Below, in pieces: positions 1 to 43,429 of a stretch of 43,429 bases of DNA. The stretch covers positions 1 to 43,429 of the forward strand of contig JAFSMX010000031.1 in NCBI GenBank assembly GCA_017447725.1, read 5' to 3'. Position numbers and translations under genes: made by a program. Position 1 is the first letter of the stretch. Each line of letters opens with the position of its first letter. The notes beneath the pieces were generated by a model. The model was not told the origin of the DNA, searched no databases, and saw only the letters and a program-made list of their open reading frames with translations. The DNA is from Bacilli bacterium (lineage in GTDB: Bacteria; Bacillota_I; Bacilli_A; RFN20; CAG-826).

Positions 1-127
1 AGAGTAACACAACTTCTTCTTTTGTGTTTTCTTTATCCCAAACAAGACCGTATTTTTTAGACGCCTTTAATTCGGATTCTAACTCTTTAATTTGCTTTAA
101 TAATTGCTCAATATCAAAATCAGCCAT
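1..127 (-). CDS. Type III restriction-modification methyltransferase (Mod), N-terminal fragment
   Basis: This is the 5' end of a gene that runs off the left edge; only 42 codons are visible. The ATG at 127 has an upstream GAGG about 10 nt away. The peptide starts with an acidic/leucine-rich helix and then reads KKYGLVWDKENTKEEVV, which resembles the N-terminal region of type III Mod subunits. In those systems Mod recognises DNA and methylates adenine, partnering with a Res helicase-nuclease. No methyltransferase motif (DPPY or FxG) is in view, so the family call rests on N-terminal resemblance alone. It diverges from an XRE-type regulator with palindromic sites between them, as expected for controlled restriction-modification loci. 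Confidence 0.5.
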   Translation of the reverse strand, partial: MADFDIEQLLKQIKELESELKASKKYGLVWDKENTKEEVVLL

Positions 128-150
128 AGTTCAACCTCGTAGACTAGTAA

Positions 151-232
151 AATCAAGGTTTCCTTGAATACACACTATATTCTACAAAGTTTAACTTGAT
201 TTATCTATATTCAAATCAAGGTTAACTTGATT
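151..232. promoter_or_regulatory. Three spaced operators in the mod/regulator divergent region
   Basis: Three related 19-bp sites share the plan 7-bp arm, 5-bp spacer, 7-bp arm. Site 214-232 has perfect arms AATCAAG and CTTGATT. Site 151-169 has AATCAAG and CTTGAAT. Site 183-201 keeps a good right arm (CTTGATT) and a degenerate left arm. Their centres (160, 192, 223) lie 32 and 31 bp apart, about three helical turns, so bound dimers would sit on the same DNA face. A TATATT hexamer at about 205-210 could be the -10 of the regulator gene, which would put the third site over the transcription start. The likely binder is the XRE protein encoded at 256 (inference). Confidence 0.6.
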
Positions 233-255
233 ATTTGTCTATGAGGAAAAGATAA

Positions 256-537
256 ATGAGATTGAGAGAACTAAGAAATAAGAGCGGTCTAACGCAAAAC
301 GAAATAGCTAATAAGCTTGGTGTTTCTGGGCAAACTATACTTAATTGGGAAAATGGTATTTATGAACCAAAGATTAACCAATTAATAGAATTAGCTGATT
401 TATTTGATGTAACTGTCGATTACCTTATCGAAAGGAAAACAAACTATAATAGCATTAATGCTATTTGTAAAGAATTAGAACGAATCCCCAAAGAAAACAT
501 CATTAACTTTATTAAAGAAGAGCTTCAAAAATTATAG
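256..537 (+). CDS. XRE-family helix-turn-helix regulator, possible controller of the adjacent R-M gene
   Basis: A 93-residue protein with an N-terminal Cro/C1-type helix-turn-helix at about residues 3-58; the recognition region reads SGLTQNEIANKLGVSGQTI, followed by the NWENG motif typical of HTH_3 proteins. The remaining 35 residues are a short helical tail, possibly for dimerisation. The start ATG has a GAGGAAAA site 5 nt upstream. It diverges from the mod-like gene, and the intergenic region carries three regularly spaced palindromes, so it is probably a dimeric autoregulator that also controls the methyltransferase, like C proteins of restriction-modification systems. That role is inferred. 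It could instead be a phage- or plasmid-type repressor. Confidence 0.8.
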   Translation: MRLRELRNKSGLTQNEIANKLGVSGQTILNWENGIYEPKINQLIELADLFDVTVDYLIERKTNYNSINAICKELERIPKENIINFIKEELQKL

Positions 538-556
538 TTCAATCTTCTCAATTGTT

Positions 557-580
557 GAGCCATAATCGCAGGCTCTTTTT
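557..580 (+). terminator. Intrinsic terminator after the XRE regulator
   Basis: GAGCC (557-561) pairs with GGCTC (571-575) around a 9-nt loop, followed immediately by TTTTT. It lies 20 nt beyond the stop codon of the regulator. Confidence 0.65.
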
Positions 581-600
581 CCATTCTAAAAATGCTTTCT

Positions 601-768
601 TCAAAGCTTGTATTTAAAGGCAATTCTTCTTTCAATCTCTATGCACTCTTCGATTGTGATCTCTCCCTTATCTAACAAGCCCTCAAAATACTGTCAATAA
701 CTACCAAACAGGGAAAATATATTACCGAAAAAATCTCAAAAAAGTGCGTTGTAATCAAAGAAAAAAGG
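601..768 (-). pseudogene. Possible degraded reading frame beside the tRNA cluster
   Basis: On the minus strand one frame reads protein-like to a TGA at 601-603, ending with LLDKGEITIEECIEIERRIA, an acidic helical segment typical of a protein C-terminus. Upstream, the same frame is rich in F, L and G but is broken by two TGA codons and has no ATG. I do not recognise the family. It may be the relic of a gene lost when the restriction-modification island was acquired; chance is also possible. Nothing else gene-like is seen between the regulator's terminator (580) and the tRNA terminator (760). Confidence 0.2.
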
Positions 769-790
769 CTAATACAAATATGTATTAACC
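760..790 (-). terminator. Terminator of the tRNA operon
   Basis: On the minus strand GGTTAATACA pairs with TGTATTAGCC (10 bp, one G-T wobble) around a TATT loop, followed by six T residues. It sits 15 nt after the 3' end of tRNA-Thr. Confidence 0.85.
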
Positions 791-804
791 TTCAATTTTT
801 AAGT

Positions 805-880
805 TGGTGCCTTCTATCGGACTTGAACCAACAACCTACCGCTTACAAGGCGGTTGCTCTGCCAATTGAGCTAAGAAGGC
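805..880 (-). tRNA. tRNA-Thr (anticodon UGU)
   Basis: All four arms can be drawn. The acceptor stem is GCCTTCT/AGAAGGC. The anticodon stem ACCGC/GCGGT encloses the loop CTTGTAA, with anticodon TGT reading ACA. The T-loop is TTCAAGT. The 3' CCA is encoded (805-807). It is the last gene of a three-tRNA operon, followed by an intrinsic terminator. Confidence 0.95.
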
Positions 881-892
881 GATTAGGAAGGG

Positions 893-965
893 TGGGCGCT
901 ACTGGGCTCGAACCAGCGACCTCTTCCGTGTGAAGGAAACGCTCTCCCAACTGAGCTAAGTGCCC
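893..965 (-). tRNA. tRNA-Val (anticodon CAC), with acceptor-stem mismatch
   Basis: The cloverleaf is complete: D arm GCTC/GAGC, anticodon loop TTCACAC giving CAC (reads GTG), T-loop TTCGAGC. Two features are odd. The acceptor stem GGGCACT/AGCGCCC has an A5-C68 mismatch. The tRNA is followed by CCC rather than an encoded CCA, unlike both neighbours. A wobble-reading tRNA-Val(UAC) elsewhere would make this isoacceptor dispensable, so the changes may mark relaxed selection; it may also still work after CCA addition. Confidence 0.9.
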
Positions 966-1010
966 ATTTTTGGGAGTAATAACGACATAGTCGTTAACTG
1001 TCTCCCTAAT

Positions 1011-1035
1011 AAAATTGCCCATTTGAGGAGGGCAA
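1011..1035 (-). terminator. Hairpin with T-run between tRNA-Ile and tRNA-Val
   Basis: On the minus strand TTGCCC (1030-1035) pairs with GGGCAA (1015-1020), followed by TTTTATTA. A second hairpin follows at 972-1006 (outer GGGAG/CTCCC, inner AACGAC/GTCGTT) without a T-run. These could be a partial terminator plus RNA-processing structures in the spacer. Transcription must continue for tRNA-Val and tRNA-Thr unless they have their own promoter, which I do not see. Confidence 0.35.
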
Positions 1036-1049
1036 CCTTTTAAATTGTT

Positions 1050-1126
<77 letters not shown>

Positions 1127-1156
1127 AAATTTTGTTGCGCTCTTGAGCGCTTAAAT

Positions 1157-1185
1157 AATATACATTTTATCTATCGATGTTTCAA
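1157..1185 (-). promoter_or_regulatory. Promoter of the tRNA operon
   Basis: On the minus strand a -35 box TTGAAA (1180-1185) is separated by exactly 17 bp from a -10 box TATATT (1157-1162). Both are close to the sigma-A consensus. The predicted transcript starts near 1150 and leads into tRNA-Ile. Confidence 0.75.
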
Positions 1186-1195
1186 GTGTTTATTT

Positions 1196-1231
1196 GAAAA
1201 AGAAAATGCGCACGCATAAGCGCACGCATTT
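1196..1231 (-). terminator. Terminator of the rplM-rpsI operon
   Basis: A 12-bp stem, AAATGCGTGCGC against GCGTGCGCATTT (two G-T wobbles), closes a TTAT loop and is followed by TCTTTTT on the minus strand. It lies about 20 nt after the rpsI stop codon. Confidence 0.85.
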
Positions 1232-1249
1232 AATATACACAACAATGAA

Positions 1250-1642
1250 TTAACGTTTGGAGAATTGTGGAGCACGACGAGCTGCTTTAAGACCGTATTT
1301 CTTACGTTCTTTAGCACGAGCGTCACGAGTGAGCATTCCGGCAACTTTAAGAGTCTTACGATCAACACCGGCTTCTAATAAAGCGCGGGCGATACCAAGA
1401 CGGATAGCACCAGCTTGTCCACTAAAGCCACCACCTTCGACGAATGCTTCGACATCAAATTTAGATTTTGTACCAGTTAGTTCAAGAGGTTGGGAGAGAT
1501 CCATTACCAATGTAGCGTATGGCATATATTTTTCAACGGCTTCGCCATTGACAATAATTTTGCCTTTACCAGCTTTGATATAGACTCTAGCAACGGATGA
1601 TTTACGTCTTCCGGTACCATAGTATTTCTTTGCTTCTGCCAT
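1250..1642 (-). CDS. rpsI: 30S ribosomal protein S9
   Basis: S9 lies at the small-subunit head, and its basic C-terminal tail reaches the P-site tRNA anticodon. The 130-residue length is normal. The N-terminal [14 protein letters not shown] motif, the [19 protein letters not shown] segment and the terminal QFSKR are all diagnostic. It follows rplM by 14 nt with a clear SD (AAGGAGATAAGTTACT before ATG), the standard rplM-rpsI pair. A strong terminator follows. Elsewhere in Bacilli this pair ends the alpha operon after truA; here two genes and a promoter separate it from truA. Confidence 0.98.
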
Positions 1643-1656
1643 AGTAACTTATCTCC

Positions 1657-2100
1657 TTACTTCTTCCACACGAGCACTTCTGGTTTTTGGGCTTCGTGAT
1701 GGTGTTCAGCACCTTTGTAAACAAAGAGCTTCTTATAAATTTGACGGCCTAATGGGCCTTTTGGTAGCATTCCCCAGATGGAGCGTTCAACCATTTCTTC
1801 AGGATAGCGTTCGATCATCTCGCCAGCAGTTCTGGCGCGAAGACCTCCGTTATATCCAGACACATTGTAGTACTTTTTATTTTGTAATTTATTCTTACCA
1901 GAGAGGGCAACCTTTTCCGCGTTAACAATAATGACGTAATCTCCGCAATCAACATGTGGAGTGTAGATTGGTTTGTCTTTACCCATTAATTTCACAGCGA
2001 CAAAGGAGGCTAAGCGACCGTATGGGATGCCTGTTGCATCGATGACATACCACTTACGTTCGATCTTTTCTGGTTTTGCGATCGTTGTTTGACGTTGCAT
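1657..2100 (-). CDS. rplM: 50S ribosomal protein L13
   Basis: L13 is an early-assembly protein of the large subunit. At 147 residues it has the usual length. Diagnostic stretches are [17 protein letters not shown] near residue 17, [19 protein letters not shown], and the [14 protein letters not shown]-terminus. The start ATG has a GGAGG site 8 nt upstream. It heads the rplM-rpsI operon, which has its own sigma-A promoter and a leader of about 60 nt that probably serves autoregulation. Confidence 0.98.
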
Positions 2101-2160
2101 GTTTTAGTACCTCCAATTTCATTCAAGCAATAATCTTACCGGGACTATTGGTTTGTGCGA
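2101..2160 (-). promoter_or_regulatory. Candidate L13 leader RNA
   Basis: The transcribed leader of rplM contains a hairpin (2128-2150) with stem CAATAGT/ATTATTG and loop CCCGGTAAG, followed by the SD TTGGAGG. Low-GC Gram-positives carry an autoregulatory L13 leader at this position. The placement fits, but I matched only one hairpin by eye. A covariance-model search would settle it. Confidence 0.4.
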
Positions 2161-2165
2161 GAAAA

Positions 2166-2194
2166 ATTATACTTTTTATATTTATATAAGTCAA
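2166..2194 (-). promoter_or_regulatory. Promoter of rplM-rpsI
   Basis: On the minus strand TTGACT (2189-2194), a 17-bp AT-rich spacer and a consensus TATAAT (2166-2171). This is one of the best sigma-A matches in the window. Confidence 0.85.
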
Positions 2195-2277
2195 AAACAA
2201 TTTTAGAAACTGAATTTTCTTATAGAGAATTCAACGACTAATAGAACAAAAGTAACTATTTTTAAATTGTCATTTTT

Positions 2278-2309
2278 CAAAAGAAAATGACGCGGGTTTT
2301 GCGTCATTT
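2278..2309 (-). terminator. Terminator after the DUF296 gene
   Basis: AAATGACGC pairs with GCGTCATTT around a 7-nt loop, followed by TCTTTTG on the minus strand. It lies 23 nt after the stop codon of the PPC-domain gene. The rest of 2210-2277 is AT-rich and shows no gene. Confidence 0.8.
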
Positions 2310-2331
2310 CATCCAAGATTTGCTGGTTATT

Positions 2332-2751
2332 TTAGATTTTGAAGATATTTAATCCGGTTTTAGAATCCTTCATTCTTTCAATGGTTGATTTTGTCAAACC
2401 AATCACACATTCGAAGGTTCCAGAAATGCGGCAATAAGATAGGTGTCCACCATAAACATTAAAGTCTTTATCACCAAAACTTATATGTAAATGAAGGTAT
2501 GGTTCACCATCTTTTCTCGAGACGTTTCCGAGGCATGAAATAATCTCAAAATCTCCTTCGAAACGTTTAGATTTGTATTGTTGTTTTTCAACTTCGTATA
2601 AACCGACTTCGATAAGGTCTGCTGCACCAATTGCAGAGACAAATCCGCCATGGAGGTTCTCGTCTTTAATGATTTTTAAAAGAGACGAGACTACTTCTTC
2701 TCCGCGGTCTAAACGAACAATAATTTTTCCTTCTTCAACTTTATATTCCAT
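2332..2751 (-). CDS. PPC-domain (DUF296) protein
   Basis: A stand-alone PPC/DUF296 domain of 139 residues. Family hallmarks are GGFVSAIGAADLIEVGLYE (about 36-54) and G(N)VSRKDGEPYLHLHISFGD followed by YGGHL, which supplies the conserved histidines of the trimeric fold's metal site. In plants this domain follows an AT-hook and mediates oligomerisation. The function of bacterial stand-alone members is unknown. I take ATG 2751 as start; an in-frame TTG lies two codons upstream at 2757. Neither start has a Shine-Dalgarno site, and the yebC terminator ends only a few nt upstream, which is unusual. Confidence 0.85.
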   Translation of the reverse strand: MEYKVEEGKIIVRLDRGEEVVSSLLKIIKDENLHGGFVSAIGAADLIEVGLYEVEKQQYKSKRFEGDFEIISCLGNVSRKDGEPYLHLHISFGDKDFNVYGGHLSYCRISGTFECVIGLTKSTIERMKDSKTGLNIFKI

Positions 2752-2754
2752 AAG

Positions 2755-2782
2755 CAAATAAAAAGAGAGATAAATCTCTCTT
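2755..2782 (-). terminator. Terminator after yebC
   Basis: A perfect 8-bp stem AAGAGAGA/TCTCTCTT with a TTTA loop and a T-rich tail (TTTATTT) on the minus strand. The stem starts one nucleotide after the yebC stop codon, and the T-run runs almost into the start codon of the DUF296 gene. Confidence 0.8.
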
Positions 2783-2783
2783 A

Positions 2784-3491
2784 TTATAATTCAACGTTGT
2801 GAGCAACGTTTTGAACGTCTTCGAGTTCATCAAGAGCATCGATGAGTTCTTCGAATTTACGTTTGTCTTCTGGATCTTCGATTGTCATCCATTCATTTGG
2901 TTCCATACGAACTTCAGCTTCTTCGAATTCGGTAATTCCCATTTCAGCGAGAACTTCTTTCGCTTTCGCAAATGATTCTGGAGTTACATAGACATAGATT
3001 GTATCTTCGTCTAATTCAACTTCTTGAACATCGACATCGCCAAGAATTAAGGCTTCTTCGACTTCATCGCGGTTTGTTCCTTTGAAGGCTAACACACCAA
3101 GTTGTGTGAAGTTGAAGATAACGCTACCTAAGTGACCACCCTTACGAATAACGTTTGTACGAACTTCAACTAAAGCACGATTTGGGTTATCAGTTAAGGT
3201 ATCGATGATAAGGTAAGAATTTCCTGGTCCGAAGGCTTCATATCTTCCTTCAACGTATGCGACTGCGTCTCCACCTTGTGCTTTCTTAATCGCACGATCG
3301 AAGACGTCGCGTGGAACTGATTTACCACGATATTTTTCATAAACAGCTCTTAAGGCTAAGTTTGTTTTTGGATCTGGGGATCCTTGTTTAGCAGCCATGT
3401 ATGCTTCTTTAGAAGCACGAGCGTATAATGCTGATTTAATTTTTCCTGTACGAGCCATTGCGGCAGCACGGACTTCATGATGTCTACCCAT
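2784..3491 (-). CDS. YebC/PmpR family protein (YeeI/YebC2 type)
   Basis: A 235-residue YebC/TACO1-family protein. The N-terminus MGRHHEVRAAAMARTGKIKS replaces the MAGHSKWANI of classical YebC, which places it near the YeeI (YebC2) branch. Other conserved segments are PRDVFDRAIKKAQGG (about 60-74), the glycine/asparagine-rich NVIRKGGHLGSVIFNF, and the acidic C-terminal LDELEDVQNVAHNVEL. YebC proteins were long listed as transcription regulators. Recent work ties the family, including the B. subtilis YeeI type, to relief of ribosome stalling at proline-rich stretches. It has its own promoter and an SD AAAGGAG 8 nt before ATG, followed by a tight terminator, so it is probably monocistronic. Confidence 0.93.
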   Translation of the reverse strand: MGRHHEVRAAAMARTGKIKSALYARASKEAYMAAKQGSPDPKTNLALRAVYEKYRGKSVPRDVFDRAIKKAQGGDAVAYVEGRYEAFGPGNSYLIIDTLTDNPNRALVEVRTNVIRKGGHLGSVIFNFTQLGVLAFKGTNRDEVEEALILGDVDVQEVELDEDTIYVYVTPESFAKAKEVLAEMGITEFEEAEVRMEPNEWMTIEDPEDKRKFEELIDALDELEDVQNVAHNVEL

Positions 3492-3517
3492 AAGTATTTT
3501 CTCCTTTGGCGTGTATT

Positions 3518-3545
3518 ATTATATGCCTATTGGTGTATTTTTCAA
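3518..3545 (-). promoter_or_regulatory. Promoter of yebC
   Basis: Minus strand TTGAAA (3540-3545), 16-bp spacer, TATAAT (3518-3523), giving a leader of roughly 20 nt that contains the SD. Confidence 0.7.
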
Positions 3546-3556
3546 AGAAAAGTCAC

Positions 3557-4285
3557 CTAATATTTCACTTCAACAAGGTATAAACCCTTAGCGTCAGCTT
3601 TGTAAGATACTGGTTGTCTTGTTGGTTGGCAAAGGATTTCATCAACATCGACAATCTTCATTTTTCCTTTACCTACTTGAATGAGTGTGCCTACTAATAG
3701 GCGCACCATGTAACGCATGAACCCATTTCCTACAAATGTAATGTGTAGATGATGATCAAATTCATCAATTATGATGCGGTAAATGATTCTAACAAAGTTA
3801 TCTTCATCTTCTTCTTTCGTCGTAAAGTTTTGGAAACAGTGTTTGCCTTCAAGAATTTTTGCACACTTTTTCATTTCCTTAATATCGAGCGGTTGATCGA
3901 CAACTTCTTCGTATTTATAACCGAAGGCACTCTGTTCTTGAAGGTTGATAACATAACGATATGTTTTTTCTTTTGCACTTAATCGAGCATGAAAGTCGTT
4001 TGGAACAACTTTAAGTGATTTAACACGGATATCTTTTGGAAGGATGCAGTTAATCGAGTGTCTAAATTTATCTAAATCTCTTTCCTCTTCAATATCAAAA
4101 TGGAATGTTTGTCCTAATGCATGAACACCAGCATCAGTACGACCACTGCCAAAAATTTTTGTCGGAGTATTTCTAATCTGAGATATGGCTCGTTCAATTG
4201 TTTCTTGAACACTAACCTGGTCTGGTTGGTATTGCCATCCTGCATAAGAGGAACCGTCATATTCACAAACAGCTAAAATTCTCAT
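3557..4285 (-). CDS. truA: tRNA pseudouridine(38-40) synthase
   Basis: TruA isomerises uridines 38-40 in the tRNA anticodon arm. The 242-residue length is typical. The catalytic aspartate is Asp51 in GSGRTDAGVHALGQ, preceded by YDGSSYAGWQYQP at the N-terminus. The C-terminal GNGFMRYMVRLLVGTLIQVG motif is also diagnostic. The start overlaps the ecfT stop by four bases (ATGA), so translation is coupled. It ends the ECF operon, as in other Bacilli. No terminator is obvious after it. Confidence 0.97.
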   Translation of the reverse strand: MRILAVCEYDGSSYAGWQYQPDQVSVQETIERAISQIRNTPTKIFGSGRTDAGVHALGQTFHFDIEEERDLDKFRHSINCILPKDIRVKSLKVVPNDFHARLSAKEKTYRYVINLQEQSAFGYKYEEVVDQPLDIKEMKKCAKILEGKHCFQNFTTKEEDEDNFVRIIYRIIIDEFDHHLHITFVGNGFMRYMVRLLVGTLIQVGKGKMKIVDVDEILCQPTRQPVSYKADAKGLYLVEVKY

Positions 4286-5211
4286 TTTTTATGCCTCCTT
4301 GCATTTTCTGCACCAATACCAAATAAATAGAACAAAACACCGCAAATTCCAATGATTAACCATGGTACAAATAATGGGGTTTTGATGGTGAAATCCATTG
4401 CTGAGAACACAATTGTAGCGGCCATAAAAATCGTACAAAGAAGAAGGGCAAATAAATCATTCCAAGCGAAATGAAGCTTATGATAAGTTGTTCGTTTTGC
4501 TTTTGGATTATATCCTCTTGCTTCCATGCTATCTGCCAATTCTTCAGCACGTTGGAAACTAGAAATAAATAGTGGAACGATTAACGAAATAATCGCTTTA
4601 AAACGAGATGAGATTTTACCGTGTTTAAAGTCGACTCCACGACTGGTTTGAGCTTTCATAATTCGTTCAACCTCAATAAGTAAAGTTGGGATAAAACGAA
4701 GAGCAATTGAAATTGTCATGGCAACCTCGTGTGTTGGGAATCTAATTAGTTTTAATGGCTTCATGAACCACTCTAACGCATATGTTAAGTCGAGTGGTTT
4801 TGTTGAAGTAGTAAGTATCATGGTTAATGTAATCATTAGGAATAATCTCAAGATGATTTTTAGGGATTGGAAAATCGATTCCCAATAAATGTCGAGAGAG
4901 CCAATTGAGAAAGCAATATTAACCGCATTCCTAGGCTTAACTAGAATATTGATCAAAAGCAGGAAAATAATTAAAAACCACATCGCTCTAAGAGATTTAA
5001 ATAATGACTTAAATGATGTTTTTGAAATGGCTGCTAATAAGAAAATAAATACAAGCAAAATGCCTCCAATAATGAAGGTCATTTCCCATGTTGAATAAGA
5101 AATAAAAATCGCAACCATTAATAAAATTAATGAAAGTATCTTGATACGAGGATCAAGGCGATGAATAAATGTATCGCGAGGAGTATAGCGACCAAGAGTA
5201 ATGCTACTCAT
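4282..5211 (-). CDS. ecfT: ECF transporter transmembrane subunit EcfT
   Basis: EcfT is the membrane scaffold of group-II energy-coupling-factor transporters. It joins the EcfA1-EcfA2 ATPases to interchangeable vitamin-binding S components. The protein (309 residues) has about six hydrophobic segments. Its coupling helices carry the two Arg-Gly motifs that dock on the ATPases: TSRGVDF and SMEARGYNP. The start overlaps the end of ecfA2 by eight bases. It is expected to serve the folate-type S component (7571) and the QueT-like S component (40618) in this window, plus others elsewhere. Confidence 0.95.
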   Translation of the reverse strand: MSSITLGRYTPRDTFIHRLDPRIKILSLILLMVAIFISYSTWEMTFIIGGILLVFIFLLAAISKTSFKSLFKSLRAMWFLIIFLLLINILVKPRNAVNIAFSIGSLDIYWESIFQSLKIILRLFLMITLTMILTTSTKPLDLTYALEWFMKPLKLIRFPTHEVAMTISIALRFIPTLLIEVERIMKAQTSRGVDFKHGKISSRFKAIISLIVPLFISSFQRAEELADSMEARGYNPKAKRTTYHKLHFAWNDLFALLLCTIFMAATIVFSAMDFTIKTPLFVPWLIIGICGVLFYLFGIGAENARRHKK

Positions 5212-6070
5212 TTTTCGCCCCTCCTTTTTGTTTGGCTATAACATCAACGATATCATCTAGAGACTTAATTTGTTGAAGGTCAAATTTATAACCTTTTTGT
5301 TTAAGTTCTTGAATCAAATGTGTCATTAAAGGTGTTTCTAAGGAATATTCATCAACACTCTTATCAAACAATTCATTTGGTGTACCTTGATAAACAATTT
5401 TTCCATGATCCATCACAATGACATCTGTGGCATAACCATAAACTAGATTCATATCATGAGTCACAACAATTATCGTCGTTCCGTTATCGTGTAACTCTTT
5501 AAACAAAGTCATCATTTCCTTTACGCCACGTGGATCAAGTCCAACTGTCGGTTCGTCAAGAACGATGACTTCAGGTTGCATGGCCATAATACCAGCAATG
5601 GCTACACGACGTCGTTCACCACCACTTAACTCAAATGGGGATTTTTTAAAGAATGACTCATCTATACCAACCTTAAGTAAGTTTTCATGAGCAAGTTTAA
5701 GAGCATCTTCTTTCTTAACTCCAAAATTTGTTGGCCCAAAAGCAACATCTTCTTCAACAGAATTTTCAAATAATTGATATTCGGAAAATTGGAAAACGAT
5801 TCCAACTTTTTGACGTAATGGACGAAGTTTTTTAGTTCGTTCTTTTTTATTACTAGAAACAACGAAATCACCAGCAAAAACCGAACCTTTTGTTGGAATA
5901 AGCAAACCATTTAGTTGCTGAATGAACGTTGATTTTCCGCATCCAGTATGTCCAACAATACATGTAAATGATTTCTCTTTAATTTCGCAATCGATATCGT
6001 TTAAAGCTTCAAAAAGATTTGGTGCTTTATCACCATAATAGAAATCGACGTGGTTGAACTTTAATTTCAT
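5204..6070 (-). CDS. ecfA2: ECF transporter ATPase EcfA2
   Basis: The second ATPase of the shared ECF module (288 residues). Visible motifs are Walker A GHTGCGKST (about residue 41), Q-loop VFQFSEYQLF, signature LSGGERRRVAIAG, Walker B VIVLDEPTVGLDP and H-loop THDMNL. The QLFENSVEEDVAFGP stretch is characteristic of EcfA. It overlaps ecfA1 by four bases (ATGA) and ecfT by eight, so the module is tightly coupled. Confidence 0.95.
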   Translation of the reverse strand: MKLKFNHVDFYYGDKAPNLFEALNDIDCEIKEKSFTCIVGHTGCGKSTFIQQLNGLLIPTKGSVFAGDFVVSSNKKERTKKLRPLRQKVGIVFQFSEYQLFENSVEEDVAFGPTNFGVKKEDALKLAHENLLKVGIDESFFKKSPFELSGGERRRVAIAGIMAMQPEVIVLDEPTVGLDPRGVKEMMTLFKELHDNGTTIIVVTHDMNLVYGYATDVIVMDHGKIVYQGTPNELFDKSVDEYSLETPLMTHLIQELKQKGYKFDLQQIKSLDDIVDVIAKQKGGAKNE

Positions 6071-6873
6071 AACTGTTCCACCACCTCTTCAACCGTTTTT
6101 CCATCAACCTTGATGCCTCTAGCTTCAAGTTTATTTCTTAAAGAAACAACAAACGGAATATCTAATCCAATATCTTGGAGTTGTTTTTCATCCTTTAACA
6201 CTTCTTCTGGCTTTCCTTGGAAGACAACCTTCCCATCATTAAAAGCAATCACTTCATCAGCTTGATACGCTTCTTCAATATCGTGAGTGATGGAGAGAAT
6301 TGTCATGTTTGGATTCTCTCTTTTCATCTTTAGGATTGTTTCACGAATTTCTCTTTTTCCTTTTGGATCGAGCATTGCGGTCGCTTCATCAAAGATTACA
6401 ATTTCTGGATTCATAGAAAGGACTCCAGCAATGGCGACTCGTTGTTTTTGACCACCGGAAAGATTCTCTGGTTCCTTGTCTAAGAACTCTACCATGTTAA
6501 CCTTTTCAGCGTATTCGTTAATAATCGCATCCATGTCTTCTCGCTTGATACAGCGATTCTCAAGACCGAAGGCTAAATCATCACGAACTGTAGCGCCAAC
6601 GAATTGGTTATCTGGGTTTTGGAAAACAATTCCCATTCTGTTACGTAATTCGTGAACAGATTTCTTATCTAAAGTAATACCGAATTCTTTTATAGAATTC
6701 TCATTTGGTTCAAGCAAACCCATTAATAGCTTGGCAAATGTCGATTTACCAGAACCGTTGTGGCCAATAATCGCTACATATTTACCAGCATCAATGCTAA
6801 AAGAGACGTCGTTTATCGCGACGTCTGTTTCGTTGTATTTATATGAGAGATGATTGACTTCAATAATCTTCAT
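6067..6873 (-). CDS. ecfA1: ECF transporter ATPase EcfA1
   Basis: The first ATPase of the ECF module (268 residues). Motifs are Walker A GHNGSGKST near residue 37, Q-loop VFQNPDNQFVGATVRDD, signature LSGGQKQRVAIAG, Walker B IVIFDEATAMLDP (Glu to be activated by Asp-Glu-Ala) and H-loop SITHDIEEA. Its ATG shares one base with the stop of the upstream deaminase gene (TAATG). The C-terminal about 40 residues form the EcfA dimer-contact region. The ecfA1-ecfA2-ecfT-truA order is standard for Bacilli, but the usual upstream neighbour rplQ lies more than 15 kb away here. Confidence 0.95.
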   Translation of the reverse strand: MKIIEVNHLSYKYNETDVAINDVSFSIDAGKYVAIIGHNGSGKSTFAKLLMGLLEPNENSIKEFGITLDKKSVHELRNRMGIVFQNPDNQFVGATVRDDLAFGLENRCIKREDMDAIINEYAEKVNMVEFLDKEPENLSGGQKQRVAIAGVLSMNPEIVIFDEATAMLDPKGKREIRETILKMKRENPNMTILSITHDIEEAYQADEVIAFNDGKVVFQGKPEEVLKDEKQLQDIGLDIPFVVSLRNKLEARGIKVDGKTVEEVVEQL

Positions 6874-7346
6874 TAAAACTCTAGTTTTGGAACCCTTCCC
6901 TTATATTGTCTTGTTTTAACTCCAGCAAGTTCTAACATGAGAGCCGAGGCTTTAGTTTCAGTAGTATTGGCATATTTATTGTCTAAATAGACAACTTCTT
7001 TAATTCCCTTTTGAATGATTGCTTTAGTACATTCGTTACACGGGAATAATGTGACATAGAGTGTGCAACCTTTTAATGCAGCACCATCTCTAGTATTTAA
7101 AATAGCGTTAAATTCGGCGTGACAAACATAGAGATACTTTGAATCAAGTTCTTCTCCTTTGTTCCATGATAAATGGTCCTCGTCACAGCCTGTTGGCATC
7201 CCATTGTATCCATTTGAAACAATCTTGTGATCTTGGTCAACGATACATGCGCCAACTTTTGTATTTGGATCTTTACTTCTTTGAGCACTTAAAAGAGCCA
7301 TGCCCATGAAGTATTCATCCCAAGTGATATTTGCTTTAGGTTCCAT
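6873..7346 (-). CDS. dCMP deaminase family protein (ComEB-like)
   Basis: A zinc-dependent deaminase of 157 residues, counting from the ATG at 7346, which has a GAGGA site upstream. A longer frame from 7382 begins upstream of the predicted transcription start, so I reject it. Zinc ligands are His76 in YVCHAEFNAIL with catalytic Glu78, and Cys103 and Cys106 in LFPCNECTKAI. The NTKVGACIVD and SNGYNGMPTGCDE segments match deoxycytidylate deaminases, which make dUMP for thymidylate synthesis. It heads the ECF-truA operon and has its own promoter with a large palindrome over the -10 box. Confidence 0.92.
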   Translation of the reverse strand: MEPKANITWDEYFMGMALLSAQRSKDPNTKVGACIVDQDHKIVSNGYNGMPTGCDEDHLSWNKGEELDSKYLYVCHAEFNAILNTRDGAALKGCTLYVTLFPCNECTKAIIQKGIKEVVYLDNKYANTTETKASALMLELAGVKTRQYKGRVPKLEF

Positions 7347-7364
7347 AGTAGTATTCCTCGAGTT

Positions 7365-7399
7365 GCGTAAATTATATATCATTTACGCTTAACTACCAA
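7365..7399 (-). promoter_or_regulatory. Promoter with overlapping 24-bp palindrome for the deaminase-ecf-truA operon
   Basis: On the minus strand TTGGTA (7394-7399), 17-bp spacer, TATAAT (7371-7376). A palindrome with perfect 8-bp arms GCGTAAAT (7365-7372) and ATTTACGC (7381-7388) around an 8-bp centre covers the -10 and the start region. This is the layout of a repressor operator. The binding protein is unknown. Confidence 0.75.
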
Positions 7400-7409
7400 T
7401 ATATTTAGA

Positions 7410-7574
7410 TTACTTTACAGTGAAAATAACGATGATGCAGGCAACCATTAGTAAAAGAATGATCCCACAGAAAATTAACCATTTCCAAGGCGCTTGAGTC
7501 TTTTCAACTAATGGTTCGTTTTCTTGCGCATCCTCTAATTTTGGATATTTTCGAATTTCTTTTTCTTCACTCAT
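7410..7574 (-). CDS. Small single-pass membrane protein (54 aa)
   Basis: A short gene starting with the ATG inside the stop of the FolT-like gene (ATGA overlap at 7571-7574), which supports translational coupling. The peptide has an acidic, proline-containing cytoplasmic part (MSEEKEIRKYPKLEDAQENE, residues 1-20), then PWKW at 29-32 and a hydrophobic segment at about 33-51 (LIFCGIILLLMVACIIVIF). No family is recognised. The position at the end of the smpB-folC-folT operon suggests a partner or stabiliser of the S component, but it may simply be a tail-anchored peptide of other function. No clear terminator follows; 22 bp later lies the deaminase promoter region on the same strand. Confidence 0.6.
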   Translation of the reverse strand: MSEEKEIRKYPKLEDAQENEPLVEKTQAPWKWLIFCGIILLLMVACIIVIFTVK

Positions 7575-8332
7575 TTTAAGACAACCTTTTTATATAAAAC
7601 GCCAAGAAGGCTTACAACAAACGTATTTAATGGAAGATCGATGAAGAAGACAACCGCTTGAGAGAAGAATACAAACAGGAAATCAACTTCAAAGAACATT
7701 ACTTTAACAATGGAGTTTAGAATCAGCATTACAAACAGTTCAGAAAGAACACACGCCACTGCAATTGGATAGACATCTGCGATATCCTCTCCATACTTCT
7801 TTTTGAGATGCTTATCGATAAAGTAAATCGCTAAAACTGATGCAATAGATAAAACCCAAGACAAGGAAATAATTAATGTTTTGTGCCAAGCTAAAAATTC
7901 ATATGTTTTTCCAAATAAAACAATCGAATTATTTAGCAACATAAAAATAGTTGTAAAAATGCATAAAGAACCGAGAATTGCGGAGATAATGCCAAAATTA
8001 ATGGAGTTTTTCTTCAACATTTTTGCGCCCTTAAAAATAAAGAAAGGACACAATCCTAAAAGTCCGTAAACAACAGTAAATAATGGGTTGATTGAGTAGC
8101 CTAACGCATTAGGAAATAAGACGATTCCAAGAATATCAGAAGCGGCTCCAACAATTAGACCAGAAATCGGTCCAAGAAAGATTGATGCAAAAATAATTAG
8201 AGCTGGTCCAATTGAAATTCTCACAAATGGAACAATTGGAATATTTTGAATAGAAAGAACTCTTGTACAAATAATTGTTAATGCAAGAATTAATGCCGAA
8301 AGAGTAATTTGTCGAACAACGTTATTTTTCAT
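7571..8332 (-). CDS. Folate-family ECF transporter S component (FolT-like)
   Basis: A polytopic membrane protein (253 residues, about seven to eight hydrophobic segments) of the ECF substrate-binding family. The N-terminal half reads like FolT: ALILALTIICTRVLSIQNI, RISIGPALIIFASIFLGPISG and VGAASDILGIVLFP, with an aspartate in the substrate-facing loop. It overlaps folC by 11 bases, and gene partnership with folylpolyglutamate synthase is a strong hint for folate as substrate. It is longer than the roughly 170-200 residues usual for S components, the extra length lying in the middle. Energy would come from the EcfA1A2T module encoded just downstream. Confidence 0.8.
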   Translation of the reverse strand: MKNNVVRQITLSALILALTIICTRVLSIQNIPIVPFVRISIGPALIIFASIFLGPISGLIVGAASDILGIVLFPNALGYSINPLFTVVYGLLGLCPFFIFKGAKMLKKNSINFGIISAILGSLCIFTTIFMLLNNSIVLFGKTYEFLAWHKTLIISLSWVLSIASVLAIYFIDKHLKKKYGEDIADVYPIAVACVLSELFVMLILNSIVKVMFFEVDFLFVFFSQAVVFFIDLPLNTFVVSLLGVLYKKVVLK

Positions 8333-9545
8333 TTCTTAACGCCTCTCGAACGATTCCGGCAAAACACAACGATCCGGTAACTAGAATTAAATCATCAGGA
8401 TATGTAGTTTCTAATTCCTTAATATAAGAAAGATAATCTTCAACAAATTTATAGTCACCTAAATAAAGGAAATATTCCTCTTCAGTACGTGCCCTTTTGT
8501 GTTGAAATGTTGTTAATACAACATCATTGGATATTGAACCTAATGCAATAAGCATTTGATCAATGTTTTTATCTCTAAAAGCAGCAAAGACAACGTGAAT
8601 TGGACGATGTTCAACTTTGCTTAATGTTTCAGTTAGAGATTTCATTGCTTCTGGGTTATGCGCCCCATCAACCATGACATTCTTTTTAACATATTCAAAA
8701 CGGCATGGAAGGAGTTTTGTATTTAATCCTTTTCTAACGGCATCTTCACTAACACTAAAAACATCTTTAAGAATCTTTGTAGCTTCAACAGCAAGGCTAG
8801 CATTTTTAAGCTGATACACAGCACTTGTTGAAAGTTCTAATCCTTTATATGGGCGATAATCAAATGTAATTTTATTCACCCCAATTTGTTCATTGTGATA
8901 GTCTTCGACAATGACAATTTGAGATTCCATTTCTTTGGCTCTTTGGCGAATAGCAAACATGGTATTTTCATCTAATTTTCCCAGCAAAACAGGCACATCT
9001 CTCTTAATTATACCTGCTTTATTATCAGCAATTTCCGAGATTGATTTTCCTAAATAAGCAGTGTGCTCCAATGACACGGAAGTGATGATAGAAAGTTTTG
9101 GAATAAAGATGTTTGTCGCATCAATATAACCACCCATTCCAACTTCAATAATAGCAATATCTAACTCACGATCTTTAAAGTAAGTTAAAGCGATAATTGT
9201 CTGCATTTCAAATGTCGATAATTCGTACTTTAAAAACTTCTCCTCTAATCTATTAAATAAGGATAAATAGTCATCACTTGAGATTTCTTTACCATCAACT
9301 TGAATCATCTCAAAAAGAGTTGTTGTAGATGGAGATGAGAATAACCCAACTTTATAACCTTGAGCTTTGTATATCTCATTGAGATATTTAGCAGTTGAAC
9401 CTTTACCATTTGTGCCAGTAATATGAATAGAAGGAATATCAAAAACGAATCCTTCCTTCTTTAGATATTTATCGTAGTTTTCTCTAGAGTAGGTTTGTAA
9501 GGATCGTTTTTCAAAAAACTGTTCTAATTCAACAATACTATTCAT
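8322..9545 (-). CDS. folC: Folylpolyglutamate synthase / dihydrofolate synthase
   Basis: A Mur-ligase-family enzyme that adds glutamate to folates and so traps them in the cell. The P-loop is ITGTNGKGSTAKYLNEI; further motifs are VGMGGYIDATNIF, the SLEHTAYLG stretch with its metal-binding histidine, and VDGAHNPEAM in the C-terminal domain. I place the start at ATG 9545 (407 residues), which overlaps the smpB stop by eight bases. An upstream in-frame extension to 9623 would sit deep inside smpB without an SD. Downstream it overlaps the folate-type S component, pairing import with retention. Confidence 0.93.
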   Translation of the reverse strand: MNSIVELEQFFEKRSLQTYSRENYDKYLKKEGFVFDIPSIHITGTNGKGSTAKYLNEIYKAQGYKVGLFSSPSTTTLFEMIQVDGKEISSDDYLSLFNRLEEKFLKYELSTFEMQTIIALTYFKDRELDIAIIEVGMGGYIDATNIFIPKLSIITSVSLEHTAYLGKSISEIADNKAGIIKRDVPVLLGKLDENTMFAIRQRAKEMESQIVIVEDYHNEQIGVNKITFDYRPYKGLELSTSAVYQLKNASLAVEATKILKDVFSVSEDAVRKGLNTKLLPCRFEYVKKNVMVDGAHNPEAMKSLTETLSKVEHRPIHVVFAAFRDKNIDQMLIALGSISNDVVLTTFQHKRARTEEEYFLYLGDYKFVEDYLSYIKELETTYPDDLILVTGSLCFAGIVREALRNEK

Positions 9546-10008
9546 AGTCTCTAGTAATTGATTTCTTTGCTTTATCCATAGCGCGTTCATCGTCACGTTT
9601 TTTAATAACTTCACGCTTATCAAATTTCTTTTTACCTTTGCCTAAAGCAATCTCGATTTTAAGTTTGCCCTTCTTTAGATAGACCTTTGTTGGGACAATC
9701 GTCATCACTTTTTCTTTGGCTTTTTGTTCCATTTTCAAGATCTCTTTTTTATGTAAAAGAAGTTTTCTACTTCTTCTTGGGTCATGGTTAAAGATGTTTC
9801 CTTGTTTATAAGGAGCGATATACATATTAATGATGTAAGCTTCTTGATTTCTAATCACAACATAGGTATCCATCAAAGATGCACCGTTTTGACGAATGGA
9901 TTTAATTTCGCTGCCTTTTAGTTCAATTCCGCATTCTAAAAAATCTTCTAAAAAGTAATTAAAGAAGGCTTTGGAATTTTTCGTGACTAAATCGTTATTT
10001 CTATTCAT
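9538..10008 (-). CDS. smpB: SsrA-binding protein SmpB
   Basis: SmpB binds tmRNA and directs it to stalled ribosomes for trans-translation. The 156-residue length is normal. Conserved segments are the N-terminal NSKAFFNYFLEDFLECGIEL, GSEIKSIRQNGASLMDTYV, and HDPRRSRKLLLHKKEI, with a basic C-terminal tail ending KKSITRDYE. It is the first gene of smpB-folC-folT-like-small protein. No SD is visible before ATG 10008; a 16-bp palindrome lies 14 bp upstream. Confidence 0.97.
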   Translation of the reverse strand: MNRNNDLVTKNSKAFFNYFLEDFLECGIELKGSEIKSIRQNGASLMDTYVVIRNQEAYIINMYIAPYKQGNIFNHDPRRSRKLLLHKKEILKMEQKAKEKVMTIVPTKVYLKKGKLKIEIALGKGKKKFDKREVIKKRDDERAMDKAKKSITRDYE

Positions 10009-10147
10009 CGAGATAAATCCACCATAATCAAGATTATGAACTAAGAGAGGAAAAACATAAAGAAAAAGTCATTCAAAGTTCATTAAATTTATACAATTAA
10101 TGAAATTTTATAGAGTTTATAACTCCATTAGATTATCATAATAATCA
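10009..10147. promoter_or_regulatory. Divergent promoter region between smpB and the 10148 gene
   Basis: A 139-bp AT-rich spacer. Palindrome 10023-10038 has arms CATAATC and GATTATG around AA, just upstream of smpB. A second inverted repeat, GATTAT/ATAATC (10131-10146), overlaps a candidate -10 (CATAAT, 10137-10142, or TATCAT, 10135-10140) that lies only 5-7 nt before the plus-strand start codon. A third small repeat, GAGTT/AACTC, lies at 10113-10125. Promoter assignments are tentative because no good -35 box is evident. Confidence 0.4.
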
Positions 10148-11305
10148 ATGAGCGAACACATCGTGACATTCAAAAAAACTAACTCTGACGAAACCTTTGT
10201 TTTTAACGAGAGAATATCTCGTGTAAAGAACAAGTTATTATTTCGTGAACTTTTAGTGAATCATCCTTTAAACGAAGACTCTCTTGTGCTTCCAGTTTTA
10301 GAAAGCGAAGAAGAATTGATTCGTATTAAAGTTCATGTAGCGAATGTTGGTTCATTTTATTTTGATTTTAAAAAATCTTCGTTAGAAGAAAAACGTGAAG
10401 AACTATTTAACAAGATTAGTGAGTTAAAAGAAGTTGAAGATCCTTTTGAAAAGACAAAGAAACTTATTCTCTTAGTTGATAAATATGAACCTTTATATGC
10501 TTTGTTTGACGATTTAGATAAAAACTCATTCCCATATGAAAATCTCGAAAAGATTTACGAACTCGAGAGCTTAAATACACCGCTTCTAGCTTTTTATCAT
10601 GCTGACTTAAAGAAGCCAAAAAAGATTCATGAACCATTGGTTCTTCAGGAAGAAAGCCCAAAAGAAAAAGCTCCAAAGGAAGGCAAAGAACCATTCTTCA
10701 AAAAAGCTTGGTCTTCAATTGTCCATTTCTTCAAATTGCTCGGTGTCAAGATTGCAAATGGTTGGTTTGTCTTTATTTCCTGGTTTGAATGGAAAAGTGA
10801 TTACATCTTCTATTTCATCTTCTCAATGTTATATTCATTCGCTTTGTTAGCTGGAATTGTTTGGACATTAAATGGCGATGGATTAGCGGCATTCTTCTAT
10901 ACGATGACTGCGTTGTTTATTGTCACATGTATCTATGCTACATATGTGCAACGTAAGGATACAAAGGATTGGAAAATAACTGTTCAAAACGAGTTAACTC
11001 CAAACTTAGTTCTCTTTGCAGGACTTGCTGGAGGTACAGTCGCTTCCTTCTTTACATCTCAATCAATTATTAAGATTCCAGAAGGACAAACATTAGACTT
11101 TATGCTTGCCCTATGGATTACAATAGGTGCTTCTGTATTCTTACTTGTGTTACTAAACTTCACACCATTCTTAATTCACTTTATTAGTGAAAAAAGAGCG
11201 GCGAAAAAGCCAAAGAAAGAAGAAACAAAAACACCAGCAAAAGCCGAACAAAATGATAAAAAGCAAGACAAAACTGAAGCAAATAAAGAAGAGGCAAAAC
11301 AATGA
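10148..11305 (+). CDS. Unrecognised membrane protein with cytoplasmic N-domain and charged tail
   Basis: A protein of 385 residues that I do not recognise. Residues 1-150 are soluble, mixed charged and beta/alpha-like. Residues 155-185 are a lysine/glutamate/proline linker. About four membrane segments follow (roughly 190-215, 222-245, 248-270, 285-310 and 322-345 are hydrophobic candidates). The last 40 residues are a Lys/Glu/Ala/Pro-rich tail beginning SEKRAAKKPKKEE. There is no signal peptide. The stop overlaps the next start (ATGA), coupling it to an FNT channel gene and then a glycosyltransferase. No Shine-Dalgarno site precedes the ATG; a possible -10 lies 5 nt upstream, so the mRNA may be leaderless. 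Confidence 0.75.
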   Translation: MSEHIVTFKKTNSDETFVFNERISRVKNKLLFRELLVNHPLNEDSLVLPVLESEEELIRIKVHVANVGSFYFDFKKSSLEEKREELFNKISELKEVEDPFEKTKKLILLVDKYEPLYALFDDLDKNSFPYENLEKIYELESLNTPLLAFYHADLKKPKKIHEPLVLQEESPKEKAPKEGKEPFFKKAWSSIVHFFKLLGVKIANGWFVFISWFEWKSDYIFYFIFSMLYSFALLAGIVWTLNGDGLAAFFYTMTALFIVTCIYATYVQRKDTKDWKITVQNELTPNLVLFAGLAGGTVASFFTSQSIIKIPEGQTLDFMLALWITIGASVFLLVLLNFTPFLIHFISEKRAAKKPKKEETKTPAKAEQNDKKQDKTEANKEEAKQ

Positions 11306-11946
11306 AAAAATTATTAAAAACATTCTTTCTTGGAATCCTAGCTGGATTCGCAATTGGACTTGGTTCATTTGCTTTTGTTATGTGCAAAGCAGCAGGGTCA
11401 CATATAGTTGGTTCATTTGCTTTCTCGATCGGTTTACTTCTTGTTTGCTTCCTTGGTTTAAATCTTTATACAGGTAAAATTGGGTTTGCCATTGATGGCC
11501 CAAAAGAAAACGTTATCAATCTTGCTCCAATCTATGTTGGCAATATCGTTGGTGCTGTTTTTGCAGGATACCTTTTCTTCTTTGCAACAAAGAATCTTCT
11601 AGGTGTTGTTGATTCAATCAATGGAGTCGTTGCGGCTAGAGTTATTGGTGATGCAGATCCTTGGTATCGCTGTTTAATTATGTCATCACTTTGCGGAATC
11701 TTTGTTTTCCTTGCTGTTTATGGTTATAAGAAATTTGAAAATCCGGGATTAAAAGCTTTCGCAATTATCATGTGTGTGTTTATCTTTGTTGTTACTGGTA
11801 TGGAACATACCATCGCCAACATGACCTACTTCTCATTTGGAAACGCCTGGTCTTGGAATGCAGTTTTAAATATCGTAATCACTACCATCGGAAATTCGTT
11901 GGGAGCATTGCTTGCTTATTTATCAATTAAGGTTGTTCAAAAATGA
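11302..11946 (+). CDS. Formate/nitrite transporter (FNT) family channel
   Basis: A six-helix membrane protein of 214 residues, shorter than the 250-280 usual for FocA/NirC because loops and termini are trimmed. Family marks are the LNLYTGKIG segment after helix 2 (matching the L-F-T-G omega loop) and GMEHTIANM in helix 5, which carries the central pore histidine. FNT channels move formate, nitrite, lactate or hydrosulfide as pentamers; the substrate cannot be told from this sequence. It is coupled by ATGA overlaps to the unknown membrane protein before it and to the glycosyltransferase after it. Confidence 0.85.
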   Translation: MKKLLKTFFLGILAGFAIGLGSFAFVMCKAAGSHIVGSFAFSIGLLLVCFLGLNLYTGKIGFAIDGPKENVINLAPIYVGNIVGAVFAGYLFFFATKNLLGVVDSINGVVAARVIGDADPWYRCLIMSSLCGIFVFLAVYGYKKFENPGLKAFAIIMCVFIFVVTGMEHTIANMTYFSFGNAWSWNAVLNIVITTIGNSLGALLAYLSIKVVQK

Positions 11947-12644
11947 AATTATCTGTAATTATTCCTTGTTATAACGAAGCCAAAGATATCTCAGCCAAAG
12001 CTAAGGAAGTTTTAAACAAGCTAAAAACTTTAAATATCGACACTGAATTAATTTTAGTTAACGACGGAAGTAAGGATAATACCAAAGAAGTTATTAATAG
12101 CATTGAAGGGGTTATACCTTCTGGATACGACGTTAACAAAGGTAAGGGTGGAGCCGTTCAAAAAGGAATTCAAGACGCTACAGGTGATTACATCCTTTTT
12201 ATGGATGCTGATTTATCCACTGATTTAGAAGCATTAGATCGACTTGTACCAATCCTTGATCAATATGACATTATCATTGGTTCAAGACACCATAAAGACA
12301 GTAAAATTCCAATAAAACAACCAGCAAAACGCCGCTTTATTGGTTGGTGCTGCCGAAAAATCGTTAATGCTAAATTCCATATGAAATATAGTGATACCCA
12401 ATGTGGATTTAAAGCGATGCGAACAAAGATAGCTAAGCAAATTGCTAAGAAACAAATTATTATGGGATTCGCCTTTGATGTTGAATATCTCTACATCGCC
12501 AAACTAAACAATTTCATCGTTCATGAAATGGGTATTACTTGGAGAGACGACCGAGGTTCAACGGTATCTCCGATTAAGAGTTCAATCAAATTCTTCAAGG
12601 ATTTGAAAGTCATTAAGAAAAATAAGGAAAACTACCTGATTTAA
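11943..12644 (+). CDS. Family 2 glycosyltransferase, DPM1/ALG5-like
   Basis: A 233-residue GT-A enzyme. Motifs are SVIIPCYNEAKDI at the N-terminus, NDGSKDNT (40-47), the metal-binding DADLSTD (88-94), and DTQCGFKAMR (151-160), typical of polyprenyl-phosphate glycosyltransferases that load a sugar onto a lipid carrier at the inner membrane face. There is no membrane segment, as in soluble DPM1-type enzymes. Translation is coupled to the FNT gene. A GtrA-like flippase candidate is encoded at 42238 but is not adjacent. The stop codon lies inside the terminator hairpin. Confidence 0.88.
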   Translation: MKLSVIIPCYNEAKDISAKAKEVLNKLKTLNIDTELILVNDGSKDNTKEVINSIEGVIPSGYDVNKGKGGAVQKGIQDATGDYILFMDADLSTDLEALDRLVPILDQYDIIIGSRHHKDSKIPIKQPAKRRFIGWCCRKIVNAKFHMKYSDTQCGFKAMRTKIAKQIAKKQIIMGFAFDVEYLYIAKLNNFIVHEMGITWRDDRGSTVSPIKSSIKFFKDLKVIKKNKENYLI

Positions 12645-12662
12645 CAGGTAGTTCCTTTTTTT
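12630..12662 (+). terminator. Terminator of the membrane protein-FNT-glycosyltransferase operon
   Basis: AACTACCTG (12630-12638) pairs with CAGGTAGTT (12645-12653), loop ATTTAA including the stop codon, then CC and seven T residues. It separates convergent operons. Confidence 0.9.
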
Positions 12663-12981
12663 ATACATTCTTTGATCTTTTAGCAGCAATTGCACCAGCT
12701 TTGATATCGAATTCCATCTTATGATGGACTGGTTCAGCGTCTTTCTTATATTCCAGATACATGTATCGGTATGTTATGGTTTCTCCAGCAACATCTTTTG
12801 CATCTGGCGTTCCAAGAATCTTTTCGTATTGTTCAAATGGGTCACCTACATTTGCTCGCGAATAAGTTGTGTGCCAAATGTCTTTCATTGACTCCCATCG
12901 GTCTGGAAGTTTTTCTTGTTCCTTTGCAGCTTCTTCTTGAGCAATAATTCGTTTTGCCCACCATTCAGTTAATTTACCCAT
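12661..12981 (-). CDS. Hypothetical cytoplasmic protein (106 aa)
   Basis: A small soluble protein with no recognised family. It starts MGKLTEWWAKRIIAQEEAAK, an amphipathic helix, and continues with a tryptophan/tyrosine-rich middle (RWESMKDIWHTTYS, YEKILGTPDA) and a beta-rich, basic end. The ATG at 12981 lies one base after the stop of the subtilase gene, with AAGGAAC as SD; an upstream in-frame start at 13020 would overlap the protease gene and is rejected. It is the second gene of the protease transcript, but it lacks a signal peptide, so a direct role with the secreted protease is uncertain. Confidence 0.65.
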   Translation of the reverse strand: MGKLTEWWAKRIIAQEEAAKEQEKLPDRWESMKDIWHTTYSRANVGDPFEQYEKILGTPDAKDVAGETITYRYMYLEYKKDAEPVHHKMEFDIKAGAIAAKRSKNV

Positions 12982-12982
12982 T

Positions 12983-15900
12983 TTATTGTTCCTTTCTCTT
13001 ACGAATAAAGATGTATCCACCTAAAGCGATTAAACCGACTGTTGTAGCAATTATCACGATAGTAATTCCGCTGAATTCGCTAAGTGTGTTTATTCTATTT
13101 GGTAATAATCCATTATAAGCACTACGGCCCATAAAGTCGGCATAACCATAACGAGAAACAAGTTGATCGTGTTTTAAAACAGCATCAAGAATTGCTGGAT
13201 CAGTTGGTATGGCAACTTGGAAGTAAGCTTTAACAGTCCCATCTAAACCATTAAATGATTGTGTTAATGTTGCCCATGTTTTTCCAGTGACTATTGTTGG
13301 CGCTTTTTCCCCACCATAACAAACTATCGAATTACTAAATTCAACCGCAAATTGCTGAGCTTTTTCTAAATCAGTAGGGGTCTTTTCCTCACCTACATTA
13401 TATGAAATTTGATAAATACAAATACCTTTAGAAATGTTAGTGAGAGTGATAGTTATTGTTTGACCGTTCTTAGAAGAAGAGCTTTCAATTGTACTTGTAG
13501 TACTTGCCGTAACATTTCCTGTTCCAATTGTTGTTCCATCAACAGCAATTGTTACGGTTGCGGCCGATCCACTATTCCCTCCGACTTTAAAACTAACAGA
13601 ATTAACTAACATGCTTGATCCGAGGTTCATGGTAAGTGTTATTTTGGTGGCAGGATCTGATGATGAGCCCACCTGAGAGTAACTCGGATTTTGTGAATAA
13701 GAGGAGGTTCCTTGAGTTGAAACAGTCCAAACATTTGATAATGAATCTGTAGCATTGACAGATGAACTATTGATTCGTGTGCAACCAGTTCCGCTACCAA
13801 ATTTAACTAAACCACCTTCTACTTCGCCACCAGATTCCTTAACAACAATTCCGTAAGAAGTCGACTTCGTAACATTGTGTTCGCTATAGCTTACAGAAAC
13901 ATTGTACGCACCGGCGGTGCCCATATCGTATCCACTAAATGTTGCTGATGATGTAACATCAGTAGAAGTTTCATCCTCATAGTGAGCTGTTACTGTTGGC
14001 TTAACGAATGTAGAACCTACATTATATGAATCAGTAATATTTGATAATTCAATATAAACTAGATCATAGTAAACAACAGTAACGTCAAAAGTGGTTTCCT
14101 TATTTTTATAAGAAACAGTAACTGTTTGGTCGCCTTCTGTTAATTTATTAAAGCCACTCAATTCATACTTATTTGATGAGACGACATCATAATCACTTTC
14201 ATCATAATAAGCTCGCACTTCAAGGTTAGTTCTATCTATTTCTGTGTTATATTTAACTTTTGAGCCATTATAAATTGCTGTAATATGATCAACCTCTTTC
14301 AAAGAAGAATCATCAATTGTAATCTCGATATTTTTTACATATAGTGAACTTGTAGTCGCATTAATCTCAAACACTAAATCACCATCAACCTCGAAAGATG
14401 ATGAGCAATATTCCTTATATTGATAAGAAGTTGAAATGCTATTATTTGGAATTTGAACTGTACTTATTGTGGCATTGTTATTTTTAACTACTAAATTTCC
14501 AACACCGCTACTACTTCTCTTAATATTTAATTTTATTGAAGTTATCGTATATCCTTCGTACCCTTTCAAAGTCCATGTTTGGTGATTATTCTTAGTTATT
14601 TGTTCATATGTGGTCGTGTAGGTGTTACTGAATGAAACCGATGAGCCAGTCGGTGGTGTTCCACTATTTAATACAACAGTCTGCGCACCTGTACACTCAT
14701 AATTAACAGATGTATTTTGAACAACAGTGATTGTGCTGGCTGCAGTTTTAGTTGTGTCTAAAACGGATCGCGCAGTAATTGTTGCTGTTCCAACAGCATG
14801 AGGCGTTACTAACCCATTTGAAACTGTTGCGACTGAGGTATTACTAGTTTCCCAAGTTACTTCAGTTGATCCACTATAAGTTGTTACAACATTTGCACTT
14901 AATTGAACAGTCTCACTATTAGCTAAAACTAAGGTTTTTGATGTCGGGCTTACTGAAATACTTGTCACCTTAGGTGTTGTATCAGAAATAATAACTCTAC
15001 GAGTACAGCTTACTGTCGTGTCTTGTTTTGATGTTGCTTTAATGTCTGCATAACCAGTTTTTAGACATGTTACACGACCATTTTGATCAACTGTAGCATA
15101 GCTAGAGCTTAAAGAACTCCATGTTACTCCATCATCTTCTAAGTTTGTTCCATTTACTGTTGCAGTAAGTTGAATTGTATTTCCGTTTTTAAGGTCAACA
15201 TTACATTGTCCATCTCCTGGACTAATCGTAACAGATGTAACCACAGATGGATCTTGGTTATAAACATTAATATCAGCGTAAGCTTCAAGTTCTCCGTCGT
15301 AAGATAAGCAGTAGGCACGTGTGTTGCCAACTCCAACAGGAGTCACAACACCATCTTCATCAATTGTGGCGATATTGTTATCTTCGGTATCCCATAATAC
15401 TCTTTTGTCAGTTGTATCAGATGGAGTAAATACAGCAGATAAAGTTGTAGTTTCGATTGTTGCGAGATTTAAACTTACAGAACTTGGAGAAATTGACATG
15501 GAAGTTGGGTGAACCGCTTTTTGGGTTACAGTTACCTCAACAAGGTCACCATAAGAATGTGATTCATGATCCCAAACAAACACTGTTTCAGTGCCTTCTT
15601 TAAGAGCGGTGATCAAACCACTATCACTAACACTAATTACACCATTATCATTGTATAATTCATAAACTAATCCTTGGTCAGTCGCAGAAACAGGAAGGAC
15701 ATGTGCTTGGATTTGTGATGTGTCGCCAACCTCAAGAGTTAATGACTTATCAGAATCGACACACACTTCAGTGACATTTGTACCTAAATCAACAAGTCTA
15801 TCGATTGCTAAACGTCCATAACCAAAGGTTGTATCCCAACCAGATGTGCCTATATCCACACACGAATTCCATAAATCCGTTTTAAATTCGTCTACTGTTC

Positions 15901-17011
15901 CAGATGGGTTAGCTTGTTTCCATAATGCTGCTGCACCAGCAACAATTGGGGAAGAAAATGAAGTGCCTTGGGTTTCACTATAAGTGTGACCGCTTGTACT
16001 TGAGTTCCAACTGGCGGTATAAACATAACCTGGTGCAACTAAGTCTACGTTATTATTTCCTGTTTTAGTGCTTCCAGAAGCATTGTAATTCGAGAAGGAT
16101 GCTTTTTCAGTGCTTGAATCTCTACCTAATGAACCAACACCAATTGCCTTCGGACTTGAAGCTGGGTAAGTTGCAGTATCGTAATTACTATTACCAGCTG
16201 CGGCAACAACAATTGTGCCTTGATTGACTATATAATTTACGTATGTATCGACTAGTTCATAATATGGTGCTTCGATTGACATATTCACTACATCAATTGC
16301 TGTTGAAGTATTCGCGTTAAGAGTATTCTTAATGTAATAAAGAGCATTAAAAATACTATCTGTCCAAAAATCTACTTTAATCGGGACGATAGTCACTTTT
16401 GGAGCGATACCGATTGTTCCGGTATGAGTTGTATCATGAGCTCGACTAGCTAATGTTGAGCAAACATCTGTTCCGTGCTTACTATATTTCGAGTAGCCAG
16501 CCCAAGGTCTTAAAATAGAATCGCCATAGTACCAAACATCATTGATTTTATAACCGACATTTTCAGCTTGTGGGGCAAATTGAACAACTTGGCCAGAGCC
16601 TGTTTCACCAGTCTTATCCATTGTATATGTAGCATTTTGACCAGTAACAGCAGTAGCATGGGCGAACATTCTTCCTTCGGAAATACTAAACATGCTATTT
16701 CCTTGTTCATCAATAAAGTCTGGGTTATCTAAGTCGAAACCAGAGTCAATCACAGCGACTCGAATACCATCGCCTTTAAAGTTATCCCAAACACTTTCTA
16801 TGTCTCCAACGTGATCCATGGAGATATTTTGTTTGGTTTCATAGTACTCATCTGTTGGTGAATAAGCCGGTCTTCCTTCTTTTGCTTCTGGGTCATACTC
16901 AGAAACAATAATTGCTTCAGCAGGAAGAAACTTTTCTTGAGTGCCGAACAAAAAAGTCATCGCCATTGCTGACAGGCATAACGATGCTAATAATTTAGTT
17001 CTTCTTTTCAT
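12983..17011 (-). CDS. Secreted, membrane-anchored subtilisin-like protease with Ig-like repeats
   Basis: A 1342-residue S8 protease. A signal peptide (KRR, then hydrophobic 7-22) is followed by the catalytic domain: Asp89 in VAVIDSGFD, His179 in SKHGTDVCSTLAS, oxyanion Asn273 in AAAGNSNYD and Ser351 in QGTSFSSPIVAG. Four BIG2-type Ig-like repeats follow at about 415-500, 505-590, 598-680 and 690-770. Beyond them are a beta-sandwich-like block (about 780-910), one or two BIG3-like repeats (about 915-1060), a further beta block, and a helical region containing RYGYADFMGR. The C-terminus is one membrane helix and RKRKEQ; there is no LPXTG motif, so anchoring is by the helix. No strong SD precedes the ATG. 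The substrate is unknown; host or community proteins are plausible. Confidence 0.93.
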   Translation of the reverse strand: MKRRTKLLASLCLSAMAMTFLFGTQEKFLPAEAIIVSEYDPEAKEGRPAYSPTDEYYETKQNISMDHVGDIESVWDNFKGDGIRVAVIDSGFDLDNPDFIDEQGNSMFSISEGRMFAHATAVTGQNATYTMDKTGETGSGQVVQFAPQAENVGYKINDVWYYGDSILRPWAGYSKYSKHGTDVCSTLASRAHDTTHTGTIGIAPKVTIVPIKVDFWTDSIFNALYYIKNTLNANTSTAIDVVNMSIEAPYYELVDTYVNYIVNQGTIVVAAAGNSNYDTATYPASSPKAIGVGSLGRDSSTEKASFSNYNASGSTKTGNNNVDLVAPGYVYTASWNSSTSGHTYSETQGTSFSSPIVAGAAALWKQANPSGTVDEFKTDLWNSCVDIGTSGWDTTFGYGRLAIDRLVDLGTNVTEVCVDSDKSLTLEVGDTSQIQAHVLPVSATDQGLVYELYNDNGVISVSDSGLITALKEGTETVFVWDHESHSYGDLVEVTVTQKAVHPTSMSISPSSVSLNLATIETTTLSAVFTPSDTTDKRVLWDTEDNNIATIDEDGVVTPVGVGNTRAYCLSYDGELEAYADINVYNQDPSVVTSVTISPGDGQCNVDLKNGNTIQLTATVNGTNLEDDGVTWSSLSSSYATVDQNGRVTCLKTGYADIKATSKQDTTVSCTRRVIISDTTPKVTSISVSPTSKTLVLANSETVQLSANVVTTYSGSTEVTWETSNTSVATVSNGLVTPHAVGTATITARSVLDTTKTAASTITVVQNTSVNYECTGAQTVVLNSGTPPTGSSVSFSNTYTTTYEQITKNNHQTWTLKGYEGYTITSIKLNIKRSSSGVGNLVVKNNNATISTVQIPNNSISTSYQYKEYCSSSFEVDGDLVFEINATTSSLYVKNIEITIDDSSLKEVDHITAIYNGSKVKYNTEIDRTNLEVRAYYDESDYDVVSSNKYELSGFNKLTEGDQTVTVSYKNKETTFDVTVVYYDLVYIELSNITDSYNVGSTFVKPTVTAHYEDETSTDVTSSATFSGYDMGTAGAYNVSVSYSEHNVTKSTSYGIVVKESGGEVEGGLVKFGSGTGCTRINSSSVNATDSLSNVWTVSTQGTSSYSQNPSYSQVGSSSDPATKITLTMNLGSSMLVNSVSFKVGGNSGSAATVTIAVDGTTIGTGNVTASTTSTIESSSSKNGQTITITLTNISKGICIYQISYNVGEEKTPTDLEKAQQFAVEFSNSIVCYGGEKAPTIVTGKTWATLTQSFNGLDGTVKAYFQVAIPTDPAILDAVLKHDQLVSRYGYADFMGRSAYNGLLPNRINTLSEFSGITIVIIATTVGLIALGGYIFIRKRKEQ

Positions 17012-17105
17012 ACCCGGCTCACATCAAAGTGATACAAACATTTTACACATCTACGCATATAATTCCCAATGTTAAAAATTTTTGGGACAAAACTTAGATA
17101 TTAAA

Positions 17106-17157
17106 AATATTAAGGTTTTGCAAAAATATCACCAGCAAAACTCAAATAAACAAAAAA
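17106..17157. repeat. Hairpin-bearing intergenic repeat, copy A
   Basis: About 50 bp that is close to identical to 19767-19820. The core is an inverted repeat, GTTTTGC (17115-17121) and GCAAAAC (17135-17141), around a 13-nt centre, followed by an A-rich end that merges with the terminator of preA. Both copies lie between a minus-strand terminator and the next minus-strand gene, about 85-95 bp before its start codon. The function is unknown; operator, RNA hairpin and small dispersed repeat are possible. Confidence 0.65.
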
Positions 17158-17182
17158 GAAGCACCTCTTTGAGATGCTTCTT
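17151..17182 (-). terminator. Terminator of the preT-preA operon
   Basis: A 12-bp stem AAGAAGCATCTC/GAGGTGCTTCTT (one G-T wobble), loop AAA, then TTTTTTG on the minus strand, about 20 nt after the preA stop. Confidence 0.9.
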
Positions 17183-17200
17183 AAATATTGATAATGTGGA

Positions 17201-18448
17201 TTAAAGTTTAATGTCTTCCGCTTTGCATTTACGGCCCGGTTTGATACTAATTTTGCCTGGTTTAATTGCTCCAACTGGACAGACATGTCCACAAAGTAGA
17301 CAACCGACGCACTTATCGGTATTGCAACTTGGCTGACGTTTCTCAGCGTCCCATTCAATAGCTTGGTGACCGCCATCGTAACAAGAGATGTAGCAACGTC
17401 CACACTTGATACATTTATCAAGATCAATGTCTGGACGAACAATGTAGTCACGATTGAGGTTTTCAGCTGGAATGATGTTCTTATTGGCTTTTCCAACAAG
17501 TTCATGGAGTGAATCAACACCTTGTTCTTCCATGTAGTGTTCAAGACCGTTTTTCATGTCTTCAACAATACGGTAACCATATTGCATAATTCCGGTTGTA
17601 ACTTGGAGTGTTGTTGCACCAACTAAGATAAACTCAGCAGCGTCTTCCCAAGTTTCAATACCACCAATACCAGAGATTTCGAGGTTTTCTAAACCTTCTG
17701 CTTGTCTCATTTGTTGGATAAAACGAAGAGCAACTGGTTTAACAGCTTTTCCAGAATATCCAGAAATAGCTGATTTTCCATCAACGATTGGTAAACCAAC
17801 TTTCTTATCTAAATCGATATTACAAATGGATTTAATGGTGTTAATTGCGGCAATTCCATCAGCACCACCTTCTAAGCAGGCTTTTGCAACTGGAACCATA
17901 TCAGTGATGTTTGGTGTCATCTTGGCCATCATTGGAAGCTTGCTTCCACGTTTAACGGCTTGGCAGTACTTCTTACAAAGTTCAGCATTTGTACCAACGT
18001 CGCTACCCATGGCGTGGGAAGTCATTTGTGGACAGGATAAGTTCATTTCGATCATATCCGCACCAGCTTCTTCAACCATGCGAGCTAAGTCTTCCCATGT
18101 TCGTTCATCATTACCCATGATTGAGGCAATTAGGACTTGATTTGGGAATTCCTTTTTAAGTTTTCTTAAATCGCGTAAGTTCTCTTCGAGACTATGTTCA
18201 GCGATTTGTTCCATGTTCTTAAATCCAACAAATGGAGTCGATTCCTTGTTGAGCTTATCGAAACGTGGAGAGACTTCATCAATAAAGTATGATTTTGGAC
18301 CGATTGTCTTAAAGACAACACCTCCCCAACCAACTTCATATGCTTTCTTACACATGTCGTAGCAATTACCGACTGGTGAAGAAGATAAGCAGAATGGGTT
18401 TGGGAATTTGACACCTAAGAAGGTGACTGATAAATCTTTATGGACCAT
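17201..18448 (-). CDS. preA: NAD-dependent dihydropyrimidine dehydrogenase, catalytic subunit PreA
   Basis: A 415-residue protein: an FMN-binding dihydroorotate-dehydrogenase-like barrel (about 1-310) followed by two 4Fe-4S clusters ([11 protein letters not shown] and [12 protein letters not shown]). The active-site loop [17 protein letters not shown] and the stretch [20 protein letters not shown] match E. coli PreA closely. With PreT it reduces uracil and thymine to the 5,6-dihydro forms, a redox or degradative step; this enzyme pair also inactivates 5-fluorouracil in gut bacteria. It lies one base after preT. No dihydropyrimidinase or beta-ureidopropionase gene is in view, so a full catabolic route is not shown. 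Confidence 0.96.
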
Positions 18449-18449
18449 T

Positions 18450-19682
18450 TTATTTACCTCCTAAAGCAGCGTGGACATATAAAGCCACTTCTTTACCAGT
18501 ACGAACACCGCCAACGACGGTTTTATCGTATGCACTATGTGCAATGTCGCCACAAACAAAGACTTTTGGATCTTTGGTGTAGTATGGACGACCTTCATTA
18601 ACTTCGCCTTTAACTAGATCAATTCCAAGACCTTTAACTTCTGGATATTGACCAACAGCAAGAACGATTAAGTCGGCTTCAACTTTCACTTCGGCTTTGA
18701 TTTCACGGTGTGAGAATGTCACAACGTTACCTTCCACTTTAGCTGGAACATATCCATCAATAATGGTTACACCAAGTTTTTGAGCGCCTTCAAGTTCTTT
18801 CTTGCTTGCTTTAAATTCCTTAAATTGTTCGTAAACAACATCAGTTACGTGTTCCACACCTAAGAGTTTCATGGTTGAGACAACATCCATGGCGACGTCA
18901 CCACCACCAACAACTAAGACGTTAGCTGGAACTTTAACATTTCCGCCTTTTGCTTTAACTTCTCTTAAGAAATCAACAGCAGAAACCACATATTTGTTAT
19001 TTTCAAAGGCTGGAAGCATCTTGCCATAGCTATAACCTGGAGCTAAGACAACTGCGTCATGTTTCTTCTTTAAGTCTTCTACGGAAATATCTTTACCAAC
19101 TTCACATCCAGTGTGGAATTTCACACCTAAGTCTTCGATACGTTTAATTTCGACATCAACGACACGGTTTGGTAAACGATATTCTGGAATTAGTCTAAGC
19201 ATACCGCCTAAAACTTTTTCTTTTTCGTAAACTTCAACTTCATATCCAAGTTTATTGAAGCTTACTGCTGCTTGAAGTGCAGCTGGACCAGAACCAACAA
19301 GAGCAACGGATTTACCGTTTGGTTTTCCTTTTTCAAGGATCTTCATCTTGTTAGCTTCTTCAAAGTCAGTCACATAACGTTGAATACGTCCGATATCAAT
19401 TGGTTTATCAATACCGCTACGAGAACAACCTTTTTGACAGTATTTTTCGGTTGGACAAACGCGAGCACAAATTGCACCTAAAGCGTTGTTTTCACGAATT
19501 GTTTCAGCCGCACCTTTAAAGTTACGGAAACGGACTGAACGAATAAATTTGTCCGGATTAGTGCCAGCCGGACATGCTTTCGAACATGGTGCATCATGGC
19601 AAAGAAGGCAGCGGGCTGCTTCTTCACAAACATTTAATGGAGAAAAACCAGGTTCGAAATCTTTTTTGTAATTTGAATCCAT
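18450..19682 (-). CDS. preT: NAD-dependent dihydropyrimidine dehydrogenase, electron-input subunit PreT
   Basis: A 410-residue flavoprotein related to the glutamate synthase small subunit. N-terminal cysteines ([16 protein letters not shown] and [16 protein letters not shown]) ligate two 4Fe-4S clusters. The FAD-binding Rossmann motif is [14 protein letters not shown] and the NAD(P)-binding one is [13 protein letters not shown]; a final CGD stretch (VFVCGDIA) closes the FAD site. It passes electrons from NADH to PreA. Start ATG 19682 has AAAGGAA as SD. Alone it could be mistaken for a GltD, but the adjacent preA settles the call. Confidence 0.94.
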
Positions 19683-19766
19683 ATGAAAATTCCTTTCATA
19701 TATAGTTTATCAAAAACTTTTCAAACTTATATGCGGTTTTTTTATGTATAAAAATTTCAGCATATA

Positions 19767-19820
19767 AATATTGGGGTTTTGCAAAAAAATCAACAGCAAA
19801 ACCTAAATAAAACAAAAAAG
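19767..19820. repeat. Hairpin-bearing intergenic repeat, copy B
   Basis: The second copy of the 17106-17157 element. The inverted repeat is perfect here: GGTTTTGC (19775-19782) and GCAAAACC (19796-19803). It sits between the lemA terminator and preT, about 85 bp before the preT start. The remaining 19683-19766 is AT-rich, with no gene and no convincing promoter that I can place. Confidence 0.65.
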
Positions 19821-19839
19821 ATCCCGTATAGAGATCTTT
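19812..19839 (-). terminator. Terminator after lemA
   Basis: AAAGATC (+TC) pairs with (GG+) GATCTTT around TATAC, followed by TTTTG on the minus strand, about 30 nt beyond the lemA stop codon. Confidence 0.8.
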
Positions 19840-19867
19840 AATGTATTTTGCTTTAAATCCCCAACAA

Positions 19868-20524
19868 TTAATTGAAGAAAGTGCCGCGTGCTTGTTCTTT
19901 TGTTTCTTTCGAAGCAGAGAATGGAATACGGGTTGTATAACCGCGTTTTGCAGCGATAATCATTGGGAATGGCCATTCAAAGATAAGTTTGTTCCATTCA
20001 GCAACAACATCGTTATAGTGTTCACGAGCAGCAGTAATTTCACGTTGGGTGTAGCTGTTTTGTTGCATGGCTGCAGCAAGTTCTTGGTGAGCCTTAAGAT
20101 CTGGATAGTTTTCTAAAGCAACATTAATCTTATTGCCAACATTTTCAAGTGCTTTGTTGGTTTCGGTGAAGTTATCGGCACCACCAGCTCTAAGACGAGC
20201 AATTTCCGTAAATGTTGATTTGTCTAAATCCATACCTTTTGTGACAAGTTGAGCAGCGTTTTGAAGAATCATGACGCGTTGTTCTAAGTAGTTATCAACT
20301 TGAGAAGCGGCTTGTTGAATCTTTTGTTGTAATTGACTTAGTCTCTTACCAGCGTTCACTCTTGCAAGTAAAACGAATGGAATTGGAAGAATGAATAAGC
20401 ATAAGACAACTTGGAAAATTGTTGATCCAACACCAACTTTCACCGGGATTTGTTTTTCAATGACATTAACGTCACGTCCAGATTCGTTCACTGGACCAGT
20501 GATTTCGTCTAATTCATTTGCCAT
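19868..20524 (-). CDS. lemA: LemA family protein
   Basis: A 218-residue LemA protein: short N-terminus, one membrane helix (about 33-54, STIFQVVLCLFILPIPFVLL), then the long helical bundle. Typical segments are QQKIQQAASQVDNYLEQRV, the ANLYPDL-like ENYPDLKAHQELAAAMQQ, and AREHYNDVVAEWNKLIFEWP near the end. LemA proteins are widespread, function poorly defined, and usually paired with a membrane partner gene. Here the partner is the 564-residue protein directly upstream, two bases apart. The SD AAGGAGAAC precedes the ATG. A terminator follows. Confidence 0.9.
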   Translation of the reverse strand: MANELDEITGPVNESGRDVNVIEKQIPVKVGVGSTIFQVVLCLFILPIPFVLLARVNAGKRLSQLQQKIQQAASQVDNYLEQRVMILQNAAQLVTKGMDLDKSTFTEIARLRAGGADNFTETNKALENVGNKINVALENYPDLKAHQELAAAMQQNSYTQREITAAREHYNDVVAEWNKLIFEWPFPMIIAAKRGYTTRIPFSASKETKEQARGTFFN

Positions 20525-20526
20525 AA

Positions 20527-22221
20527 TTAGTTCTCCTTCTTCGCCATCAGCGATTTTAGATTATTTATATCTACATTCAAGCCTGATTTTAATGCAATTA
20601 GGCCACGAATGTAAATAGTGTTTTGATTGTCAATGCCGCGGAATGAGAGTTCATCTCCGCCAACATTGGCTGTTTGGATTTCTCCTTCGCCAGTAACTGG
20701 AATGTATTCATACCAGGTAACTGGAACCATATAACTTCTTCCATTACCAGCAATAACTGGAACCATATCAACATGTTCTTCTCTTCTAAAAGAAGAGGCA
20801 ATAACGTGAACTTGGTCGGCACCATTTTTCTGTCCTTCAAATTTTGTATGATAAATGATGTCAGTACAACTATCTGGATCAGCAAAATCCTCTGGATTAT
20901 ATCGATTTGTCATCATTTCGTGTTCGAATGGAGTCATTTGAGATTTAATTGAATCACCAAAGATATATTCGTCAGCTTTCATTTGTTGATATAAAGGAAT
21001 GGATAAGAGAGGTGCGAAGTCAAAGAACACCGCTTTAAAGTAATAATCACAGAATTCAATAAATTGGTCTTTGACTTTCTCATAATCAAATCCACGGAAA
21101 TCAACAATATCCATAAAGATTGATCTTCCTCGCATATGTTCTGATTCAATAATGTTGATACATTTATCCTTCTTCATATAGAAGTCATCTCCGAATCCTT
21201 CATTAGAAAAGAGGAGATCAATCATTGCTTTTTGAGCAAGTGGGGTAAAGAGTAATCGATATTCAACTTCGTTATTACGATCAAGACCGCCGAAACTAAG
21301 TTCGAATAATGGATTTCCTAACGGAGTATAATTTCCGCCCTTAGACATCTGTTTTTGGGCTAATTTACGTAAATCATCTTCATGATGACGAACATACTTT
21401 TCACGTTTTTTCTCATCATCCATCCCACGCATCTGGCTTGGACCTCGAGTAAAGGTGAGATGAGGTGCGGCTTGGTTACCATAAACTAGATAAGTTTCAT
21501 TGGAATATTCTGGTTTTGGTTTAGTGACTGTTGCTCTTAAAGTTTCAGTAACTGTTGTTGTATAACTTCCATCTTTTGTACGAACAACACGTGTATAAGT
21601 CACAACACGAGTTCCTACATACGTAAATGGGCGCATGTTCATCACTTTATCTTTAAAGAAGACAAATGGGTTACCTAAAATACTTCCCGTTTGTAGATTA
21701 AGTACGGAGCGGTTTTCCATCGAAGATGACCACATGCCATACTTTTTAGTGAGCATTTCGTATTTTTTAATATCGAAGTTTCGATCCATCTTAATCAATG
21801 GACAACTTTCCTGGAATAGTTTTGCTGGAATGTCATCGGAAAACAGTTCATTTAAACTCGACATCTGTGCCCAGGCTTCTTCATTTAGCTTGGCAATTTC
21901 TTTTTCTAACTTCTCAATTTCCGCCTGAATTCTCTTTTTTCGTGGCTTATAAACATAGATAAATAAGAAAATACCAACAATCACTAAACATAAAATTCCA
22001 AAAAGAATCGCTAACCAAACCATGTTTCCAAGTTTGTCTTGGAGTTTCTTTAAGGTGTCTTTTTTCGCGTAATATCGATCACACGTTGATTTATTTGCAC
22101 CAACGTCTGTTCCCGCTTTTTGAGTTAGACGCTCAAAATAATCACAAACGCGTTCGTGATGAGTTTGTTTGAGTTCCAACTTATAAAGCCTAGAAGGCTC
22201 TAAGAGGTCTTGTTCAATCAT
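20527..22221 (-). CDS. Unrecognised membrane protein paired with LemA (564 aa)
   Basis: I do not recognise this family. The N-terminal about 65 residues are soluble and charged. A membrane helix at about 67-90 (MVWLAILFGILCLVIVGIFL) is followed by a basic stop-transfer RKKR and a coiled-coil segment (about 95-117, EIEKLEKEIAKLNEE). The large C-terminal part (about 125-564) is mixed alpha/beta and contains a threonine-rich beta stretch around VVTYTRVVRTKDGSYTTTV. No catalytic motif is evident. It is the first gene of a two-gene unit with lemA and has no SD. Its -10 box lies 11 nt before the ATG, with a 25-bp palindrome beyond. It probably forms a membrane complex with LemA (inference). Confidence 0.7.
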   Translation of the reverse strand: MIEQDLLEPSRLYKLELKQTHHERVCDYFERLTQKAGTDVGANKSTCDRYYAKKDTLKKLQDKLGNMVWLAILFGILCLVIVGIFLFIYVYKPRKKRIQAEIEKLEKEIAKLNEEAWAQMSSLNELFSDDIPAKLFQESCPLIKMDRNFDIKKYEMLTKKYGMWSSSMENRSVLNLQTGSILGNPFVFFKDKVMNMRPFTYVGTRVVTYTRVVRTKDGSYTTTVTETLRATVTKPKPEYSNETYLVYGNQAAPHLTFTRGPSQMRGMDDEKKREKYVRHHEDDLRKLAQKQMSKGGNYTPLGNPLFELSFGGLDRNNEVEYRLLFTPLAQKAMIDLLFSNEGFGDDFYMKKDKCINIIESEHMRGRSIFMDIVDFRGFDYEKVKDQFIEFCDYYFKAVFFDFAPLLSIPLYQQMKADEYIFGDSIKSQMTPFEHEMMTNRYNPEDFADPDSCTDIIYHTKFEGQKNGADQVHVIASSFRREEHVDMVPVIAGNGRSYMVPVTWYEYIPVTGEGEIQTANVGGDELSFRGIDNQNTIYIRGLIALKSGLNVDINNLKSLMAKKEN

Positions 22222-22232
22222 AGTTTAATTCT

Positions 22233-22263
22233 ATTATACCTATTATTTATATTAATAAATAGG
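22233..22263 (-). promoter_or_regulatory. Promoter and abutting palindrome of the lemA-partner operon
   Basis: A consensus TATAAT (22233-22238, minus strand) lies 11 bp from the start codon. An imperfect 25-bp palindrome (22239-22263, ends CCTATT and AATAGG) abuts it, occupying the spacer and -35 region, where no -35 consensus is seen. A regulator bound there could replace or block sigma contacts. Confidence 0.5.
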
Positions 22264-22269
22264 AATTTT

Positions 22270-22303
22270 ACAAAAATAAAAGAGAGCCACAGTGTGACTC
22301 TCT
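22270..22303 (-). terminator. Terminator of the long ribosomal block (after rplQ)
   Basis: AGAGAGTCA pairs with TGGCTCTCT (one G-T wobble) around a short loop, followed by TTTATTTTTG on the minus strand, 20 nt after the rplQ stop. Confidence 0.85.
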
Positions 22304-22322
22304 AATCAGTAAAGTGATCGAA

Positions 22323-22703
22323 TTATTTTACAAATTCCACAATGACGACTTGCGCGTTATCTCCCTTACGGACACCAGCTTTAATTGCACGGGTGTATCC
22401 GCCATTACGAGAAGCATAACGGGTAGCAAGTTCACCAAAGACTTTGGCTAAAGCTTCTTTGCTCTTAAGTACGCTAGCAGCTTGTCTACGAGCGTGAAGA
22501 TCGCCACGTTTACCTAAGGTAACGAGGTGATCAACCATAGTTTTAAGTTCTTTGACCATACCGGAGGTCACTGTGACTCTTTCAACTTCAACGAGTGTTG
22601 TAGCAAGAGTACGTAATTTGTTTTCGTGTTTCGACTTGGTATATCCAGCTTTAAAGCGGACACCGGCTTTACCGTGGACGTTTTTTCTTCCTTGAGCGGC
22701 CAT
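22323..22703 (-). CDS. rplQ: 50S ribosomal protein L17
   Basis: A large-subunit protein near the exit-tunnel side; 126 residues. The middle segment TLVEVERVTVTSGMVKELKTMVDHLVTLGKRGDLHARR and the end YTRAIKAGVRKGDNAQVVIVEFV match L17. The N-terminus (MAAQGRKNVHGKAGVRFKAG) is degenerate relative to the canonical MSYRKLGR start, and the first 25 residues lack the usual SRxHRKAL pattern. It follows rpoA at 13 nt with an SD and ends the block. The ecfA1 gene that normally follows is elsewhere. Confidence 0.92.
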   Translation of the reverse strand: MAAQGRKNVHGKAGVRFKAGYTKSKHENKLRTLATTLVEVERVTVTSGMVKELKTMVDHLVTLGKRGDLHARRQAASVLKSKEALAKVFGELATRYASRNGGYTRAIKAGVRKGDNAQVVIVEFVK

Positions 22704-22716
22704 TTAATGTTCCTCC

Positions 22717-23709
22717 TTATTCTGGAATGTAGTCACGGAAGGATAAACCATTTTCAGCAAGTTTATCTTTGACTTCTTTAAGTGATTTCTTACCGAGGTT
22801 ACGAACTTTCATCATTTCTTCCTCGGTCTTTTGGGTGAGTTCAGCAACGGTCGAAATTGCGGCTCTCTTTAAGCAGTTATAACTACGGACAGAGAGATCA
22901 AGTTCTTCAATTGGCATGTTCTCAAATTTGTTTTCTTGAACAACAACTTCTTCTTTGAGCATGTTCATTTCTTCAACAGCTTTCTCTAGGTCGACGAATG
23001 GTTGAAGGTTCACAATGAGCATTTCTGCTGCAAGAGCAATCGCTCTTTGTGGAGTAATACTACCATCAGTCCAAACTTCTAAAGTCAGCTTATCAAAGTT
23101 CGAATCATGACCAACACGTGTTGGTTCAACAGCGTAGGAGCAGCGAACGATTGGAGAGTAGTTCGAGTCTGTAGCAATATAGCCAAGACTTGTTGTTCCA
23201 AGTTCTCTTGCTTTACGATTATCAATCTTATTGCCAGCACTTGTGACGTAACCACGTCCGTTACGGGCATAAAGATGCATATTTAAGCTTCCGCCTTCAG
23301 CAACATGAGCAATCTCTAGATCTGGATTAATGCATGTCACAAGTGCTGGAAGTTCGATGTCTTTAGCTGTGACAACAGCTGGTCCTTTGACATCAAGTTT
23401 AAGGACTTTGACTTCGTTTTCGTCATCATCAATCTTTAAGACGAGATCTTTTAAATTTAAGATGATGCCGGTGACGTCTTCTTCAACTCCTTTTAAAGAA
23501 GAGAATTCATGACGAACTCCTTCAATTTCCACAGCATAAATTGATGCACCTGGAAGGGAAGAAAGAAGAATACGACGTAAGGAGTTACCGATTGTTAATC
23601 CATAACCTCTTTCAAGGGGTTCGATAACGAATTTACCGTAGTTATCCTTTTCATCAATTTGAGCAACCTTGAAGGCTGTTTTTTCAAATGGTTTAGCAAG
23701 GTTTGACAT
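22717..23709 (-). CDS. rpoA: RNA polymerase alpha subunit
   Basis: A full-length alpha subunit of 330 residues. The N-terminal dimerisation domain includes FVIEPLERGYGLTIGNSLRRILLSS (about 27-51) and GVRHEFSSLKGVEEDV. The C-terminal domain includes LDLSVRSYNCLKRAAI and KVRNLGKKSLKEVKDKL, which contact UP elements and regulators. Spacing to rpsK (19 nt) and rplQ is standard for the alpha operon. SD AGGAGG. Confidence 0.98.
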   Translation of the reverse strand: MSNLAKPFEKTAFKVAQIDEKDNYGKFVIEPLERGYGLTIGNSLRRILLSSLPGASIYAVEIEGVRHEFSSLKGVEEDVTGIILNLKDLVLKIDDDENEVKVLKLDVKGPAVVTAKDIELPALVTCINPDLEIAHVAEGGSLNMHLYARNGRGYVTSAGNKIDNRKARELGTTSLGYIATDSNYSPIVRCSYAVEPTRVGHDSNFDKLTLEVWTDGSITPQRAIALAAEMLIVNLQPFVDLEKAVEEMNMLKEEVVVQENKFENMPIEELDLSVRSYNCLKRAAISTVAELTQKTEEEMMKVRNLGKKSLKEVKDKLAENGLSFRDYIPE

Positions 23710-23728
23710 ATCTAGTTCCTCCTAAATA

Positions 23729-24118
23729 TTATCCACGTGGACGTTTTGGTGGGCGGCAGCCATTATGTGGGACTGGTGTCTTATCAGTAATGGATAAAAC
23801 TTGTAGACCAGCAGCACCTAAAGCGCGGATGGCGCCTTCACGGCCTGGGCCTGGACCTTTCACATCGACGTCTAATTGACGTAATCCTTGGTCATAAGCA
23901 ACTTTCGCAGCAGCTTCGCCAGCGAGTTGGGCGGCAAATGGAGTGGATTTCTTCGCTCCTTTGAAACCTAACGCACCTGCGCTAGACCAAGCAATGACGT
24001 TACCTTGTTCATCAGAAATGGTGACAATGGTGTTATTGAAGGTGCTGTGAATGTGTGCAACACCTTTGGTATAAGCACGTTTAATTTTTCTTTTACGTGC
24101 AGTTGTTTTTGTTGCCAT
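23729..24118 (-). CDS. rpsK: 30S ribosomal protein S11
   Basis: A platform protein of the small subunit, 129 residues. [40 protein letters not shown] and the C-terminal [15 protein letters not shown] are diagnostic. The start lies 18 nt after rpsM with AAAGGAG as SD. Its place in rpsM-rpsK-rpoA-rplQ is canonical. Confidence 0.98.
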
Positions 24119-24136
24119 ACTATTTCACTCCTTTCA

Positions 24137-24514
24137 TTAACCTTGTGTCGCGACTTTCTTATTCGCGATTGTTTTACGTTTACCTTTACGGGTACGAGCG
24201 TTTGTACGTGTACGCTGACCACGAACTGGAAGACCCTTACGGTGTCTCATTCCACGGTAGCAACCGATTTCACCTAAACGCTTAATGTTTAAAGCCACTT
24301 CACGACGGAGATCACCTTCAACTTTGTATTTAGCAATCTCGTTACGAATGGCACCGAGTTGAGCCTCGGTTAAGTTTTTGACGCGAATGTCTTCATCAAC
24401 TTTCGCATCACGACAAATCTTTTGAGCGGTTGTGCGACCAATACCATAAATATAGGTGATGGAAACAACAACGCGCTTATCATTTGGAATATCTACACCA
24501 ACGATACGTGCCAT
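24137..24514 (-). CDS. rpsM: 30S ribosomal protein S13
   Basis: A head protein that contacts the large subunit and P-site tRNA, 125 residues. [20 protein letters not shown], the [20 protein letters not shown] motif and the basic tail [11 protein letters not shown] are characteristic. SD GGAGG, 24 nt after rpmJ. Confidence 0.98.
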
Positions 24515-24538
24515 AACTTTATTTTCCTCCTATATTTC

Positions 24539-24652
24539 TTAGCCTTGGCGTTGTTTGTGTTTTGGATTTTCACAAATCACCATGACTTTTCCGTGTCTTT
24601 TGATAACACGGCATTTTTCGCACATTGGCTTGACGGAAGGTCTGACTTTCAT
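24539..24652 (-). CDS. rpmJ: 50S ribosomal protein L36 (zinc-binding type)
   Basis: A 37-residue protein, [20 protein letters not shown] onwards, with the four zinc ligands C11, C14, C27 and H32 (in ICENPKH). It lies in the canonical infA-rpmJ-rpsM position. The start is fixed by an AGGAGGAAAAATTAATT leader. A small hairpin, TGTAGT/ACTACA (24669-24684), sits directly before the SD in the 61-nt gap after infA and could affect translation. Confidence 0.97.
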
Positions 24653-24713
24653 AATTAATTTTTCCTCCTGTAGTCAATACTACATGCTTTCTAGTTTGAA
24701 CAGTATTTAGACA

Positions 24714-24935
24714 CTAGTTCTTGTGTCGAAATGTGATTCGCCCGCGTGTTAAATCGTATGGGGACATTTCTACTGTAACTCTATCGCCTGGTAAAATGCG
24801 GATGTAGTTCATGCGGATTTTACCAGAAACGTGGGCGAGAATTACGATCCCGTTTTCGAGTTTCACTCTAAACATCGTGTTTGGAAGTGTCTCGACGACT
24901 GTGGCTTGTACTTCAATGACGCCATCTTTTGCCAT
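24714..24935 (-). CDS. infA: Translation initiation factor IF-1
   Basis: A 73-residue OB-fold factor that binds the ribosomal A site during initiation. [40 protein letters not shown] and RGRITFRHK match IF-1 along the full length. Start follows map by 16 nt with an AGGAGGAAATAGCTAAT leader. Confidence 0.98.
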
Positions 24936-24951
24936 ATTAGCTATTTCCTCC

Positions 24952-25701
24952 TTAAACTTTCGTTAGGATTTCATATCCATCTTTGGTAATGACGATGGAA
25001 TTTTCATAGTGACAAGAGAGTTTCCCGTCACGAGTTTTCGCGGTCCATCCGTCTTTCATATGACGGAGAGCAAAGTGTCCTTCGTTGACCATTGGTTCAA
25101 CCGCAAGACACATTCCTTCTTTCAGTATTGGGCCTGTGCCACTAGCTCCATAATTTGGAATATACGGATCTTCATGAAGATGAGTTCCAACTCCATGACC
25201 AGTATATTCTCTCGGTAAGGAGTAACCGTTTGATTCACAATACACTTGAATCGCGTGAGAGATGTCTCCAAGGTGGTTGCCGGGTTTTGCAAACTTCATT
25301 CCTTCAAAGAAACTTTGTTTTGTCACTTCAATTAAACGAAGCGCTTTTTCCGTGCAAATCCCCACTGGATAGGTTCGACACGCATCACCAACATAACCAT
25401 TTAATGTTGCTCCAACATCGACTGAGACAATGTCTCCATCTCTAAGGATGCGTTTCGCACTTGGAATACCATGCACGAGCTCATCATTAACGGAGACGCA
25501 GACTGCTCCAGGATAGCCAGAGTAATTTAAGAATGTTGGATACGCGCCATTTTCTCGAATAATCTTCTCACAAATATTCGCGACATCTAATGTTGATAAG
25601 CCAGGACGAATCTGTTTTTCCAGCTCTTCAAAGCAAAGAGCAACGATTCGTCCGGCTTTCTTCATTAATTCAATCTCGCGCGGAGATTTGATGATAATCA
25701 A
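24952..25701 (-). CDS. map: Type I methionine aminopeptidase
   Basis: Removes the initiator methionine from nascent proteins. The 249-residue length is normal. Metal ligands are visible in [20 protein letters not shown] (two Asp), [12 protein letters not shown] (His), MCLAVEPMV (Glu) and HYENSIVI (Glu). The early [20 protein letters not shown] stretch is conserved. It starts two bases after adk ends, as in the adk-map-infA arrangement of Bacilli. Confidence 0.97.
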
Positions 25702-25703
25702 GG

Positions 25704-26357
25704 TTATTTACCCTCCAAGAAAGCAATAAGCTTTGGTGTGAGATCCGCACTTGTTGAACCATCAAAGGTTGTTAATAAACCTTTCTTCTGATAGTAATCA
25801 AGTAGAGGTGCGGTTTGCTTGTTATAGTGTTCTAAGCGAACATTTAAAGCTTCCTCGTTATCATCTGGGCGTTGAATCAGTTCACCGCCACAAATATCAC
25901 AAATCCCTTCTTTCTTTGGAGGAATATTAATGATGTGGAATGGGGCACCGCAAACTTTACAGACGCGGCGACCGCAAATTCGTCTCACTAATTCCTCTTT
26001 TGGAGTGTCAATATTGATCACGTGAGAGATTTCTCGACCAATTTCTTTAGAAATAGAATCAAGAGCATCAGCTTGTGGAATCGTGCGTGGGAATCCATCA
26101 AGAAGGAATCCTTTCGCACAATCATCCTTACTGAGTCTTTCTTTCACTAAACCAATTGTGACATCATCAGGGACTAAATGACCTTCGTTGATATAACCTT
26201 GAGCAATCTTTCCTAAAGGAGTGCCTTCTTTGATTGCTTCGCGAAACATATCTCCGGTAGAAATATGTGGAATATCAAACTTCGCGATGAGTTTTTTGGC
26301 TTGGGTGCCTTTACCAGCACCAGGTGGGCCCATGAGAATAATGTTTAAACTTTTCAT
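25704..26357 (-). CDS. adk: Adenylate kinase, zinc-lid type
   Basis: Converts AMP plus ATP to two ADP; 217 residues. P-loop MGPPGAGKGTQAKKLI at the N-terminus, AMP-site ISTGDMFREAI and LDGFPRTIPQADAL are diagnostic. The lid has the four-cysteine zinc site (VCKVCG and ICDICGG) typical of Gram-positive long-form enzymes. It lies five bases after secY, with GGGAG as part of the SD. Confidence 0.98.
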   Translation of the reverse strand: MKSLNIILMGPPGAGKGTQAKKLIAKFDIPHISTGDMFREAIKEGTPLGKIAQGYINEGHLVPDDVTIGLVKERLSKDDCAKGFLLDGFPRTIPQADALDSISKEIGREISHVINIDTPKEELVRRICGRRVCKVCGAPFHIINIPPKKEGICDICGGELIQRPDDNEEALNVRLEHYNKQTAPLLDYYQKKGLLTTFDGSTSADLTPKLIAFLEGK

Positions 26358-26362
26358 TTAAT

Positions 26363-27715
26363 TTACTCCCTTCCTGCGGTTGCTTGAACTTCATCGAATG
26401 ATTTTCCAGCAAGTAAACCATCAATTTGGGCGGAGATTTCTAAGGAAACACCAACCGCGATGATTAAACCTGTACCACCAATGGCTAAGGAAGAATCTTC
26501 TCCAAAGACACCACTAAGAGTCAAGATGACTGGTAAGGCAGCAATGAAGGTTAAGGCGATGGCACCAATACAGGTGACACGGTTAACAACTTTCTTCACA
26601 TAACGTTCAGTTTCTGCGCCTGGACGAACGCCTGGAATATATGAACCATTTTTACGGAAGTTATCCGCAAGATTTTCTGGATCAATCTGGATTGTGGCAT
26701 AGAAGAAGGCAAATAAGACGATGAGGACACAATAGATAATTAATCCCCACGGCATCGACCAACCACCCATGTCATACATCTTCGAATAGTTGAAGATGTC
26801 GAGCCATTTGGCTTCCGAGTTATCGGTAATAAAGGATGCGACAACTGATGGAGCCATCATAATCGATGAAGCGAAGATGACTGGAATAACACCAGCGGAG
26901 TTAACCTTGATTGGAAGGAAGCTCGCTTTCGCCATCGAGGCGGTTTGTCCACCACTTTTTCCAGAATGTTGGACCGGAATCTTACGTTTGGCGAGTTCGA
27001 TGAACACGACAAAGGCTAAGATGAGAATGAATGCTAGAATGTAGAGTGCAAATTGGAAGGAACCACGAATCAGTTCACTTGGTTCTTTATAGGTTGTACC
27101 GATCCAGTTATTAAACGCACGATAGATTTGCACTGGTAAAGAACGAACAATTCCAGCAAAGATAATGACGGAAATACCGTTTCCAAGACCTTTTTCAGTG
27201 ATTTGGTCACCAAGCCACATGACTGTCATAGTACCAGCTAACATTACAGTAACAATGTAGGCATAAGTCCAGAATTCACCGATTGGCAAGTTCAATTCGA
27301 GGTATTGATAATTTTCCATCGTTTTGATAATGCCATAGGCTTGGACCGCTCCTAATAGGAGAGTCAAGTATCTTGTCGCCATTTCGGTCTTTTTTCGACC
27401 ATATTCGCCTTGTTTCGAAAGTTCGGTCAAGGCAGGTAGCACATCTTTTTGTAATAATTGAACAATAATCTGCGCGGTAATGTAAGGACCTACGCCAAGG
27501 GCGAAGATGGAGAAGTTAGATAGAGCTCCACCACCAAGAAGATCCATCAGGGCGACAGCATTAGCGGAATTTAAGGCTTCCGAGAGTTCACTACTTGGTT
27601 TAACTCCCGGAACAGTAATCGCCGCCCCAATTCGAAAGACAAGTAAGATCATGATCGTAAAGAAGATACGACCAACAATTTCCTTATTTTTGAAGATATC
27701 GGCGATTTTTTTCAT
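26363..27715 (-). CDS. secY: Protein translocase channel subunit SecY
   Basis: The ten-helix protein-conducting channel (450 residues from ATG 27715). MKKIADIFKNKEIVGRIFFT at the N-terminus, the plug region GGGALSNFSIFALGVGPYIT, the cytoplasmic loop EKGLGNGISVIIFAGI and the FRKNGSYIPGVRPG loop (ribosome/SecA contact) are clear. An in-frame start at 27754 would overlap rplO by 35 bp and lacks an SD, so I chose 27715, four bases after the rplO stop, with GAGGTTT upstream. Confidence 0.97.
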   Translation of the reverse strand: MKKIADIFKNKEIVGRIFFTIMILLVFRIGAAITVPGVKPSSELSEALNSANAVALMDLLGGGALSNFSIFALGVGPYITAQIIVQLLQKDVLPALTELSKQGEYGRKKTEMATRYLTLLLGAVQAYGIIKTMENYQYLELNLPIGEFWTYAYIVTVMLAGTMTVMWLGDQITEKGLGNGISVIIFAGIVRSLPVQIYRAFNNWIGTTYKEPSELIRGSFQFALYILAFILILAFVVFIELAKRKIPVQHSGKSGGQTASMAKASFLPIKVNSAGVIPVIFASSIMMAPSVVASFITDNSEAKWLDIFNYSKMYDMGGWSMPWGLIIYCVLIVLFAFFYATIQIDPENLADNFRKNGSYIPGVRPGAETERYVKKVVNRVTCIGAIALTFIAALPVILTLSGVFGEDSSLAIGGTGLIIAVGVSLEISAQIDGLLAGKSFDEVQATAGRE

Positions 27716-27719
27716 AAGA

Positions 27720-28160
27720 TTATAAAACCTCGACTGTGCCACCAACTTTTTCAATGGCAGCTTTAGCGCTAGCGCTGAACTTGTGGGCTTTGACCACGAG
27801 TTTGACGTTTAATTCACCATTTCCAAGAATCTTCACACCGTCTTTTTCGGCTTTGACTAAGCCAGCTTCGACTAGAAGAGTTGGAGTAACTTCGGTTCCT
27901 TCAGCAAACTTGTTTAAGGAAGAGATGTTAACAATGGCAAATTCCTTACGGGAGCCATTGGTGAAACCAAATTTTGGTAAACGTCTATAAAGTGGAGTTT
28001 GTCCACCTTCAAATCCTGGGGCTTTAAGACCGCCAGAACGGGACTTTTGTCCTTTGTTTCCGGTACCACAGTTCTTGCCTAAACCGGAGCCTAAGCCACG
28101 GCCAGCACGAGTTTTCTTTGTTTTGGCACCTTCGACATTACGTAATTCGTTAAGTTTCAT
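27720..28160 (-). CDS. rplO: 50S ribosomal protein L15
   Basis: 146 residues. The glycine/arginine-rich N-terminus ([28 protein letters not shown]), [19 protein letters not shown] and the C-terminal [15 protein letters not shown] are diagnostic. It follows rpsE directly (17 nt). The gene for L30 that normally separates them is missing. Confidence 0.97.
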
Positions 28161-28177
28161 AATGTGTAACCTCCGAA

Positions 28178-28795
28178 TTATTCAGCTTTCGCACGAAGTG
28201 CTTGGACTTGTGCGTAGCTCTTTAAGTTTTGTAGACCATTGTTGGTAGCACGAATAATGTTGATTGGAGCGCGTGAACCATAAACTTTACTAGTAACGTT
28301 ACGGATACCAGCAAGTTCTAAGATCGCACGAACTGGACCACCAGCAATAATTCCAGTACCTTCAGGTGCTGGTTTTAAGAAGACTTCGCAAGCACCAAAC
28401 TTACCAATGATTTCATGGGCAAGTGTTCCACCTTTGACGATGTGGAGTTGGAAAGTATTCTTCTTTGCGGCTTCAAGAGCTTTCTTAATGGCATCTGGGA
28501 CTTCAGCAGCCTTACCTGTTCCGAATCCGTATTTGCCTTTCTTATTTCCGATGACAACGAGAGCGGAGAAACGCATACGACGTCCACCTTTAACGGTTTT
28601 GGCGATACGGTTGATTTCAACAACAACTTCTTCGTACTCTTTGACTTCTTCTAAGCGGCCATTACGGCGTTGTGGACGTCTATCATCACGACGTGGACGA
28701 CGTTCACCACGATCAACACGGCCTCTTTCTAATTTTGGTTCTTCTTGAGGAGCAACTTCAGTAGCAGCTTCAACTTTCTTTTGTTCTTCTGACAT
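28178..28795 (-). CDS. rpsE: 30S ribosomal protein S5 with extended N-terminus
   Basis: S5 acts in decoding fidelity and helicase activity. The core starts near residue 47 ([20 protein letters not shown], then [18 protein letters not shown] and [19 protein letters not shown]). At 205 residues it is about 40 longer than usual. The extra N-terminus is first acidic ([19 protein letters not shown]), then strongly basic with [14 protein letters not shown]. The start ATG has AGGAGGAATAACAA upstream, so the extension is probably translated. Confidence 0.96.
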
Positions 28796-28810
28796 TTGTT
28801 ATTCCTCCTA

Positions 28811-29167
28811 TTAGAACTTTAATCCACCTTCACGGGCGGCGTCTGCTAAAGCAGCAACACGTCCATGGTAGACATAACCACCACGGTCGAAGACGACTGT
28901 GGAAATCTTTTTAGCTTTGGCCTTCGCGGCTAAATCCGCACCAACTTTCTTCGCAGCTTCAATGTTGGAGCCGTTTTCAAGTTTGAGTTGGACACTTGAA
29001 GAACTGATGAGAGTTGCTTTTGCAACATCATCGATTAATTGAGCTTCAATGTGTTTATTTGAACGGAAGACGCATAATCGTGGGCAAGTAGCTGAACCTT
29101 TGACTTTGGCTCTGACACGCTCGTGTTTACGAACACGGACAGCGTTTTTTGATTCTTTATTAATCAT
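28811..29167 (-). CDS. rplR: 50S ribosomal protein L18
   Basis: A 5S rRNA-binding protein, 118 residues. [37 protein letters not shown] and the [20 protein letters not shown] segment match the family. SD AAGGAGA; 22 nt after rplF. Confidence 0.98.
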
Positions 29168-29189
29168 ACGAACGAAAATCTCCTTTCAA

Positions 29190-29732
29190 CTATTTCGCAC
29201 CAGCGCGTTTTCCTTCTTTACGAATGATATGTTCATTCTTGTACATGACACCTTTACCATTGTATGGTTCTGGTTCTCTAGTACCACGGATTAACGCAGC
29301 TGTTTGTCCAACGGCTTGTTTATCAAGACCTTCAACGGTAATTTCGTTGGCGCTTGGACAACTAATTTTGACTGTTGGTCCTGGTTTTAAGACGATTTCA
29401 TGGGAGTAACCAACGTTCATGACGATGTTTTCACCTCTCATGGAAGCACGGTAACCAATACCAACGATAACGAGTTCTTTTTTGAAGCCAACTGAGACAC
29501 CAGTAACTGCATCTTGAAGATTAGCTCTTGTGGTGCCATGGAGTTGTTTGGTGTGCTTTTCATCGTTTGCTCTAGAGCAACGAACTTCATCACCATTAAC
29601 TTCAACTGTGATTAATGGGTTGATCTTCACAGTTAATGTTCCTTTTGGACCTTTGACTGTGGCGACGCCATTAGCTTGTTCAACGCTAACTCCAGCTGGG
29701 AGTTTGATCGCTTTTAAACCGATACGGGACAT
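29190..29732 (-). CDS. rplF: 50S ribosomal protein L6
   Basis: A protein near the factor-binding site, 180 residues from the ATG of MSRIGLKAI (29732); the reading frame extends three codons further to an unlikely upstream ATG. LHGTTRANLQDAVTGVSVGF, the GYSHEI stretch and the end EPYNGKGVMYKNEHI are diagnostic. It lies two bases after rpsH. Confidence 0.97.
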   Translation of the reverse strand: MSRIGLKAIKLPAGVSVEQANGVATVKGPKGTLTVKINPLITVEVNGDEVRCSRANDEKHTKQLHGTTRANLQDAVTGVSVGFKKELVIVGIGYRASMRGENIVMNVGYSHEIVLKPGPTVKISCPSANEITVEGLDKQAVGQTAALIRGTREPEPYNGKGVMYKNEHIIRKEGKRAGAK

Positions 29733-29734
29733 AA

Positions 29735-30127
29735 TTACCACACGTAAGCGAGAACTTCACCGCCGACGCCTAAGGCGCGAGCAGTTTTGTCGCTTACCAC
29801 TCCTTTACTGGTAGAGATAATTGCGATTCCTAAGCCATTTAAGACTCTTGGAAGCTTATCGGACTTCGCATTGACACGAAGACCTGGTTTGGAAATCTTC
29901 TTTAATCCGGAAATAACGCGTTGACCATTAAGACCGTACTTAAGGGAGATGGTGAGTTCTTTCTTGGTTTCACCTTCCACGTGGTAATCAGAGATAAATC
30001 CTTCTTCAAGAAGAATCTTGGCGATTTCCACTTTCATTTTGCTCGATGGCATCTTCACGGAGGCATAGCGTAAGGCGTTAGCATTACGAATACGAGTGAG
30101 CATATCGGCAATTGGATCTGTCATCAT
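29735..30127 (-). CDS. rpsH: 30S ribosomal protein S8
   Basis: Binds central-domain 16S rRNA; in E. coli it is the regulator of the spc operon. 130 residues from ATG 30127, chosen because AGGAGG lies 10 nt upstream; a second ATG follows at once (30124). [28 protein letters not shown] and [20 protein letters not shown] are diagnostic. Confidence 0.97.
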
Positions 30128-30147
30128 AGTATTTCTTCCTCCTTTTC

Positions 30148-30333
30148 TTACCAACTAGCTTTCTTCATGCCTGGGATTTCACCTTTATAGGCGAGTTCAC
30201 GTAAGCAGACACGACAGAGTTTGAATTTTGAATATACGGAGTGAGGACGTCCGCAACGTTCACAACGAGTATATTCACGAACTTTGAATTTCTTTGGTCT
30301 AGCACATTTGACCTTCATACTGGTTTTTGCCAT
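30148..30333 (-). CDS. rpsN: 30S ribosomal protein S14, zinc-binding short form
   Basis: A 61-residue type Z S14. Zinc ligands lie in RCERCGRPH and [10 protein letters not shown]; the end [10 protein letters not shown] is conserved. It lies between rplE and rpsH in the usual order, with GGAGGAAAGAA as SD. Confidence 0.98.
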
Positions 30334-30351
30334 TGTTTCTTTCCTCCTTCC

Positions 30352-31053
30352 TTATTTGTGGAATGGCATTCCTAAGAGCTTAAGTAAGCTATAGGCTTCA
30401 TTGTCCGACTGAGCAGTTGTGACAATGACGATATCCATACCACGGATTTTGTTGACCTTATCGTAGTCGATTTCTGGGAAAATAAGTTGTTCCTTAATTC
30501 CAAGAGTGTAGTTACCATGACCATCGAAGGAGTTCTTAGAGACTCCACGGAAGTCACGGACACGTGGAAGCGCGATAGTCACAAGACGATCGAAGAATTC
30601 GTACATGCGAACTCCACGAAGAGTGACTTTGCAACCAATGCCTTGTCCTTCACGGAGTTTGAAGCTCGCGATGGATTTTTTAGCTTTGGTCACCACTGGA
30701 TGTTGACCAGTGATTTGCGCGATTTCGCTCACGACGCTATCTAAGGCCTTGTTATCAGTTAAGGCATCGCCAACACCGACGTTAATGACAATTTTCTCTA
30801 AATGAGGAACTTGCATGATGGAGGAATATTTAAATTCTTCCATTAATGCTTTCTTCATCTCCGATTCATATTTATCAAGTAAACGGGTTGAGACAGTGCG
30901 TTTCTTGTTTCCTTTGGAAACTTTCTTTGCTGGGGCAGCCTTTGGAGCAGCTTCTACTTTCGCAGGAGCCTCTTTAGCTGGAGCAGCTTTCTTAGGAGCA
31001 GCAGCTTTCTTGACTGCTGCAGACTTAACTGCAGGTTTCTTTGTTTCTGCCAT
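30352..31053 (-). CDS. rplE: 50S ribosomal protein L5 with N-terminal low-complexity tail
   Basis: Binds 5S rRNA and the P-site tRNA elbow. The core begins at about residue 56 ([20 protein letters not shown]) and includes [39 protein letters not shown] and [20 protein letters not shown]. Total length is 233 against about 180 usual. The first 55 residues are almost only Ala, Lys, Pro, Val and Glu (for example [18 protein letters not shown]). The start ATG has TAGGAGGCAAACAA upstream. The tail resembles those on L22 and S17 in the same operon. Confidence 0.96.
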
Positions 31054-31064
31054 TTGTTTGCCTC

Positions 31065-31376
31065 CTAGTTGAGTTTGCTTCCGCTGGCTTTGCTGATACG
31101 GATTTTCTTTCCATCCTTATCAACGGAGTATCCAACGCGGGAAGCTTTCTTTGTTTTTGGGTCAACGATGGCGACATTGCTGGCGTCGATTGGGACGTAC
31201 ATTTCGACAACGCTACCTTCTGGGGATTGTTGAGTTGGTTTTTTATGACGCTTGTGAACGTTCACGCCTTCCACGACAACTTTGTTTTTCTTTGGATAGA
31301 CGGCTTGAACAATGCCTTCTTTTCCTTTGTCTTTTCCGGCAATGACGACGACTTTATCACCTTTTACGATTTTCAT
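31065..31376 (-). CDS. rplX: 50S ribosomal protein L24
   Basis: An assembly initiator at the tunnel exit; 103 residues from the ATG of [20 protein letters not shown] (31376), placed 10 nt after GGAGG. An ATG three codons upstream sits only 4 nt from that SD. The KOW motif is at the N-terminus, followed by [20 protein letters not shown]. Confidence 0.97.
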
Positions 31377-31393
31377 AATCATCAATCCTCCTA

Positions 31394-31768
31394 TTAGAGA
31401 ACCTCAGTAGCAAGGGAAACGATCTTCATAAATCCTTCACCTTGGTCACGAAGTTCACGGGCCACTGGTCCAAAGACACGTGTTCCGATTGGAGCGCCTT
31501 CAGCATCAATTAAGACAACAGCGTTATCGTCAAAGGCGATTTGGCTACCATCTGGACGGTTGATGGCGTGTTTGGTACGGACGATGACACCTTTCACGAT
31601 GTCACTTTTTTTCACACGGCCATTTGGAATGGCTTCTTTGACAGCACAGGTAACAATGTCACCAATGCTACAAGATTTGCGGGTGCTACCGCCTTTAAGA
31701 CGGAAGACACGAACGCTACGAGCACCGGAGTTATCGGCCACAACTAAGTTTGTTTCTGTTTGAATCAT
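31394..31768 (-). CDS. rplN: 50S ribosomal protein L14
   Basis: A subunit-interface protein, 124 residues. [52 protein letters not shown] and [20 protein letters not shown]-like end are diagnostic. SD GGAGG, 15 nt after rpsQ. Confidence 0.98.
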
Positions 31769-31783
31769 GACTAATTACCTCCG

Positions 31784-32275
31784 TTATTCTGCTTTTTCTT
31801 CAGCCTTCTTGGCTGGAGCTTTCTTAGCAGCTGGCTTTTTGGCTGGAGCAGCTTTTTTAGCTGGAGCCTTTTTGGCAGCTGGTTTCTTTTCTTCGACTAC
31901 TGGAGCTTCTTCCTGAGCTGGTTCAGCTTTTGGGGCTTCTTCAACTTTTGGTTCTTCAGCCTTCACTGCTTCTTCAGCTTGGATTTCAAGTTCTTTTTCA
32001 GCTTCGAGGACTTTAATGTCGACAGCGGCTTTCTTATCCACGCTCACTAAACGGAAACGTTTGAGAGCGCTTAATGGACGGGAAGCCATAATGGTGACTG
32101 TATCACCAACTTTAGCGGCATTCTTTTCATCGTGCGCGTAATACTTATTAGAATATTTCACACGTTTTTGGTATTTGGCATGTCTTTTGTGAGTTTCGAC
32201 TTCGACGACAATGGTCTTGTCCATCTTGTTAGAAACGACAACGCCTTGAAGAGTTGTTCTACGATTTCTTTCCAT
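31784..32275 (-). CDS. rpsQ: 30S ribosomal protein S17 with long C-terminal low-complexity tail
   Basis: The S17 core occupies residues 1-85 ([59 protein letters not shown]). A further 78 residues follow: an acidic helix-like part ([20 protein letters not shown]) and then a basic Ala/Lys/Pro repeat ([20 protein letters not shown]). Total 163 against about 85 usual. The frame is uninterrupted and the downstream rplN has its own SD, so the tail is probably genuine. Confidence 0.96.
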
Positions 32276-32289
32276 CAGTCTAATCCTCC

Positions 32290-32487
32290 TTATTTAATGC
32301 CGAGTTCTCTTTCGCGTTGAACCATATAGGCACGCGCGATATCTTTACGAACTCTGTGGATTTCTTCACCGTGTTCGAGCTGTCCAACAGCTTTCTTACG
32401 ACGAAGATTGAATAATTCTTCTTTGAGTAAGTAGATCTTTTCGTTAAGTTCTTCGTTACTCATTTCACGGAATTCAGCGACTTTCAT
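32290..32487 (-). CDS. rpmC: 50S ribosomal protein L29
   Basis: A 65-residue helical-hairpin protein at the tunnel exit near trigger-factor and SRP docking sites. [34 protein letters not shown] and [10 protein letters not shown]-type end are typical. It starts two bases after rplP. Confidence 0.97.
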
Positions 32488-32489
32488 GA

Positions 32490-32903
32490 TTACTTACCCT
32501 CCTTACAAATGACGCGGCACTTGTTTGGAAGCTTATAAGCAGCTAAGCGGAGAGCTTCCACGGCGACTTCCTTTGGAAGACCACCCATTTCAAACATGAC
32601 GCGGTTCTTTTTGACAACTGCAACCCAGTTTTCTGGTGAACCTTTACCGGAACCCATACGAACTTCGGCTGGTTTTTTGGTTTTAGCAAGATGTGGGAAG
32701 ATACGGATGTATACTTTTCCTTCTTTCTTGCAATAGCGGCTTAAGACGATACGAGCACTTTCGATTTGACGATCAGTGATCCATGCGCCAGTCACCGCTT
32801 GAAGACCATATTCTCCAAAGGAGATTTCATTACCACCCTTGGAAAGGCCTTCGTATTTAATGCCGTGAGGACGACGATATTTAACACGTTTTGGTTGTAA
32901 CAT
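32490..32903 (-). CDS. rplP: 50S ribosomal protein L16
   Basis: A protein close to the A and P sites, 137 residues. [57 protein letters not shown] and the [20 protein letters not shown] segment are diagnostic. It starts two bases after rpsC. Confidence 0.98.
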
Positions 32904-32905
32904 AA

Positions 32906-33628
32906 TTATTTATCTCCTTTCACAGCACGGTGTTCTGGACGTTCTCCATGTGGGCGACGAGCTTCATGTTGTTCATGTTCTTTTCTTTCGCCTTCAGCTG
33001 GTTTACAAATCCAGACTTTGACGCCTAAACGGCCATATGGAGTAACGGCTTCTTTAATGGCGAAGTCGATGTCACTACGAAGTGTGGTTAGTGGAACAAT
33101 ACCTTCCTTATAACCTTCGCTACGAGCGATATCAGCACCGCCTAAACGGCCGCTAACCATGGTTTTGCATCCTTTTGCACCAGCTTTACGAACGCGTTGA
33201 ATGGCTTTCTTTTGAGCGGTACGGAATGATGCACGGTTTTCCAGTTCGGTAGCAATCCATTGAGCAACTAAAGCTGCATCTAAATCTGGATTTTTGACAT
33301 CAACGACGTCTAAACGAACGTTGGAACCTTTGAGTAATTTACCGACTTCTTTCTTAATGCGGTTAATGTTGGCGCCTTCTTGGCCAATGACCACACCTGG
33401 ACGAGCAACGAAGACTTGAACAGTAACATCGTGACCCTTGTCGGTTTTATGTCTTTCGATCTCCACATGGGAGAGAAGAGCTTCTTTTAATTCTTTTTCA
33501 AGATATGCGCGGACGCGGATATCTTCATGAAGGAACTTTGCGTATTCTTGGTTGGATGCGAACCAGCGGGAGTGCCAGTCACGGTTAATTCCAACACGCA
33601 TACCTACAGGACTAACTTTTTGACCCAT
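32906..33628 (-). CDS. rpsC: 30S ribosomal protein S3
   Basis: An mRNA-entry protein, 240 residues. [20 protein letters not shown] at the N-terminus, the KH motif [20 protein letters not shown] and the C-terminal [19 protein letters not shown] and [14 protein letters not shown]. The final 25 residues are His/Glu/Arg-rich ([18 protein letters not shown]), a milder low-complexity end than those of its neighbours. Confidence 0.98.
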
Positions 33629-33645
33629 TTTTGCTCAATTCCTCC

Positions 33646-34182
33646 TTATCTTTCTTTCACCACAACTGTAATGTGGGATGTTCTTTTAACTAAGCCTGAA
33701 GCGCTACCCTTCGCTCTTGGAAGGAAACGTTTCATTTTGATGCCGTCTGTTGCATAAATTTCCGCAACATAGAGATTTTCTTCACTCATCGAGAAGTTGT
33801 TAATGGCGTTCGCAGCTGCGCTACGAATAACCTTACTAACAAGTGGTGAAGCAGCACGGTTGACGTTAGCTAAGATACCTAACGCTTCGTTAACACCTTT
33901 GCCACGGACAAGATCAATGACGAGTCTTGCTTTTCTTGGAGTGATGCGAACGTCTTTAGCGACGGCGCGGGCTTCAGTGACAACTGGTTTCTTTGGAGCT
34001 TCTGGAGCTTTCTTTTCAGCCTTTTTAGCTTTCTTATTAGCCTTTGGAGCTTCTTCGACCTTCACTGTTTCTTCTACTTTGACTTCAGCAACTGGTGCTT
34101 CTTTCTTAGCAGGAGCTTTTTTCGCAGGAGCCTTCTTTGCAGCTGGGGCTTTCTTTACTGCTGTTTTCTTTTCTTCAGCCAT
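33646..34182 (-). CDS. rplV: 50S ribosomal protein L22 with long N-terminal low-complexity tail
   Basis: L22 lines the exit tunnel with its beta-hairpin loop. The core begins near residue 69 (EARAVAKDVRITPRKARLVI) and includes VRGKGVNEALGILANVNRAA and RAKGSASGLVKRTSHITVVV. Total length is 178 against about 115. Residues 1-68 are Ala/Lys/Pro-rich ([18 protein letters not shown]) and then mixed Glu/Lys/Val. A good SD (GGAGGTAAGTAAAG) precedes ATG 34182. In known structures the L22 N-terminus is solvent-side, so the tail could project near the tunnel exit (inference). Confidence 0.96.
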   Translation of the reverse strand: MAEEKKTAVKKAPAAKKAPAKKAPAKKEAPVAEVKVEETVKVEEAPKANKKAKKAEKKAPEAPKKPVVTEARAVAKDVRITPRKARLVIDLVRGKGVNEALGILANVNRAASPLVSKVIRSAAANAINNFSMSEENLYVAEIYATDGIKMKRFLPRAKGSASGLVKRTSHITVVVKER

Positions 34183-34196
34183 CTTTACTTACCTCC

Positions 34197-34487
34197 TTAT
34201 TTCGCTGCTGCAGCCTTATCTTCTGCATTGTTACCGTGGTGTCCTTTGAAGGTTCTTGTTGGGGCGAATTCGCCTAACTTGTGGCCAACCATATCTTCAG
34301 TGACATAGACGGTAATGTGTTCGCGTCCGTTATAGACAGCGAATGTGTGTTCGACAAATGATGGGAAAATTGTGGAACGACGGGACCAAGTCTTAATGAC
34401 TTCTTTTTTGTTAGCCGCATTAAGTGCGTCAACCTTCTTAAGAAGATAGGCATCACAGAATGGGCCTTTTTTAATGGAACGTGACAT
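34197..34487 (-). CDS. rpsS: 30S ribosomal protein S19
   Basis: A head protein, 96 residues. [59 protein letters not shown] and [10 protein letters not shown] are diagnostic. SD AAAGGAG; 18 nt after rplB. Confidence 0.98.
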
Positions 34488-34505
34488 TCTAGAATTCTCC
34501 TTTCA

Positions 34506-35339
34506 TTATTTGCCATTTCTACGACGAACGATGAGTTTCGTAGAAGCTTTTTTGTTACGACGTGTTTTGACGCCAAGAGCACGTTTACCCCATGGGGTGC
34601 GAGGTGCATCGCGTCCAACTGGTGATTTACCTTCACCACCACCGTGTGGGTGGTCATTTGGGTTCATAACGGAACCACGGACAGTTGGTCTGGTTCCTAA
34701 CCAGCGGGTCTTACCTGCTTTACCCTTATTAACAAGGATGTAGTCTTCGTTTCCGACAACTCCGATTGTCGCACGGCAGGTATTTAAGACTTTTCTGACT
34801 TCACCAGAGGCGAGACGTAAGATGACGTATTTACCTTCGGCACCAAGCACTTGAGCACTTGTACCAGCGGCACGGCACATTTGTCCGCCTTTCTTTGGGG
34901 AAAGTTCAATGTTATGGATGAAGGTACCTTCTGGGATATTGGCAAGTGGTAAGCAGTTACCGACTTTAATATCAACATTTTCGCCAGAGATGACCTTGTC
35001 GCCCACATGTAAGTTTTGTGGAGCGAGGATGTATCGCTTTTCACCATCGGTGTAAACGACGAGTAAGATGTTGGCGTTACGGTTTGGATCATATTCCACC
35101 GCTTTGACAACGCCGACGATTCCGTCTTTGTTTCTCTTGAAGTCAATGACACGATATCTACGCTTATGACCACCACCGATGTGACGGGTTGTAATGACGC
35201 CTTGGTTATTACGACCGCCAGTTTTACTTAATTTAACAGTTAAACTTTTTTCAGGAGTACTTTTGGTGATTTCTTCATAAGTCAGATTCGTCATGTTTCT
35301 TCGAGAAGCAGACGTTGGTCTGAATGTTCTAATTGACAT
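34506..35339 (-). CDS. rplB: 50S ribosomal protein L2
   Basis: A core protein for peptidyl-transferase assembly, 277 residues. [40 protein letters not shown], the [20 protein letters not shown] stretch and the catalytic-region [19 protein letters not shown] are diagnostic. SD TAGGAGAAACAAA; the 36-nt gap to rplW holds nothing else. Confidence 0.98.
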
Positions 35340-35375
35340 TTTGTTTCTCCTATAATGTGTAAATCCTATTTCAGA

Positions 35376-35705
35376 TTACTCTTTGAAGAGGTCAAGTGCT
35401 TCGCCTTCTGCGATAGTCACGACCGCTTTCTTATAACCACTGATGGAACCTTGGTAACGTCCACCACGTGTGGTTTTCTTACTTGGAACATTAACAATGT
35501 TGACATCGAGTGCCTTGACGTTGAAGACCTTTTCGAAGGCTTTCTTAACCTCAGCACGGTTGGCCTTTGGGCTAACCTTTAATGTCACTTTGTTTTGTTC
35601 TTGCATAAGGGACATTGTTTTTTCGGTGATGACTGGTTCAATGATTAAATCTAATTCATGAACAGTTGGACGACCGAACTTTTGTTCTTCGACTTTTTTC
35701 GCCAT
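35376..35705 (-). CDS. rplW: 50S ribosomal protein L23
   Basis: A tunnel-exit protein that docks trigger factor and SRP. 109 residues from ATG 35705, chosen because AGGAGG lies 9 nt upstream; an ATG two codons earlier is too close to that site. DLIIEPVITEKTMSLMQEQN, ANRAEVKKAFEKVFNVKALD and NIVNVPSKKTTRGGRYQG are diagnostic. Confidence 0.97.
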   Translation of the reverse strand: MAKKVEEQKFGRPTVHELDLIIEPVITEKTMSLMQEQNKVTLKVSPKANRAEVKKAFEKVFNVKALDVNIVNVPSKKTTRGGRYQGSISGYKKAVVTIAEGEALDLFKE

Positions 35706-35719
35706 TTTCATGTTCCTCC

Positions 35720-36355
35720 TTATGCTAATACTTCTTCAACAACCTTTAAGGTTGCCTTATCCATGACAATCTTATCAAAGTAAGCTAAGTCATAGACGCT
35801 AACATTCCAGGCTGGTGTAACGACACAGTCTTTAATGTTACCGGCGCCCCAGATGAGGTTTTCGTTTTTGTCATCAGCGACAACAACAAGAATCTTTCCT
35901 GAGACTTTAAGATCTTTGAACATCTTGACGACGTTTTTGGTCTTCTTGTCGGCGAGTTTGATTTCGTCAACAATGACAAGATCTTTCACCTTTGCGGAAT
36001 ACATGCTGCGTAATGCGAGTTTGTGTTCCTTACGGTTTTGTTTAATGGTGTGATTTTGGACACCAGTTGGACCGAAGACGGTACCACCGCCAACCCAGAT
36101 TGGGGAACGGGAGCTACCGGCACGGGCACGACCAGTACCTTTTTGTCTCCATGGTTTTTTACCACCACCGCTAACTTCATCACGTTTTTTAGTTTTAGCA
36201 GTGTCTTGTCTCATGTTAGCTTGGTAGACAACGATGGCGTCTTTGACAGCTTGAGTGTGTTCTTCAACACCGAATTGTTCTGCACTAACAGAAACAGTTG
36301 AGACCTTTTCGCCTGCTTGGGAATAAACAGGGAGAGAAATTTTCTTTTCAGCCAT
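35720..36355 (-). CDS. rplD: 50S ribosomal protein L4
   Basis: A tunnel-lining protein, 211 residues; in enterobacteria it represses its own S10 operon. The loop segment KTKKRDEVSGGGKKPWRQKG, TGRARAGSSRSPIWVGGGTV and NRKEHKLALRSMYSAKVKD are diagnostic. It starts two bases after rplC. The structured leader before rpsJ would be a natural target if L4 regulates here too (inference). Confidence 0.98.
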   Translation of the reverse strand: MAEKKISLPVYSQAGEKVSTVSVSAEQFGVEEHTQAVKDAIVVYQANMRQDTAKTKKRDEVSGGGKKPWRQKGTGRARAGSSRSPIWVGGGTVFGPTGVQNHTIKQNRKEHKLALRSMYSAKVKDLVIVDEIKLADKKTKNVVKMFKDLKVSGKILVVVADDKNENLIWGAGNIKDCVVTPAWNVSVYDLAYFDKIVMDKATLKVVEEVLA

Positions 36356-36357
36356 GA

Positions 36358-37251
36358 TTATTCTCCTTTCTCTTCAGCAGCTGGTTCTTCAGCCTTTGGG
36401 GCTTCTTCAGCAACTGGAGCTTCTTGGGCGGCTGCTTGTTTGGCAGCTTCTTCAGCGGCTTTCTTAGCTTCTTCTTCAGCTTTCTTGGCTTCTTCAGCAG
36501 CTAAACGAGCGGCTTCTTCGGCAGCTTTGCGAGCTTCTTCTTCCGCCTTACGGGCAGCTTCAGCAGCTCTTTCAGCAGCTTCATAGTCCACTAATTCGTG
36601 AACTTTTTCTTCTTGTCCTAATTGGGCTTTGATTGCGGAGCGAACCACAACTAAGCTCTTCTTAGCACCTGGGACAGAACCTCTGACCAAGATGTAATTC
36701 TTTTCAGCATTTGTTTCGACAACTAATTGGTTGAGGATTGTGCTGGAGAGATTACCGTGATGACCAGACATTAATTTTCCTGGGATAACACGTGCGTTAT
36801 TACGTCCGTTGTTAGCGAAGGAACCTTGTCCTCTGTGATATCCAGATCCGTGTCCCTTTGGTCCGATCTTGTGGCCCCAGCGTTTCACTGTACCAGCATA
36901 ACCACGACCTTTGGAGACGCCGATCACGTCAACGATATCTCCGGCTTGGAAGATGTCGGCTTTGATTTCATCGCCAACTTTATAAGCGGCCATTTCATCG
37001 CCTTTTAATTCGCGAAGGACTTTCTTGGCTGGAACTCCAGCTTTCTTGAAGTGTCCTCTTTCAGCGGAATTAACTTTGGATTCTTTCTTGTCTTCGATAC
37101 CGACTTGGATAGCGACATAACCGTCTTTTTCGACAGTTTTGACTTGAGTTACAACGTTTGGTAAGACTTCGATAACGGTGACTGCATACATCTTGCCGTC
37201 TTTTGCGAAGACTTCAGTCATGCCCATCTTACGACCAATGATTTCTTTCAT
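36358..37251 (-). CDS. rplC: 50S ribosomal protein L3 with long C-terminal Ala/Glu-rich tail
   Basis: The L3 core is residues 1-211: MKEIIGRKMGMTEVFAKDGK, VIGVSKGRGYAGTVKRWG, GPKGHGSGYHRGQGS (the tip near the peptidyl-transferase centre), RVIPGKLMSGHHGN and VPGAKKSLVVVRSAIK. Residues 212-297 are extra: a strongly helix-forming run of Ala, Glu, Lys and Arg (AAERAAEAARKAEEEARKAA and more, to about 275), then a Pro/Ala/Glu end. Total 297 against about 210 usual. The next gene starts two bases after the stop with its SD inside this tail. Confidence 0.96.
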   Translation of the reverse strand: MKEIIGRKMGMTEVFAKDGKMYAVTVIEVLPNVVTQVKTVEKDGYVAIQVGIEDKKESKVNSAERGHFKKAGVPAKKVLRELKGDEMAAYKVGDEIKADIFQAGDIVDVIGVSKGRGYAGTVKRWGHKIGPKGHGSGYHRGQGSFANNGRNNARVIPGKLMSGHHGNLSSTILNQLVVETNAEKNYILVRGSVPGAKKSLVVVRSAIKAQLGQEEKVHELVDYEAAERAAEAARKAEEEARKAAEEAARLAAEEAKKAEEEAKKAAEEAAKQAAAQEAPVAEEAPKAEEPAAEEKGE

Positions 37252-37265
37252 TTCGCCTTACCTCC

Positions 37266-37577
37266 TTATAACTTGATATCGATATCGACTCCACTTGGTA
37301 AATCAAGTTTTCTTAAGGTATCAATTGTTTCCTTAGTTGGATTGGTGATATCGATCAATCTCTTATGTGTTCTGATTTCAAACTGTTCACGAGCATCTTT
37401 ATACTTATGGACAGCACGCAAGATCGTATAGACTTGCTTTTCGGTTGGGAGAGGAACAGGGCCCACAACACCAGCCCCGGTCTTCTTTGCAGCAGCGATG
37501 ATCTTTTCGACACCAATATCAAGGATCTTGTGATCATAGGCTTGCAAACGAACCCGAATCGATTTTACTTTTGCCAT
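37266..37577 (-). CDS. rpsJ: 30S ribosomal protein S10
   Basis: The first gene of the S10-spc-alpha block; also known as NusE in transcription antitermination. 103 residues: [40 protein letters not shown] and [20 protein letters not shown] are diagnostic. SD GGAGGAAAATTC before ATG. It is preceded by a structured leader and a candidate promoter. Confidence 0.98.
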
Positions 37578-37588
37578 GAATTTTCCTC

Positions 37589-37705
37589 CTTCATTTCTTT
37601 TTTCAGGCTAGCATCGTTTTGCTCTCTACGAATTACCTGACACCCGTTTCATGACAACGCCTGTCGGTGTGTCAGCAACCTCGCATGTCAACGCAAACGA
37701 TAACG
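37589..37705 (-). promoter_or_regulatory. Structured 5' leader of the S10 operon
   Basis: The transcribed leader is markedly GC-richer than its flanks. An outer stem pairs ATCGTTTGC with GCAAAACGAT (37693-37701 and 37613-37622, one bulge). Inside, CTGACAC-A-CCG pairs with CGG-GTGTCAG (37637-37646 and 37665-37675). A smaller GACA/TGTC hairpin can form within it. The arrangement suggests a multi-branch RNA for feedback by a ribosomal protein, such as L4. I cannot assign a known leader family. Confidence 0.5.
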
Positions 37706-37711
37706 TGTATA

Positions 37712-37740
37712 AGAATACGCCTATATGTAATATTACGCAA
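37712..37740 (-). promoter_or_regulatory. Candidate promoter of the S10 operon
   Basis: Minus strand TTGCGT (37735-37740), 17-bp spacer, TATTCT (37712-37717). The match is moderate, but the position just before the structured leader fits. From 37741 to 37824 the sequence is AT-rich and otherwise featureless; queH has no strong terminator there, so read-through into the ribosomal block is possible. Confidence 0.5.
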
Positions 37741-37824
37741 GCGAAATTTAATAAATTTGAATATAAAGTAAATAAAAAACGCCTTCGAAAATGGGCAAAA
37801 TTCATTAAAAATCACTACAAATTT

Positions 37825-38472
37825 TTACGATTTTTTGTATTTTATGAGGCATTTTTCATAGGTGTATTTGCACCCACAATAAAGTTGTTGATAGAGGTCA
37901 TAATGGATTCTCATTTCTCGAGCTTCATCAATACCTTTATTCTTTTTAAAATCAGAGAAAAAATACTTTGTATTTTTATATTTTTGAGAAATCTTTAAAC
38001 CAATCTCGTTTAATTTCTGAGAATTCTTCTGACGAGAAATAGTCATCACTGTTGTGAAATAATCGAATCCATGCGAATCAGCATAAGCAAAAGCTTGATC
38101 CATTCTTTTTTCATAACAAATAAAGCATCTTGTTTGTCCTTCTGGTTGATCCTTGTATGGTTCAAGATCCTTCATGTAATTTTCGTTGTCATACGGTGTC
38201 TCAATAATTTCGACATGGTAGCCAAAGTCGCGTTCAAAATAACCCAAAAATTTCTTCAATTCATCACGTCTTCTAACGTATTCATCTTCAGGGTAAATGT
38301 TGGAGTTATTGAAGAAGATTGTGACATCAAAATGAGGGCATAAAAACTTCAGTGGAAATGATGAACATGGCCCACAACAAGCGTGTAACAAAAGTCTTGG
38401 TTTTGTTTGAGTTTTTTTAATTTCATCCAAGATTTGTTGGGATTTTTTGTAATAATTAATTTTATTTTCCAT
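37825..38472 (-). CDS. queH: Epoxyqueuosine reductase QueH
   Basis: Reduces epoxyqueuosine to queuosine in tRNA, the non-cobalamin alternative to QueG. The 215-residue protein has the adjacent cysteines of [15 protein letters not shown] (Cys32, Cys33), the [10 protein letters not shown] motif and the C-terminal YCGCKYTYE, which together bind the Fe-S and second metal sites of this family. I start at ATG 38472, overlapping the queA stop by 11 bases; an upstream frame to 38526 lies wholly in queA. It ends the prs-queT-tgt-queA-queH operon. Confidence 0.93.
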
Positions 38473-39492
38473 GAATAAACATTGAGTCCCCAAAGCTAAA
38501 GAAACGATATCTTTCTCCAACTGCATGACAATAAGCTTCTAAGCAAAATTCTCGTCCGATTAAAGCAGAAACTAACATAATTAAAGTCGATTTTGGAAGA
38601 TGGAAATTGGTGATCAAACAATCAATTGCTTTAAACTCATAACCCGGCTTAATAAAAATGGCAGTATCGTCACTTGTTTCAACAAATTTTCCGTGTTTTT
38701 GCATAATTGCTTCCAAAGTTCGTGTCGCTGTTGTGCCAACGGCAATAATTCGGCGGCCTTCCTTCTTGGCTTGATTAAGTTTTTGAGCCACTTCTGCACT
38801 CATCTCATAGTGTTCAGTGTGCATAACGTGGTCTTCAACTTTTTGCTCTTTAACAGGTTTAAATGTTCCTAATCCGATATGTAAGGTTACATCAAGAATT
38901 TCGATACCTTTTTCACGTATTTTATCCAGCAATTCTTGGGTAAAATGGAATCCGGCAGTTGGAGCTGCAGCACTTCCTAAAACCTTTGCATAAACCGTTT
39001 GGTAACGTGAATTATCGGCACATTGTTTTTTAATATAAGGTGGTAATGGCATGTTTCCAACTTCGTTTAAAATCTCAAGGAAAATGCCCTTATAAATAAA
39101 CTTCATCAAACGAATGCCTTCATCTTTTCGACCAACGCATTCAGCTTTTAATAATCCGTCTTTAAAAGAGATAACTGAGCCAACTTTAATAGCCTTAGCA
39201 TTACCAGTTAAACATTCCCATGTATCACCTTCAATTTGCTTTAAAAGAAGGACTTCAACATGTGCTCCGGTACCTTCTTTTACACCAAATAAACGCGCTG
39301 GTAATACTTTTGTATTATTACGAACTAAAACATCTCCAGGACGTAGATAATCAATAATGTCATGGAAAACTTTATCTTCGTATGTTTTTTGATCTTTATC
39401 TATAACTAAAAGTCGTGATTCATCACGTTTTGCAGCTGGACTTTGGGCAATAAGTTCTTCTGGTAATTCAAAATCAAATAATGAAATATCCA

Positions 39493-39493
<1 letters not shown>
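38462..39493 (-). CDS. queA: S-adenosylmethionine:tRNA ribosyltransferase-isomerase
   Basis: Transfers the ribosyl part of SAM to preQ1 in tRNA, giving epoxyqueuosine. 343 residues, normal for Que[21 protein letters not shown] at the N-terminus, [42 protein letters not shown] and [10 protein letters not shown] are diagnostic. The ATG overlaps the tgt stop (TAATG), and the end overlaps queH. Confidence 0.98.
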
Positions 39494-40617
<1,124 letters not shown>

Positions 40618-41124
40618 TTACCACTTAAAACCCAAATTTTGATTTGCCCCAATTAATTCCATAAACCGTGGAATTCGTCTAAAGATCATCATTAATGAGT
40701 AACCTAAGCCAACAACAGCAATGACTTCTCCAGCGGCGACAAATCCAACATTAATCCAGAAAGGATCTTCAAGAATGATGTGGAGCTCTGCTGCAACAAT
40801 AAATCCATTGACGACAGCTGGAATAAACGCAGCAGGTAATAAATAACGTGGGAAGAACGCAATGCCAACAGCCGCAATTAGTGTCGCTAATGTTCCGAAG
40901 ATTAAATCCCATGGAAGCATTGGAGACATTAAGTTTGCTAGAAGCGTACCAATGGTAACGCCGGCAATGTAGTCCTTGTTAAAGAAACATAAGAGTAACA
41001 AGAATTCGCTAATCCGAACTTGAACTCCTAAGAATGCAATTGGTGATGATGCCCATGTTAATACAAAATACAGGGCGGCAATAATTGCATTTGCAGTTAG
41101 TCTACGAACAATTTGATTTTTCAT
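40618..41124 (-). CDS. queT: QueT-type queuosine-precursor transporter, ECF S component
   Basis: A 168-residue membrane protein of the QueT (DUF988) family, an ECF S component thought to import preQ1 or a related base. The conserved VQVRISEFLLLLCFF motif and the AALYFVLTW start match the family; five to six helices are visible. It would share the EcfA1A2T module encoded at 4.3-6.9 kb. It is the second gene of the operon, 36 bp after prs. The short gap holds a CCGA/TCGG hairpin but no preQ1 riboswitch I can recognise. Confidence 0.9.
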   Translation of the reverse strand: MKNQIVRRLTANAIIAALYFVLTWASSPIAFLGVQVRISEFLLLLCFFNKDYIAGVTIGTLLANLMSPMLPWDLIFGTLATLIAAVGIAFFPRYLLPAAFIPAVVNGFIVAAELHIILEDPFWINVGFVAAGEVIAVVGLGYSLMMIFRRIPRFMELIGANQNLGFKW

Positions 41125-41160
41125 AAATATCCGAGAATTGTCGGTAATATCTATGCAAAT

Positions 41161-42045
41161 CTAACACTTTTTAATAGCGTCAGAAAGCAACTTTGTTACC
41201 GAAATAATTCTCACTCCTTCTACTTTGTTTTCGATGGTATCGGAGACCACAACTTCTCTGGCGCCTCTTACTCTAGCGTTACTAGAAAAAACGGCATGAG
41301 TTCCGATAACAAAAATCTCTTTTGCTTTCTTGTTCGTCAACACTTCAATGGCGTTGTTAATGGTTCCGCAAGTATCAATAATGTCGTCAACTACGATACA
41401 TGTTTTACCTTCAACATCACCAGTGAACGAAAGCACTTCAGATCGATTTGGGCTTGGACGATGCTTTGTAAAGAAGCCAACAGAACAACCTGGGAAGTAC
41501 TTTCCAAAAGCGATTGCTCTATCATCCGAGCCGTGGTCTGGGGTTATTACAACAAGTTCTTCAGCGTCAACTTTGTTCGTAAAGTAGTTAGCATAAATCT
41601 CAAAAGGTTTTAGATTGAATATGTCAATGTCGAAGTACTTTTCAACTTCTTCAGTGTGGAGGTCGATTGTAAATACACCATCGACGCCCACAGCTTCTAA
41701 GACTTTTGCAACAACTCGAGCAGAAATTGGTTCTCCGTCATAGGAGATACGATCTTGTCGGCAATAACCGTAATATGGTAAACAAGCATAAACTTTATTA
41801 GCTCCGGCACTCTTTACTGCATCAACAAACAGCTCGAGTTCAAAAAGAGTTTGAGCTGATGGTTTTCCTGTAGATTGAATGACAAAGACATTTTTACCTT
41901 TCACTTCGCTTAAACAACGAACCATGAGTTCTCCATCAGAAAAATATCTAATTTCAACTTCGCCTAATGGGATCCCAGTTTCTTCTGAAACCTTGGTTGC
42001 AAATGCTTTGGAACTTGTGAGATAAAAAAGAATCTTGTTTTCCAT
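41161..42045 (-). CDS. prs: Ribose-phosphate pyrophosphokinase family protein
   Basis: Makes PRPP from ribose 5-phosphate and ATP for nucleotide synthesis. 294 residues, slightly shorter than the usual 310-320. RYFSDGELMVRCLSEVKGKN, YGYCRQDRISYDGEPISARV (the metal/ATP loop, normally YARQDRK), FTIDLHTE, ITPDHGSDDRA and the PRPP loop CIVVDDIIDTCGTI are visible. The variations in the RQDR region and the shorter length place it in a divergent Prs branch. A consensus -10 lies only 8 nt before the ATG and there is no SD, so the mRNA may be leaderless. Confidence 0.9.
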   Translation of the reverse strand: MENKILFYLTSSKAFATKVSEETGIPLGEVEIRYFSDGELMVRCLSEVKGKNVFVIQSTGKPSAQTLFELELFVDAVKSAGANKVYACLPYYGYCRQDRISYDGEPISARVVAKVLEAVGVDGVFTIDLHTEEVEKYFDIDIFNLKPFEIYANYFTNKVDAEELVVITPDHGSDDRAIAFGKYFPGCSVGFFTKHRPSPNRSEVLSFTGDVEGKTCIVVDDIIDTCGTINNAIEVLTNKKAKEIFVIGTHAVFSSNARVRGAREVVVSDTIENKVEGVRIISVTKLLSDAIKKC

Positions 42046-42053
42046 AGGGCATT

Positions 42054-42086
42054 ATTATATCAGTTATTCACAGATAGTAAACTATC
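42054..42086 (-). promoter_or_regulatory. Promoter of the prs-que operon with small palindrome
   Basis: Minus strand TTTACT (42076-42081), 16-bp spacer, TATAAT (42054-42059). The 14-bp palindrome GATAGT-AA-ACTATC (42073-42086) covers the -35 box. From 42087 to 42207 the sequence is AT-rich, with no gene and no recognisable riboswitch. Confidence 0.65.
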
Positions 42087-42202
42087 TTTTTCTAACTTAA
42101 AACTAATGTAAAACAAAAAGAAAAAAGCTTTAGTTTTGTTAAAAATATTTGATTTTTGTCGGGGATTTTGTTGATTTTGCAACACGCTAAAAAATGAATT
42201 AA

Positions 42203-42231
42203 TTACGATATTTATAAAATTGATATACAAT
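42203..42231 (+). promoter_or_regulatory. Candidate promoter of gtrA
   Basis: TACAAT (42226-42231) as -10 lies six bases before the ATG at 42238. TTACGA (42203-42208), 17 bp upstream, is a poor -35. There is no SD, implying a leaderless message. Confidence 0.45.
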
Positions 42232-42237
42232 ACTCAC

Positions 42238-42768
42238 ATGGCCAAGTTATTGAACTTAAAAGAAAAAGGGTTGGGTGGAGAAATTCTCCGATTTATCGTT
42301 ACTGGTGGTATCGCAACTATCATCGATTTTCTTGTTTCATATTTGGTCGCCTCATTTTTACCGGATTCAATTGGGGTATGGAAAGAAGTTATCTACACCG
42401 CAGCAGGCTTTGCAGTCTCGCTTGTAGCAAACTACATTTTATCCGTTGTTTGGGTCTATAAAAATGTTGATGAAAACGTTAATCCTAAATCCGCCAAAAA
42501 CATTCTTTTATTCATTGCTCTTTCAGTTATTGGATTAGGAATTGGCATTGCTATTATGATTGGCTTCAGAGCTTTAGATGATGCTGCAATTCATTCATCG
42601 TTCGAGGGTTGGCTTGACTTTATTACCAAAGGTAAAGAGTTCTCGTTTAAAGCTTTTGGATGGGCAGTCCTATTCTTTGGATTTAAAACATTAGTTGTTC
42701 TTGTTTGGAACTATTTAAGTAGAAAAAAACTCATCTTCAAATCGAAAGATGAGTCTTCTTCAAATTAA
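42238..42768 (+). CDS. GtrA-like membrane protein
   Basis: A GtrA/DPMS-like four-helix membrane protein of 176 residues. LRFIVTGGIATIIDFLVSYL (helix 1), GFAVSLVANYILSVVWVYKN (helix 2 and loop), a helix at about 88-110, and AFGWAVLFFGFKTLVVLVWN (last). GtrA proteins are thought to flip or present polyprenyl-phosphate sugars for cell-envelope glycosylation. The polyprenyl-type glycosyltransferase at 11943 is a possible partner at a distance. I choose ATG 42238; an in-frame TTG at 42220 overlaps the -10. The 3' end of the gene contains the terminator of the opposite-strand gene. Confidence 0.85.
   Translation: MAKLLNLKEKGLGGEILRFIVTGGIATIIDFLVSYLVASFLPDSIGVWKEVIYTAAGFAVSLVANYILSVVWVYKNVDENVNPKSAKNILLFIALSVIGLGIGIAIMIGFRALDDAAIHSSFEGWLDFITKGKEFSFKAFGWAVLFFGFKTLVVLVWNYLSRKKLIFKSKDESSSN
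42722..42754 (-). terminator. Terminator of the MazG-like gene, inside gtrA
   Basis: A perfect 9-bp stem ACTCATCTT/AAGATGAGT with an 8-nt loop. On the minus strand it is followed by seven T residues; on the plus strand it is not. It lies within the last 50 bp of the gtrA coding sequence. Confidence 0.8.
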
Positions 42769-42777
42769 TTTTAATAT

Positions 42778-43110
42778 CTATTTTTTATTTCGATATTCAG
42801 TGTATTTCTTCGATGAACCTCGGACTAATTCAGCTGGATATTTTTTCTCGTTTGCATCTAATTTTGTATTAACTATTTCATCAATGTCGAGAAGGTAATG
42901 ATCTGCCATTAATGTGCAATACATAATGACATCAGCAAGTTCTTCTTTAACCTTGTCCAATGATTTTTCATCTTTTGTCCATTGGAAGACTTCGAGAAGT
43001 TCGCTTGCTTCAATGCAAATTGATTTCGCTAAATTTTCACCTGTATGAAATTGTGCCCAGTCACGGTCTTCACGAAATTTCATTAGGCGATCATAAGTCT
43101 CTTTTTTCAT
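42778..43110 (-). CDS. MazG-like nucleotide pyrophosphohydrolase
   Basis: A small all-alpha NTP pyrophosphatase (110 residues from the ATG of MKKETYDRLMKFREDRDWAQ at 43110). The metal-binding acidic motifs are EASELLEVFQW (about 35-45) and EELADVIMYCTLMADHYLLD, matching the E-x-x-E and E-x-x-D patterns of the MazG/dCTPase (RS21-C6-like) group. It probably removes modified or surplus dNTPs. Five further codons upstream to 43125 are open but lack an SD. It follows gpmA by about 20 bp on the same strand. Confidence 0.85.
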   Translation of the reverse strand: MKKETYDRLMKFREDRDWAQFHTGENLAKSICIEASELLEVFQWTKDEKSLDKVKEELADVIMYCTLMADHYLLDIDEIVNTKLDANEKKYPAELVRGSSKKYTEYRNKK

Positions 43111-43132
43111 CGAAATTACCAGCAAAAACTAA

Positions 43133-43429
43133 TTATTTCTTCGCTTTTCCTTGATTTGCGACAGCTTCCATTTCGGCTTTGAGTGCGGCTTCATCCATTA
43201 AGTAATAATGTTTCACTGCATTCATTTTTTCATCGAATTCATAGACTAGTGGAACACCAGTTGGAATGTTAACTCCAACGATTTCACTATCGGCCATGTG
43301 ATCGAAGTATTTGACTAAAGCACGTAAAGAGTTACCGTGAGCAACGATTAAGCAGCGTTTGCCACTTTCCATTGCTGGTTTAATAACTTCTTCAAAATAT
43401 GGGACAGCACGAGCAACAGTCATTTCCAA
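43133..43429 (-). CDS. gpmA: 2,3-bisphosphoglycerate-dependent phosphoglycerate mutase, C-terminal part
   Basis: The gene enters from the right edge; 98 codons are visible and no start codon is in view (the first complete codon, TTG, is an internal leucine). [18 protein letters not shown] contains the second active-site histidine of the dPGM family, and [13 protein letters not shown] and KHYYLMDE are typical of the GpmA C-terminus. It interconverts 3- and 2-phosphoglycerate in glycolysis. The C-terminal extension ([17 protein letters not shown]) is in the usual range. Confidence 0.95.

Follow-up and report, generated by a model that had tools for sequence, protein, structure and literature searches.

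A MAG1210-family membrane protein and a LemA of a distinct subfamily as a candidate two-component membrane complex in Bacilli

We found that a membrane protein of the MAG1210 family and a LemA protein are encoded side by side in a 43,429-nucleotide stretch of DNA from a Bacilli bacterium (contig JAFSMX010000031.1; hereafter the window), and that LemA is a near-constant neighbour of MAG1210 in the loci analysed. In our judgment there is an even chance that the two proteins form a dedicated two-component membrane complex, in which a LemA of a distinct subfamily would be joined to MAG1210, an apparent enlarged and remote relative of DUF3137.

The MAG1210 and lemA genes look like a two-gene transcription unit

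Both genes are on the minus strand. The first (20527-22221) encodes a protein of 564 aa and the second, lemA (19868-20524), a protein of 218 aa; a check of the open reading frames returned the coordinates and strand given in an earlier sequence-only reading of this DNA. The two genes are separated by 2 nt. The genome to which the window belongs (0.9 Mb in 39 contigs, 94% complete) contains one LemA match.

There are terminator-like hairpins with T-tracts on both sides of the pair, each also detected by RNA folding. One, at 22281-22303 on the minus strand, is 3' of an upstream open reading frame (22323-22703) that we take to be L17/rplQ-like, and the other, at 19817-19839 on the minus strand, is 3' of lemA. 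Their folding z-scores were -3.71 and -4.49, respectively, and none of 200 shuffles equalled either value. In three related loci (L101-L103), T-tract hairpins of partly different sequence were found by eye at both equivalent sites. Because terminator-like hairpins bound the pair on both sides, MAG1210 and lemA look like their own two-gene transcription unit, as had been proposed. The next gene downstream of lemA (18450-19682) encodes Fer4_20 and Pyr_redox_2 domains.

The sequence-only reading had also given the unit a palindromic promoter of its own, and this part did not hold. The strong palindrome corresponds to the terminator-like hairpin that follows the L17/rplQ-like reading frame and looks like the terminator of an upstream ribosomal-protein operon, so we dropped it as a promoter. 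An AT-rich imperfect repeat at 22229-22273 is 71% complementary and was not retained, as judged by eye, in L101 and L102. A promoter-like site at 22255-22228 (minus strand) matches at 9 of 12 positions, and the region has fewer such sites than its shuffles (five, compared to a mean of 9.6).

The large protein belongs to a named family

The 564-aa protein had been described as unrecognised. It is a member of the MAG1210 family (NCBIfam NF046000), scoring 540.1 bits against a cut-off of 275 (E 5.9e-162). The family takes its name from a locus tag of Mycoplasma agalactiae. MAG1210 is a named but uncharacterised family, and the question of whether the partner would match a characterised one is thus answered in part: it has a named family, and that family is uncharacterised. 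No Pfam family matched the window protein over its cut-off. Matches to Pfam DUF2207_C below the cut-off occurred in 41 of 72 MAG1210 members and are probably membrane-helix matches. These 72 sequences (alignment A4) are the window protein and those from 71 of 80 named loci. The nearest named records come from Bacilli metagenome-assembled genomes, with 99% identity in a record labelled 'uncultured Bacillales bacterium' (L103), 77% in UBA3207 (L101) and 51% in Candidatus Fiminaster equi (L107).

lemA is found directly behind MAG1210 in nearly all loci

We determined how often the two genes occur together in genomes and at individual loci. Among 59 genomes (the window's own and its relatives from the order down), MAG1210 was over its cut-off in 31, each of which had a LemA match; one of these matches (in G031) is a contig-end fragment below the Pfam cut-off. 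LemA was also found in 10 of the 28 genomes that lack MAG1210 over its cut-off. All 29 LemA matches that scored 68-85 bits in this set were in MAG1210 genomes. The sequence-only reading had offered lemA without the partner in most relatives as grounds for rejecting the pairing; lemA does occur alone in some relatives, but none of those genes is of the 68-85-bit class. In a draw of 295 genomes from the phylum, LemA was found in 247 at E 0.001 (245 over the Pfam cut-off) and MAG1210 over its cut-off in 81; this draw includes genomes with several in-frame TGA codons, which were taken to be mycoplasmas reading TGA as Trp. LemA was present in 6 of 14 named control genomes.

At the level of loci, lemA lies directly behind MAG1210 on the same strand in 28 of 30 loci (counting as present two LemA truncated at contig ends), 29 of 29 (one, L086, with lemA as two reading frames), 41 of 47 (some with partial or broken MAG1210) and 78 of 80 named loci, the last being the best 80 of 479 confirmed loci among at least 590 pattern matches. 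The four sets share some members. This adjacency bears out the view of LemA and the large protein as a unit. The named records, again the best 80 of 479, include Bacilli, Clostridia (e.g., Anaerocaecibacter muris), Acholeplasmatales and Anaeroplasmataceae. Over 168 pairs, the gap between the genes had a median of 21 nt and a range of -59 to 575.

Some of the misses come from limits of the sequence: three loci (L031, L147, L226) stop at a contig end and one (L183) is cut. Of the two misses among the 80 named loci, one stops at a contig end and the other has a lemA interrupted by an in-frame stop; in L157, lemA is in place behind MAG1210 and has one in-frame stop. There were five true misses, loci with enough sequence to hold it in which lemA is not directly behind MAG1210 (L016, L206, L216, L223, L224). 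In two of these, L223 and L224, the MAG1210 copy is broken; L223 also has a piece of lemA ahead of MAG1210.

No conserved third gene was found by clustering the other reading frames of the 80 named loci (the best 80 of 479). The largest cluster in these loci was ABC-transporter-like and occurred in 23 of the 80, on both strands and in varied places; the next was present in at most 8.

The LemA of the pair belongs to a distinct subfamily

The identification of the smaller protein as LemA was confirmed. It scored 76.3 bits against Pfam LemA (PF04011; gathering score 26.2), and its AlphaFold2 (AF2) model, which has a modest pLDDT of 67, matches 2ETD, a crystal structure of LemA (Foldseek E 4.1e-5, target TM 0.80, 27% identity). 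The LemA domain is at 19892-20311 (minus strand). A transmembrane segment is predicted at about residues 33-58 (20351-20428, minus strand), from hydropathy (residues 26-59) and the AF2 helices (33-44 and 48-97).

LemA proteins linked to MAG1210 differ from other LemA in forming their own clade and in carrying a conserved tail, some 30 residues long, at the N terminus. Alignment A5 of these proteins holds the window LemA and 49 of the 78 LemA from named loci. Their Pfam scores are also lower: 68-85 bits for 29 LemA of the MAG1210 class, compared to 113-196 bits for the 12 best others. A few LemA outside the MAG1210 class in the 59-genome set scored 20-47 bits.

We built a tree of 102 LemA proteins by a quick method, with SH-aLRT support and without bootstrap, and labelled each protein with one of five kinds of partner. 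The 29 MAG1210-linked LemA fell on one side of a branch and 23 DUF3137-linked LemA on one side of another, each with SH-aLRT of 100. The MAG1210 rows were drawn from MAG1210 loci (29 of many more), so that orphan LemA of this clade fall outside the sampling. A long branch (1.87) leads to the clade of MAG1210-linked LemA. Over the whole tree there were 14 changes of partner label, compared to 58.6 in shuffles, with near-copies among the rows favouring such clustering. The 26 LemA with mycoplasma DUF3137-like neighbours (within 400 nt) accounted for 11 label changes, as did the 17 LemA without a recognised neighbour, and the 7 LemA with a long neighbour accounted for 2. The partner split is clean for the MAG1210 and DUF3137 classes only. 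One genome (G055) has both pairs, with LemA of 148.7 and 72 bits, one adjoining DUF3137 and one adjoining MAG1210.

A complex would require LemA and MAG1210 to bind each other. We calculated inter-protein couplings from 145 of the 168 MAG1210-LemA pairs, the number left after removal of duplicates, and 7 of the 50 top pairs were outliers. The top pairs were carried by hub positions (LemA 124, 166, 210 and 211; MAG1210 44), and we dropped the interface that these couplings suggested.

Alternatively, the genes might be adjacent for co-expression alone, with LemA and MAG1210 acting in the same process and forming no stable complex. The arrangement as a two-gene unit between terminator-like hairpins would be expected in that case too, there are a few genomes with the genes apart or with a lone MAG1210 (e.g., G027, at L016, and a second copy in G131, at L216), and the couplings reveal no clean interface. 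However, MAG1210 and DUF3137 are paired with different LemA clades, for which specific binding is the simpler account, and we consider co-expression alone unlikely, though it is the alternative that we take most seriously.

MAG1210 is predicted to have a hydrophobic helical hairpin and long-stranded beta parts

The MAG1210 protein of the window was modelled by AF2 from an input of 72 sequences, with pLDDT of 90.2 and pTM of 0.84. All of its parts are on the minus strand. The N-terminal helical segment (residues 1-62; 22036-22221) has AF2 helices at 9-36 and 40-77 and contains P9, which is invariant in both a 41-sequence and the 72-sequence set. It is followed by a hydrophobic segment at residues 67-91 (62-94 by hydropathy; 21949-22023), within which the model has a helix break at 78-82 with blocks of pLDDT 66 and 71, and by a helix that could form an antiparallel coiled-coil arm (residues 92-125; 21847-21948; AF2 helix 83-125). 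The first beta part (residues 171-259; 21445-21711) is made of predicted strands at 171-181, 184-215, 218-248 and 256-259, two of them about 30 residues long, and the second (residues 456-519; 20665-20856) of strands at 456-465, 468-490 and 496-519. Couplings between residues 211 and 224 and between 205 and 229 in the first part, and between 489 and 499 in the second, agree with the strand hairpins of the model.

The hydrophobic segment sits at the turn of the two long helices. For this reason we interpret the model as a hairpin of helices that is hydrophobic at its tip, combined with long-stranded beta sheets. The layout of one helix, a coiled coil and a large domain, as first described from the sequence, survives in outline: there is one hydrophobic segment, a helical stretch and a large domain that has no Pfam match over cut-off. 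The hydrophobic stretch is longer than 45 residues in 59 of the 72 members, leaving room for two membrane helices, whereas it is about 34 residues or shorter in 13, including the window protein with 33. The mean net charge flanking the stretch is +2.9 on one side and +2.0 on the other (72 members). Since both flanks are positive, the positive-inside rule suggests that both soluble parts, including the beta-rich domain, would face the cytoplasm.

Searches of the PDB gave no convincing relatives of MAG1210, either by sequence (best E 0.1 for the protein alone and 0.011 as a profile, at residues 56-145) or by fold (Foldseek, no matches at E 0.001; best E 0.063, with TM 0.07). Long-stranded pore-forming proteins were frequent among the leading Foldseek rows, and we attribute these to chance. 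The rows from VIA-align (Z 9.1-10.6) were set aside as well; they mostly match residues 37-121 to helical hairpins of unrelated proteins, concentrate on those residues and barely cover the beta part.

MAG1210 might instead be an enzyme or part of a transporter, with catalytic residues that we overlooked. Seven polar residues (R315, D345, D346, K351, H362, E435 and N439) are invariant in the 72 members, as a catalytic site could require. Against this, these residues are scattered and intermixed with G, P, F and L, no Pfam family is over its cut-off, and there is no convincing match to a PDB sequence or fold. We found no enzyme signature in MAG1210 and regard a catalytic or transport role as quite improbable.

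MAG1210 is linked to DUF3137 through intermediate proteins

DUF3137 (Pfam PF11335) is another family found beside LemA: lemA was in the same locus (1.5-kb flanks) for 23 of 40 DUF3137 loci examined. The two families are alike in having a LemA neighbour, an N-terminal hydrophobic stretch with positive flanks and a core that can be connected through intermediates. They differ in size, DUF3137 proteins being about 270-400 aa in the loci that were read and MAG1210 proteins 520-746 aa. DUF3137, too, gave nothing convincing in a sequence search of the PDB (best E 0.076).

Direct comparisons gave little. The Pfam DUF3137 model (gathering score 26.1) did not match the window protein up to E 10, and DUF3137 was absent from the 25 most matched Pfam families for the 72 MAG1210 proteins at E 0.1. 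Weak matches of the full DUF3137 model to three members of MAG1210 (E 6.8e-5 to 1.7e-4) were set aside and carry no weight here. We compared profiles, using for DUF3137 an alignment (A3) of 28 of the 40 loci; L048 was omitted for a wrong reading frame, and L033, L035-L041, L055, L065 and L068 were also left out. The full-length profiles matched with a probability of 87.1%, and then 91.7% (score 59.8). The membrane part drives this score, and we rejected it as proof of homology. The soluble-part profiles scored 21.1, which is not significant (best of 60 shuffles, 25.2).

We therefore base the link on a set of 32 bridge proteins of 300-380 aa, taken from 53 loci mostly around mycoplasma LemA genes and chosen by size and a DUF3137 match; seven of the loci feeding this set (L234-L240) were picked with knowledge of weak DUF3137 or MAG1210 matches. 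The bridge profile scored 107.8 against DUF3137 (best of 60 shuffles, 18.7) and 51.5 against the soluble part of MAG1210 (91.3%, E 9.6e-7; best of 60 shuffles, 22.9). The match to MAG1210 spans about 45 residues, lies outside the membrane part and falls within the columns of the DUF3137 match. In the window protein, the core in common with DUF3137-type proteins is at residues 299-340 (21202-21327, minus strand), as located by the bridge profile, a core HMM and the NCBIfam MAG1210 model.

With the MAG1210 core modelled in 57 columns, 20 of the 32 bridge proteins reached 5 bits or more (best, 28.4), compared to none of the 28 canonical DUF3137 proteins and none of 60 reversed decoys. The model also matched 4 of 178 other reading frames, three of which encode the long neighbours of LemA in L230, L275 and L278. 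In seven loci of one mycoplasma-like family (f16), lemA is preceded by a gene for a protein of 628-988 aa.

Individual LemA neighbours were scanned with both family models. Two of them matched the NCBI MAG1210 model far below its cut-off of 275 bits, one (L238) with 21.2 bits (E 9.7e-5) and one (L265) with 23.6 bits (E 1.9e-5). The same two proteins pass the Pfam DUF3137 cut-off (37.7 and 47.2 bits, respectively) over the same stretch, and their genes are 7 nt (L238) and about 450 nt (L265) from lemA. A third protein (L258) narrowly misses the DUF3137 cut-off, a fourth (L228) matches MAG1210 only, with 46.5 bits, and a fifth (L230) matches neither.

The likeness of the two families could have another source, with MAG1210 unrelated to DUF3137 and recruited beside LemA, and with convergence on membrane hairpins and a short motif. 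Compared directly, MAG1210 and DUF3137 score at shuffle level in their soluble parts, the bridge spans just ~45 residues, and one of the five proteins scanned matches neither family, all of which fits convergence. What weighs against it is that the core match is outside the membrane part and occurs in 20 of 32 bridge proteins but in no reversed decoy, that the NCBI MAG1210 model finds the core in two proteins accepted by Pfam as DUF3137, and that 26 LemA loci of the tree have a bridge protein within 400 nt. We think convergence improbable. Because a core is shared through the bridge intermediates, remote homology is likely but not certain, and MAG1210 appears to be an enlarged remote relative of DUF3137. 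By its scores, the window protein is kept outside PF11335.

Implications and comparison with known systems

A wider reading of these data is possible but somewhat doubtful. The LemA proteins of Bacillota and mollicutes might each be one component of a membrane machine built of two exchangeable parts, with the partners all drawn from a single superfamily and with LemA and partner having co-diverged, so that each LemA clade has partners of its own. This superfamily would consist of DUF3137, MAG1210, the neighbours of LemA in mycoplasmas and, from one mycoplasma-like family, the proteins of more than 600 aa that are encoded beside LemA. MAG1210 would be its giant form, possibly with a new long-stranded beta fold on a hydrophobic hairpin.

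In the open-licence PMC literature, we found neither the name 'MAG1210' nor a MAG1210-linked LemA clade or a link between MAG1210 and DUF3137. The gain of this analysis lies in these two points, the MAG1210-linked LemA clade and the link to DUF3137. DUF3137 is mentioned once each in two papers, in a table (PMC10434189), where it and 'LemA family' occupy separate rows, and in a figure legend (PMC13190619). The sequence-only reading had called the pair an undescribed membrane system, which is fair as to function; as to the partner, it is tied to DUF3137 via intermediates. Several little-studied families can be joined into one set of LemA partners, and the near-constant neighbour makes the function of LemA a directly testable question.

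The window LemA shares its domain, fold and N-terminal membrane helix with the LemA family at large (PF04011), including TM0961 of T. maritima (PDB 2ETD). In PMC4045577, a lemA of M. bovis is tabulated as non-essential with a value of 80.8, which we take to be the place of the insertion in percent.

The MamQ protein of magnetotactic bacteria also belongs to the LemA family, as described in the relevant sections of PMC4902198. The window LemA scored 28.5 bits against the MamQ model (NF040966), below its curated cut-off of 250, and the sections on MamQ in PMC4902198 do not mention a MAG1210-type partner. According to these sections, MamQ was as of 2016 the sole LemA protein tied to a known process; it was observed in patches that move within the cell membrane, and its proposed role is that of a hub arranging other proteins ahead of invagination. 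By analogy with MamQ, the simplest reading of the pair, though the weakest step of our account and on its own rather improbable, is that LemA and MAG1210 would form a membrane scaffold on the cytoplasmic face, and we infer that the likeliest function would be that of a partner-specific LemA membrane scaffold.

Membrane segment of the MAG1210 proteins

The hydrophobic stretch of the 564-residue MAG1210-family protein encoded in the window (22023-21949, minus strand) is 33 residues long, and the corresponding stretch exceeds 45 residues in 59 of the 72 MAG1210 proteins compared (the window protein and 71 others) and is short in 13. Given this difference in length, the membrane topology of the window protein may depart from that of most members, or its hairpin may be monotopic. 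Matches to Pfam DUF2207_C, all under threshold, were found in 41 of the 72 proteins (best E 1.2e-4); perhaps these reflect membrane helices only.

Variant loci

One locus (L159) has two copies of the MAG1210 gene (67-2307 and 3341-5431) and a single lemA, behind the second copy. In L157, lemA (2715-3380) contains one in-frame stop, either a sequencing error or a sign of a pseudogene, and the MAG1210 gene ahead of it is intact. At seven loci of f16, a mycoplasma-like family of genomes (L228, L229, L230, L233, L275, L277 and L278), LemA is neighboured by proteins of 628-988 aa, some with a faint likeness to MAG1210; these are perhaps a further type of LemA partner.

Other genes of the window

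Domain searches identified a 1342-aa subtilase (12983-17011, minus strand) that also carries one Ig-like domain of the Big_3 type and matches Big_2 in four stretches; a hydrophobic segment close to its C-terminus was seen by eye. It is likely a surface protease, encoded in a 0.9 Mb genome. Domain searches also showed that at 17201-19682 (minus strand) a gene with DHO_dh and 4Fe-4S domains adjoins one with Fer4_20 and Pyr_redox_2, a set of domains as in a dihydropyrimidine dehydrogenase PreA/PreT pair.
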